Shown piece after piece: positions 1 to 43,465 of a stretch of DNA of 43,465 bases (position 1 is the first letter of the stretch; every line of letters starts with the position of its first letter). The DNA lies in contig JAFGRT010000066.1 in assembly GCA_016935015.1 (NCBI GenBank), forward strand, positions 1 through 43,465. The letters run 5' to 3'. A model generated the notes under the pieces. That model did no database searches and was not told the origin of the DNA. It worked only from the letters and a program-made list of their open reading frames with translations. This DNA comes from Acidobacteriota bacterium. Lineage in GTDB: Bacteria; Acidobacteriota; JAAYUB01. Position numbers and translations under genes: made by a program.

Positions 1-185
1 ACCGCACTTTTGGGAAGATCCACCAGGGGAATGTCAATCTGAGGTTCCTCGACCTTGATCTGTTCCATGATGGATTCCTGATTATGCGTACTTTCCCATT
101 CGCTCCAATCCGTCGAAAGTTTATAACCCAGCGCCGCGATACAAAGCAACATCAGCAAATTGATCAATACGATTCCCTTTTTCAT
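1..185 (-). CDS. Membrane-anchored protein of the T2SS operon, GspC-like position (partial)
   Basis: The coding sequence begins at an ATG at 185 behind a strong GAGGAG ribosome site and runs off the left edge, so only about 61 N-terminal residues are visible. It starts with a short charged leader (MKKG) and one hydrophobic segment (about residues 5-20), followed by a polar stretch rich in Asp, Glu and Pro. This is the layout of a bitopic inner-membrane protein with a periplasmic domain. It lies 36 bases downstream of gspM on the same strand and is almost certainly cotranscribed. A GspC/PilP-like role, linking the inner-membrane platform to the secretin, fits the position, but too little sequence is visible for a family assignment. 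The secretin gene gspD is not in the window and may lie further left. Confidence 0.6.
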   Translation of the reverse strand, partial: MKKGIVLINLLMLLCIAALGYKLSTDWSEWESTHNQESIMEQIKVEEPQIDIPLVDLPKSA

Positions 186-221
186 GGTTTCAGCTCCTCA
201 GTAAATTCCCTTGGCCGGCCG

Positions 222-842
222 TCAGGATGGATTGCCTGTCGCATTCTCTTCCACCGCGGGCTGATAGATCAAGGTCGCCAGGGTAATGTTCGGTTTGATG
301 ATCTTGTCCGCTTTTACGCCCCAGGCCCGAATCTCCAGCTTTTCGACCACCAGATACCTGTCGTAATTCTCCAGAGCCAACAGCAGGGAGGCCAGGTGAT
401 CAGGCCGGCAACTCAAGGAAGCGGTGACCTTGATTTTTAAAAACCGGGCCAGCAGGGGATTCTTCTTGACTTCCTCCAGATCGAAGCGCTCCGGATTTTT
501 CGAGGGCGTAATACGTGAGACTTCGATTTCCCGCTCTTCGGCCAGGGAGTTGATGATGCGCATCAGTTCGCGGCCGGCCGATTCCGCATCCTGGGCTTCA
601 GGGAGCGCGGCCAGCAGGGCATCGGCTTCATCCTTCATTTCCAGAAGCCCCTGCTGGTAGAGTTCTTCCGCGCTGATATTCTGAACCATGCGGAGCAGCT
701 GGGCTTCCAGAAGGTTCTTTCGATCATCCATGTCGTTGAGATATCCAACGAAAGGGATAATCAGGTACATCACCACCAGGATCATGCCGGAGACCACCCC
801 ACCGATTCGCAGAATTCGTTTGTCTCGCTTGCTCAGCTTCAC
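222..842 (-). CDS. gspM: Type II secretion inner-membrane protein GspM/PilO-like
   Basis: A protein of 206 residues with a short basic cytoplasmic N-terminus (MKLSKRDKRI), one membrane helix at about residues 11-33, a coiled-coil-prone segment (about 40-100) and a compact C-terminal alpha/beta domain. This is the architecture of GspM/PilO, which pairs with GspL/PilN in the inner-membrane assembly platform. The start is a GTG at 842 overlapping the TGA of gspL (GTGA), with GGAGG about 7 bases upstream, so the two are translationally coupled. Sequence identity to characterised GspM proteins is expected to be low. The call rests on size, topology and its place directly after gspL. Confidence 0.72.
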   Translation of the reverse strand: MKLSKRDKRILRIGGVVSGMILVVMYLIIPFVGYLNDMDDRKNLLEAQLLRMVQNISAEELYQQGLLEMKDEADALLAALPEAQDAESAGRELMRIINSLAEEREIEVSRITPSKNPERFDLEEVKKNPLLARFLKIKVTASLSCRPDHLASLLLALENYDRYLVVEKLEIRAWGVKADKIIKPNITLATLIYQPAVEENATGNPS

Positions 843-2203
843 TGTTGTTCCTCCAGTTGGATAATGAGGTGAAAATTCTCCAGATCACCTTTTTTGGTGA
901 TGGAACCCCGCTGCGTAATACTTCTGAAAACAGGAATGCTCTCCACGCGTTCCGTCAGGTTCTGGTACGAGTCCGTGTATCCGCTGATTTCCAGGTTATT
1001 GGAACGGATGTACTGCTGCAGGTAGGTCTTTTCACTGACCTTCTCCGTGAGCTCCGCCAAAATGATGAGGTCGGAAACGGGTTTCTGGAAAACATACTGA
1101 TAGGTATTGATTTCCTTGCGGATGTCCTCGATGTTGCGTCGCACGCGCATGACCTCGCGGTGCTGGTCCTGGTACTTGGCGATATTTTCTTCCAGAAAAT
1201 GTATGTAATTGGCTTCCTGGATGTAGCCCCGGCTGAGATTGGCCAGCAGAAGCAGAATCGTCGCAATGCCCAGGATGGCGGTGGGAACAAAATTGGCGGC
1301 CGACGATTTTTTGCGAAGTTCCGCCGGAATCAAATTCAGTATTTTTTTCCTTTTGCCCAGGCCGTACGTGGCGGCCACGCTGGGATGCAGGATATCGTCC
1401 GTGAAGTTTTCAAAGGGAGCCAGGGCTGAAATCCCTTTGAATTGGGTTTGTTCCTCTTCGGGCAGACGATCCGCCCAGGCCGGGTCCGAGAAATTGAAAA
1501 TCAACTCGATTTCAGCGTCATCGGGCAATCGTCGCTCGGCGGAACAGCGCTCCACTTCCTTGAGAATATCGAGCAGCTCGGTGGTTTCTCGTTGGATGAT
1601 GGAATGCCGAAAAGAAGAAAAACCACCGTTCTCGAACAGATAGATGGAGGCGGCACTCGAATCCAAATCGACGAGAAAAACGGGTTTCTGGATCATGCCC
1701 TTGTTCTGGGCCAACAGTTTTTCCAGACCGAAAACGTTTAGGGTCACGGCATCGGGTGGTAATCCGATGGACTTCATGAAATTGATGATTTTAAGCACCC
1801 GTTCGCGGGGCAGGAGAAACAGGTCGATTTCCAGTGCACCGGACTGATCGTTGGAGCGGGTAACATATTCGAAACAGTATTCTTCGGATTCGGCCGGCAC
1901 AATGTTCAGCATTTGCAAGCGGATGGCTTCCTTAAGATTCTCTTCCACTTCGGCCGGCAGTACCAGATGCCGGTACGTCACTTCGTCGGGGGTCATGGTG
2001 ACAATGATATTTTCCGAAGCTACGTTCAGGCCGGCGAGAAAATTTTCAATATCGGTTTTGACCATGAAGGGTTCCTTCTGGTCACAATTACTGATTCGCA
2101 AACTTCCCAGATGCTCCATAGTGGAAAAAGTACGCCCGGCGACGACAATGTCAAGGTGGTGATCCTGATAGTAAACACCGATGGCTTTCTTTAAATACAT
2201 CAT
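839..2203 (-). CDS. gspL: Type II secretion protein GspL (PilM-like ATPase fold fused to PilN-like region)
   Basis: The N-terminal two thirds (about residues 1-280) look like the actin-like, PilM-type cytoplasmic domain (early IGVYYQDHHLDIVV segment, a later DLDSSAASIYLF strand). It is followed by a membrane helix (about 310-330), a coiled coil and a small periplasmic ferredoxin-like domain, as in PilN. This fused arrangement is typical of GspL, which recruits the ATPase GspE to the inner membrane. Start codons are clustered: GTG at 2209, ATG at 2203 and ATG at 2200. I chose 2203 because it forms an ATGA overlap with the gspK stop. The protein is about 454 residues, within the family range. 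Confidence 0.8.
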   Translation of the reverse strand: MMYLKKAIGVYYQDHHLDIVVAGRTFSTMEHLGSLRISNCDQKEPFMVKTDIENFLAGLNVASENIIVTMTPDEVTYRHLVLPAEVEENLKEAIRLQMLNIVPAESEEYCFEYVTRSNDQSGALEIDLFLLPRERVLKIINFMKSIGLPPDAVTLNVFGLEKLLAQNKGMIQKPVFLVDLDSSAASIYLFENGGFSSFRHSIIQRETTELLDILKEVERCSAERRLPDDAEIELIFNFSDPAWADRLPEEEQTQFKGISALAPFENFTDDILHPSVAATYGLGKRKKILNLIPAELRKKSSAANFVPTAILGIATILLLLANLSRGYIQEANYIHFLEENIAKYQDQHREVMRVRRNIEDIRKEINTYQYVFQKPVSDLIILAELTEKVSEKTYLQQYIRSNNLEISGYTDSYQNLTERVESIPVFRSITQRGSITKKGDLENFHLIIQLEEQQ

Positions 2204-3216
2204 TCCCACACCTGTTCTTGCATAAAGTAGTTTTCATTCCAGTACACGATGGTATGTTTCAGCGGAAAACTGGCATTGAGTCGCACGATGGCGAAGATCG
2301 TTTTCCGAAGCTTGGTATCGTTGATATGAGCCGTTGAAATGAGCGAAAAGTAATTCGAACGGGTCGGCGGCCGCGTAATCGCCGGCGCTTTGAGCATTTC
2401 CCGGCCCGGGGCATTGGGAACACGGGTGGTAAAATCCTGCTGGTCCTGAAAGGGCATGGATTCACGTTCCCGGATAATGTCGCGGGCCATATCCGGCGGG
2501 AAGCCGATGGCCACCAAAACCGGGAACGGCGCTGAATTCACATTGATACCGGTGGACCCGCCGTAGACGGTGAAGCACTGGTTCAATCCCGAAAGGAAGA
2601 TGGAGCGTCCCTCCTCATCCCGGGCGGAATGACCGTAAAACAAGTCGGCGTCGATACCCCGGATAAGCAACAGTTCCTCCAGGGTGTCCAGGTTCTTGTT
2701 TTTTGACTTATATGGATTCTCCAGGGACAGATAGTAATCCGATTCGGCCCCGTTGAGGTGATGGTCCTCGTCGGCATCCCGCCAATCCAGAATGGAATCG
2801 GAAATGATATCCGCCATGTCTTCATCGGCGCCGATGCTCAGCAGCAAGCTGAGCAAAAGGTCCTTGTTGGCGCGATTGATGTTGATCTTGCCATACTCGT
2901 CGGTGACGTTCACAACGACGTCCCCGATGTCCGTTTCCAGAAGGACTCTCCCCAGTTCAATGTCCAATGGCGCCAGTTCGGCGTCCGGGTTGTGTAGACG
3001 ATTGCCCCCTTCCAGCCGATAGACGATGAGTTTATAGATGGTTTCATTGATCCCAGCCTGGGCCAGATAGTAGGCGCTGGTCAACAGCCGGGTGTTCAAG
3101 ACGGCATTGGCTTCAACCCGGACGCCCTTGGCAAAGCTGATACATATGATGCTCATGGCCATCAGGGTCCAGAGTAAGATGACCAGAATGGCGCCATTTC
3201 TGTTAACGACTGGCAC
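2200..3216 (-). CDS. gspK: Type II secretion minor pseudopilin GspK
   Basis: GspK is the large minor pseudopilin that caps the T2SS pseudopilus with GspI and GspJ. The open frame extends upstream into gspJ, but the likely start is a GTG at 3216 preceded by AAGGAGAG at 6 bases. This gives 338 residues with a short leader ending in NRNG, then a hydrophobic helix beginning AILVILLWTL. The helix lacks Glu at mature position 5, as expected for GspK. The body contains the usual insertion with an acidic, possibly calcium-binding segment (DWRDADEDHH, about residue 180) and a helix-hairpin-helix-like region (INVNSAPFPVLVAIGFPPD). It overlaps gspJ by 14 bases and ends in an ATGA overlap with gspL. Confidence 0.85.
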   Translation of the reverse strand: MPVVNRNGAILVILLWTLMAMSIICISFAKGVRVEANAVLNTRLLTSAYYLAQAGINETIYKLIVYRLEGGNRLHNPDAELAPLDIELGRVLLETDIGDVVVNVTDEYGKININRANKDLLLSLLLSIGADEDMADIISDSILDWRDADEDHHLNGAESDYYLSLENPYKSKNKNLDTLEELLLIRGIDADLFYGHSARDEEGRSIFLSGLNQCFTVYGGSTGINVNSAPFPVLVAIGFPPDMARDIIRERESMPFQDQQDFTTRVPNAPGREMLKAPAITRPPTRSNYFSLISTAHINDTKLRKTIFAIVRLNASFPLKHTIVYWNENYFMQEQVWE

Positions 3217-4009
3217 GCAACGCTCTCCTTGCACCGGGACTTCGTAAAATATTGCCGTGGCTGTGAATGGGAACCAGAATGTATCCTTCCGACAATAAGG
3301 GTCGTCCTTCCGGCTTGAACAGGAAGTTGATCCGCACGGCTTCGGGCAGGTCCCCGTTGATTTCGACATCCCAGATGTTGAACCATTGTTTTTCCAACTG
3401 AATGTCGGCACCACCGTCCAGTTGCGAGAAATCATAGCCGAAATATTCGAACGAGGCCGTCACGAGGTTTTCTAGAAGCACATAGCGGAAAATGGTGCCG
3501 GGAATCTGCTCGGCGGCCAGATCGCTCAACGGATTAATGCCGGTATACTGTTTCTCGTACTCCACCAGGTTGTATCCTTCACCGGTTTCCGAAGGCTCGA
3601 TGACGTAGGCAATAAAGCACAAGCCAGGGATGGCATTGACCCGCAAGGAGAAGAGACTGATAAACGCCACCTTTTGGGGGGAACCGAGAAAATAGGGCAT
3701 CGGCTGGGCCACCGTCTGTCGGGGCAAGGGTTGATCGGAATCATCGGGTTCACCGCCTTCGGCATCTTCCGCCTCATCTTCCGGAATGACGGGGTAGATG
3801 GACGCAATCTGACGCCGGAAAAGCTCAAATACTCCCCGGGCCTGCTCGCTTTCCTGTATTTTGGACTCGCCCCGGCGCAGACTCTGGATGGCCAGGTTAA
3901 AACCGGTGAAAAGCAGGACGAAGATCAGGGAAACCAGGGTGATGGCCACCACCAATTCCATGAAGGTGAATCCGTTTATTCGAATCTGCTTCAGATTGTG
4001 TGTCTTCAT
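3203..4009 (-). CDS. gspJ: Type II secretion minor pseudopilin GspJ
   Basis: A 268-residue protein with a type IV prepilin N-terminus: a basic leader ending in RING, then FTFMELVVAITLVSLIF with the conserved Glu at mature position 5. That is the signal cleaved and methylated by prepilin peptidase GspO/PilD. The length and the beta-rich C-terminal body fit GspJ, which forms the tip complex with GspI and GspK. The ATG at 4009 follows GGGAAGAAG and overlaps the gspI stop (ATGA). An acidic loop near residues 80-95 is a lineage-specific insertion. GspJ is preferred over GspH because of its size and because gspK follows directly. Confidence 0.84.
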   Translation of the reverse strand: MKTHNLKQIRINGFTFMELVVAITLVSLIFVLLFTGFNLAIQSLRRGESKIQESEQARGVFELFRRQIASIYPVIPEDEAEDAEGGEPDDSDQPLPRQTVAQPMPYFLGSPQKVAFISLFSLRVNAIPGLCFIAYVIEPSETGEGYNLVEYEKQYTGINPLSDLAAEQIPGTIFRYVLLENLVTASFEYFGYDFSQLDGGADIQLEKQWFNIWDVEINGDLPEAVRINFLFKPEGRPLLSEGYILVPIHSHGNILRSPGARRALRASR

Positions 4010-4485
4010 CTTCTTCCCAGAAACCCGCGTTCGCCGATTTGTGGTTTAGGAACCAGCTTGATGGAGAAAAGCTTGACCACCCTTTCCTGGCCGGCGAAGG
4101 TATAGAATACCGACAGGCGGAGATAGAGCAGACGGGTGGACAATTTGGTCTTGTCGATCAGCAGATCATCAATCTCCCGGGTCTCCATTTCCACGCGCCA
4201 CCAGTAATCCTCGTTCCAGCGGCCTTCCAGAACGCCATCCTCCAGGATGTCTTCATCGATCATCAGTTCGTTCATCTTGTTCTGAATCAACTGCAGCGCC
4301 ACCGTATAGGCATTGGTGCGTCGAATGGTCTGCATGCCCTGGGAAAGCGCCTGGAAAATCACACCGAAGGTCAAACCCACCACCGCCACCGCCACGATCA
4401 CCTCTACCAGGGTAAAACCGGCGGACATACGGCGACGAGAGGAGCCGGGTCGCCGCGACATTGAATTACTGGATAAACAATTCAT
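4006..4485 (-). CDS. gspI: Type II secretion minor pseudopilin GspI
   Basis: A pseudopilin with an unusually long, Arg-rich leader (SRRPGSSRRRMSAG) before the FTLVEVIVAVAVVGL helix, with Glu at mature position 5. Length and position between gspH and gspJ fit GspI, which initiates the pseudopilus tip. Three starts are possible: TTG at 4491, ATG at 4485 (AAGGG 7 bases upstream, overlapping gspH by 20 bases) and ATG at 4461, 4 bases after the gspH stop without a clear ribosome site. I chose 4485 on the ribosome site, but 4461, which gives a shorter leader, cannot be excluded. Confidence 0.8.
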   Translation of the reverse strand: MNCLSSNSMSRRPGSSRRRMSAGFTLVEVIVAVAVVGLTFGVIFQALSQGMQTIRRTNAYTVALQLIQNKMNELMIDEDILEDGVLEGRWNEDYWWRVEMETREIDDLLIDKTKLSTRLLYLRLSVFYTFAGQERVVKLFSIKLVPKPQIGERGFLGRR

Positions 4486-4963
4486 CCTCAAACCCTTCTT
4501 CGCCGGGTCGATAGATTCTCGTGTTGCCGGTGAGAATGTCGGTCTTCAGACGGAGCTGGCGGCCACTCTCTGCGGCGCCCAACACCAGCGCCACCCCGGT
4601 GGATCGCCCGTCGGGATAGAACCAGACCACCGCCTCGTTCGTTTCCACGGGAATGCCGTCCAGCAAAATGCGATGAAACAAGAGTTTGTCCCATAAAGGA
4701 TAATGTTTCACCACCTGATCCTCGTCATCAAAAATAGTCAGGTCTTTCTCCTCCTGGCGCAGAACCACGACCGTGGTCATCTGTTCCGCCCGTGACTTCT
4801 CGCGGGCGTATTTCAGCAGGGTGACCAGGTCGCGGGCGGTACCGTTCATGCGGGCGTTATCCAGCGTGGCGGACATGGACGGATACGCCAGGGCACTGAT
4901 CAGGGCGACGATGACCAGCACCACAACGATCTCCAGAAAAGTATAGCCCGCAAGGTTGCGCAT
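4466..4963 (-). CDS. gspH: Type II secretion pseudopilin GspH
   Basis: A 165-residue prepilin-like protein with a very short leader (MRNLAG), then YTFLEIVVVLVIVALISAL with Glu at mature position 5. The next segment (DLVTLLKYAREKSRAEQ) is the helix typical of the GspH/FimT family, followed by a beta-rich body. GspH is a minor pseudopilin linking the tip to the GspG shaft. The ATG at 4963 has GGAG upstream and lies 9 bases after the gspG stop codon. A Tyr rather than Phe or Met at mature position 1 is a mild oddity. Confidence 0.82.
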   Translation of the reverse strand: MRNLAGYTFLEIVVVLVIVALISALAYPSMSATLDNARMNGTARDLVTLLKYAREKSRAEQMTTVVVLRQEEKDLTIFDDEDQVVKHYPLWDKLLFHRILLDGIPVETNEAVVWFYPDGRSTGVALVLGAAESGRQLRLKTDILTGNTRIYRPGEEGFEDELFIQ

Positions 4964-4972
4964 GGTGCTCCG

Positions 4973-5404
4973 TCACCAGTTGGTGATGTCGTCCTCGGTT
5001 CCTTCGATGCCGTCTTTGCCTTTGGAAAACAGATCGAATTCGCTGCCGTGGATACCGGGATAGACGTATACATAATCGTTGTTCCACGGGTCCAGCGGGA
5101 CCTGGTCCCGGCTCAGATACGGGCCGGCCCAAAACTCCGAACCCTCGGTATTCTCGATCAGGGCTCGCAGACCGTCCTCGGAGGCGGGGAAATGCCCCAT
5201 GTCCGTGGCATAGGTCATGATGGCCGCTTCCAACTGGGATATCTGGGCCTTGACCGAAACATCCTGGCCGCGGGCGAGCCAACTCCAGACCCGCGGGCCG
5301 ACCACACCGACAAGCAGGCCCAGCACGACAATGACCACGATCAATTCGACGAAACTGAAACCCCGCTGATTGATTTTTTGCTTTTCTTTACGCTGATGAT
5401 TCAT
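4973..5404 (-). CDS. gspG: Type II secretion major pseudopilin GspG
   Basis: A 143-residue major pseudopilin. The leader ends in QRG, followed by FSFVELIVVIVVLGLLVGVV with the conserved Glu5. The body has the GspG signature including an aromatic/Pro strand (GPYLSRDQVPLDPWNNDYVY). Near the C-terminus, KGKDGIEGTEDDITNW corresponds to the calcium-binding site that stabilises GspG fibres in characterised systems. The ATG at 5404 has GGAG at 8 bases, and the gspF stop (TAG) overlaps this ribosome site, so translation is likely coupled. The protein is full length. Confidence 0.92.
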   Translation of the reverse strand: MNHQRKEKQKINQRGFSFVELIVVIVVLGLLVGVVGPRVWSWLARGQDVSVKAQISQLEAAIMTYATDMGHFPASEDGLRALIENTEGSEFWAGPYLSRDQVPLDPWNNDYVYVYPGIHGSEFDLFSKGKDGIEGTEDDITNW

Positions 5405-5413
5405 GAATCGCTC

Positions 5414-6637
5414 CTACATCGGAATCTCGTATATGCTAAAGATGGAGTAAACCATGCTGACAATGATGATACCGACGAGAACACCCATCAAGAGGATCAT
5501 CAACGGTTCGAACAGGGTCAAGAAACGCTTGATCTCGATTCGAACCTCATTCTCGTACACCTCGGCTGCCCGCAGGAGCATGGCCGGCAGATTGCCTGTC
5601 TCCTCGCCCACCTCCAGCAAATGGAGAGAAAGCGGTGGAAAGACGGCGGTCTTGCGCATGGGGCTCACCAGCCCTTCACCTTTCTTGACGCCGGTCTTGA
5701 TGGGTTCGATGGCATGGGCCACCACCATGTTGTTTACGACTTCCTTGACCAGGGAAAGGGCACTGATCAGCGGCACGGCGTTTTGGAGCAGGGTGCCGAG
5801 GGTCCGGCTGAAGCGGGCCACTTCAATGCGGTTAATCAGCCGCCCCAGGGCCGGGATCTTGAGGAGTTTGGCATCCAGATAATACCGCCCGCTTTCCGAG
5901 CGTCGCCAGCGAGTGATCCACACCACCAGCAGAAACAGGCCGAGCAGGAGTGCCCACCACCAGTTGATGAAGAAATCGCTTATTCCCAACAGAATCTGCA
6001 TGGGCAACGGCAGGGGAGCGCCGGAAGAATCGAAGACCTGGGCGAATTTGGGGATCACTACAAAAATCATGATCAGCATCGAACCCGCCAAGGTGAAAAA
6101 AATCACCGTTGGATAAATAAGGGAGGAGACGACGAAGGTTTTCAGCTCGCTGGAGCGTTCAAGATAGGCCGATATGTCCGACAGCGCCTTGGGCAAAACC
6201 CCGCCCATCTCGCCGGCCTTGACCATGTTCACATAAACCTTCGGAAACACAGCTGGATGTTCGGCCATGGCGTCGGCCAGCGATTTCCCGCCCTTGATGT
6301 GCTGGATGATCTCATGCACAATCTCCCGGAACTTCTCGTTTTCCGCCAGATCCCGCAGGATCATCAGGCTGCGGTCGAGGGGCAGACCGGCAGTGAGCAA
6401 TGTGTTCAGCTCCTGGGTGAAAATCAGCAGATCACGGGTTTTGATTTTGGATTTCCGGAAAGACCATGTCTCGGCCGAGAAGAATGATTCCTTCTCATCC
6501 GCGCCGAGTTTGATCCGGACGGGCACGTAACCCAGTCCCTGCAATTTGAGCATGGCCGAACGTTCGTTTTCGGCGTCCAGAACTCCCTGGACAATTTTCC
6601 CTTCACAAGTGGTGGCTTTATAAGAGTATTCCGTCAT
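5414..6637 (-). CDS. gspF: Type II secretion inner-membrane platform protein GspF
   Basis: A 407-residue polytopic protein with two copies of the T2SF cytoplasmic helical-bundle domain (about residues 70-195 and 275-395), separated and followed by hydrophobic segments (about 170-195, 220-245, 375-400). The N-terminus YSYKATTCEGKIVQGVLDAE is the usual GspF/PilC opening, and GGVLPKALSDISAYLE and EVGEETGNLPAML are recognisable family segments. GspF is the core inner-membrane component contacted by the GspE motor. The ATG at 6637 follows TGAGGAACC. It sits between gspE (27 bases) and gspG (9 bases). Confidence 0.93.
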   Translation of the reverse strand: MTEYSYKATTCEGKIVQGVLDAENERSAMLKLQGLGYVPVRIKLGADEKESFFSAETWSFRKSKIKTRDLLIFTQELNTLLTAGLPLDRSLMILRDLAENEKFREIVHEIIQHIKGGKSLADAMAEHPAVFPKVYVNMVKAGEMGGVLPKALSDISAYLERSSELKTFVVSSLIYPTVIFFTLAGSMLIMIFVVIPKFAQVFDSSGAPLPLPMQILLGISDFFINWWWALLLGLFLLVVWITRWRRSESGRYYLDAKLLKIPALGRLINRIEVARFSRTLGTLLQNAVPLISALSLVKEVVNNMVVAHAIEPIKTGVKKGEGLVSPMRKTAVFPPLSLHLLEVGEETGNLPAMLLRAAEVYENEVRIEIKRFLTLFEPLMILLMGVLVGIIIVSMVYSIFSIYEIPM

Positions 6638-6664
6638 GGTTCCTCATTGAAAAGGGGTGACCAG

Positions 6665-8371
6665 CTACACATCCTGCGTTACGCGCAGAACTTCGGATAG
6701 GGTAGTCAGGCCGTTGCGTACCTTGATGAAACCATCTTCCTTGAGTGTCCGCATCCCCTGTTTCAAGGCTTCTTTGCGGATCTCGGTTGTGGGCGCGTTA
6801 CTCACCGTCAGGTGGCGAATTTCCTCCGTCATGAGCATGAGTTCGAAGATGCCGATCCGGCCGCGGTACCCGGTGCCGACGCACTCATGACAACCCTTCC
6901 CTTCATAGAACACGGCGTCTTCGGGAAAGCCGAATTCCTTTAGAATCTTCTGATCCGGACGAACCGGTTGTTTGCAGTGATTGCAGATGACCCGAACCAG
7001 CCGCTGGGCCAGAATGCCCAGAATGGATGATGCCAGCAGATAGTCCTCCGCGCCCATGTCGATGAGACGGGTGATGGCTCCCGGTGCGTCGTTGGTGTGG
7101 AGGGTGGAAAATACCAGGTGGCCGGTGAGAGAGGCACGGATGGCGATCTCCACTGTTTCCAGATCGCGGATCTCGCCGACCATGATGACGTCCGGGTCCT
7201 GGCGTACGATGGATCGGAGGCCGCTGGCAAAGGTCAGCCCGATCTGGGGATTCACATGGATCTGGTTGACGCCGGCGAGTTGATATTCCACCGGATCTTC
7301 AATGGATATAATTTTCTTGTCCGGCTGATTGATCTGCCGCAGTGAGCCATAGAGGGTGGTTGATTTACCGCTTCCGGTGGGACCGGTCACCAGGAACATA
7401 CCATAAGGTCGATGGATCAATGAATGGATGGTCTCCAGTGAATCTTCCAGGAAACCGAGGGATTCCAGTTCGAAATGCTGGGTAGTCCCCTTGTCCAGAA
7501 TACGCAAGACCACGCTTTCGCCGTAGAGGGTCGGCAAAGTGGAGACACGAAGGTCTATTTCTTTGCCGAGGATTCGGATTTTGATGCGACCGTCCTGGGG
7601 GAGGCGCCGCTCGGCGATGTTCAGTTTCGCCATGAGTTTGACGCGGGAGATAATAGCCGCCTTCAGGTGTTTGGGCGGCGTCTCCACGTCATGAAGAATG
7701 CCGTCGATACGATAGCGGACCTTAAGTTCCTTTTCAAACGGCTCGATGTGAATGTCACTGGCGCGACTTTCCACCGCTCGTTGGAGGATCAGATTCACCA
7801 GGCGGATGACGGGCGCCTCAGAGGCCATATCGCGCAGGTGTTCGATATCGTCGATGTCTTCCAGGCCTTCAAAGCCGGAATCATCGATGCCGTTGATAAT
7901 CCGCTCCATGTCCGTCGAGGATCCGCCATACAGCCTTTCGATCAGATCGATGATCTCCGATTCGGAGCCGATATAGGTTTTGACTTCGTGATTTGTCAGT
8001 TGCCGAATGGTGTTGATCAAGGCATAGTCATTGGGATAGACACAGGCAATGCTCAACTCGCCCTCTTCGAATTGGATGGGCAGAAACTTGTTGGCTTTCA
8101 GAAAATTCAGCGTAAACGTATCTTCGATCACCGGTACCTGCGGCACCATTTCCGTCCGGAGCAGGGGGACTTCGAGTTGACGACTCAGCTCGGGTAAAAG
8201 ATCTTTTTCGGAGACGTAACCGAGCTCAACTAGAATTTTGCCGATTGAATCGAAGGATTCTTTCTGGAAATTGAGGGCCGTTTTCAGCTCGTCCGTGGTG
8301 ATCAGTCCCCTGTCGATGAGTATTTCACCGATCCGTTTCTTCTGCTTGATCTCTGACAATTTAATACTCAA
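6665..8371 (-). CDS. gspE: Type II secretion hexameric ATPase GspE
   Basis: A cytoplasmic AAA-like secretion ATPase of 568 residues that powers pseudopilus assembly. A GspE_N/MshEN-type domain covers about residues 10-150. The motor domain has Walker A GPTGSGKST (330-338), an Asp-box region (ISIEDPVEYQ), Walker B (DPDVIMVGEIRD, about 392-403) and the His box (GHLVFSTLHTND, about 417). A tetracysteine zinc element is complete (C463, C466, C494, C497), as in canonical GspE. The start is probably a TTG at 8371, since AAGGTG lies 7 bases upstream and no better start is nearby. It overlaps the preceding gene by 11 bases. PilB is an alternative by fold, but the gsp neighbours settle the name. Confidence 0.93.
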   Translation of the reverse strand: MSIKLSEIKQKKRIGEILIDRGLITTDELKTALNFQKESFDSIGKILVELGYVSEKDLLPELSRQLEVPLLRTEMVPQVPVIEDTFTLNFLKANKFLPIQFEEGELSIACVYPNDYALINTIRQLTNHEVKTYIGSESEIIDLIERLYGGSSTDMERIINGIDDSGFEGLEDIDDIEHLRDMASEAPVIRLVNLILQRAVESRASDIHIEPFEKELKVRYRIDGILHDVETPPKHLKAAIISRVKLMAKLNIAERRLPQDGRIKIRILGKEIDLRVSTLPTLYGESVVLRILDKGTTQHFELESLGFLEDSLETIHSLIHRPYGMFLVTGPTGSGKSTTLYGSLRQINQPDKKIISIEDPVEYQLAGVNQIHVNPQIGLTFASGLRSIVRQDPDVIMVGEIRDLETVEIAIRASLTGHLVFSTLHTNDAPGAITRLIDMGAEDYLLASSILGILAQRLVRVICNHCKQPVRPDQKILKEFGFPEDAVFYEGKGCHECVGTGYRGRIGIFELMLMTEEIRHLTVSNAPTTEIRKEALKQGMRTLKEDGFIKVRNGLTTLSEVLRVTQDV

Positions 8372-8930
8372 CGTAGTGCACCTTTGAATAGAATTCTTTT
8401 GTGTTCACTTTGCGTCGATGCTCAGCAATGGTGTCCTTGGTTGTGGTCAGCACCATGATCCGGGTGAAGTTCTCATTGGTGAGCACCGAACGGCTGAGGA
8501 CGTGAACCACGAGGCTGATATGGGCATCTCCGGTCAACTGTTTCAACGTATCACCATACATCTCGAGAACGGTGGTGAGTTTGTGCCGTATTCGCGCCAG
8601 AAACGTGTGGATCTCTTCTTCCTCCGATCGAGGCGGGTTCTCATCTTTCTTCTTCGGAAACAGAATCAGCTTGCGGTTGAGGTTGATGGTCATGGTGAAT
8701 GTGATCCCGTACCCTTCAAGGTAGGATCCCCGGGCTTTTCCCGCAATAAACATGGGATGCGGCACTGCCTGCCGGAGCGCCGTGTTGACGATATTTTCGA
8801 ATATTTCCGATTCCTTCTTCAGCTCTGTTAAATTCGGATCGGTCTTCGCCATCGGTCTTCGGGACTGAGCGGCCGAAGGCGCAATAAAAATGACGAGGAT
8901 TACCAAAACCGGCCAGACAGAATATCTCAT
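8361..8930 (-). CDS. Small exported protein of unknown function in the T2SS operon
   Basis: A protein of about 189 residues with a signal peptide (MRYSVWPVLVILVIFIAPSAAQS) and no other membrane segment, so probably periplasmic. The body is mixed helical with a basic/acidic stretch (KKKDENPPRSEEEE, about 90-105) and a beta-rich end. I do not recognise a family. Two starts exist: ATG at 8945, overlapping the anti-sigma stop (ATGA), and ATG at 8930 with GGAG 6 bases upstream. The latter gives a clean signal peptide and was chosen. It lies between the anti-sigma factor gene and gspE and overlaps gspE by 11 bases, so it is part of the same transcript. A role in sensing or in a pseudopilus accessory function is only inference. 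Confidence 0.75.
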   Translation of the reverse strand: MRYSVWPVLVILVIFIAPSAAQSRRPMAKTDPNLTELKKESEIFENIVNTALRQAVPHPMFIAGKARGSYLEGYGITFTMTINLNRKLILFPKKKDENPPRSEEEEIHTFLARIRHKLTTVLEMYGDTLKQLTGDAHISLVVHVLSRSVLTNENFTRIMVLTTTKDTIAEHRRKVNTKEFYSKVHYVEY

Positions 8931-8941
8931 TCTCCACTCCC

Positions 8942-9559
8942 TCATTCCGGATCAACCGAATAGCCCATATTTTGGATGGTGATCTCCATCAACTGATTGT
9001 TCTTTTCCAGCTGGTCGCCGCAGATGTCGATCACCTGTTCGATGGACTGGCGATCCTGCAGTCGCTCCTCTTCGACACGATAGTAAATGTTCTGCAGATA
9101 ATCCAGCGTCTGGTTGTTCACCCGCTCTTCGCTGTCGGCGATCATGCGGTCGATTGTGCGCAAAAGACGAACATTTTCGGCTGAATACGGCGGTGCCGAG
9201 TCGCCGAACCGGATTTCCACGATCCCATCGGTGTAATGGACGGTAACACTAAAAACAGAAAGGAAGATACCCAGAATCATCACCAGACCGGCACTGGCCC
9301 ATACCCAGCGGGGGGGCATCCCGAACAGTTTTTCCCACCAGGGATTTCGTCGGAAATCATATCGTCGTGCGGGGGTGGCCGCGGCCGGCAGATCTTCCCA
9401 GGACCGCAGAAAGCGATGGGTGATCCGGCCCTCCTCGAAATGATGCCGGCACTGTTTACAATCGGTCAGGTGAGCTTCCATGCTCTGGATCAGGGCGGCG
9501 TCTTCTATTTCCTCGTAAAGGTATTCCATTAAATGGTCTTGGAAAGTTTGGCATTTCAT
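8942..9559 (-). CDS. Zinc-type anti-sigma factor, membrane-anchored
   Basis: A 205-residue protein whose N-terminus holds the zinc-binding anti-sigma signature HxxxCxxC (H30, C34, C37, within HLTDCKQCRHH), placing it in the ZAS/zf-HC2 group that sequesters ECF sigma factors. A transmembrane helix follows at about residues 84-107, then a periplasmic C-terminal region with helical, coiled-coil-like content. The ATG at 9559 has AAGGTG 8 bases upstream and is preferred to an in-frame GTG at 9568. It lies 10 bases downstream of the ECF sigma gene, the usual cognate arrangement. The periplasmic part could receive an envelope or secretion signal. Confidence 0.85.
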   Translation of the reverse strand: MKCQTFQDHLMEYLYEEIEDAALIQSMEAHLTDCKQCRHHFEEGRITHRFLRSWEDLPAAATPARRYDFRRNPWWEKLFGMPPRWVWASAGLVMILGIFLSVFSVTVHYTDGIVEIRFGDSAPPYSAENVRLLRTIDRMIADSEERVNNQTLDYLQNIYYRVEEERLQDRQSIEQVIDICGDQLEKNNQLMEITIQNMGYSVDPE

Positions 9560-9569
9560 GATGGGCACC

Positions 9570-10154
9570 TTATGGTTTGATCAGTCTGATAATCTCCCGT
9601 TTGAGATTCTCCATGCCGATGTACATCCGGGATTTAATGGTGGAAAGCGGCGTGTCCAGGACTTCGGCGATTTCGGCGAATTTGAGACCGGCGTATTCTT
9701 TCAGCATGATCACCTCACGCTGTTTCTGCTCCAGCCGTTCCAGGGCCTTGCGTACGAGTCGGGCCATTTCGTCCTGCGAAAAACTCTCCTCCGGCGTGAA
9801 TGAATCACCGGCTGTCAAGGAGGAGTAGTGGTCCATCTGCTCGTTGTTGTCGTAGGTGTAATCTTCAATCGGCTCCAACGGCCGGGAGCGACGCTTGCGC
9901 AGACGCATCCGGGAATGATTGAGGGCGATGGTGTAAATCCAGGAGGAAAAACGTTCCCGGTTTTTGAGGGTCGCCAGTTTTTCATAGACCGTCTTGAAGG
10001 TTTCCTGCGTTAGTTCCTGAGCATCGTCCATGTTGCCGGTGTAACGGTAGAGAAAATTAAGGACCGGACGATGCCATTTACTGACCAGGTGGTTGAATGC
10101 GAATTCATCACCCTCCAAAAAGCTCTGTATCAAGTCTTTATCTTCAAGTGTCAT
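9570..10154 (-). CDS. ECF-type RNA polymerase sigma factor
   Basis: A sigma-70 family protein of 194 residues with only regions 2 and 4, the ECF layout. Region 2 spans about residues 10-80 (AFNHLVSKWHRPVLNFLYR, DAQELTQETF, RFSSWIYTIALN) and region 4 about 125-185, with the helix-turn-helix LKFAEIAEVLDTPLSTIKSR. The ATG at 10154 (MTLEDKD) is preferred to an upstream start at 10190 because the ECF homology begins right after it. It is the first gene of the T2SS operon and is followed by its likely anti-sigma factor. It diverges from fabH. A housekeeping-like promoter precedes it, so any autoregulation would need a separate site. Confidence 0.92.
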   Translation of the reverse strand: MTLEDKDLIQSFLEGDEFAFNHLVSKWHRPVLNFLYRYTGNMDDAQELTQETFKTVYEKLATLKNRERFSSWIYTIALNHSRMRLRKRRSRPLEPIEDYTYDNNEQMDHYSSLTAGDSFTPEESFSQDEMARLVRKALERLEQKQREVIMLKEYAGLKFAEIAEVLDTPLSTIKSRMYIGMENLKREIIRLIKP

Positions 10155-10229
10155 CCAACCAGTCCCGAGGACCAAAATAAAAGATGTCATTCTACCAAAA
10201 AAAGGCGATGAAATTTCCGGAAAAGAAAA

Positions 10230-10259
10230 ATTTTATTTTTCCATAAGTTCCGTTGTCAA
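10230..10259 (-). promoter_or_regulatory. Candidate promoter of the sigma factor/T2SS operon
   Basis: On the minus strand, TTGACA (10259-10254) and TAAAAT (10235-10230) are separated by 18 bases, a near-consensus housekeeping promoter about 75 bases upstream of the sigma gene start. It lies within an AT-rich divergent intergenic region. Confidence 0.65.
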
Positions 10260-10267
10260 ATTATGAT
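10238..10267 (+). promoter_or_regulatory. Weak candidate promoter of fabH
   Basis: On the plus strand, TTTCCA (10238-10243) and TATGAT (10262-10267) with an 18-base spacer form a possible promoter overlapping the opposite-strand one. The -35 element is poor, so this is only a candidate. Confidence 0.35.
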
Positions 10268-10348
10268 TTGAATAAAAAAAAATTGCAATGAGAGAAGGAT
10301 TTTGGTAGAAGGAAGTTTTCATTGAATTTTTGAGCGGAAGGATGCGCC

Positions 10349-11353
10349 GTGAGCCTAAGAAAAGTAAAAATATCCGCCGTTGAGATGTTCGTTCCCGAGA
10401 GAATCCTGACCAATATGGATCTGGAGAAAATGGTGGAGACGACCAACGAATGGATACTGGAGCGTACCGGCATCAAGAAACGCCATATTGTCGAGAAGGG
10501 GCAGGCCGCCTCGGATCTGGCTGCTGAGGCCATCAAAAAGTTGTGCCGGCAAAGGGGTATTACGCCGGCGGACCTTGAGCTGATCATTTTGCCTACGGTG
10601 ACGCCGGACATGTTTTTTCCGTCCACCGCCTGTGTAACACAAGAGAAGATCGGTGCCTCGAAAGCCTGGGGATTCGATCTGTCAGGCGCCTGTTCCGGTT
10701 TCATTTTCGCCCTTTCTGTGGCCGAGAAGTACGTCCGGCTGGGGATTCATGACAAGGTGGTGGTGGTGGGATCGGAGATCATGTCCTCCATCGTTGATTA
10801 TACTGACCGGGCCACTTGTGTTCTGTTCGGAGACGGCGCCGGCGCCGTGTTGCTCGAACCGACCGATGAGACGGATGACGAGGAGGTCGGCATCATCGAG
10901 ACGATGTGCCGGACTGACGGCTCAGGCGGCCGCTTTCTGTATATGCCGGGCGGCGGCAGCCTGAATCCGCCATCCTACGAGACGATTGACAAGAAAATGC
11001 ACTTTATCCATCAAGAGGGCCGCCAGGTCTTCAAGTTCGCCGTGACGGAGATGGCGGATATTTCTCAACAAATACTTGACAAACATAATTTTAAGGCGGC
11101 GGACATTACATTGTACGTGCCGCATCAGGCCAACATGCGGATCATTAAAGCCTGCCAGGATCGGCTGGGCTTTACCGATGAACAACTGATCATCAACATC
11201 GATCAGTACGGAAACACCACATCGGCGACCATTCCCATCTGCCTGTATGAAGCTCATCTGGAAGGTCGAATCCGCAAAGGTGACTACGTGGTCCTGGCCA
11301 GTTTTGGCGCCGGTTTCACGTGGGGCGCCACCCTTTTGCGTTGGGAAATCTGA
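10349..11353 (+). CDS. fabH: Beta-ketoacyl-ACP synthase III (FabH)
   Basis: A 334-residue thiolase-fold condensing enzyme that starts fatty-acid elongation by joining an acyl-CoA (typically acetyl-CoA) to malonyl-ACP. The Cys-His-Asn triad is intact: C115 in GACSGF, H258 in VPHQAN and N288 in YGNTTSA. Length matches the family. The start is a GTG at 10349 with GGAAGG about 7 bases upstream. It stands alone, transcribed away from the sigma/T2SS operon, rather than in a fab cluster. A secondary-metabolite FabH-like role is possible, but the triad and the GNTTSATIP segment are those of the housekeeping enzyme. Confidence 0.93.
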   Translation: MSLRKVKISAVEMFVPERILTNMDLEKMVETTNEWILERTGIKKRHIVEKGQAASDLAAEAIKKLCRQRGITPADLELIILPTVTPDMFFPSTACVTQEKIGASKAWGFDLSGACSGFIFALSVAEKYVRLGIHDKVVVVGSEIMSSIVDYTDRATCVLFGDGAGAVLLEPTDETDDEEVGIIETMCRTDGSGGRFLYMPGGGSLNPPSYETIDKKMHFIHQEGRQVFKFAVTEMADISQQILDKHNFKAADITLYVPHQANMRIIKACQDRLGFTDEQLIINIDQYGNTTSATIPICLYEAHLEGRIRKGDYVVLASFGAGFTWGATLLRWEI

Positions 11354-11426
11354 CGGATTTCATCGTCTGCTTCGCCATCAACAACATGACGGCCAAATTC
11401 CGGCTGGTTCCGAAGACGATGCCCCC

Positions 11427-11894
11427 TTATGATCGATGCTGTTGTGCCCGCGAGGTGATGGCCGGCCGGTGCGCTGTCAATGCGGCCAGGAGTTCACCCT
11501 GTCGCCGCATCATCTCACCCTGATCCGATTCATGATCGTAGCCGAATAGATGGAGCAGGCCATGCACAAGGAGCATGGCAAACTCATCTACCAGGGAATT
11601 GCCGTAAAGCTCCGCATTCCGGGCTGCCACCGTGGGGGCGATGATGATATCCCCCAGGTAGATGAGGCCCGCTTCGGATGATTCTCCGTCAGGAAAGGAA
11701 AGGACGTCGGTGGATTCATCGCGGTCACGATAGCGGCGGTTCAGATTGCGGATCCGGTGTGAGGTAGCAAATATAACGGTGAGCTCCCCGTTGTCCGCAT
11801 CCAGCCAACCGGCGGCGCGACGTAAAAAACGCCGACAGGCCGGCGTGTCGATCCGGAAATCACGCTGCAGATTTTTAAAATGAATCCGAATCAT
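11427..11894 (-). CDS. ybeY: Endoribonuclease YbeY, rRNA maturation factor
   Basis: A 155-residue metalloprotein of the UPF0054 family. The zinc site HGLLHLFGYDH is complete (H111, H115, H121), and the preceding TDVLSFP strand is typical. YbeY takes part in 16S rRNA 3'-end processing and 70S quality control. The ATG at 11894 overlaps the ribD stop (ATGA), so it is coupled to ribD and the CBS-domain protein upstream. A CorC/HlyC-like gene next to ybeY is common in bacteria, but the ribD gene between them is less usual. Confidence 0.93.
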   Translation of the reverse strand: MIRIHFKNLQRDFRIDTPACRRFLRRAAGWLDADNGELTVIFATSHRIRNLNRRYRDRDESTDVLSFPDGESSEAGLIYLGDIIIAPTVAARNAELYGNSLVDEFAMLLVHGLLHLFGYDHESDQGEMMRRQGELLAALTAHRPAITSRAQQHRS

Positions 11895-13027
11895 GGACTG
11901 GACTCCGTCGGCGGATCATGGCGGGCGGCCGTATCAAGAAAACGGCCGTGAATCATAACGTCCGGCGAAAGCAGCCGGATGGCATCGATCTGTACCTGCG
12001 GACACTCAGCCAGTTCCAGCGGTCCCAAATCTCCCAGCAGGGGGACGGCCTGCTGGCCGAGGAGCTTGGGGCCGTAATAGAAGAAGAACTCATCGACCGC
12101 CCCGGCCTGGATGAACCGGCGGATGGTTCGGCCGCCACCTTCGACCAGAACGCTCTGGATCCCATGTTGTTTCAGCAGGCTGAGAACTTCGGATAGGGAG
12201 AACCCTTCCCCATCAACGGCCAGGGGGATGACGGTGACACCGGCCGCCGTGAGAGACGCCTGTCGCGAGGGGGGGGCTTCGGGGCTGCAGACGATGAGCA
12301 GGGGATGCTCGCCGGCGGTCTGCATCAGCCGGGAATCCAGGGGTATGGTCAGTGTGGGATCCAGTACCACGCGGATCAGGGGGCGGAGCCGGGGCCGGCG
12401 GTGGCGGCAGGTCAGCAGCGGATCGTCCTGGAGGACGGTTTGTCGTCCGACCAGGATGGCATCGCAAGCGAATCGCAACAATCCGGCATGCCGGCGGGCC
12501 CGCTCACCGGTGATCCAGCGAGAGTTTCCCGAAATGGGTGCCATTTTCCCATCAAGGGTCAGGGCAGCCTTCAAAACAACCCATGGCATGCCGTGTCGCT
12601 GGCACTTGAAAAAGGCCCGGTTGATTTCGGCGAAGGGGCGGGGATCTTCGGCCATGATTGCCGCAACACCATGTTGCCGCAGATACCGGATCCCCTGGCC
12701 CATGACCAGTGGGTTGGGATCTTCGACTCCACAGAAAACGCGCCGGACACCGGCCGCGGCGATCGCCCGGGCGCAGGGCGGAGTTCGTCCGTGATGGCTG
12801 CAGGGCTCCAGGGTCACGTACAAATCAGCGTCCCGGGCCCGTGTCCCGGCCTGTTGCAGGGCAATCTGCTCCGCGTGATGCACCGCCTGATAGTCGTGCC
12901 AGCCCTGGCCCACTACCCGATCGCCCTGGACGATGACGCAGCCCACCATTGGGTTGGGGCTGGTCCGTCCCAGGCCGAGCCAGGCCAGACGCATGGCCCG
13001 GCGCATGTGTTTATTCGGTATTGCCAT
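11891..13027 (-). CDS. ribD: Bifunctional riboflavin biosynthesis deaminase/reductase RibD
   Basis: An enzyme of about 378 residues carrying out two steps of riboflavin synthesis: deamination of the pyrimidine intermediate and reduction of its ribosyl side chain. The N-terminal cytidine-deaminase fold has the zinc motifs HAE (H51-E53) and EPCSHHGRTPPC (C76, C85). The C-terminal RibD_C/DHFR-like domain starts near residue 150 (VVLKAALTLDGKMA, SRWITG, LVEGG). The open frame extends further upstream, but the deaminase homology begins at the ATG at 13027, which overlaps the CBS-protein stop by 17 bases. An ATG at 13006 is a second option. No other rib genes are nearby. Confidence 0.9.
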   Translation of the reverse strand: MAIPNKHMRRAMRLAWLGLGRTSPNPMVGCVIVQGDRVVGQGWHDYQAVHHAEQIALQQAGTRARDADLYVTLEPCSHHGRTPPCARAIAAAGVRRVFCGVEDPNPLVMGQGIRYLRQHGVAAIMAEDPRPFAEINRAFFKCQRHGMPWVVLKAALTLDGKMAPISGNSRWITGERARRHAGLLRFACDAILVGRQTVLQDDPLLTCRHRRPRLRPLIRVVLDPTLTIPLDSRLMQTAGEHPLLIVCSPEAPPSRQASLTAAGVTVIPLAVDGEGFSLSEVLSLLKQHGIQSVLVEGGGRTIRRFIQAGAVDEFFFYYGPKLLGQQAVPLLGDLGPLELAECPQVQIDAIRLLSPDVMIHGRFLDTAARHDPPTESSP

Positions 13028-14279
13028 GGATTTTGCGCACGCGCACGCGGCGGACTTTGCGGGAGTCGACGTCCAGGATCTGTATTTCGAATCCATGGAG
13101 AATGATGATTTCATCCTGGGTCGGGAAACGCCCCAGATGCTTGATGATGATGCCGGCAATGGTGTTGTAGCCTTCTTCGTACAGGGCGACACCCAGTGTC
13201 TGTTCGATGTCGTCGAGTTCCGTATCACCGTTCATCAGATAGCTGTCCTCACCTTCGTGATGAATGTCGATTTCCTCCACCTGGTCCTCATCGCGGATTT
13301 CACCAACAATTTCCTCCAGTAGATCCTCCAGGGTGACCAGGCCGGCCACTCCGCCATACTCGTCCACGACGATGGCCATCTGTTCACCCTGGGTCTGCAT
13401 TTCCCGGAAAAGATCCAGTATTTTCTTTGTTTCCGGCACGAACAGCGCCGGGCGGATCACATCCTCGATGCTTTCGCCCATTCGCTCCGGTGAATAATTG
13501 GCCAGCAGATGGCGGACGTAAGCAACACCGAGAATGGAGTCGATATTTTCCTGAAAGACCGGAATCCGGCTGTGCCGGGACTGGACAATCAGGTTCTTCA
13601 GTTCCTCCTTAGTGGCGGTGTGGGGAATGGCCACGATTTCGGTCCGCGGCATCACAATTTCCCTCACGATAGTATCGCCGAATTCCACGATCTGCTGAAT
13701 CATCCGGGATTCTTCCTGCTCGAAGATCCCTTCCTCCTCGGCAATATCCAGGTAAGCCTGTACTTCCTCCTCGGTGATCTCCTCCTCTTCCTCGTCCGGT
13801 TCCGGCAAACCGTTCTGGCGGGCCGATATGAACCGCAGCACAGGGAAGCAAATGATGGAAACAATCCGATAAAAGGGGCGGAAGAAAGGCAACAGGCGAA
13901 GAAACATCAGCTCGCAATCGTTGCGGCACATGAACCACGGGATAAAATGACGCAGGATCAGCAGAATAAGAACCATGATGGTCACTGTCACCAGCAGGAT
14001 CCAGTCGGTCAGCCAGTGCTGGAGGACCAGATAGAGAACCAGGCTCAGGGCGATGATCAGCACCTGCAAAAAGAGTTGTACGGGGATCAGGACGCGGTAT
14101 TTACCGGAAGAAAGCTGCTCGGCGATGGGGCTGTGGCCCGGCTTTCGTAAACGTTCCACCAGCAGCTTGATGTCCACCCGGCTCATGCGAGCCAGGGCGT
14201 TTTCCAGGATAGAGTAAAGGGTAATGGCGGTCAGCAGTACAACGGCCAGTGTCAATTCTAGGTATTGGTCCGATTCCAT
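13011..14279 (-). CDS. CNNM/CorC-family membrane protein (hemolysin-like, CBS domains)
   Basis: A 422-residue protein with the DUF21/CNNM membrane domain (hydrophobic helices at about residues 8-28, 60-80, 85-105 and 125-145), a CBS pair (about 200-325, including the segment [16 protein letters not shown] and a [16 protein letters not shown] end) and a C-terminal CorC_HlyC/transporter-associated domain (about 340-420). Members are implicated in magnesium or cobalt efflux, and the 'hemolysin' name is historical. It heads a three-gene operon with ribD and ybeY. Upstream lies an unusual inverted repeat (14288-14309) that could be an operator. Confidence 0.88.
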
Positions 14280-14287
14280 TGTCGTTA

Positions 14288-14345
14288 TTTTACAAAATGA
14301 GGTGTAAAAGATAAATAAAAGATTGTCCCAGTCCTCATTTTACAC
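14288..14345. repeat. Inverted repeat with third half-site upstream of the CorC-like operon
   Basis: TTTTACA (14288-14294) and TGTAAAA (14303-14309) are perfect inverted copies separated by 8 bases, and a third TTTTACA copy occurs at 14338-14344. They lie 9-66 bases upstream of the CorC-like start codon, where an operator would be expected. No matching regulator is encoded nearby. Confidence 0.55.
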
Positions 14346-14448
14346 AAGCTCCAGGCTCCGATCTTCTCACTTGAGCGAGGTGATCGCCTGAAGTCCACAA
14401 TCGTTGGCCGGCCATCCGGCCTGACCACGTCCCGGCGAAACTTCCGGC

Positions 14449-15627
14449 TCACCGGACATTCTTCAGATAGTATTGCCCCGGCAGTTCGATGATTAGCTCC
14501 CGGGTTATCAATTCCAGGATCACCCGGCCCAGTTGCCCGAAACCGAGGCCGGTTTTATCGAGCAGGGTATCCAGATGGGTCTTTCGCTCGAAAAGGAGAA
14601 GGTTATATACCGTTTCCTGTTCGGTTGTCAATTTAAGTTTTTGCCCGGCGGACCCGAAAGGCGGAGAGACTTCCCCACCGGCCGAGTCCGAGGCCGGCCG
14701 CCATTGCAGGCGCTCCTGAATGTGAAGGGGCAGGTCCTCAACCACATCCTGCCAGATCTGGACCAGTTTGGCTCCCTGCTTGATGAGGTAGTTGGTCCCG
14801 ATACTGTACGGGCTGTGAACCGGACCGGGAACGGCATACAATTCACGGTTCTGCTCCATGGTCAAGCGGGCGGTGATCAACGAGCCGCTGTGCTGGCTGG
14901 CCTCGACGATGACCGTTCCCACACTCAGGCCGCTGATGATCCGATTTCGCAGCGGAAAGTTTTGCGGATTGGGCCGACTCCCCGGCAGAAACTCGCTAAC
15001 GACGCAACCCACGGTGCAAAGACGCTGATACAACCGGCGGGCCTGCGATGGATAGGCCACATCCACCCCGGAGCCCAGAACGGCGATGGTACCGCCGCCG
15101 GATTTAAGACTGCCGACGTGGGCGGCCGAGTCAATGCCCTTGGCCATACCGGCGACAATGACGAGACCGGTCTCGGCCAGTCGGGCGGCCAGTGTTTCGG
15201 CGATGGCCACGCCATAATCCGTTGCCTGGCGAGCGCCGACGATGGCCAGACAGGGGTGATGAAGCAGTTCTGTCCGTCCCTTGAGAAAAAGTGCCAGGGG
15301 CGGATCGTAGATCTGGCGCAGAATGGCCGGATAGCCCGGTGCAAACAGGTGAACGAGACTGAATTCACCGCTGGAAATCCGTTCCTCTATCTGGCGCGCC
15401 GTGGCCTGGCAGGTACCGGCTTCCCGGGAGCTCATGGGCTGGCGTGACTTTTTTCCCAGATACAACCAGAAATGGCGGTCCACCGGATCACACAGCAGGA
15501 ACGGGGCCTCCTGCACAATTTCCAGCAGTTTCCGTTTCCCCAGTCCCGGAATCATCAGCAACATTAGTAAATTCAATGTATTCACGTCTAGAAGGCCGTG
15601 ATCGGACGCCGCAGGATTGGGTTCCAT
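14449..15627 (-). CDS. dprA: DNA-processing protein DprA (Smf)
   Basis: A 392-residue protein with an N-terminal helical region (about 15-100), the extended Rossmann fold of DprA (about 105-320) and a C-terminal winged-helix DprA_WH domain (about 335-390). Diagnostic segments are VGARQATDYG, GMAKGIDSAAH, LGSGVDVAYP, FPLRNRIISG, VVEASQHSGSLITARL-type strand and AVPGPV. DprA loads RecA on incoming single-stranded DNA during natural transformation. Pseudopilins and DprA in one window hint at competence, but these pseudopilins are of the T2SS type and no com genes are seen. The ATG at 15627 gives the usual length. Confidence 0.93.
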   Translation of the reverse strand: MEPNPAASDHGLLDVNTLNLLMLLMIPGLGKRKLLEIVQEAPFLLCDPVDRHFWLYLGKKSRQPMSSREAGTCQATARQIEERISSGEFSLVHLFAPGYPAILRQIYDPPLALFLKGRTELLHHPCLAIVGARQATDYGVAIAETLAARLAETGLVIVAGMAKGIDSAAHVGSLKSGGGTIAVLGSGVDVAYPSQARRLYQRLCTVGCVVSEFLPGSRPNPQNFPLRNRIISGLSVGTVIVEASQHSGSLITARLTMEQNRELYAVPGPVHSPYSIGTNYLIKQGAKLVQIWQDVVEDLPLHIQERLQWRPASDSAGGEVSPPFGSAGQKLKLTTEQETVYNLLLFERKTHLDTLLDKTGLGFGQLGRVILELITRELIIELPGQYYLKNVR

Positions 15628-15802
15628 AGCTCACCTTCCCGGAAGATATCTCGCCGGCGCGGAACCGGCCCACCGCCGTCAAGCGATGGGGTGAAACGAT
15701 CTTTCCGCGTACGGGAGGAAGTTCACCTTAAATAACGTTGCCGATGGAAATCGTACGAGATTTTTTTGTGAAAAATTGCGTTTTGCCGGCAACGGGGATA
15801 AA

Positions 15803-16636
15803 ATGAACGATCAATTTACCGCCGGAAGCAAGGGAATGACCTCCAAGCCTGCACATCATCCGGTACGGATATCGGTGATTTCATTTCTGAATGCGGCCCC
15901 ATTACACTACCTGTTGCAATTCGGACCTCGTTTTGCCTGGTTGGAAGTGATTTACCGCACACCGGCAGAAAGCGCCGATGCTCTGGCCGCCGGTGGTGTG
16001 GATGCCGCCCTGTTGCCGATCATCGAATTCCGCAAGCTAACGGATCTCGCCACGGTACCGTCCACGGGCATTGTGTCCCCCCAACGGGCGCGCAGCGTTT
16101 TGCTGGTATCCCGGAAACCGTTACGGGAACTGTCGGAAGTCGGGATTACCCGGGATTCACGGACATCTGTAGCCCTGCTGCAGGTTATTCTGCGTTCCTT
16201 TATGGGTAAAACCTGCCGTTTCCATCCCTTTTCCGATATCGACAACGCCCTCGCCTTATACGATGCGGCGTTGATCATCGGTGATCAGGCGATGCTCCGT
16301 GATTTCAGCGGTTACAAGATCTATGATCTGGCCGAGATGTGGCATTATCATACCGGCTTGCCTTTCGTGTTCGCCCGCTGGGGGATCCGGCGCCAGGTTT
16401 TTTCACCCGAACTGGAAGAATATCTGTTGGACAGTAAGCGCCAGGGTCTGGCCAATATTCCGTTCATCGCCCGTGAATATTCCCGCCGGCTGGGACTCGA
16501 TCCGTCGGAAATCCAGGCATATCTAACGCAAAACCTCAGATATGACATCGGAGAGAAGGAAGAATTGGCCCTGGAACTTTTCTACCGGCTCCATGATGAA
16601 TTGGCTGGATCGTCCCCCATACCCGGGAAGGACTAA
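15803..16636 (+). CDS. mqnA: Chorismate dehydratase MqnA (futalosine pathway)
   Basis: A periplasmic-binding-protein-like enzyme of about 277 residues in the MqnA/MqnD family. MqnA dehydrates chorismate to 3-enolpyruvyl-benzoate, the first committed step of the futalosine route to menaquinone. Recognisable segments are ISVISFLNAAPLHY near the N-terminus, GVDAALLPIIEF, ALIIGDQAML and YDLAEMWHYHTGLPFVFA. The start is uncertain: TTG at 15776, ATG at 15803 (GGGGAT upstream) or ATG at 15836. MqnA rather than MqnD is indicated by the SFLNAAPL opening and the LPFVFARW segment. The mqnC start lies 2 bases after its stop, confirming the pathway. Confidence 0.9.
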   Translation: MNDQFTAGSKGMTSKPAHHPVRISVISFLNAAPLHYLLQFGPRFAWLEVIYRTPAESADALAAGGVDAALLPIIEFRKLTDLATVPSTGIVSPQRARSVLLVSRKPLRELSEVGITRDSRTSVALLQVILRSFMGKTCRFHPFSDIDNALALYDAALIIGDQAMLRDFSGYKIYDLAEMWHYHTGLPFVFARWGIRRQVFSPELEEYLLDSKRQGLANIPFIAREYSRRLGLDPSEIQAYLTQNLRYDIGEKEELALELFYRLHDELAGSSPIPGKD

Positions 16637-16638
16637 GG

Positions 16639-17727
16639 ATGATGCTTGAACAGATCATAAACCGTCTGGAAGCGGGCGAACGCCTTAACAAGGCTGAATT
16701 CCTATGGGCCTTCGGGCAGGCCAGTCTCCATGAATTGGGACTGCTGGCGGACAAGGCCCGGCGGCGGATCCATCCCGACGACGTCGCGACCTATATTATC
16801 GATCGCAATATCAACTACACCAATGTCTGTACCTCGCGCTGCCGGTTCTGCGCCTTTTATCGTGAAAGTGAAGCCGACGATGCCTATGTGCTGGACAAGG
16901 AGCAGATCTTTCGAAAAATCGAGGAAACCTTGGCCTTGGGCGGCAGCGGCGTGATGATGCAGGGCGGCCTGAATCCGCAACTCAAGCTGCCCTTTTTCGA
17001 GGATCTGCTGCGCTCCGTCCGGCTGAGGTATTCCATCGACCTGCATTGTTTTTCACCGCCCGAAATTCTGTTCATCAGCCGGATCTCGGACGTCACCGTG
17101 GAGGAATGTCTAAGGCGTCTGATGGAGGCCGGCCTCGACTCTTTGCCGGGCGGGGGAGCGGAAATCTTGGCTGACGACGTCCGCCGGCGGATCAGTCCGC
17201 ACAAATGCACCGCTGCAGAATGGCTGCAGGTGATGGAAACAGCCCATCGCCTGGGTTTGAAAACCACGGCAACCATGATGTTCGGCTGTGGCGAAGCGCT
17301 GGTTCATCGAATGGCGCATCTGGAGTTGCTTCGTTCACTTCAGGATCGGACCGGCGGTTTTGTGTCGTTCATCCCCTGGACATTTCAATGGCCGCACACT
17401 GAGCTCGGCCGGGACGGCTGGGTGGAGGTCACGGCCATGGAGTATCTGCGGATGGTGGCGCTGAGCCGACTCTTCCTCGATAATTTCTTCACCGTACAGG
17501 CTTCCTGGGTGACCCAGGGTTTGAAAGTGGCCCAAGTGGCGCTCCATTATGGGGCCAACGATCTCGGATCGGTGATGATCGAGGAGAATGTGGTGGCCGC
17601 CACGGGGGTGACCAACCGCACCAACGAGCAGGAACTGCGTCATGCCATCGCAGATGCAGGCTTTACACCGGCGCGGCGCAACAATATTCATCAGCGGCTG
17701 GCGGTGACGGGCAGCGACTCCACCTGA
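16639..17727 (+). CDS. mqnC: Cyclic dehypoxanthinyl futalosine synthase MqnC (radical SAM)
   Basis: A 362-residue radical SAM enzyme that cyclises dehypoxanthine futalosine in menaquinone synthesis. The cluster-binding motif CxxxCxxC is at C64, C68 and C71 (NVCTSRCRFCAF). Other family segments are MQGGLNPQL, LDSLPGGGAEIL, HRLGLKTTATMMFG, FIPWTFQ and the C-terminal GANDLGSVMIEENVVAATG. It belongs to the MqnC/MqnE/CofH group. The MQGGLNPQL and PWTFQ segments favour MqnC. It follows mqnA immediately, with AAGGA in front of the ATG. MqnB, MqnD and MqnE are not in the window. Confidence 0.93.
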   Translation: MMLEQIINRLEAGERLNKAEFLWAFGQASLHELGLLADKARRRIHPDDVATYIIDRNINYTNVCTSRCRFCAFYRESEADDAYVLDKEQIFRKIEETLALGGSGVMMQGGLNPQLKLPFFEDLLRSVRLRYSIDLHCFSPPEILFISRISDVTVEECLRRLMEAGLDSLPGGGAEILADDVRRRISPHKCTAAEWLQVMETAHRLGLKTTATMMFGCGEALVHRMAHLELLRSLQDRTGGFVSFIPWTFQWPHTELGRDGWVEVTAMEYLRMVALSRLFLDNFFTVQASWVTQGLKVAQVALHYGANDLGSVMIEENVVAATGVTNRTNEQELRHAIADAGFTPARRNNIHQRLAVTGSDST

Positions 17728-17763
17728 GAAGAAGGCCTGGATGAATTCCCTGATGGAAATCGC

Positions 17764-17792
17764 TTGATCACAATCCAGAATTGTGTTACATA
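17764..17792 (+). promoter_or_regulatory. Promoter of tRNA-Ser
   Basis: TTGATC (17764-17769) and TACATA (17787-17792) separated by exactly 17 bases form a good housekeeping promoter about 47 bases before the mature tRNA 5' end. This implies a short 5' leader removed by RNase P. Confidence 0.6.
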
Positions 17793-17839
17793 AAAAAATC
17801 CCCGCTTCCGTAGCGGTTACCAAGCGGATTTGAAATTCA

Positions 17840-17930
<91 letters not shown>

Positions 17931-17936
17931 CATAAG

Positions 17937-17962
17937 GCCTGCCCGTGGGGTAGGCTTTTTTT
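17937..17962 (+). terminator. Intrinsic terminator after tRNA-Ser
   Basis: GCCTGCCC (17937-17944) pairs with GGGTAGGC (17948-17955) around a 3-base loop, with one G-U pair, followed by seven Ts. It is a textbook rho-independent terminator 7 bases after the tRNA. Confidence 0.9.
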
Positions 17963-18040
17963 GTATGGACGGGCGGCAAATTACACCCGTGGGGAGATGA
18001 CCCCGAGCGACACTCAGCCGACCACGTGTCGACGAAACGG

Positions 18041-18688
18041 ATGAGCATGCAACCGGAACTGGTGATTTTGGATATTTTTTACAGCCTGCAAGGCGAATCC
18101 ACTTACGCCGGATATCCGTGTACCTTTGTCCGGCTGCATGGTTGCAATCTGGCATGTCACTATTGTGACACCCCCGAAAGTCGGGATCCTGGCGTTACCG
18201 TCAGACGGCGATCGGTGCCGGAAGTGATCAGTGAGATCCGGGCACACGTCTGTCCGTTGGTGGAGATTACCGGCGGCGAGCCGCTCCTGCAACCGGCGAC
18301 GATACCGTTGTGCGATCAACTGGTGGCGGAAGGATTTACTGTCCTTCTGGAGACCAACGGCTCCCTATCCCTGGCCAATGTGCCGGTGGATGTGGTGAAA
18401 ATCGTGGATGTCAAAACACCTTCCAGCCGCATGCAGGAGTCATTTCGGCTCGATAATCTGACCTGTCTGCGGCCACCTGATCAGCTGAAATTTGTCGTGG
18501 CCGATGCCCATGACTTCCGGTGGGCCTGTCGCTTCCTTGAGCAACACCCATTGTCCGACGGAGTGGAGATCCTTTTTTCGCCCGTTTATTCCCGTCTGGC
18601 ACCGGCGAAACTGGCCGGCTGGCTGCTCGATAATGGGATTCGGGCCCGGTTGCAGATCCAGCTGCACAAACTGTTGCGACTGCCCTGA
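18041..18688 (+). CDS. queE: 7-carboxy-7-deazaguanine synthase QueE (radical SAM)
   Basis: A protein of about 215 residues, the short radical SAM QueE type, which forms 7-carboxy-7-deazaguanine on the way to queuosine or other deazapurines. The early segment DIFYSLQGESTYAGYPCTFVR is characteristic, and the cluster motif is C35, C39, C42 (GCNLACHYCDT). An ITGGEPLLQ SAM-binding segment follows (about residue 75). Starts at GTG 18026, ATG 18041 and ATG 18047 are all possible, and ribosome sites are weak. No queC, queD or queF is seen beside it. The MurL-like protein at 36906-39293 has a QueC-reminiscent Cys cluster but is not QueC. Confidence 0.88.
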   Translation: MSMQPELVILDIFYSLQGESTYAGYPCTFVRLHGCNLACHYCDTPESRDPGVTVRRRSVPEVISEIRAHVCPLVEITGGEPLLQPATIPLCDQLVAEGFTVLLETNGSLSLANVPVDVVKIVDVKTPSSRMQESFRLDNLTCLRPPDQLKFVVADAHDFRWACRFLEQHPLSDGVEILFSPVYSRLAPAKLAGWLLDNGIRARLQIQLHKLLRLP

Positions 18689-18698
18689 GCGGTCCTTT

Positions 18699-18748
18699 CC
18701 CCTCATCAGGGAGGGGCACAGGGATGGACTGGCCCGGGGAACAGTCCA
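18699..18748 (+). repeat. Two tandem hairpins between queE and the SLC13 permease
   Basis: CCCCTC (18699-18704) pairs with GAGGGG (18711-18716), and TGGACTG (18725-18731) pairs with CAGTCCA (18742-18748). No U-run follows, so this is a structured leader or spacer rather than a terminator. It ends 16 bases before the permease start codon. Confidence 0.5.
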
Positions 18749-18764
18749 GTGCTGACTTTGCGGG

Positions 18765-20573
18765 ATGAATCTTATGACCTCCTTCCTGACACTGGATTGG
18801 CAAGGCTGGCTGGCGCTCGCGGTGGTGGCGGGCATCATCTGGTCACTGACCCGGGATTGGCTCGGACCTGACGTTGTAATGTGCGTCGGTCTTGTTCCTT
18901 TCCTGCTGACGGGGATCCTCAGTGTGAAAGAGGCGTTGCTGGGCTTCGGCAACGAGGGGATGCTGACGGTGGCCGCGCTTTTTGTAGTTGCCCAGGCGGT
19001 CAAGGATTCGGGCCGTCTCGAACACTTCGCCGCCGCTGTGCTGGGGCGGAGCAATGGCGCCTTTTTTCGGATGGCGCGTCTGCTGCTGCCCACCTGCGGG
19101 CTCTCGGCCTTCATGAATAACACACCCGTGGTGGCCATGCTCACACCCGTCGTCCGGCAGTGGGCCCGGCGACGAGGACTATCGCCATCGAAATTCCTGA
19201 TTCCTTTGTCGTACGCTTCAATTTTGGGCGGTATGTGCACCCTCATTGGAACCTCCACCAACCTTGTGGTCAGCGGATTGATGGTTGATTTCGGGTATCC
19301 GGCCTTGGGCATGTTCGAAATTACCCGGGTGGGCTTGCCGTGTGCCTTGGTGGGACTTGGCTTCATGATGATGATTGGCCGCCATCTGCTGCCTCAACGG
19401 CGGGATGTGAGCGAGGAGCTGGCAGAGACGCGGCGTGAATACTTGGTGGAGATGGTGGTGCGACCGTCCTGCCCGCTGGTGGGGAAAACCGTAGAACAGG
19501 CTGGATTGCGGCATTTGTCCGGGCTTTTCCTGGTACATATCGAACGCCAGGGGCATGTGATCGGACCGGTAACGCCCGAGGAGCCGTTGCAGGCTGGCGA
19601 CCACCTGCTCTTTACAGGGCTGATCTCTACCATCGTCGAACTTAAGCAGATTCGAGGCCTGGCAGCTGTGGCGGAACCTCATTTAGAGGTGCAAACCGGG
19701 CCCGCCCATGACGAGATCCAGCTGTTTGAAGTAGTGGTTTCCCATGCGTCACCGCTGGTCGGCACCGGCATCCGTGCCGGGGGTTTCCGTCGGCTCTATG
19801 ATGCGGCGGTCATCGCTGTGCATCGCTCCGGACAACGTATTGAATCAAAGATTGGCGATATTATTCTACGACCGGGCGATACCCTGCTGCTGGAAGCTAA
19901 GCGCAGCTTCACCGATAAGTGGAACAATACCAGGGATTTTTATCTGGTCTCTCAAGTGGCGGAGGAGGGTGGCGTCAAATCCGCCGGGAAACCGTGGGCC
20001 CTGCTGGTGATGACCGGAATGATTATTTTCCCGTCGCTACAACTCGTGCCGATGGTGGTCAGTGCGTTGACCGCCGCCATTCTGATGATTCTTCTCCGGA
20101 TTGTTTCGCCCGCCCGGGCCCGGGCGTCCCTTAACCTGCCGGTGTTGATTACCATTGCCGCGGCACTGGGAGTCGGGCGGGCCCTGGAAAAATCCGGGCT
20201 GGCGGACGCCATGGCCCAGCTGGTGATCGATGCCACCACCCAGGTGGGGCCACTGGCCGCCCTGGCAGCGCTGTTCCTGGTGACCAGCCTGTTCACGGAA
20301 ATCATCACCAACAACGCGGCGGCGGCGCTGGTGTTCCCGGTGGCGCTGTCCACCGCCCAGCAGCTCCATGTTGATCCCCGGGCGTTCTTCATCGCGGTGG
20401 CCATCGCCGCTTCAGCTTCCTTCGCCACACCGTTGGGCTACCAGACCAATCTCATCGTCTTTGGACCGGGCGGTTACCGGTTCCGCGATTTTTTACGAGT
20501 GGGTCTGCCCATGAATCTGCTGGTCTTGCTCACCGGAGTGGTTGCCGTCGCCTGCTGGTGGCCGGTGCTGTAA
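18765..20573 (+). CDS. SLC13/DASS-type permease with internal TrkA-C (RCK) domains
   Basis: A 602-residue membrane transporter of the ArsB/NhaD/CitT superfamily. An N-terminal membrane half (about residues 1-210) and a C-terminal membrane half (about 410-602) flank two TrkA-C/RCK_C domains (about 225-305 and 320-395, with repeated segments such as LVGKTVEQAGLR and LVGTGIRAGGFR). The substrate-site-like motifs are GGMCTLIGTSTNLVVSG in the first half and ITNNAAAALVFP plus ATPLGYQTNLIVFGPGGY in the second. Members carry dicarboxylates, sulfate or other anions, and the RCK domains suggest ligand gating. The exact substrate cannot be read. An ATG at 18774 is an alternative start. Confidence 0.88.
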   Translation: MNLMTSFLTLDWQGWLALAVVAGIIWSLTRDWLGPDVVMCVGLVPFLLTGILSVKEALLGFGNEGMLTVAALFVVAQAVKDSGRLEHFAAAVLGRSNGAFFRMARLLLPTCGLSAFMNNTPVVAMLTPVVRQWARRRGLSPSKFLIPLSYASILGGMCTLIGTSTNLVVSGLMVDFGYPALGMFEITRVGLPCALVGLGFMMMIGRHLLPQRRDVSEELAETRREYLVEMVVRPSCPLVGKTVEQAGLRHLSGLFLVHIERQGHVIGPVTPEEPLQAGDHLLFTGLISTIVELKQIRGLAAVAEPHLEVQTGPAHDEIQLFEVVVSHASPLVGTGIRAGGFRRLYDAAVIAVHRSGQRIESKIGDIILRPGDTLLLEAKRSFTDKWNNTRDFYLVSQVAEEGGVKSAGKPWALLVMTGMIIFPSLQLVPMVVSALTAAILMILLRIVSPARARASLNLPVLITIAAALGVGRALEKSGLADAMAQLVIDATTQVGPLAALAALFLVTSLFTEIITNNAAAALVFPVALSTAQQLHVDPRAFFIAVAIAASASFATPLGYQTNLIVFGPGGYRFRDFLRVGLPMNLLVLLTGVVAVACWWPVL

Positions 20574-20640
20574 AGCCCGGTTCCGCCCGCACCATGCCGC
20601 CCTTCGTTCAGATCATCCTGCAGATCATAAGCGGACGGAA

Positions 20641-22362
20641 TCAGGATTTCGATTTTTCATCCATGAGAGATACGGTTGATTCGGGTGAGCAGATGCCACA
20701 GCGACGGCAGTCCGGGGTGCCCGGGCAGGGTGCCGTGACTGTTCCTTTTTGGGCGGCGGACCATTCCTGTCGCAGGTAGTCCCACCGGAGGCCCCAATCC
20801 AGCACAGACCAGGGCGGCGGCCCCGTCCCCGGCTGATCCGACCAGGGGGTGTCGGCGGCCGGCAAGTCCCGGATGGACAGTTGTCCGCTGGCTACGGCCA
20901 GGAGTAGTTCGCCGGTCCGGCGGGTTCCCATGGAAAGGTGATACTGGAGGAGCGCATCCCGGACAGATCCGAGATGCACCTCGATTTCGGACGATCCCCC
21001 CAACTCCCGCTGAAAACGGCGCATGTTCCTTTTCAGCAGCGCCGGCGGGGCCAGGGGGGCAAACTGGAACGGCGTGTTGGGCTTGGGGATGAATGGCGTC
21101 ACGCTGATGCTCAGCCGGTGCGCCGACGGCAAACTCTCACGACGGATTGCCAGGATCCGGCGGATCAAAGACAGGCTGTCCTCAACATCCGCCTCCGTCT
21201 CGCCGGGCAGGCCGGTCATGAAGTACAGCTTCAGACGGTGGATTCCGCTGGCATACACCAACTGCACTTTTTCCAGTATCTCAATGTTGCTGAATGATTT
21301 ATTGATAGTCCGGCGCAGGGGCTCACTGCCAGTTTCAGGCGCCAGGGTGACGCTTTCCTTGCCACTGTGGGCAATCATCTGCAGGATGTCGGCATCGATG
21401 TCGGATAGACGCAGGGAAGCCAACCCGATGGAAAACCGCATCTGCTGCAGTGCCGCCAGCAGGTGGTGAATATCCGGATGTTGGCAGACCGCGGTGGACA
21501 CGAGGCCGATCCGATCCGTGTGAGGTCGGGCGTGACGAGCCAGCTCCAGAATTCTTTCGCCGGGAAAGGCCCGGTGTGGCAAGTAGCGGAAACCAGCCCA
21601 ACAATAGCGGCAACCCATGGGGCAGCCGCGGGCGATTTCCACCAGGAGAGTCGAGGCGAATTCGGTATGCGGAGAAAGGATGTTATTAAAAGGGGGACCG
21701 GCCGCCGCCAACCGGGCGGCGGGCAAAGGAGGGCAACGGACGATGGGCGGGAAAGCCGTCGCCGGACCGGGCGGGCGCCATACACGACGCTGAACACCGC
21801 CGCCGGGATCGTATTCGACGTCCATCGATGAGGGAATATAGGCGAATGGCAGACCGACCAGATCTTGAAACAGCCGGTGTCGATCCCCGGCCACCAGGTA
21901 CTTTTCCAGGAACAGGGGGAGAATTTCCTCACCCTCGCCGAGCAGGATGATATCCAGGAAAGGGGCCAGCGGTTCCGGATTGATCTGCAGGGCCGCGCCG
22001 CCAGCGACGACAAGTGGGTAGCGGGCGTCCCGCTCTGTAGCGTGAGGCGGCAGGCCGGCCTTCAAGAGAAAATCCAGCACTGCCGGGAAATCCAGCTCGA
22101 AGGAAACGGAGAAGACCAGCAGATGGAAATCCTGGGGCAGACGGCCGGATTCCAGGGAGCGGATCGGTGTTTTAAGGCCACCTTCCCAGAAAAAGCGCTC
22201 ACAGGTAAATCCGGCGGTGGTTTCGATCCGTCGCAGCACCCAGTGAAAACCCAGATTGCTCATGCCGACCGTGTACGGGGCCGGATATACCACTCCCACT
22301 CGGTATTCATCGAACATTCTCCGGGGGAACAGCGTGATTTCTGAATCAGTGTATGCTTTCAT
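20641..22362 (-). CDS. B12-binding-domain radical SAM protein (TIGR03960-like)
   Basis: A 573-residue protein. The N-terminal part (about 1-190) has a cobalamin-binding-like fold (VGVVYPAPYTVGMSNLGFHWV, LDIILLGEGEEILP), followed by a radical SAM domain with CPMGCRYCWAG and a C-terminal Cys-rich tail (CPGTPDCRRCGIC) typical of this uncharacterised family. An FMTGLPGETEADV segment is the usual Elp3-type element. The DUF2344 domain that is often fused or adjacent in other bacteria is absent. The open frame continues upstream, but homology begins at the ATG at 22362. That ATG lies 3 bases after the T-run of a terminator, and the only ribosome-site-like sequence (AGGGG) lies inside the hairpin. 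Confidence 0.82.
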   Translation of the reverse strand: MKAYTDSEITLFPRRMFDEYRVGVVYPAPYTVGMSNLGFHWVLRRIETTAGFTCERFFWEGGLKTPIRSLESGRLPQDFHLLVFSVSFELDFPAVLDFLLKAGLPPHATERDARYPLVVAGGAALQINPEPLAPFLDIILLGEGEEILPLFLEKYLVAGDRHRLFQDLVGLPFAYIPSSMDVEYDPGGGVQRRVWRPPGPATAFPPIVRCPPLPAARLAAAGPPFNNILSPHTEFASTLLVEIARGCPMGCRYCWAGFRYLPHRAFPGERILELARHARPHTDRIGLVSTAVCQHPDIHHLLAALQQMRFSIGLASLRLSDIDADILQMIAHSGKESVTLAPETGSEPLRRTINKSFSNIEILEKVQLVYASGIHRLKLYFMTGLPGETEADVEDSLSLIRRILAIRRESLPSAHRLSISVTPFIPKPNTPFQFAPLAPPALLKRNMRRFQRELGGSSEIEVHLGSVRDALLQYHLSMGTRRTGELLLAVASGQLSIRDLPAADTPWSDQPGTGPPPWSVLDWGLRWDYLRQEWSAAQKGTVTAPCPGTPDCRRCGICSPESTVSLMDEKSKS

Positions 22363-22365
22363 GGT

Positions 22366-22394
22366 AAAAAAAACCCCTGGGATCCCAGGGGTTT
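22366..22394 (-). terminator. Intrinsic terminator of the secreted repeat protein gene
   Basis: A perfect 24-base palindrome (22371-22394) folds as AAACCCCTGG / CCAGGGGTTT with a GATC loop, and on the minus strand runs into eight Ts (22373-22366). It lies 27 bases downstream of the stop codon at 22421 and directly before the radical SAM start codon. Confidence 0.85.
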
Positions 22395-22420
22395 GAAGTC
22401 GTTCATAAGTCGTGCAATGC

Positions 22421-24358
22421 TTATCTGACCGGCACCGCCGACAGGAATTGACCACCCGTGTCGCCAAACAGCATGAAGGAAAAAACCTCAACATCGGAGC
22501 GCACCCGGATGAAGCCGGCGATCTGGGTTCCGGAAAACGAGGGCAGAAAATCACCGATCATTTGGGCGATGTGACCACCGGGAGCCAGCTCATAGGGATC
22601 CGCCGAATTGTCGGCCGTCAAGCTACCGTCTGCCGCATAAAGCTCGATGATGATGTTGGCGGTGCGTGTCTGGCTGGGGTTCACAAAGGCAATACCGGTA
22701 AAATAGGTAATCCCGCCGCTTTCACCCACCGCCACGTGATCCAGGAAAATCTCCCGCTTGGCGCTGGCCGTTGAGAGCAAAGGCAGGCTGGCCACGAACT
22801 GGTTGTTGACGGTGTCCCCAAAGGTCACACTGCCGATGATGCCGATATCGCTCTCGATGGCTACGCTGCCGATGACCAGATCCTGGCTGAGCTGGGGCTC
22901 CTGGAAGCCGAACAGCTCATAGCCACGAATGCGCAGGTGGTTATATGCTCCCAGGGTACGCGTGGTGGGTTGTCCCACCGGCGTTTCTCCAACACGGAGT
23001 GAAGGTGTAAAAGTAATTTCCGCCGGCTGGCTGTTCGGATTGATGATATTGAATTCCGTGAACCAGATCTGGCCGCCACTGGCGAAGTGGGCATCGAACA
23101 GCCGGTTGGAGGGGAGCACTGCATCCTGGGCGTTGATAGCGGCCATGTAGCCCGAAGCGTCGAACTTTTCAAAGGCCAGGACCTGGGCGTTGTTGTCGGC
23201 ATCGATGATAAAATACCCGTCCTGTGTCAATTTGCTGAAACCGGTGAACGTGAATTTCTGGGAGCCATGGGGCTGGAGCGAAAACGCAACCGTTTCTGAA
23301 CCGATGATTGTGCCGTCACTGGCGCGGAAATAGATCTCACCATCCACGGCCTGGTCGCTGGGGTTTACGACATACACGGAAGCCTCTCCGGCCGTTTCAG
23401 TGCCCAGCAGCGGCAAATTCAGGCGGGATGAGGTCACAAAGCCGGCATCGGCGCCGTCCATCTTGTTGACGTAGCCGGGAGTGCTGTCCTGGATGAGAAA
23501 AAAACCGCTGAGGTTGGGCATCGCGGATTCTACTTCGATCCAGCCGTTGTCAAACGCCTGGGCTCCCGTGTCGAAAAGAAAGGCCACGGCGTTGACGTAT
23601 TGATGCAGCGGCAAAACGGGGCCGCCGATGTCGGGCGGATTGTCTATCCCGGCGACAAGCTGGCCGCTGGGATCATACGCGCGAAAAGTGACATCGGCAT
23701 CTTCCGCCTGATCTTCATTCACCACGGAAACACCCTGCAGGATGGTCGCAGAGGTCATGAAAATCGGATAGAACAGTCGGAAATTTTCCATGTCCGGACC
23801 GATATTGAGTTCGATTCGTTGTGCCCCGGTGTACGAAATCTCGGCCGGACCGCCATTGGTCGGATCGTAGGTCGAGGCCAGCGAGCCTTCATGGATGGTG
23901 CGTGCCGAATCAACCGTGAAGATCGCCTTGCCGGGTTGCAGGATCTGGAACGTAAGGGTGGCCAGGTGAATGATGCCGGCGGGAGTGGCGCTGTCCGTAT
24001 GGGTGTTCACCACCGTCACGAATCCCCGAGCATTGGCCCTGTCTATATCCGTGAAGACGAAATCACCGGCGACAAACGGTCCTGTGTTGCCGGCGACCAC
24101 GTTTTGCAAGGCCAGGCGCCCGGTATCAAATGCGACGGGAACGGCAAAACCACCCAGGGCGGCGGTAACAGAATTGGCGCCGGTGATTCCCGTCAAGTCG
24201 ACATAGACAGCGACGGTGAAGGTCCCATCCGTGATCGTGGGGCTCGTCGGAGTGAATTCAAGGTAAACCGGAGCTTCTCCGGAAAAGGGCCCCGCCTGGG
24301 CCATTACCGGAATCAGGCTGCCCAGACATACCATCACTAGCGTGAGCGTTTTTCTCAT
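22421..24358 (-). CDS. Large secreted protein: cohesin-like domain plus four tandem beta-rich repeats
   Basis: A 645-residue protein with a clear signal peptide (about residues 1-22, ending in MAQAG). Residues about 30-185 have the pattern of a cohesin-type beta-sandwich: alternating strands such as GTFTVAVYVDLTG, GFAVPVAFDTGRLALQNV, GIIHLATLTFQIL. Four related repeats of about 100 residues follow (about 195-318, 319-421, 424-527, 540-645), each with a VNP-type turn (YVVNPSDQ, NIINPNSQ, AFVNPSQT) and a late segment such as LNLPLLG, ASLPLLS or SAVPVR. No catalytic motif is visible. It is a plausible T2SS cargo or a surface/structural protein. It forms its own unit with a promoter and terminator. 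The family has no name I can give. Confidence 0.75.
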   Translation of the reverse strand: MRKTLTLVMVCLGSLIPVMAQAGPFSGEAPVYLEFTPTSPTITDGTFTVAVYVDLTGITGANSVTAALGGFAVPVAFDTGRLALQNVVAGNTGPFVAGDFVFTDIDRANARGFVTVVNTHTDSATPAGIIHLATLTFQILQPGKAIFTVDSARTIHEGSLASTYDPTNGGPAEISYTGAQRIELNIGPDMENFRLFYPIFMTSATILQGVSVVNEDQAEDADVTFRAYDPSGQLVAGIDNPPDIGGPVLPLHQYVNAVAFLFDTGAQAFDNGWIEVESAMPNLSGFFLIQDSTPGYVNKMDGADAGFVTSSRLNLPLLGTETAGEASVYVVNPSDQAVDGEIYFRASDGTIIGSETVAFSLQPHGSQKFTFTGFSKLTQDGYFIIDADNNAQVLAFEKFDASGYMAAINAQDAVLPSNRLFDAHFASGGQIWFTEFNIINPNSQPAEITFTPSLRVGETPVGQPTTRTLGAYNHLRIRGYELFGFQEPQLSQDLVIGSVAIESDIGIIGSVTFGDTVNNQFVASLPLLSTASAKREIFLDHVAVGESGGITYFTGIAFVNPSQTRTANIIIELYAADGSLTADNSADPYELAPGGHIAQMIGDFLPSFSGTQIAGFIRVRSDVEVFSFMLFGDTGGQFLSAVPVR

Positions 24359-24393
24359 GGTTGTACTCCGAAAAAGTGAAACTTCTTTTCCAT

Positions 24394-24399
24394 ATTATA
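24394..24399 (-). promoter_or_regulatory. -10 element for the secreted repeat protein gene
   Basis: A perfect TATAAT on the minus strand lies about 35 bases upstream of the start codon at 24358. The -35 region is T-rich but not a clear match, so the promoter call rests on the -10 box and position. Confidence 0.5.
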
Positions 24400-24508
24400 G
24401 CGAGGATTCGGTCAGAAAAAAGCAAAAAACTGCCAAGAGTTGAAAAGAACAACGCAAATCTACAGATACCATCTTCTATGTGAGGTTTCAATTCTTTTTC
24501 TTGGGGGG

Positions 24509-25099
24509 CTATTTATGTCGAACCCGAGCCGAAAATTTCAATTTGCCCTCCTCTTCATTGACCCGGGCCTGGAATTCGACGGCCCGGCAGGAATATTTTT
24601 CCTTCAGCTGGGCCGTCTTGACCTGGATGAAATCGAAAAATTTGTCGAAATTCATGTTGAAATCTTTTTGGCCCAGGCGCTGGGAAGTCTGCTGCATGAA
24701 CTGATAGAATTCCTTTACGGAATCGTAATGGCGCGACGGATCGGTGGTAATGAACGTGTATTGATTGGCGTCTTCCTGCACCGGGGCTTCTGCCGGCGCT
24801 CCTAACAGTTCCCCGAGTTCTTCTTCGGATCGCAGAATACCCTTTTCCTCCTTTTCCTGGAGTTTTTTGCGCCACAGCTCCTTATGGGCCGTGTAGCGGG
24901 CCACCAGGGTATTGAATTTGAACTTCTGGGAATAGGAGATGTTCCGGCTATCCAGAATCTGCTGGATCAGGGATTCCAGCTTGTTGCGCAGATTCAAAGG
25001 TGGAGTGTTTTTACCCCCAACCAGGAAAATGTCATATTCGATCTTCAGTTGACGTATTCTGTATTCGAGTTCATTGATCAGATCGTCGGTCTTGGTCAT
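24509..25099 (-). CDS. MXAN_5187-type C-terminal domain protein, function unknown
   Basis: A soluble 196-residue protein without a signal peptide. The N-terminal half is helical and coiled-coil-prone and carries the pattern KIEYDIFLVGGKNTPP followed by FKFNTLVARYTAHKELW, which I recognise from the uncharacterised MXAN_5187 C-terminal domain found in deltaproteobacteria and related phyla. A Pro/Glu linker (about 95-110) follows, then a second basic helical part ending LKFSARVRHK. It has a good promoter of its own and is divergent from sdhA. Function unknown; the family assignment is from memory of the sequence pattern. Confidence 0.6.
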   Translation of the reverse strand: MTKTDDLINELEYRIRQLKIEYDIFLVGGKNTPPLNLRNKLESLIQQILDSRNISYSQKFKFNTLVARYTAHKELWRKKLQEKEEKGILRSEEELGELLGAPAEAPVQEDANQYTFITTDPSRHYDSVKEFYQFMQQTSQRLGQKDFNMNFDKFFDFIQVKTAQLKEKYSCRAVEFQARVNEEEGKLKFSARVRHK

Positions 25100-25118
25100 G
25101 ATGATAGAACCTTTTTAC

Positions 25119-25147
25119 ATACTAACTTTACGCCGGAGGGGAGTCAA
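25119..25147 (-). promoter_or_regulatory. Promoter of the MXAN_5187-like gene
   Basis: On the minus strand, TTGACT (25147-25142) and TAGTAT (25124-25119) are separated by 17 bases, about 20 bases before the start codon at 25099. The transcript would therefore have a very short leader. Confidence 0.55.
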
Positions 25148-25181
25148 CGAAAAACGCCGAAGCATGTTCCGGTTTTCAGCG

Positions 25182-25210
25182 TTGACACAAAATTTCAACT
25201 TTTATAAAAT
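25182..25210 (+). promoter_or_regulatory. Promoter of the sdhACDB operon
   Basis: A consensus TTGACA (25182-25187) and TAAAAT (25205-25210) separated by exactly 17 bases lie 47 bases before the sdhA start codon. This is the strongest promoter in the window, arguing for high constitutive expression. Confidence 0.75.
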
Positions 25211-25257
25211 GATATTCCATACCTGATCATTTTATCTCGTTCGCGGAAGGACAAAAT

Positions 25258-26976
25258 ATGGCCAAAATCATCAAGCATGACCTGCTCGTGTTGGGCGCGG
25301 GGCTCGCCGGACTTCGAGCAGCCCTGGAGGCCTCCATCGTTTCCAAGGGGGCTCTTGACATCGGAGTGGTATCCAAGCTGCAACTGATGCGGGCCCACTC
25401 CGTATGTGCCGAAGGAGGCACCGCCGCCGTCTTGCGCCCCGAAGAGGGTGATTCTTTTGAACTTCATAGCTGGGATACGGTAAAAGGCGCCGATTTTCTG
25501 GCGGACCAGGATGTTGTTCAGCGATTTGTGGAAATGATGCCAGCGGAAATCCGGCTCCTGGACAAATGGGGTATCCCCTGGTCACGGCGGGATAACGGTC
25601 GCATCGACCAGCGACCGTTCGGCGGGCATTCCTTCAACCGCGCGGTCTATGCCGCTGACAAGACTGGTTTTTTCGAAATGCAGACCCTCTATGACACTCT
25701 GCTGAAGTACAATGCTGTCAGTCGGTACGACGAAACCTTTGTCACTTCTCTCCTGGTAGAGGATGGACGGTTTGCGGGCATGACGGCCATCGACATGTCG
25801 ACGGGTGAATTTTTGGTATTCGTCGGCAAGGCGCTTATCATGGCCACCGGCGGCACCGGGCGCATGTTCGGTTTCACGACCTATTCCCATACGGTCACCG
25901 GCGACGGCTGTGCGCTGGCGTTTCGGGCGGGCATGCCCCTGGAGGATATGGAATTCTTGCAATTTCACCCCACCGGGCTAGTGCCGTCGGGAATCCTCAT
26001 GACCGAGGCCTGCCGGGGCGAAGGCGGCTACTTGCGCAACAACGAGGGGGAGCGGTTCCTGACCAAATACGCGCCGGAAAAGATGGAACTGGCGCCGCGG
26101 GATCTGGTCTCCCGCTCCATCATGAAAGAGATGGCTCAAGGTAAGGGCTTCAAGGGACTCCGTGGCCTGGATTTCATCCATCTTGATCTGACCCATCTCG
26201 GGGAGGAACGCATCAAGGACCGGTTGCCCCTGATCCGGGAAATCGCCCTGAAATTTGTGGGCGTGGAGCCCATCACCGATCCTATCCCCATCCGGCCGGT
26301 GGCCCACTACTCCATGGGGGGGGTGGCCACGGACATCGACGGCCTGACACCCGTGGAGGGCATCTGGGCGGCCGGCGAAGTCGCCTGCGTAAGTCTCCAT
26401 GGCGCCAACCGTCTGGGATCCAATTCCACGGCCGAGTGTCTGGCGTGGGGCAAGATCACCGGCCAGGAGGCGACGCGACGCTGTGAGGCGTTGAAATCGG
26501 TCCCGGAACCGAGTCCGGCCATGATTCAGGCAGAGGAAGATCGATTGTTCAAGGACATCCTCCAGCGCGAGGGGACGGAGAACCACTACCAGATCCGGGA
26601 GGATTTGGCCTCCCTCATGGACCACAACATGGGGGTGTTTCGTGATGAAAACAGCATCCGTCGGGCGCTGGAAGGCATACTGGAGTTGAAAGAGCGTTTC
26701 GGCAAGATCTTCATCAAGGACAAGGGACGGATCTACAATTCGGATCTGGTCATGGCGCTGGAGCTGGAATTCATGCTGAGCAACGCCGAGGTGTCCATCC
26801 GGGGCGCGCTGGCGCGCCGGGAGTCACGGGGCGGTCACGCCCGCACGGATTATCCCAAACGGGATGATGAAAATTTCCTTAAACATACCATGGCCTACAA
26901 GGATGGGGATCAGATCCGGTTCGAGTACAAGCCGGTAAAAATTACCCATTGGCACCCCGTAGAGCGGAAGTATTAG
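25258..26976 (+). CDS. sdhA: Succinate dehydrogenase/fumarate reductase flavoprotein subunit
   Basis: A 572-residue flavoprotein oxidising succinate (or reducing fumarate) and passing electrons to SdhB. The N-terminal dinucleotide-binding motif is VLGAGLAGLRAALEA. GGHSFNRAVYA contains the region of FAD attachment, and HTVTGDGCALAFRAG, FLQFHPTG, RPVAHYSMGGV and GANRLGSNSTAE are the substrate and FAD segments of the family. The C-terminal Fum_red_C domain is present (RRESRGGHARTDYP). The ATG at 25258 has GGAAGG upstream. Gene order A-C-D-B differs from the common C-D-A-B. The direction of catalysis cannot be read from sequence. Confidence 0.92.
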   Translation: MAKIIKHDLLVLGAGLAGLRAALEASIVSKGALDIGVVSKLQLMRAHSVCAEGGTAAVLRPEEGDSFELHSWDTVKGADFLADQDVVQRFVEMMPAEIRLLDKWGIPWSRRDNGRIDQRPFGGHSFNRAVYAADKTGFFEMQTLYDTLLKYNAVSRYDETFVTSLLVEDGRFAGMTAIDMSTGEFLVFVGKALIMATGGTGRMFGFTTYSHTVTGDGCALAFRAGMPLEDMEFLQFHPTGLVPSGILMTEACRGEGGYLRNNEGERFLTKYAPEKMELAPRDLVSRSIMKEMAQGKGFKGLRGLDFIHLDLTHLGEERIKDRLPLIREIALKFVGVEPITDPIPIRPVAHYSMGGVATDIDGLTPVEGIWAAGEVACVSLHGANRLGSNSTAECLAWGKITGQEATRRCEALKSVPEPSPAMIQAEEDRLFKDILQREGTENHYQIREDLASLMDHNMGVFRDENSIRRALEGILELKERFGKIFIKDKGRIYNSDLVMALELEFMLSNAEVSIRGALARRESRGGHARTDYPKRDDENFLKHTMAYKDGDQIRFEYKPVKITHWHPVERKY

Positions 26977-26990
26977 GTCAGGAGGCAATT

Positions 26991-27422
26991 ATGGCAAAGA
27001 AAAACGATCTCGGTATCCGCGGCTGGTTTTACGCCGGGCGCTACGGCCCACAGCGTTATGCCTATACAATTCAGCGAATTACAGGATTGAGTATCATTGT
27101 GTATCTGCTGATCCATGTGTTCGTCACCGGCAGCAAAATATTCGGGGGCGAGACATGGAACCGGGTGGTGATCGATGGCCTGGTCGGCAATCCGGTACTG
27201 CATATCGGTGAATTTCTGCTGTTCATGGCCGTACTGATCCATGGTGTCAACGGATTCCGGCTGATGCTGGTCGAATTGGGTTTTTTCCTCGGCAAGCCGA
27301 TCCGCAACATCTATCCTTATGAGACCTGCCTGGACCGCAACCGGGGCTTTCTCTATATCTGCGGGGTCGTCATCGCCGCTCTGGCGGCGGTGGGGGTCGG
27401 CGATTTTTTTAAATTCATCTAG
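26991..27422 (+). CDS. sdhC: Succinate dehydrogenase membrane anchor, cytochrome b subunit SdhC
   Basis: A 143-residue protein with three membrane helices (about 30-50, 68-90, 118-138). His residues suited to haem ligation lie in the helices (H42 in LLIHVF, H71, H84 in VLIHGVNG). The QRITGLSIIVYLL segment is the usual SdhC/FrdC start of helix I. Together with SdhD it anchors the complex and forms the quinone site. The start is the ATG at 26991 with AGGAGG directly upstream; the frame is open further 5' into sdhA but without a start that makes sense. Confidence 0.85.
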   Translation: MAKKNDLGIRGWFYAGRYGPQRYAYTIQRITGLSIIVYLLIHVFVTGSKIFGGETWNRVVIDGLVGNPVLHIGEFLLFMAVLIHGVNGFRLMLVELGFFLGKPIRNIYPYETCLDRNRGFLYICGVVIAALAAVGVGDFFKFI

Positions 27423-27433
27423 GCGAGGCGATC

Positions 27434-27832
27434 ATGAGAGAATCTAAACTTTGGTTTATGCATATTCTGGCCGGCGGGTTGCTGATTGTCTTTCTGGGTT
27501 TCCACAGCATCATCATGCATTACGATACCGTGCTGGGTTATCTGGGCCTTTCCAGCGGAGATGCCCTGGATTTCAACAGCAGTGTCCTGCCGCGCATGAA
27601 ATCGGTGGCTCATACGACGATTTATCTGATCCTGCTGGTGATTGGCCTCTATCATGGATTATACGGACTTCGCTCCATGATTTATGAGCTGGCCATCCCG
27701 CGGGGAGCCAAGAAAGCGGCCGGGGTATTCCTGCTGCTGGTGGGCCTGGCGGTCGGCGCCTGGGGAGTCTACACCATTCTGGCCGGACATCTCAATCCCC
27801 CACCGGAACTGACTGCGGTACTGGGAGGTTAG
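27434..27832 (+). CDS. sdhD: Succinate dehydrogenase membrane anchor SdhD
   Basis: A 132-residue protein with three hydrophobic helices (about 7-27, 58-82, 95-118). Several His residues fall in or near the helices (H10, H24, H29, H60, H74; LYHGLYGLRSMIYE is a recognisable SdhD segment). Two small anchors, each with His in helices, suggest a dihaem, two-subunit (type A-like) enzyme using menaquinone, consistent with mqnA and mqnC elsewhere in the window. GAGG precedes the ATG. The haem count is inference. Confidence 0.82.
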   Translation: MRESKLWFMHILAGGLLIVFLGFHSIIMHYDTVLGYLGLSSGDALDFNSSVLPRMKSVAHTTIYLILLVIGLYHGLYGLRSMIYELAIPRGAKKAAGVFLLLVGLAVGAWGVYTILAGHLNPPPELTAVLGG

Positions 27833-27833
27833 C

Positions 27834-28694
27834 ATGGGAAACAACAACAACGACAACAACAGCGCAGTGAAAATTGTCAAGAATATCGCTTTCAGGATCT
27901 ATCGCTGGGACGGCGCCAATCCCGATGACGCTCCGCAGATGAAGGTATACGAAGTGCCGGTGTACAAAGGGATGACCGTCCTCGAAGGCCTGATCTATAT
28001 CAAGCATTATCTGGATCAGTCCATCTCCTACCGGGCGTCATGCCGGATGGGTGTTTGCGGCTCGTGCGGTATGATGATCAACGGCAAGCCCTTGCTGGCC
28101 TGCCAGCAGCAGATCCTGAAACTGGAAACGGATACGGTGGAGCTCCGGCCATTGGCCAACTACCCGGTGGTCAAGGATCTGGTGCCGGATCTGACCCGGA
28201 TGATCGTTACGCACCAGGCCATCAAGCCGTTCATCATCCGCCGGGAAACGCCACCCGAGGAAATCGGGGGTGAATTTCACCAGTCGGTGGAGGAGTTGGT
28301 CAATTATCTCCAGTTTTCGTATTGCATCAAGTGCGGGATGTGCATGTCGGCCTGCCCGACGGTGGGCTCCCTGCCTGAGTTTCACGGACCCCAACCGCTG
28401 GGTCAGGCGTTGCGCTACATCAACGATACGCGCGACGAGGGCTTCGAGGATCGATTGGCGGTGATGGATACCGCCGAGGGGATCTTTCGCTGCCATTTTG
28501 CCGGGGCCTGTTCCGAGGCGTGTCCCAAGGGGATCGATCCGGCCTTTGCCATCCAGCTGCTGAAAGGAGAAATCGTCCGCCGGGGCATCTTCAGAAAGAA
28601 GGCCGGTGCATCCGCCGCACTCATGCCGCTGACCCAGGAGAATCCGCCGCGGCGGGAGAATATTCCCACACCACCGCCGCGAACGGTTGAATAA
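27834..28694 (+). CDS. sdhB: Succinate dehydrogenase/fumarate reductase iron-sulfur subunit
   Basis: A 286-residue protein that relays electrons from SdhA to the quinone site. The 2Fe-2S ligands are C70, C75, C78, C90. The C-terminal ferredoxin-like domain has C164, C167, C170 and C230 for the 4Fe-4S cluster, and C174, C220 and C226 for the 3Fe-4S cluster, with the spacing of characterised SdhB. An Asn-rich N-terminus (MGNNNNDNNS) and a Pro-rich tail (about 30 residues) are extensions. GGGAGG lies 5 bases before the ATG, and the sdhD stop is 1 base upstream. Confidence 0.93.
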   Translation: MGNNNNDNNSAVKIVKNIAFRIYRWDGANPDDAPQMKVYEVPVYKGMTVLEGLIYIKHYLDQSISYRASCRMGVCGSCGMMINGKPLLACQQQILKLETDTVELRPLANYPVVKDLVPDLTRMIVTHQAIKPFIIRRETPPEEIGGEFHQSVEELVNYLQFSYCIKCGMCMSACPTVGSLPEFHGPQPLGQALRYINDTRDEGFEDRLAVMDTAEGIFRCHFAGACSEACPKGIDPAFAIQLLKGEIVRRGIFRKKAGASAALMPLTQENPPRRENIPTPPPRTVE

Positions 28695-28837
28695 ACTGCC
28701 GCGGGGGGTGCATCCGCCCCCCCCCGTCACTCGACGATCTACGAAGGTTTGTTCGCGAGCCGTTTCCGCCGGAAATCAGGGCCGGTCCTTTTATTCCGAG
28801 CAGGGTGCCTGATGGCCGGTAGAAAGGAAGAAGCTCC

Positions 28838-30253
28838 ATGACGTCAGAACTGATGCGATGTCTGCCTGCCGTGGATGCCATTCTGGGCCTGTCGGATCTG
28901 ACGGATATCGTGGAGACCTATCGGCGCGAGTATCTTGTCCGGTGGATCAACAGCATCCTCGATGACATCCGGCAGGAGATTCGGGCGAATCACCACCAGG
29001 TGTCGGCCGTTCGTGAGGATTTCCTGCGCATGATTCAGGAAAGACTCCAGGACAAGATCCGGCGACTAGAAAACCAGGGCGTGACGCCGGTGATCAATGC
29101 CGCCGGGGTGGTTATCCATACCAACCTGGGACGCAGCCCACTGGCCGACCAAGTGTTGCGACGTCTGGCACATGGACTGGCCGGATACACCGACGTGGAA
29201 TACGACCTCGCCGCCGGACGGCGAGGGCACCGTGACACGCACGCAGCGGCGGTACTGCGGGAACTCATGGAATGTGAGGACGCGACAGCCGTGAACAACA
29301 ACGCCGGCGCGGTCTTCCTCATTCTGCACGCCCTCGCCCGCGGCGGCGAGGTGATCGTTTCCCGTAGCGAGCTGGTGGAGATTGGCGGTTCGTTCCGGAT
29401 CCCCGACATCATGCGTGAGAGCGGGGCCATCCTGAAGGAAGTAGGCACCACCAACAAAACATACGCGCGCGATTTTGAGCAGGCCATATCGGATCAGACC
29501 CGTCTCATCCTGCATGTGCACCAGAGTAATTTCGCCCTGGTCGGCTTCACGGCCGCACCTTCGCTCGAGGAACTGGTGTCGGTGGCTCGTCGTCACGACA
29601 TCCCCCTGGTCGTGGATGCCGGCAGCGGCTACCTCTTTGAAATTCCTGATTTACCGTTGCACAATGAACCTGTCATCCGCCGGTTGTTGGATGGCGGCGT
29701 TGACCTGGTCTGTTTCAGTGCCGACAAGTTGATGGGCGGCCCCCAGGCGGGACTGATCCTCGGCCGGCGCCATCTGGTCCAGCGCATCCGCGAGGATCCG
29801 CTCATGCGCGTGCTGCGCCTGGACAAGGTGATTTCCCTGGGATTGACGGAGACCCTGAAACTCTATTTTCGCAAGGATTTCGCGGAACGAGTTCCAATTT
29901 TTGCCATGATGCGCCTTGCGCCGGCGGTCATTCGTGCCCGCTGCTCCCGTTTTCGGACCCGTCTGCTGCGGGGAATCACCGGCGCCGCCGATCGGATCAA
30001 GGTGCGCTCGGACCGGTCGGTCATCGGCGGCGGTACCACTCCCGGCGAGGAGTTGCCCGGCTATGTCGTCGTGCTGCGCCCTTCGGGGGGGCAGGCGCAT
30101 AAGCTAGAGCGGTTCCTGCGCCAAGGCCGTCCACCCGTCATCGCCCGAACTGAGGACGACGAGCTGCGGCTGGACTTGCGGACAGTCACGGCGGCTGAGG
30201 AAAAAATCCTGCTGGGGCGTCTCCGGGAGGCGTTTCAGCAAGGGTTGTGGTAG
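28838..30253 (+). CDS. selA: L-seryl-tRNA(Sec) selenium transferase SelA
   Basis: A 471-residue PLP enzyme that converts Ser-tRNA(Sec) to Sec-tRNA(Sec) using selenophosphate. An N-terminal helical domain (about 1-80) precedes the fold-type I domain. Family segments are NAAGVVIHTNLGRS, YDLAAGRRGHR, VNNNAGAV, DAGSGYL and FSADKLMGGPQAG with the PLP lysine at K297. The ATG at 28838 has GGAAG in front. It follows sdhB by 143 bases (a GC-rich stretch with no T-run, so read-through is possible) and converges on speA with 3 bases between stops. No selB, selC or selD is in the window. Confidence 0.92.
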   Translation: MTSELMRCLPAVDAILGLSDLTDIVETYRREYLVRWINSILDDIRQEIRANHHQVSAVREDFLRMIQERLQDKIRRLENQGVTPVINAAGVVIHTNLGRSPLADQVLRRLAHGLAGYTDVEYDLAAGRRGHRDTHAAAVLRELMECEDATAVNNNAGAVFLILHALARGGEVIVSRSELVEIGGSFRIPDIMRESGAILKEVGTTNKTYARDFEQAISDQTRLILHVHQSNFALVGFTAAPSLEELVSVARRHDIPLVVDAGSGYLFEIPDLPLHNEPVIRRLLDGGVDLVCFSADKLMGGPQAGLILGRRHLVQRIREDPLMRVLRLDKVISLGLTETLKLYFRKDFAERVPIFAMMRLAPAVIRARCSRFRTRLLRGITGAADRIKVRSDRSVIGGGTTPGEELPGYVVVLRPSGGQAHKLERFLRQGRPPVIARTEDDELRLDLRTVTAAEEKILLGRLREAFQQGLW

Positions 30254-30256
30254 CCA

Positions 30257-32182
30257 TCACTCCAGATAGGTGTAACCTTCCATTCCTTCATCGAGGAATT
30301 TCTGGATGCGGGCCGATTCCTTGATGGTAATTCGCTTCTTCTCGATACTCTCCTCGACGGCCTGGCGAAACATGTTCATGATTTCCCGCTTGGTGTACTG
30401 CATGTAAGTCAGAACTTCCCGGACCGTATCCCCCTCTACGATTTTGTCGATCCGATACTTGTTGGGGCCGGTGATACTGATATGGACCGTATGGGTGTCG
30501 CCGAAAAGATTATGCAGATCGCCGAGGATCTCCTGATAGGCGCCCACCAGAAACGCACCCAAATAGTAGGGGTTTTTTTCCGAGAACTCATGCAGATCAA
30601 TGGTGTTACGCATATCCCGCAGATCGATGAACTGATCGATTTTGCCGTCGGAATCGCATGTGATGTCGGCCAGGGTGGCCTTGCGTTCGGGACGCTTATT
30701 CAGCCGGTGAATGGGCATGATGGGGAACAGCTGCTTGACGGCCCAGTGATCCGGCAGGCTCTGAAAAACGGACAGATTGCCATAATAAGTGTCGGAGATG
30801 AAATGTTCAAGGTTCTCCAATTCGTCTGGCACATAGTCCAGACCCTGGATGATATGACTGATCCGATGGCACAGTTGCCAGAACAGTTGTTCCACCAGGG
30901 CGCGGTTCTGGAGGGAAAACAGCCCGACGTTGAAAAGAGTCAGCGTTTCGTCACGTGTTTGCAGCGCATCATGATAACTCTCCTGAAAATTTTTCAGGGA
31001 CAATCCGGCCAGCAGGTCACGCATGTAAAGTACCTGATCCGGTGCATCGGTCGCAATTTCGATCCGGCCGTCAAAAAATTCGCTGGAGCCCAGGATGTTG
31101 AATACCAGCACGGAATGGTACGCCACCAGGGCCCGACCGCTCTCGGAGATGATGGTAGGGGCGGGGATGCCCTCATTTTCGCAGACCTCACTCAGGGCCG
31201 AAACCACGTCGCTGGCGTACTCCTGCAGGGAATAGTTGGCGCTGGATGAAAAATTGGTCTGGCTGCCGTCATAATCCACCGCCAACCCGCCGCCGACATC
31301 GTAAAATCTGACGTCTACACCCAAACGGACGAGCTCCACCAGAATACGGGTGCTTTCGCGCAAGGCTTCCTTGATACTCTGGATGGAGGTGATCTGGGAA
31401 CCCAGATGGAAGTGGAGTAGCTGGAGCGCATCCAGCATATCGTATTTTTTCAGCGTGTTGACGGCCTCCAGGATCTCCGACGGGAATAATCCGAATTTGG
31501 ACCGGTCGCCGCCCGAGCTTTCCCATTTTCCCCGGCCGCGAGAGGCCAGCTTGGCCCGGATACCGATGATGGGCTTTACTTTCAACCGGCGGGAGACCCG
31601 AATGATGATGTCGAGCTCGGACAGTTTTTCCACGACGATGATGGCCATGCGATTCAACTTGCGGGCCCACAGGGCCATTTCGATGAATTCCTCATCCTTG
31701 TACCCGTTGCAGATGATGGGCGCGCCGGGCGTGTTCAGCGTGGCCAGAGTGATGAGCAGCTCCGGCTTGCTGCCCGCCTCGAGTCCGTATCGATAGGGCT
31801 GGCCGAATTCGATTATGTCCTCCACCACTTCCTTGCTCTGGTTCACCTTGATGGGATAGACACCCAGGTAATCTCCACCGAAGTTGTATTCCTTGATGGC
31901 TTTCCGAAAGGCCAGATTGATCTCCTCGATGCGCTTGCGCAGGATATCGGTGAAGCGGATCAGGATGGGCGGATTGATTTCCCGCATGCTCAACTCGTCG
32001 ATGAATTCCTTGATGTCAAGATAGGCATCCTTGTTCTTGTCGGGATAGACGGTCACATGCCCCTTGTCATTGATATCGAAAAAACCTTTGCCCCAGTTCT
32101 GGATGTTGTACAGTTCACGGGCCTGATCGATGGACCAGCGTTTCAGTGTGCTCTGTTCTTTCAGTTTGATTTTTTGGCGCAT
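30257..32182 (-). CDS. speA: Biosynthetic arginine decarboxylase SpeA
   Basis: A 641-residue PLP-dependent enzyme of the alanine-racemase fold that makes agmatine from arginine, the first step of putrescine and spermidine synthesis by the agmatine route. The PLP lysine is K112 in YPIKVNQSK. GLEAGSKPELL, FHLGSQI, FYDVGGGLAVDYDGS and CDSDGKIDQFIDL are diagnostic, and the C-terminal helical arm ending near 641 is complete. The start at 32182 has GAGGAGAG. No agmatinase or agmatine deiminase gene lies nearby. Confidence 0.94.
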   Translation of the reverse strand: MRQKIKLKEQSTLKRWSIDQARELYNIQNWGKGFFDINDKGHVTVYPDKNKDAYLDIKEFIDELSMREINPPILIRFTDILRKRIEEINLAFRKAIKEYNFGGDYLGVYPIKVNQSKEVVEDIIEFGQPYRYGLEAGSKPELLITLATLNTPGAPIICNGYKDEEFIEMALWARKLNRMAIIVVEKLSELDIIIRVSRRLKVKPIIGIRAKLASRGRGKWESSGGDRSKFGLFPSEILEAVNTLKKYDMLDALQLLHFHLGSQITSIQSIKEALRESTRILVELVRLGVDVRFYDVGGGLAVDYDGSQTNFSSSANYSLQEYASDVVSALSEVCENEGIPAPTIISESGRALVAYHSVLVFNILGSSEFFDGRIEIATDAPDQVLYMRDLLAGLSLKNFQESYHDALQTRDETLTLFNVGLFSLQNRALVEQLFWQLCHRISHIIQGLDYVPDELENLEHFISDTYYGNLSVFQSLPDHWAVKQLFPIMPIHRLNKRPERKATLADITCDSDGKIDQFIDLRDMRNTIDLHEFSEKNPYYLGAFLVGAYQEILGDLHNLFGDTHTVHISITGPNKYRIDKIVEGDTVREVLTYMQYTKREIMNMFRQAVEESIEKKRITIKESARIQKFLDEGMEGYTYLE

Positions 32183-32221
32183 GGTACTCTCCTCGTTTCG
32201 GCATCACATTGCAACTCTTCG

Positions 32222-32250
32222 TTAATAACGCAATGGTCGACATTTTGCAA
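32222..32250 (-). promoter_or_regulatory. Candidate promoter of speA
   Basis: On the minus strand, TTGCAA (32250-32245) and TATTAA (32227-32222) are separated by 17 bases, about 40 bases upstream of the start codon. Each box matches the consensus at four of six positions. Confidence 0.45.
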
Positions 32251-32321
32251 GATTTGTCTGTGGTTGCCCGGGCACAGGGCGACCACTCTTTTGGCGGCGG
32301 CTCAAGGCGGGTGGTTCCGGG

Positions 32322-32330
32322 TGTTATAAT
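32322..32330 (+). promoter_or_regulatory. Extended -10 promoter of the dockerin-like gene
   Basis: TGTTATAAT (TGnTATAAT) is an extended -10 element about 50 bases before the start codon at 32380. No good -35 box is seen. A second TATAAT at 32359-32364 is too close to the start codon to be the main promoter. Confidence 0.45.
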
Positions 32331-32379
32331 GATGTTTCCCCGACATGGGGCATCGGTTATAATTGAACAGAGGTGTGCC

Positions 32380-33045
32380 ATGTATTTGAAAATAGTGACT
32401 TGCTTGGTAGTGTGGCTGCTGCTCGGCGGCACGTCGTGTGCCGACGAGCAGAAGAACTGGTCGGTTTCTCTCCAGGTGGAGTCGGGCAATGATGCGGCCT
32501 GGATTTCGCCGGATCCCCTGGGGGTGAACTATCTGCGCTATTACGAGCGGGAGGATTTTACATTCAAGATTGATGTCTGGTTGTTTACCTGGATCAATGT
32601 TATCCGGGAATTCGGAACCACCTTCACCGAGCTGGCCGGACCCATACCGCCCGATGGACGGGTGATTTATGAGGATTACATCTACGTGGAGGAAAACCAG
32701 TTCACTGCCGAAGCCTTGCTGATTCTTTGGATCGACGGCGCCGGCTACGTACACCTGGAGGTGCGGGATTTCACGGCCAGCATGCGGTTGCGGGTGACCG
32801 TGACCGGCCGGCTGAAGGTGCTGCAGACGGACACGGTGTTCGGTGACATGAACGGTGACGACATGCTGAATGACGAGGATGCGGAATTGTTGCGGGCCTG
32901 GCTGGCCGAATGGCCCATGGACGCTCCGCCGGCTGCAGCGATGGATCTGGACAACGATGGTGCAGTCAGCATCAAGGATGTGCTGATGATCCAGCATTTT
33001 TTTCTGGGCAACCTGCTCACGGCCTACCAGGGTTGGAATTTCTGA
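32380..33045 (+). CDS. Secreted protein with C-terminal dockerin-like (type I) domain
   Basis: A 221-residue protein with a signal peptide (about residues 1-20) and a beta-rich middle (about 25-150) without a recognised fold. At the C-terminus (about 154-215) are two EF-hand-like loops, DMNGDDMLNDED and DLDNDGAVSIKD, each with the D-x-D/N-x-D...D spacing of a dockerin calcium loop followed by a helix (DAELLRAWLAEW, VLMIQHFFLG). The LGGTSC sequence is not a good lipobox, so soluble secretion is more likely than lipidation. The start at 32380 has AGAGGTG upstream. Dockerins bind cohesins, and a cohesin-like domain occurs at 22421-24358. Function otherwise unknown. Confidence 0.75.
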   Translation: MYLKIVTCLVVWLLLGGTSCADEQKNWSVSLQVESGNDAAWISPDPLGVNYLRYYEREDFTFKIDVWLFTWINVIREFGTTFTELAGPIPPDGRVIYEDYIYVEENQFTAEALLILWIDGAGYVHLEVRDFTASMRLRVTVTGRLKVLQTDTVFGDMNGDDMLNDEDAELLRAWLAEWPMDAPPAAAMDLDNDGAVSIKDVLMIQHFFLGNLLTAYQGWNF

Positions 33046-33066
33046 GAATATTTGCCACCAGGATCG

Positions 33067-34146
33067 TCAGAGCCATTTTTTCCGCCGGAAATAACAGAGC
33101 ATAGACAGGACCACGAGGATGATTCCGCCCAGCACCGCCGGATAGCCCCATGGCCATTTCAGTTCGGGCATATACTGGAAGTTCATGCCGTACAATCCGA
33201 CAATGAAGGACAGGGGGATGAAAATGGTGGCGATGATGGTCAGCACCTTCATCACCTCGTTCATCTTCTGGCTCAGGGTGAAATAGTACAGGTCGGAAAT
33301 CCCCAAGAGCATGGTGTTGTATATCTCGAGATTGTCATGAATCTGCAGAATATGATCATACAGATCCCCGATAAACGGCATCACTTGTTCGCTGAGCAAG
33401 CCCTCTGACTCGCGTTGGAGTCGTGAGATCATCTCCCGGGTGGGCCCCATGATCCGATGCAACGCCAGCAGGTTCTTTTTAGTCTGATGAATTTCCCGCA
33501 GTTGGGCGGGATCCGTTCCTTCCAGGATGTTTTCCTCGAGTATTTGGATGCCGGTGCTGATTTCTTCCAGGACCAGAAAATAATGGTCCACCACGAGATC
33601 CATTATGGAATAGGCCAGATAGTCCACACCATAACGACGCAACCTGCCCCGTGCATTCTGCAGGCGGTCCATGACGGGTTGGAAGAGGCTGGCATCGTTC
33701 TCGCGAAAGGTCAGCAGGTAATGCTCGCCCAGAATCAGACTGATCTGTTCCACCCCGAGACGACGTGTTGCGGCGTCGAAGGTGATCATTTTCAGGACCA
33801 GGAAAATGTATTTGTTCAGATATTCGATTTTGGGCCGATGATGGGTGTTGGTGATGTCTTCCAGCACCAGGGGGTGGATATTGAAGGTCAGGCCGAGTGA
33901 TTCAATGAGACTCACGTCATGAATCCCGGTGATGTCCAGCCAGGTGACGGTGGCCGGATCGGTTGTCGGCGCGGTGTCTTCCGGTACCCGCATCTCGGAA
34001 ACACGAAAATGGTCCGGTCCGTAATCGACCATCTTCACCCGTGCGGTATGCTCCCTGGTTTCGCCGACGTAGACGATGGCGCCAGGCGAGTAACCGAGCT
34101 TATGGGCCGGGTGCTTCACCCGGGTAACGGCTGGCGTGCTTTTCAT
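33067..34146 (-). CDS. corA: Magnesium/cobalt transporter CorA
   Basis: A 359-residue CorA-type channel: an N-terminal alpha/beta cytoplasmic domain (about 60-180), a long stalk helix (about 195-290) and two C-terminal membrane helices. The selectivity motif GMN follows the first helix (FIVGLYGMNFQYMPE), and a basic C-terminus (YFRRKKWL) is present. Family members import Mg2+ (sometimes Co2+ or Ni2+) as pentamers. It converges on the dockerin-like gene with 21 bases between stops. The CNNM/CorC-like gene in this window may deal with the same ions, but the two are far apart. Confidence 0.92.
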   Translation of the reverse strand: MKSTPAVTRVKHPAHKLGYSPGAIVYVGETREHTARVKMVDYGPDHFRVSEMRVPEDTAPTTDPATVTWLDITGIHDVSLIESLGLTFNIHPLVLEDITNTHHRPKIEYLNKYIFLVLKMITFDAATRRLGVEQISLILGEHYLLTFRENDASLFQPVMDRLQNARGRLRRYGVDYLAYSIMDLVVDHYFLVLEEISTGIQILEENILEGTDPAQLREIHQTKKNLLALHRIMGPTREMISRLQRESEGLLSEQVMPFIGDLYDHILQIHDNLEIYNTMLLGISDLYYFTLSQKMNEVMKVLTIIATIFIPLSFIVGLYGMNFQYMPELKWPWGYPAVLGGIILVVLSMLCYFRRKKWL

Positions 34147-34484
34147 AGAAACCTCCGCGAGTACGCACCATTGATTCGGGGGACTCCTCTCCGCTAATCG
34201 GCCTCATTTTCGTCGTCCGGAAAGACCGAAAGCTCGCGCTGACGCCTGGCCGGGACTCCGTGACCGGCCTGTGGGCCCGCCGCGATTCACCAATCCGGCC
34301 GTCATCCCGGTGAACGCAAGGCCGTTGGGGCAAGAAATGACAGTGCACGAGCCGAACGGACGAGTCTCTTTTTCATCATACTCTAGCAGAGATTCCGTCC
34401 CGGCACAAGCCGTCAGCGGCGCAGAGCAGGTTGCGGTGGAAGATGATCACAGTTTCGCCGTCAGGCGGGGCGGATATCTTTCGG

Positions 34485-34514
34485 TTGTCTGAATAATCGG
34501 AATGGACGTACAAT
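34485..34514 (+). promoter_or_regulatory. Candidate promoter of the epimerase cluster
   Basis: TTGTCT (34485-34490) and TACAAT (34509-34514) are separated by 18 bases. The transcript would start near 34521 and carry a leader of about 150 bases before the first gene. Confidence 0.5.
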
Positions 34515-34565
34515 GGACATGGCACCCGCTGAAAAGGACGGCGGCCCGCGACCGGAAGTCCTGAC

Positions 34566-34597
34566 CCGGCATGACCCCGTAGTCACCATGCCGGTGA
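34566..34597 (+). repeat. Alternative hairpins in the leader of the epimerase cluster
   Basis: CCGGCATG (34566-34573) pairs perfectly with CATGCCGG (34587-34594) across 13 bases, while TCACC (34583-34587) pairs with GGTGA (34593-34597) across 5 bases. The two stems share bases and exclude each other. This may be an attenuator-like switch or a protein-binding palindrome, and no T-run follows. Confidence 0.45.
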
Positions 34598-34670
34598 TGT
34601 GCACCGCCAGGGGACGCCATTCCAGCAGCGACACGATCCGTCTCGTTCTGACGAAAGGCGGAAGCAGGGG

Positions 34671-35789
34671 ATGATTTTCAATGGGATGGCGATGGTCGCT
34701 ATGAGTGAGATTCCGAATGATTTGATGAAACTGATTGACGGTGCTTCGGGGGAGATCCCCCAGATGTCGCGGGAAGTGGCATCCCTACGCAAGGTGGCTG
34801 CCGACTGCACGTTGGAGCTGGAAGCACGGCTGGAGGCATACGAGGACATCATGGACTCGGAAGTGGGCGATACAGCCATGGTCCGGGCTCGGAATATTGA
34901 ACGCCGGGTAGGAATGCGCCAGCTCTACCTGAAATTCGAGGGGGGCAATCCCAGTGGCACCCAGAAGGACCGGATCGCCTTCGCCCAAGCCATGGACGCT
35001 CTGCGGCGGCGGTTCGACGCCATCACCGTCGCCACCTGCGGCAATTACGGCGTGGCCGTAGCCCTGGCTGCTTCCCTGGCCGGTTTGCGCTGCATCATCT
35101 ACGTGCCGGAAAAGTACCATACCCAGCGGATCAAGGAGATGACCGATCTGGGAGCGGAAATCATCCGCTGCACGGGGGATTACGAATGCGCGGTCAACGT
35201 GTCCAGTGAATTCGCCGCCCGGGAGGAAGTGTACGACGCCAATCCGGGCGGAGCCAATACCGCTCTGCAGTTAAAGGGGTATGGTGAAATCGCCAATGAA
35301 ATTTACGACGAACTGCGTGACGCGCCGGCTGTCGTGGCTGCCCCGGTCTCAAACGGAACCACCCTTTCCGGCATTTTCAAGGGATTTCTCAGCCTGTATC
35401 GTCGGGGCAAGACGTCCCGAATGCCGCGCCTGGTGGCGGGATCCTCGTACCGGAAGAACCCCATCACCCATGCCTTCCTCAACAATTTACCGTCGTGCGG
35501 CGATCTCCGGCCGGAACGCATTCGCGAAACGAAAATCAATGAACCCCTTATCAATTGGCATTCCATCGATGGCGACTACGCCCTGCACGCGCTGCGCGAA
35601 ACCAGCGGCTGGGCGGCCGATGCTTCGGACAAGAAGATGGCCACTTTCGCTCGCCTGATACGTGATCAGGAAGGACTGAGCGTGGTGCCGGCCTCCACCG
35701 CTGGCCTGATCGCTCTGCTGGAGCGTCATCAAAGGGAGACCCTGCCCAGTGACCGTTATGTCGTTGTGTTGACGGGGAGGAAATCATGA
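34671..35789 (+). CDS. Threonine-synthase-like PLP-dependent enzyme
   Basis: An enzyme of about 372 residues in the fold-type II PLP family (threonine synthase, cysteate synthase, cysteine synthase). The N-terminal 60 residues are helical. The PLP lysine lies in FEGGNPSGTQKDRIAFAQAM. The phosphate-binding loop is ATCGNYGVAVALA rather than the usual TSGNTGA-type loop, and SNGTTLSGIFKGF is the glycine-rich segment. It is not next to thrB or hom, so housekeeping threonine synthesis is unlikely. The start at 34671 has GGAAG upstream; ATG at 34686 is an alternative. It overlaps the next gene (ATGA), implying a joint function with DUF1611, the MurL-like fusion and the dipeptide epimerase. Substrate unknown. 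Confidence 0.75.
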   Translation: MIFNGMAMVAMSEIPNDLMKLIDGASGEIPQMSREVASLRKVAADCTLELEARLEAYEDIMDSEVGDTAMVRARNIERRVGMRQLYLKFEGGNPSGTQKDRIAFAQAMDALRRRFDAITVATCGNYGVAVALAASLAGLRCIIYVPEKYHTQRIKEMTDLGAEIIRCTGDYECAVNVSSEFAAREEVYDANPGGANTALQLKGYGEIANEIYDELRDAPAVVAAPVSNGTTLSGIFKGFLSLYRRGKTSRMPRLVAGSSYRKNPITHAFLNNLPSCGDLRPERIRETKINEPLINWHSIDGDYALHALRETSGWAADASDKKMATFARLIRDQEGLSVVPASTAGLIALLERHQRETLPSDRYVVVLTGRKS

Positions 35790-36889
35790 GGCCGGATATC
35801 GAGGGGGTGGCGCTGGTTTATTGTGAAGGCGCCTTCAATACCCCCAACGGCAAAACGGCGCATGGTCTGGTCCGGTTTACTGAACGCTACCGGGTGGCGG
35901 CAGTGGTGGATTCACGCCATGCCGGGCAGGACGCCGGGCAGGTACTCGATGGACGGCCGAAAGATATCCCGATCTATGCCGCTGTGATGACGGCCCTGAC
36001 CGAATGCGCCCGCCGCAGATTGCCCTGTTCGCATCTGGTAGTGGGACTGGCCCCCGATGGCGGTCGCCTCTCGGTCACGGCCCGTGAGGATGTCAAAACA
36101 GCGCTGGCCGCCGGCCTGAACATCGATTCAGGCCTGCATGATTTCCTGGGCGAGGATGAGGAGCTGTGCCGACTGGCGGAACAAAAAGGCCTTCAAATCC
36201 GCGATATCCGCAAGCCGCCGCCGCGCGGTGAATTGCACTTTTTCAGCGGCAAGATCGAACAGGTAGACTGCCTGAAAATCGCCTTGTTGGGCACGGATTC
36301 GGCCGTAGGGAAGCGGACCACAGCCTGGCAGCTGGTCCATGCCTTGCGTCGGGTGGGTTATCCGACGGAAATGGTAGGCACCGGTCAGACCGCCTGGCTG
36401 CAGGGGGCCCGCTACGGTCTGGTGCTGGATTCACTGATCAACGATTTCGTGGCTGGTGAAATCGAGCATGCCGTTTGGTCGGCCTGGCGGGAGGCCGCGC
36501 CGGCGGCCATCGTCATCGAGGGGCAAGGCAGCCTGATGAATCCGGCCTATCCCGGCGGGTTCGAGATTCTGGCGGCCGGCCGGCCTGACATGATCATCCT
36601 GCAGCATGCTCCGGCCCGCCGGGAGTATGACGGTTTTCCCGGCTACACCATGCATCCCCTTGGCAAGCAGATCGAGGCGCTGCAAATGGTCTCCGGCAAA
36701 CCGGTCGTCGCCATTACCATCAATCATGAGGATATCGCACCGTCTGATGTGCCGCTAATTTGCCGGGCCCTCAAGCTGGTGACGGGTTTGCCGGCGTATG
36801 ACGTCCTGCTGGAGGGCGCTGATGCGTTGGCCCGGACGGTGCTGGGTCACCGGCCGCCGACGGAGGCGGGCGGGACACGCAAAAACTGA
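35786..36889 (+). CDS. DUF1611 protein, DgcN-like (D-glutamate N-acetyltransferase family)
   Basis: A 367-residue protein with the DUF1611 layout: an N-terminal Rossmann-like domain (about 1-140) and a C-terminal P-loop domain with GTDSAVGKRTT (169-179), a VIEGQGSLMNPAYPGG strand (about 247-262) and a KPVVAITINHEDI end. A characterised family member, DgcN, N-acetylates D-glutamate and works with the enolase-superfamily racemase DgcA in D-glutamate catabolism. Here an enolase-superfamily epimerase is two genes downstream, matching that pairing. It overlaps the PLP enzyme gene by 4 bases and is 16 bases from the fusion gene. Whether it acetylates D-glutamate here is inference. Confidence 0.78.
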   Translation: MRPDIEGVALVYCEGAFNTPNGKTAHGLVRFTERYRVAAVVDSRHAGQDAGQVLDGRPKDIPIYAAVMTALTECARRRLPCSHLVVGLAPDGGRLSVTAREDVKTALAAGLNIDSGLHDFLGEDEELCRLAEQKGLQIRDIRKPPPRGELHFFSGKIEQVDCLKIALLGTDSAVGKRTTAWQLVHALRRVGYPTEMVGTGQTAWLQGARYGLVLDSLINDFVAGEIEHAVWSAWREAAPAAIVIEGQGSLMNPAYPGGFEILAAGRPDMIILQHAPARREYDGFPGYTMHPLGKQIEALQMVSGKPVVAITINHEDIAPSDVPLICRALKLVTGLPAYDVLLEGADALARTVLGHRPPTEAGGTRKN

Positions 36890-36905
36890 TTCCGGGATGG
36901 CGAAC

Positions 36906-39293
36906 ATGACGGATTCGAGAGACGAACCCAAAGAAAAAAAAACAGGTACGAATGATGATCGTTGGCCGGCCCTGGGACAGTTGCAGATTTTCGAGCGCCT
37001 GGAAGTCGGTCCGGTCAGAGTGGAGCCCCGGCGGCTGATCGCTCCCTACACATTGGCGGGACCAGGGGGTGAGGACCGGATCGAACTGATCTACCGCTAC
37101 GAGGAGGATGTGTTCGATCCAGCCGCCGAGGTCGATGTCAACCTGGCCAGCATGATTGCTGCCCAGGTGGCCGTCAATTACGGATTGTTTTGCCGCACCA
37201 TGGTGTTCCGCGGCATTTTTCAGGAAACGGACCGACGGTTCCTGCGAGACATGACGGAGAATACAGCCCGTGAAATCTACGTCAAAAAAATTTTGGAGCC
37301 GAATCCGTTCCTCACCGGGGCGGCGGTACAAGTACCTCCCCTGCGTCTGGTCCGTTACAGCCACGCCCGACTGGAGTTTCCTGACGAGAGAGGCCGTAAC
37401 GGGCATGGACGCTGGCAATTGTGGCCCATGGAGTCGAGACGGTATGCCGTTCTGTCCAGCGGCGGCAAGGACAGCTTGTTGAGTTACGGCCTGCTCAACG
37501 AAATCGGGGACGAGGTGCATCCGATATTCGTCAACGAATCCGGCCGTCACTGGTATACCGCCCTGAACGCCTATCGTCACTTCCGCAATCATGTGCCCTA
37601 CACCGCCAGAGTCTGGATGAATGCCGACCGGGTCTTTCCCTGGATGCTGCGTCATATGCCGTTTATCCGCAAGGATTTCGCCACTGTACGCGCCGATGAT
37701 TATCCCATCCGGCTGTGGACGGTGGCCGTTTTCCTTTTCGGCGCCCTCCCCCTGCTGCGAAAACGGCATATCGGCAACCTGATTATCGGCGACGAATACG
37801 ACACGACGCGCCGCCTGACCAGCCACGGCATCACTCATTATGACGGCCTGTTTGATCAGAGCCGGTATTTCGATAACGCCTTGTCGCGCTATTTTTTGCG
37901 CAAGGGCTGGTCCGTCGCCCAGTTCTCCATCCTGCGCCCCCTTTCCGAACTGTTGATTCAAAAAATCTTGACCCTGCGGTACCCGGAACTTCAGAGACAC
38001 CAGGTGTCCTGCCATGCCGCCCACATGGAGGGCGACCGGGTCCGGCCCTGTGGGCGGTGTGAGAAATGTCGCCGTATCCTCGGGATGCTGGCCGCCCTGG
38101 ACGTCGATCCGACCCCCAGCGGTTATCGGGAGGAGCAAGTTCCTCCGGCCCTGGCGGATCTTGCCCGCAAAGGAATTCACCAGGAATCGGCCGGTTTTCG
38201 TCATCTGTTGCATCTGCTGGACCAGAAGGACAAGCTGGAACTGAAACCGGCGCGACGGCGAACCTTGCGGGAGCATTCCGAGGTCGTTCATCTGCGTTTC
38301 GATCCGGAGCGGTCCCCCCTCAATGGCCTGCCCCAGCATCTGCGACAACCGCTCATCGAGATCTGGCTGCCCTATACGCGTGGGTCATTACGCCGTGAGG
38401 GACGGGAGTGGCGGCCGTTCGATCCCCTGAGTGATCCGGAGTTCCGTCGGTCCTACCCCTTCGAGATCCATCCGGCCGGTTCGGCCATGATTTCCGGCGA
38501 CACCTCGCCTCCCCGGCCGCATGTCTGGGGTGAGTTGACCTGGCCGGAAGCGGAACGTCGCTTCGAGGAAGTGGATATCGCCCTACTGCCGGTCGGATCC
38601 ATTGAACAGCATGGGCCTCATCTGCCGCTGGATACGGACGCCTTCGACGCCGATTACTTGGCCCGGCGGGTGGCCGAGGCCTGCAGCGACCCCAAGCCAT
38701 TCGTTTTGCCGCTGATTCCCTACGGTGTTTCCTACGAACATAACGCCTTTAAGGGAACGATCAGCATCACCAACGACACACTGGCCCGACTGGTCTATGA
38801 AATCGGCCTCAGCCTGGCCCGCAACGGCATCCGCAAGCTCATCATTATCAACGGCCACGGCGGCAATGACCCGGCGCTGAATCACGCCGCCCAGATGATC
38901 AATCGTGACGCCCATATCTTTGTCGGTGTGGATACGGGTGAAACCAGCGATGTCGATATTTATCAGCTGATTGACACGCCCAATGATATCCACGCCGGCG
39001 AGGTGGAAACGAGTACCAGCCTGGCCGTACGCCCGCAACTGGTGCGTCAGGATCTGGCCGCAACGGCGGTGCCGGAATTTTCCAGCCGCTATCTCGATTT
39101 CACATCACGCCGGGGCGTGTCGTGGTATGCCTATACCCAGCACATGTCCCCCAGCGGCGTGTTGGGCGATCCCTCGCGGGCCAGTGCCGAAAAGGGACAC
39201 AAGATCTGGCAGATCATGGTGGCTCACCTGGTCGCCCTGGTGGAGGATTTAAAAAACATGACCCTCGAGGAAATTTATCAGCGACGGATGTGA
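36906..39293 (+). CDS. Fusion: MurL-like ATP-pyrophosphatase domain + creatininase-type amidohydrolase
   Basis: A 795-residue two-domain protein. Residues about 170-395 form a PP-loop ATP-pyrophosphatase: the AMP/PPi-forming motif VLSSGGKDS (about 179-187), a [10 protein letters not shown] segment, [13 protein letters not shown], and a zinc-type cluster C369, C382, C385, C388 (PCGRCEKC). This series resembles MurL, the ATP-dependent epimerase of UDP-MurNAc-L-Ala-L-Glu, and more distantly QueC. Residues about 545-795 form a creatininase-family metal amidohydrolase with [19 protein letters not shown] (E567, H569, D578), IIINGHGGN and [10 protein letters not shown], so the metal site looks intact. 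The linker (about 400-540) is unassigned. Starts at ATG 36897 and 36906 are both possible; 36906 has GGGAT upstream. The next gene starts 7 bases after its stop. The substrate is unknown. Confidence 0.8.
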
Positions 39294-39300
39294 GGCGGCC

Positions 39301-40365
39301 ATGAGAATTTCCCGGCTTGAGATCTGGCCGATGAAGATTCCACTGCGCGAGTCCTATGCCATCGCCTACGAGACGGTGACGGCGGCGGATATGGTGTTCC
39401 TACGGCTGGAAACCGGTGCCGGTGTGACCGGTTTTGGTTGTGCCGCGCCGGATGCGCAGGTCACCGGCGAGACCATGGAAACTGTGCTGCGGGTGGGCGA
39501 AGAGGCCATCCGCCCGCAGCTGAAAGGCGCGGATCCGCTACGCGTTGCCTTCCAGCTGGAAAAGCTCCGCAAACCGCTGCTTAATCAGCCGGCGGCTATG
39601 GCCATGGTGGACATGGCGCTGCACGACATCCTCGGAAAAAAGGCGGGCTTGCCCTTGTACCGCTTGCTAGGCGGATTTCGGGAGCGGATGAAGACCAGCA
39701 TCACCATCGGTATCCTGCCGCTTGCGGAGACAGTGGCGCGGGCCCGGCAGTTCGTTCGTCAGGGATTTAAGGCACTCAAAATCAAAGGCGGGCGGGACGT
39801 ATCGGCGGACGTTGAACGGGTGATCCGGGTGCGGGAGGCGGTGGGTCAAGGCGTCGAATTGCGCTTCGACGCCAATCAGGGCTACAACCTGGAAAGTTCG
39901 CTGCATTTCGTCCGGGCGACCCGGTCCGCGCGTGTGGAATTGCTGGAACAGCCTACACCCCGCCATGAGACGGCCCTGCTGGGACAGGTCTGCCGGGGCG
40001 CCGACATCCCCATCATGGCCGACGAAAGTCTGATGAACCTGCGGGACGCCTTTCGACTGGCCCGGCGGGAGCTGGCGGATATGGTCAATGTGAAGCTGAT
40101 GAAGGTGGGTGGGATTGCCGAAGCGATCCAGATCAACGGGGTGGCCCGGGCGGCCGGTCTCGAGGTTATGGTGGGCTGCATGGATGAGGCGGCGCTGGGG
40201 ATTGCCGCCGGCCTCCATTTTGCCTTGGCCCGGCCCAATGTCCTGTATGCCGATCTGGACGGGCACTTTGACCTCCTAAACGATCCGTCCGCCGGAGCCG
40301 TGATCCTGAAGGACGGTATTCTCTATCCCACCGGCAAGCCGGGGCTGGGTTTCGATCTGGCCTGA
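39301..40365 (+). CDS. Enolase-superfamily dipeptide epimerase (Ala-Glu epimerase/DgcA-like)
   Basis: A 354-residue (beta/alpha)7-beta barrel enzyme of the muconate-lactonising subgroup. The two-base acid/base set is complete: KxK at K160/K162 (ALKIKGG), metal ligands D190 (RFDANQGY), E216 (LLEQP) and D241 (MADES), and the opposite Lys at K265 or K268 ([10 protein letters not shown]). The D-x-D motif at D318/D320 (YADLDG) is the element that binds the alpha-ammonium group of dipeptides in Ala-Glu epimerases, favouring an L-Ala-D/L-Glu-type dipeptide over an N-acyl amino acid. The other candidate is DgcA (N-acetyl-glutamate racemase), as a DUF1611 protein is present. It is the last gene of the cluster. 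Confidence 0.85.
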
Positions 40366-40430
40366 TGCCATGAAGGATAGAGCCGTGCCGGAAGAGTGGC
40401 GATCGATTTCGTCGGGAAAGCCAAAAAAAG

Positions 40431-40491
40431 GATTGTACTTTTTCGTGGCGACAGCATCTTGTATCTATACAATCACCGGGGGCAACCGGTG
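40431..40491 (+). repeat. Cluster of overlapping inverted repeats after the epimerase gene
   Basis: GATTGTA (40431-40437) pairs with TACAATC (40468-40474), TTGTAT (40459-40464) with ATACAA (40467-40472), and CACCGG (40474-40479) with CCGGTG (40486-40491). The first two stems are mutually exclusive. No T-run follows. It could be a structured leader of the small exported protein gene at 40575 or an mRNA 3' structure. Confidence 0.4.
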
Positions 40492-40574
40492 GATCTCTTT
40501 GTGGCATGGGTCAACGAGAGAATGACTGTTACGGATTTGAATATATCCAAATATTTGTGACGAGGGATAACTTA

Positions 40575-41069
40575 ATGAAAAAACTACAATTGGCAAGGTT
40601 TTGCCTGTTTATGTTCGTCGGGCTCCTTCTATTCTCCGTTGTTTACGCCCAGGCGGGACGTGGGGCGAAGCCCGGCACCCAGGCCAAGGACGAGGCCACG
40701 GCCGTCAGTGAAAAAGCGGAGCGGGATATGATCACGAAATTCAACCTCGAACGGGAGAAAACCGTTGATTTTCTGAAACAGAAGTCGGATGCCAAATTCA
40801 TCGATATTTACCGTGACTCCAACAATGCGACCCGGAGGCTGTACAACCGGATCTATGAAAAGCATCCGGACGTGAAGGCCATTCCGCTCATCAAGGACCG
40901 GGAAGCCGCCATGAAAAAATATTCCCTGGAAATCAAGCAATCCCACCCCGAGGTGTACAAAAACTACATCGAAGCGGACAAGAAGATGCTGGATTATCTT
41001 CTCAAATCCAATCCTCGTCTGAAACAGATGTACGAGCAGATGACCCCTGAACAACAGGCCCAGCTCTGA
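40575..41069 (+). CDS. Small exported helical protein of unknown function
   Basis: A 164-residue protein with a signal peptide (MKKLQLARFC to about residue 27, ending VVYAQA) and a highly charged, almost entirely helical mature part. The body is rich in Lys and Glu with segments such as EREKTVDFLKQKSDAKF and KKYSLEIKQSHPEVYKNYIE, ending EQMTPEQQAQL. No Cys and no membrane segment follow the signal, so it is probably periplasmic. The start at 40575 is the first ATG after GAGGG and yields the signal peptide. I do not recognise a family. A chaperone-like or spacer role would be a guess. Confidence 0.7.
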   Translation: MKKLQLARFCLFMFVGLLLFSVVYAQAGRGAKPGTQAKDEATAVSEKAERDMITKFNLEREKTVDFLKQKSDAKFIDIYRDSNNATRRLYNRIYEKHPDVKAIPLIKDREAAMKKYSLEIKQSHPEVYKNYIEADKKMLDYLLKSNPRLKQMYEQMTPEQQAQL

Positions 41070-41357
41070 TTTAAACCCTGATTCCCCTTTTACATGATCC
41101 GATACGCCCGGCGAAGGAGCCGGGACGTTTCTCCACGGGCGGAGATGCTCCGTGAACTTCCCCCGCGGGAAAGGTGCTTCTCTGGCCGGCGGTGGAGACT
41201 CATCGTAAAAAACTCTTGAATTGCGTGGGCGTCGCATTGCAAAATGTTATTTTATCTCACGGAATTAGGACGGGATTCGGACCTCTGACACGGGTATGAC
41301 CAGGATCCAGAAGCCGGGACAAAGGCCGTTTTCACAAGGACAGGGGCAGCATAGCGG
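41070..41357. other. Intergenic region before the MBOAT operon
   Basis: 288 bases without a gene. It holds several GC-rich hairpins, including CCCGGC/GCCGGG around a 6-base loop near 41110 and CACGG/CCGTG near 41138-41155, and an AT-rich patch at about 41236-41258 where a promoter for the MBOAT gene may lie. I could not find a convincing -35/-10 pair or a known riboswitch consensus. Confidence 0.4.
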
Positions 41358-42773
41358 ATGCATATCACCACATTCGAATTCCTGTTTTACTGGTTGCTGG
41401 TGCTGGTCGTTTACTACTTCCTGCCCCGACGGGCGCAGAATGTCCTATTGCTGGCCGCCTCCGTCCTGTTTTACGGTACCTGGTCATGGCGGTTCGTGGG
41501 AGTTCTGGCCATATTGACAATGGCCAATTTCTTTTGGGCCCGCCTGTTACGCAAAGGACAGGCACGCATCCCCTGGCGTCTGTGGCTGGGTATTGGCGGG
41601 AATGTCGGCACGCTGGTAGTGTTCAAGTATGCCGATTTTTACGTGCCCGAACTGCTGCAGCTGCTGGGCGGCGGAGCAACGCTGGAATGGGTGCTGAAGA
41701 TCGTGCTGCCCGTCGGCCTCTCGTACCGGATACTGGAAAATATTTCCTACCTGGTGGATGTGTATCGTGGGCAGATCCCCGCCAGCCGCAATCTGGTGGA
41801 TTTCGGCCTGTTTTCCTTTTACGCCCTGAAATTGCTGTCCGGACCCATCGAGCGGGCGCGCTCCTTTCTGAATCGCCTGGCCGAGCCGCGCCTGGTGGAC
41901 AACGATGTCATCGCCCGCAGTTTTACGTTGCTGGTCATCGGCGCTTTTCGCAAGCTGGTCATCGCCGATACCCTGGCCGGCGTCATCCCCCCGCTGATGT
42001 TCGAATCCCCCTCCGCCTACGGCTCGTGGGAACTGGTGATGGGATTGCTGATCTACGGCTTCATGCTCTACAACAATTTCGCCGGTTACACCGACATGAT
42101 GCGGGGCTTGAGCGGCTTCTTTGGTTTGCCGCTGTCCAGCAATTTCTTTTGTCCCTTCTTCTCCCGAAACATGACGGAAATCTGGACCCGCTGGCACACC
42201 ACCCTCGGCTTGTGGCTGCGGGATTACATCTATCTGCCGCTGAGCCGCGCCTTTTTGCGCCGCAACCCCAATCCGCGGCGCTGGGCCAACGTGGTGGTGC
42301 CGCCCATGGCGGCCATGCTGGTCAGCGGCCTGTGGCACGGGCTCAGCTGGAATCTGGTCTGCTGGGGGGCCCTCATCGGATTCTTTCTGGTGATCAGCCG
42401 TTTGCCTTCCCTGTGGCGTCCGCTGATGCCGCCGGACCGGCAGCCCATGTGGCGCCAGCTGCTGGGGATGGGCGCCGTGGCGGTGGCCATGGCCTTCTCG
42501 CTGGTCCTCTTTATTATGGACTTCAATACCGCGGCCGACTTCTACGAACGGCTGTTTTTCTGGACCAAATGGGTCACCCCGCCGCCGCTGGCGGTTTTTG
42601 GGGTGGCGCTGTCCCTGGGGCTGGATATCTGTCAGTACGTGCGGCGGGATGAAGTGATCTTTTTGCGCTGGCCACGCTGGCTGCAGGCGGTGCTCCTGGC
42701 GGCGGCCCTCCTGGCCATCTTTCTGGCCACGCGGCTGAAACCGGCCGAGCCGTTCATCTACCAGGGATTCTGA
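41358..42773 (+). CDS. MBOAT-family membrane-bound O-acyltransferase (AlgI-like)
   Basis: A 471-residue polytopic protein with at least eight hydrophobic segments. It has the MBOAT signatures WTRWHTTLGLWLRDYIYLPLS (H280 region) and SGLWHGLSWN with the likely catalytic His at about 327. Family members such as AlgI, DltB and PatA move acyl groups across or onto surface polymers. Here an acyl carrier protein gene follows at 10 bases and a fatty-acyl-AMP ligase after that, so the acyl donor is probably loaded on the ACP. The N-terminal FEFLFYWLLVLVVYYFLP opening is typical of AlgI-like proteins. The acyl acceptor is not visible. Confidence 0.88.
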   Translation: MHITTFEFLFYWLLVLVVYYFLPRRAQNVLLLAASVLFYGTWSWRFVGVLAILTMANFFWARLLRKGQARIPWRLWLGIGGNVGTLVVFKYADFYVPELLQLLGGGATLEWVLKIVLPVGLSYRILENISYLVDVYRGQIPASRNLVDFGLFSFYALKLLSGPIERARSFLNRLAEPRLVDNDVIARSFTLLVIGAFRKLVIADTLAGVIPPLMFESPSAYGSWELVMGLLIYGFMLYNNFAGYTDMMRGLSGFFGLPLSSNFFCPFFSRNMTEIWTRWHTTLGLWLRDYIYLPLSRAFLRRNPNPRRWANVVVPPMAAMLVSGLWHGLSWNLVCWGALIGFFLVISRLPSLWRPLMPPDRQPMWRQLLGMGAVAVAMAFSLVLFIMDFNTAADFYERLFFWTKWVTPPPLAVFGVALSLGLDICQYVRRDEVIFLRWPRWLQAVLLAAALLAIFLATRLKPAEPFIYQGF

Positions 42774-42783
42774 GGGAGGCATC

Positions 42784-43050
42784 ATGAACCGGGCGGAGAT
42801 CATCGATGGATTGCGCGACTTTATTCGTACGGAGTTGCTGGGTGAACCGGATGCCGAACTGGGCGTGGACGAACCGCTCATCACCAGCGGCCGCATCGAT
42901 TCCTTCTCTATCGCCCAGGTGGCGGTCTTCGTGGAGACGGCGTTTGGCGTGTACGTTCCCGACAACGAGCTGGTGGTGGACAACGCCGACACGCTGGCCC
43001 AGATGGCCGACCTGGTGCTGCGTTATGCCGCGGACGATGCCACGGACTGA
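42784..43050 (+). CDS. Acyl carrier protein
   Basis: An 88-residue acidic four-helix protein. The phosphopantetheine attachment site is the Ser in GRIDSFSI (DSF replacing the common DSL), about residue 40. Length and charge fit a dedicated ACP of the DltC or FAAL-associated type rather than the housekeeping AcpP. It starts at 42784 after GAGGGAGG and lies between the MBOAT and the acyl-AMP ligase genes, which probably acylate it and take acyl groups from it. Confidence 0.88.
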   Translation: MNRAEIIDGLRDFIRTELLGEPDAELGVDEPLITSGRIDSFSIAQVAVFVETAFGVYVPDNELVVDNADTLAQMADLVLRYAADDATD

Positions 43051-43106
43051 TGGGATGAGTCGTCCGGGCGATAAAGAATGCGCCAAAGGGCAAGGAATTC
43101 CGGAAA

Positions 43107-43465
43107 ATGAGCAAGCGACCTCAACGCGACAATCTGGTGGATACGGCGCGGGACTGGGCCCAGGCGGCGCCGGACCGGACGGTTTATATCTGTCTCGATG
43201 AAAATCTCGCTGAATCGGACCGGCTGACCTTCGGGCAGCTGGATGCCCGGGCCCGGAGTTTGGCCGCGGCCCTGCAATGCCGCTATACGCGGGGCGAACG
43301 GGTGCTGTTGCTGCAGTCGCACGGCCTCGATTTCATCATCGCCCTGTACGGCTGCATGTACGCCGGACTGATCGCCGTGCCCTGCCCGGCGCCACAGCTG
43401 AACCGCCCCCTCGACCGCCTGCAGGCTGTCGCCCGGGACGCCACCGCCACGGCGGCCTTCGTGGA
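43107..43465 (+). CDS. Fatty-acyl-AMP ligase (FAAL-like), N-terminal part
   Basis: The ATG at 43107 opens a frame that runs off the right edge. The visible 119 residues match the start of the adenylate-forming FAAL family: LTFGQLDARARSLAAALQ, GERVLLLQSHGLDFIIALYG and CMYAGLIAVPCPAPQ, the last being the FAAL-type motif after the A1 region. FAALs activate a fatty acid as acyl-AMP and load it on an ACP without forming acyl-CoA. The preceding ACP gene is the probable partner. The catalytic and C-terminal domains are outside the window, so a polyketide or NRPS hybrid further right remains possible. Confidence 0.85.
   Translation, partial: MSKRPQRDNLVDTARDWAQAAPDRTVYICLDENLAESDRLTFGQLDARARSLAAALQCRYTRGERVLLLQSHGLDFIIALYGCMYAGLIAVPCPAPQLNRPLDRLQAVARDATATAAFV

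Follow-up and report, generated by a model that had tools for sequence, protein, structure and literature searches.

MurL, which acts in peptidoglycan synthesis, is essentially the sole enzyme family known for ATP-dependent peptide epimerisation; it consumes one ATP with formation of AMP, works from L to D only, and is hypothesised to proceed through an alpha-carboxylate adenylate (PMC8788868; PMC5808125). Among the other described systems close to the locus reported here, MftE, homologous to creatininase, acts by cutting a peptide (PMC10885120), and the DgcN-DgcA pathway of D-glutamate pairs the DUF1611 family with the enolase superfamily (PMC10845958). The window, by which we mean the whole stretch of 43,465 nucleotides analysed (Acidobacteriota bacterium, contig JAFGRT010000066.1), contains a four-gene operon with five activities: a threonine-synthase-like PLP enzyme, a DUF1611 protein, a fusion of a MurL-like PP-loop domain with a creatininase domain (two activities), and a dipeptide epimerase. 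No description of this operon, of a creatininase/DUF1611/PP-loop/epimerase combination, or of a QueC-creatininase cluster was found in the literature open to searching. Our preferred reading, which we put forward tentatively, is that the fusion protein is a bifunctional enzyme and that the operon acts on a small peptide-like metabolite, with a MurL-like activation followed or accompanied nearby by a creatininase-type cleavage.

The fusion gene (36906-39293, + strand), recognised by translation, domain searches and homologues, is free of stop codons over 795 codons and encodes a protein of 795 aa, as the initial annotation had it. The frame is open further 5', to an ATG at 36798 inside the DUF1611 gene, and because of this overlap a start at 36897 or 36906 is more likely.

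The N-terminal region (residues ~1-505, 36906-38420, + strand) was assigned to the MurL/QueC clan of PP-loop proteins with hhalign, AlphaFold, Foldseek and the lengths of split genes. The domain search that had been proposed for this architecture recovered the creatininase half (PF02633, see below), and in the N-terminal half none of the Pfam families passed the threshold, the sole hits below it being QueC (E 0.036, 14 bits against a gathering score of 22) and DUF6395 (E 0.028). The PP-loop motif SSGGKDS (residues 184-190, 37455-37475, + strand) is near-invariant in 83 homologues, and the Cys4 site SC(369)H...PC(382)GRC(385)EKC(388) (38010-38069, + strand), a pattern also present in the MurL and QueC profiles, is invariant in 83/83. 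The residues G186, G187, K188, S190, C369, C382, C385 and C388 are all invariant in this set, which confirms the PP-loop and the cysteine cluster noticed at first, with zinc as the presumed metal. The domain thus has the SGGxDS loop, the Rossmann-like fold and the Cys4 site, presumably for zinc, of the PP-loop ATP pyrophosphatases of the QueC clan, and to judge from its sequence it is a member of these enzymes related to MurL.

The kinship with MurL was seen in two types of comparison. The NCBIfam MurL model matches 40/40 aligned members (best E 7.7e-9, window E 1.2e-5), and no other NCBIfam family matches these 40 N-domains; the scores of 22-24 bits are far under the curated cut-off of 700, so that the N-domain is a distant relative of MurL. 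Comparison by hhalign with a profile built from MurL-family proteins of another phylum gave a probability of 98.4 and an E-value of 4.1e-15 across the PP-loop and Cys4 region, against a probability of 48 and an E-value of 1.8e-4 for QueC, while MurL and QueC compared in the same way gave 89.9 and 1.7e-6 (these E-values are from single pairwise comparisons, uncorrected for database search). The identity with MurL is ~24% over 181 aligned columns. The N-domain family and MurL, the catalytic residues of which are not known, have in common G186, G187, K188, D189, S190, P267, E297, H311, S341 and S368, as well as the Cys4 site, K387 and a P402xxC405 motif, so the likeness covers the GGKDS loop, the four cysteines and the conserved Glu, His, Ser and PxxC positions. 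Residue 405, which aligns with the Cys of PFEC in MurL, is Cys in 76/83 members and another residue in 7/83; the window copy has S405 (38118-38120) in place of the conserved Cys.

The AlphaFold model of the N-domain (mean pLDDT 90.5) has QatC, QueC and Cap9 as its best solved neighbours in Foldseek, with a TM-score for QueC of 0.69-0.73 on QueC length, which indicates a QueC-type PP-loop fold; the Foldseek search returned no solved MurL structure to compete with these matches. The N-domain shares with QueC the fold and the Cys4 site, whereas the profile similarity is weaker and the N-domain protein is larger, having additional segments at both termini. A separate QueC is also encoded in the window genome, on contig C180. 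The kinship with MurL favours inversion at an alpha-carbon, and the kinship with QueC allows amide formation.

The C-terminal domain (residues 541-795, 38526-39290, + strand) is related over its whole length to PF02633, to the MftE model TIGR03964 and to solved creatininases. The PF02633 match covers residues 543-779 with an E-value of 1.8e-72 and 244 bits, well over the gathering score of 31.3, and the solved creatininases match at E about 1e-17. The best NCBIfam model is MftE, with 161 bits, just under the cut-off of 172, and the true creatininase model TIGR04448 reaches 108 bits against a cut-off of 235. The domain is thus assigned by its sequence to the creatininase family, with MftE as its nearest relative; the E, H, D, H metal residues are shared with this family, and the difference from MftE lies in the score and in the operon, as no mycofactocin genes were present among the window neighbours or the recurrent flanking families. 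The metal-site segment E567-Q-H569-...-D578 (38604-38639, + strand) is present in 62/63 homologues with a creatininase domain, that is, E567, H569 and D578 occur in every homologue readable there, the remaining one having an X, and H651 is kept in 61/61. The metal site, described at first as an intact creatininase site, is therefore conserved in these residues, but it differs from that of a true creatininase, since the domain reads NGHGGN, as does 3no4, where the solved true creatininase reads NGHYEN. The Glu of NGHYEN is, we take it, the fifth metal ligand in true creatininase, and its replacement makes creatinine an unlikely substrate. An ordinary creatininase was rejected, as neither the score nor this motif fits.

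In the preferred reading of a bifunctional enzyme, the N-domain would adenylate the carboxylate of a substrate such as a dipeptide or an N-acyl amino acid with ATP, releasing PPi, as proposed for MurL, and this adenylation would most likely serve the inversion of the adjacent alpha-carbon, as in MurL. The two-metal creatininase domain would then hydrolyse an amide linkage in this metabolite, in the next or a neighbouring step, comparable to the action of MftE on a peptide. What the analysis establishes are the identities of the domains, their conserved active-site residues, the conservation of the operon and the co-occurrence of its genes; we infer adenylation, inversion and amide hydrolysis, and likewise the order of the steps, the substrate, the direction and any channelling. 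The proposal that activation is followed by hydrolysis is a reasonable one; against an obligatory covalent form of the channelling speak the split versions described below; the cyclised glutamyl amide suggested as the intermediate is one possibility among several.

A somewhat less likely alternative casts the N-domain as a synthetase of amides or peptides akin to QueC, in which the adenylated carboxylate would be passed to ammonia or an amine, and the creatininase domain would hydrolyse an amide in a later processing role or an opposing, proofreading one. The rank of QueC, QatC and Cap9 in Foldseek and the common Cys4 site agree with it, as does a loop of the N-domain, HYDGLxDQSR, that aligns with DYSGYPDCR of QueC. 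Fusions of amide-making and amide-cutting enzymes also exist in general, as in glutathionylspermidine synthetase/amidase. Against this reading, the QueC profile similarity is much weaker than that to MurL, and the operon holds no glutaminase or other source of ammonia.

The distribution of the fusion was followed across genomes. Among 60 related genomes, two further fusions were found, at 62 and 58% identity, the latter truncated by the end of its contig, and within 297 genomes of the phylum a close N-domain occurs only in the window genome and in these two. An N-domain alignment scanned against 84,980 species genomes yielded 112 relatives, of which 80 loci, of 50-66% identity, were kept; together with the two earlier finds, these give 82 genomes. 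The two activities are joined in a single frame in 61 of the 82, the fused homologues having 53-67% identity. The split version asked for as a check by the initial annotation, with PP-loop and creatininase as neighbouring genes, is found in 16 Bacteroidota (Maribacter, Kordia, Zeaxanthinibacter, Lewinella and others), where the genes have ~505 (501-511 aa) and ~266 codons and mostly overlap by 4-20 bases or lie at most 2 bases apart, with gaps of 111 and 184 bases in two cases. Three other loci have two adjacent or overlapping frames, and one ends at a contig edge. Separate, non-neighbouring genes, which had been named as a sign of an incidental fusion, occur once in about 82 genomes, in Phycisphaerales bin470 (L048), where the PP-loop gene stands alone and a creatininase of 67% identity lies ~0.5 Mb away. 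The fusion is thus real and recurrent. A sequencing or assembly artefact is ruled out by the dozens of independent fusions in other genomes, and a frame error joining two frames, the other doubt raised at the outset, is excluded by the same fused homologues and by the split ones, which mostly overlap.

In a tree of the N-domain, with a midpoint root only, the split clade of Bacteroidota is nested within fused lineages with a support of 97, so that fission is the simpler reading for this group. The adjacent split genes and the unlinked pair of the Phycisphaerales genome are also what would be expected if the two domains served different, non-consecutive steps within one pathway and had been fused solely for co-expression. 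The model of the whole protein (pTM 0.73) is compatible with this, because it contains a low-confidence, disordered linker at model residues 499-512 and does not fix the orientation of the domains. We consider it rather less likely than the two readings above nonetheless, since some 60 genomes from many phyla have kept the fusion and the split clade lies within fused ones, from which proximity appears to have been selected. The same split versions argue against an obligatory covalent channelling, on which the model, leaving the domain orientation open, is silent; within the bifunctional reading, what the fusion provides is probably 1:1 expression and closeness of the two domains, more than an obligate channel.

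The first gene of the operon (34599-35789, + strand) encodes a threonine-synthase-like PLP enzyme of subfamily PRK06381 (PALP E 7.9e-54; NF004996 416 bits, cut-off 266). Its homology starts at about residue 77, and its true start is uncertain. It retains the Lys of GTQKDR, and Q224 and Y228 are invariant across its family, whereas the segment NPxRxxGQKT of four solved threonine synthases is absent, the window reading QLKGYGE, so that ordinary threonine synthase activity is not to be expected, and a true threonine synthase was rejected for this gene. Through PLP beta/gamma chemistry it would produce or alter an amino acid used as a building block. The next gene, which overlaps it by 4 nt, encodes a DUF1611 protein of the DgcN-like N-acyltransferase/P-loop family (35786-36889, + strand; PF07755 E 1.4e-58, PF17396 E 2e-24), which may acylate an amine.

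The gene after the fusion (39301-40365, + strand) encodes an enolase-superfamily dipeptide epimerase (PF13378 E 2.8e-51; dipeptide epimerases 3jva, 3rit and 1jpm, E about 1e-69), which would epimerise a dipeptide. The complete residue set of the dipeptide epimerases is conserved (K160, K162, D190, E216, D241, K265, D318, D320), comprising the KxK, D, E, D, K catalytic set and the D318xD320 motif. The likeness to 3jva, 3rit and 1jpm in these Lys, Asp and Glu residues and the DxD motif does not extend to E24, which is invariant in the family. The Ala-Glu epimerase presumably has Arg24 at the matching position, binding the side chain of glutamate, and a dipeptide other than Ala-Glu, with a cationic or amide side chain, may thus be expected. 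As in DgcN-DgcA, a DUF1611 protein and an enolase-superfamily enzyme stand in one operon; in contrast to that pathway, both window proteins are far under the cut-offs (136 bits against 480 for DgcN, NF041892; 156 against 400 for DgcA), and the operon has three additional activities. A paper on penicillin epimerase and another on aminoacyl-tRNA-synthetase-like peptide enzymes turned out to be unrelated.

Conservation of the operon was counted at the 53 loci where the N-domain gene is flanked by 2.6 kb or more in both directions. Of these, 49 have the PLP enzyme, 47 the DUF1611 protein, 52 the creatininase and 44 the epimerase, and all five activities occur together at 42. The operon is spread over ~14 named phyla, taken from the titles of the records, which include Bacteroidota, Acidobacteriota, Thermodesulfobacteriota, Gemmatimonadota, Myxococcota, Planctomycetota and Latescibacterota, and further Ignavibacteriota, Zixiibacteriota, Fibrobacterota, Calditrichota, Krumholzibacteriota, Rhodothermota and Pseudomonadota. 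The PRK06381 subfamily is above cut-off at exactly one place per genome in 14 operon-bearing genomes, and among the 60 relatives only in the three that carry the fusion, a perfect match that random placement would give with a chance of ~1 in 34,000. Genomes without a local DUF1611 or epimerase gene have related genes elsewhere; in two of them (G544, G546) these genes form a neighbouring pair, ~40% identical to those of the window. This strong conservation, with the PLP partner strictly co-inherited, means that the operon probably makes or processes one specific compound. It is possible, although we hold this with somewhat more reserve than the bifunctional reading itself, that the operon is an undescribed pathway of more than 12 phyla for a non-canonical D-residue or a dipeptide-like metabolite (a compatible solute or a secreted signal, for instance), and that an ATP-dependent epimerase or ligase of MurL type is physically linked in it with a peptidase of creatininase type. 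The N-domains are a large sister family of MurL outside its peptidoglycan role, tied to a hydrolase and to another kind of peptide epimerase. Given the co-occurrence pattern and the hosts available in culture (Maribacter, Kordia, Zeaxanthinibacter, Desulfosarcina), the question of the product can be tested directly.

The homology of the N-domain to MurL would also fit a supply of D-glutamate for peptidoglycan, which we regard as very improbable. The setting of MurL, with MurI absent and MurD2 beside murL, is not that of the window genome, where MurI is clear (E 3.5e-74); MurI is also over cut-off in 8/12 operon-bearing genomes, and since it is present in most of those tested a cell-wall role is unlikely and is largely refuted. 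The protein moreover differs from MurL in its low model score (24 bits against 700), in its fusion to a creatininase and in not adjoining a MurD-type gene, none of which was found among the window's neighbours or the recurrent neighbours of the operon. Phage defence by a QueC-like protein, suggested by QatC and Cap9 as top structural neighbours, is more improbable still and is rejected, as no PADLOC model meaningfully matched the fusion or its partners, which are metabolic enzymes in an operon conserved at 53-67% identity across many phyla.

Two groups of Bacteroidota (L100, L102, L104, L105; and L093, L095, L098, L103, L106) also show conservation of the regions flanking the operon, which suggests vertical inheritance within each group. 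The flanks are variable overall, with some recurrent genes. A CorA-type Mg2+/Co2+ transporter gene adjoins the operon in seven loci from various phyla, on the minus strand at 33067-34146 in the window and also at L021, L041, L044, L051, L063 and L101. Uncharacterised membrane proteins of DUF5698 type (L032, L039, L042, L048, L050, L051, L064, L096) or YitT type (L035, L036, L040, L052, L060), most of them with DUF2179, are near the operon in ~13 loci, and could possibly be a transporter of its product. The recurrence of ion-transport genes near the operon led us to consider an osmolyte or solute role; together with that of the DUF2179-type membrane genes it is circumstantial evidence, which hints at such a role.

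Genes for a RimK-like ATP-grasp ligase, a RimB-type protease and an M14-type deacylase are found near the operon at two loci (L021, 4058-6614; L070, 2477-5528), and a RimB-type protease alone at a third (L040, 16602-17132). In the window, a protein that may be secreted and carries a dockerin domain at its C-terminus (E 1.5e-5) is encoded upstream of the operon at 32209-33045 (+ strand). Downstream, the region 41358-43465 (+ strand) encodes a DltB-like MBOAT acyltransferase and, after it, has an open frame at 43107, the sequence of which is similar to an AMP-dependent acyl ligase.
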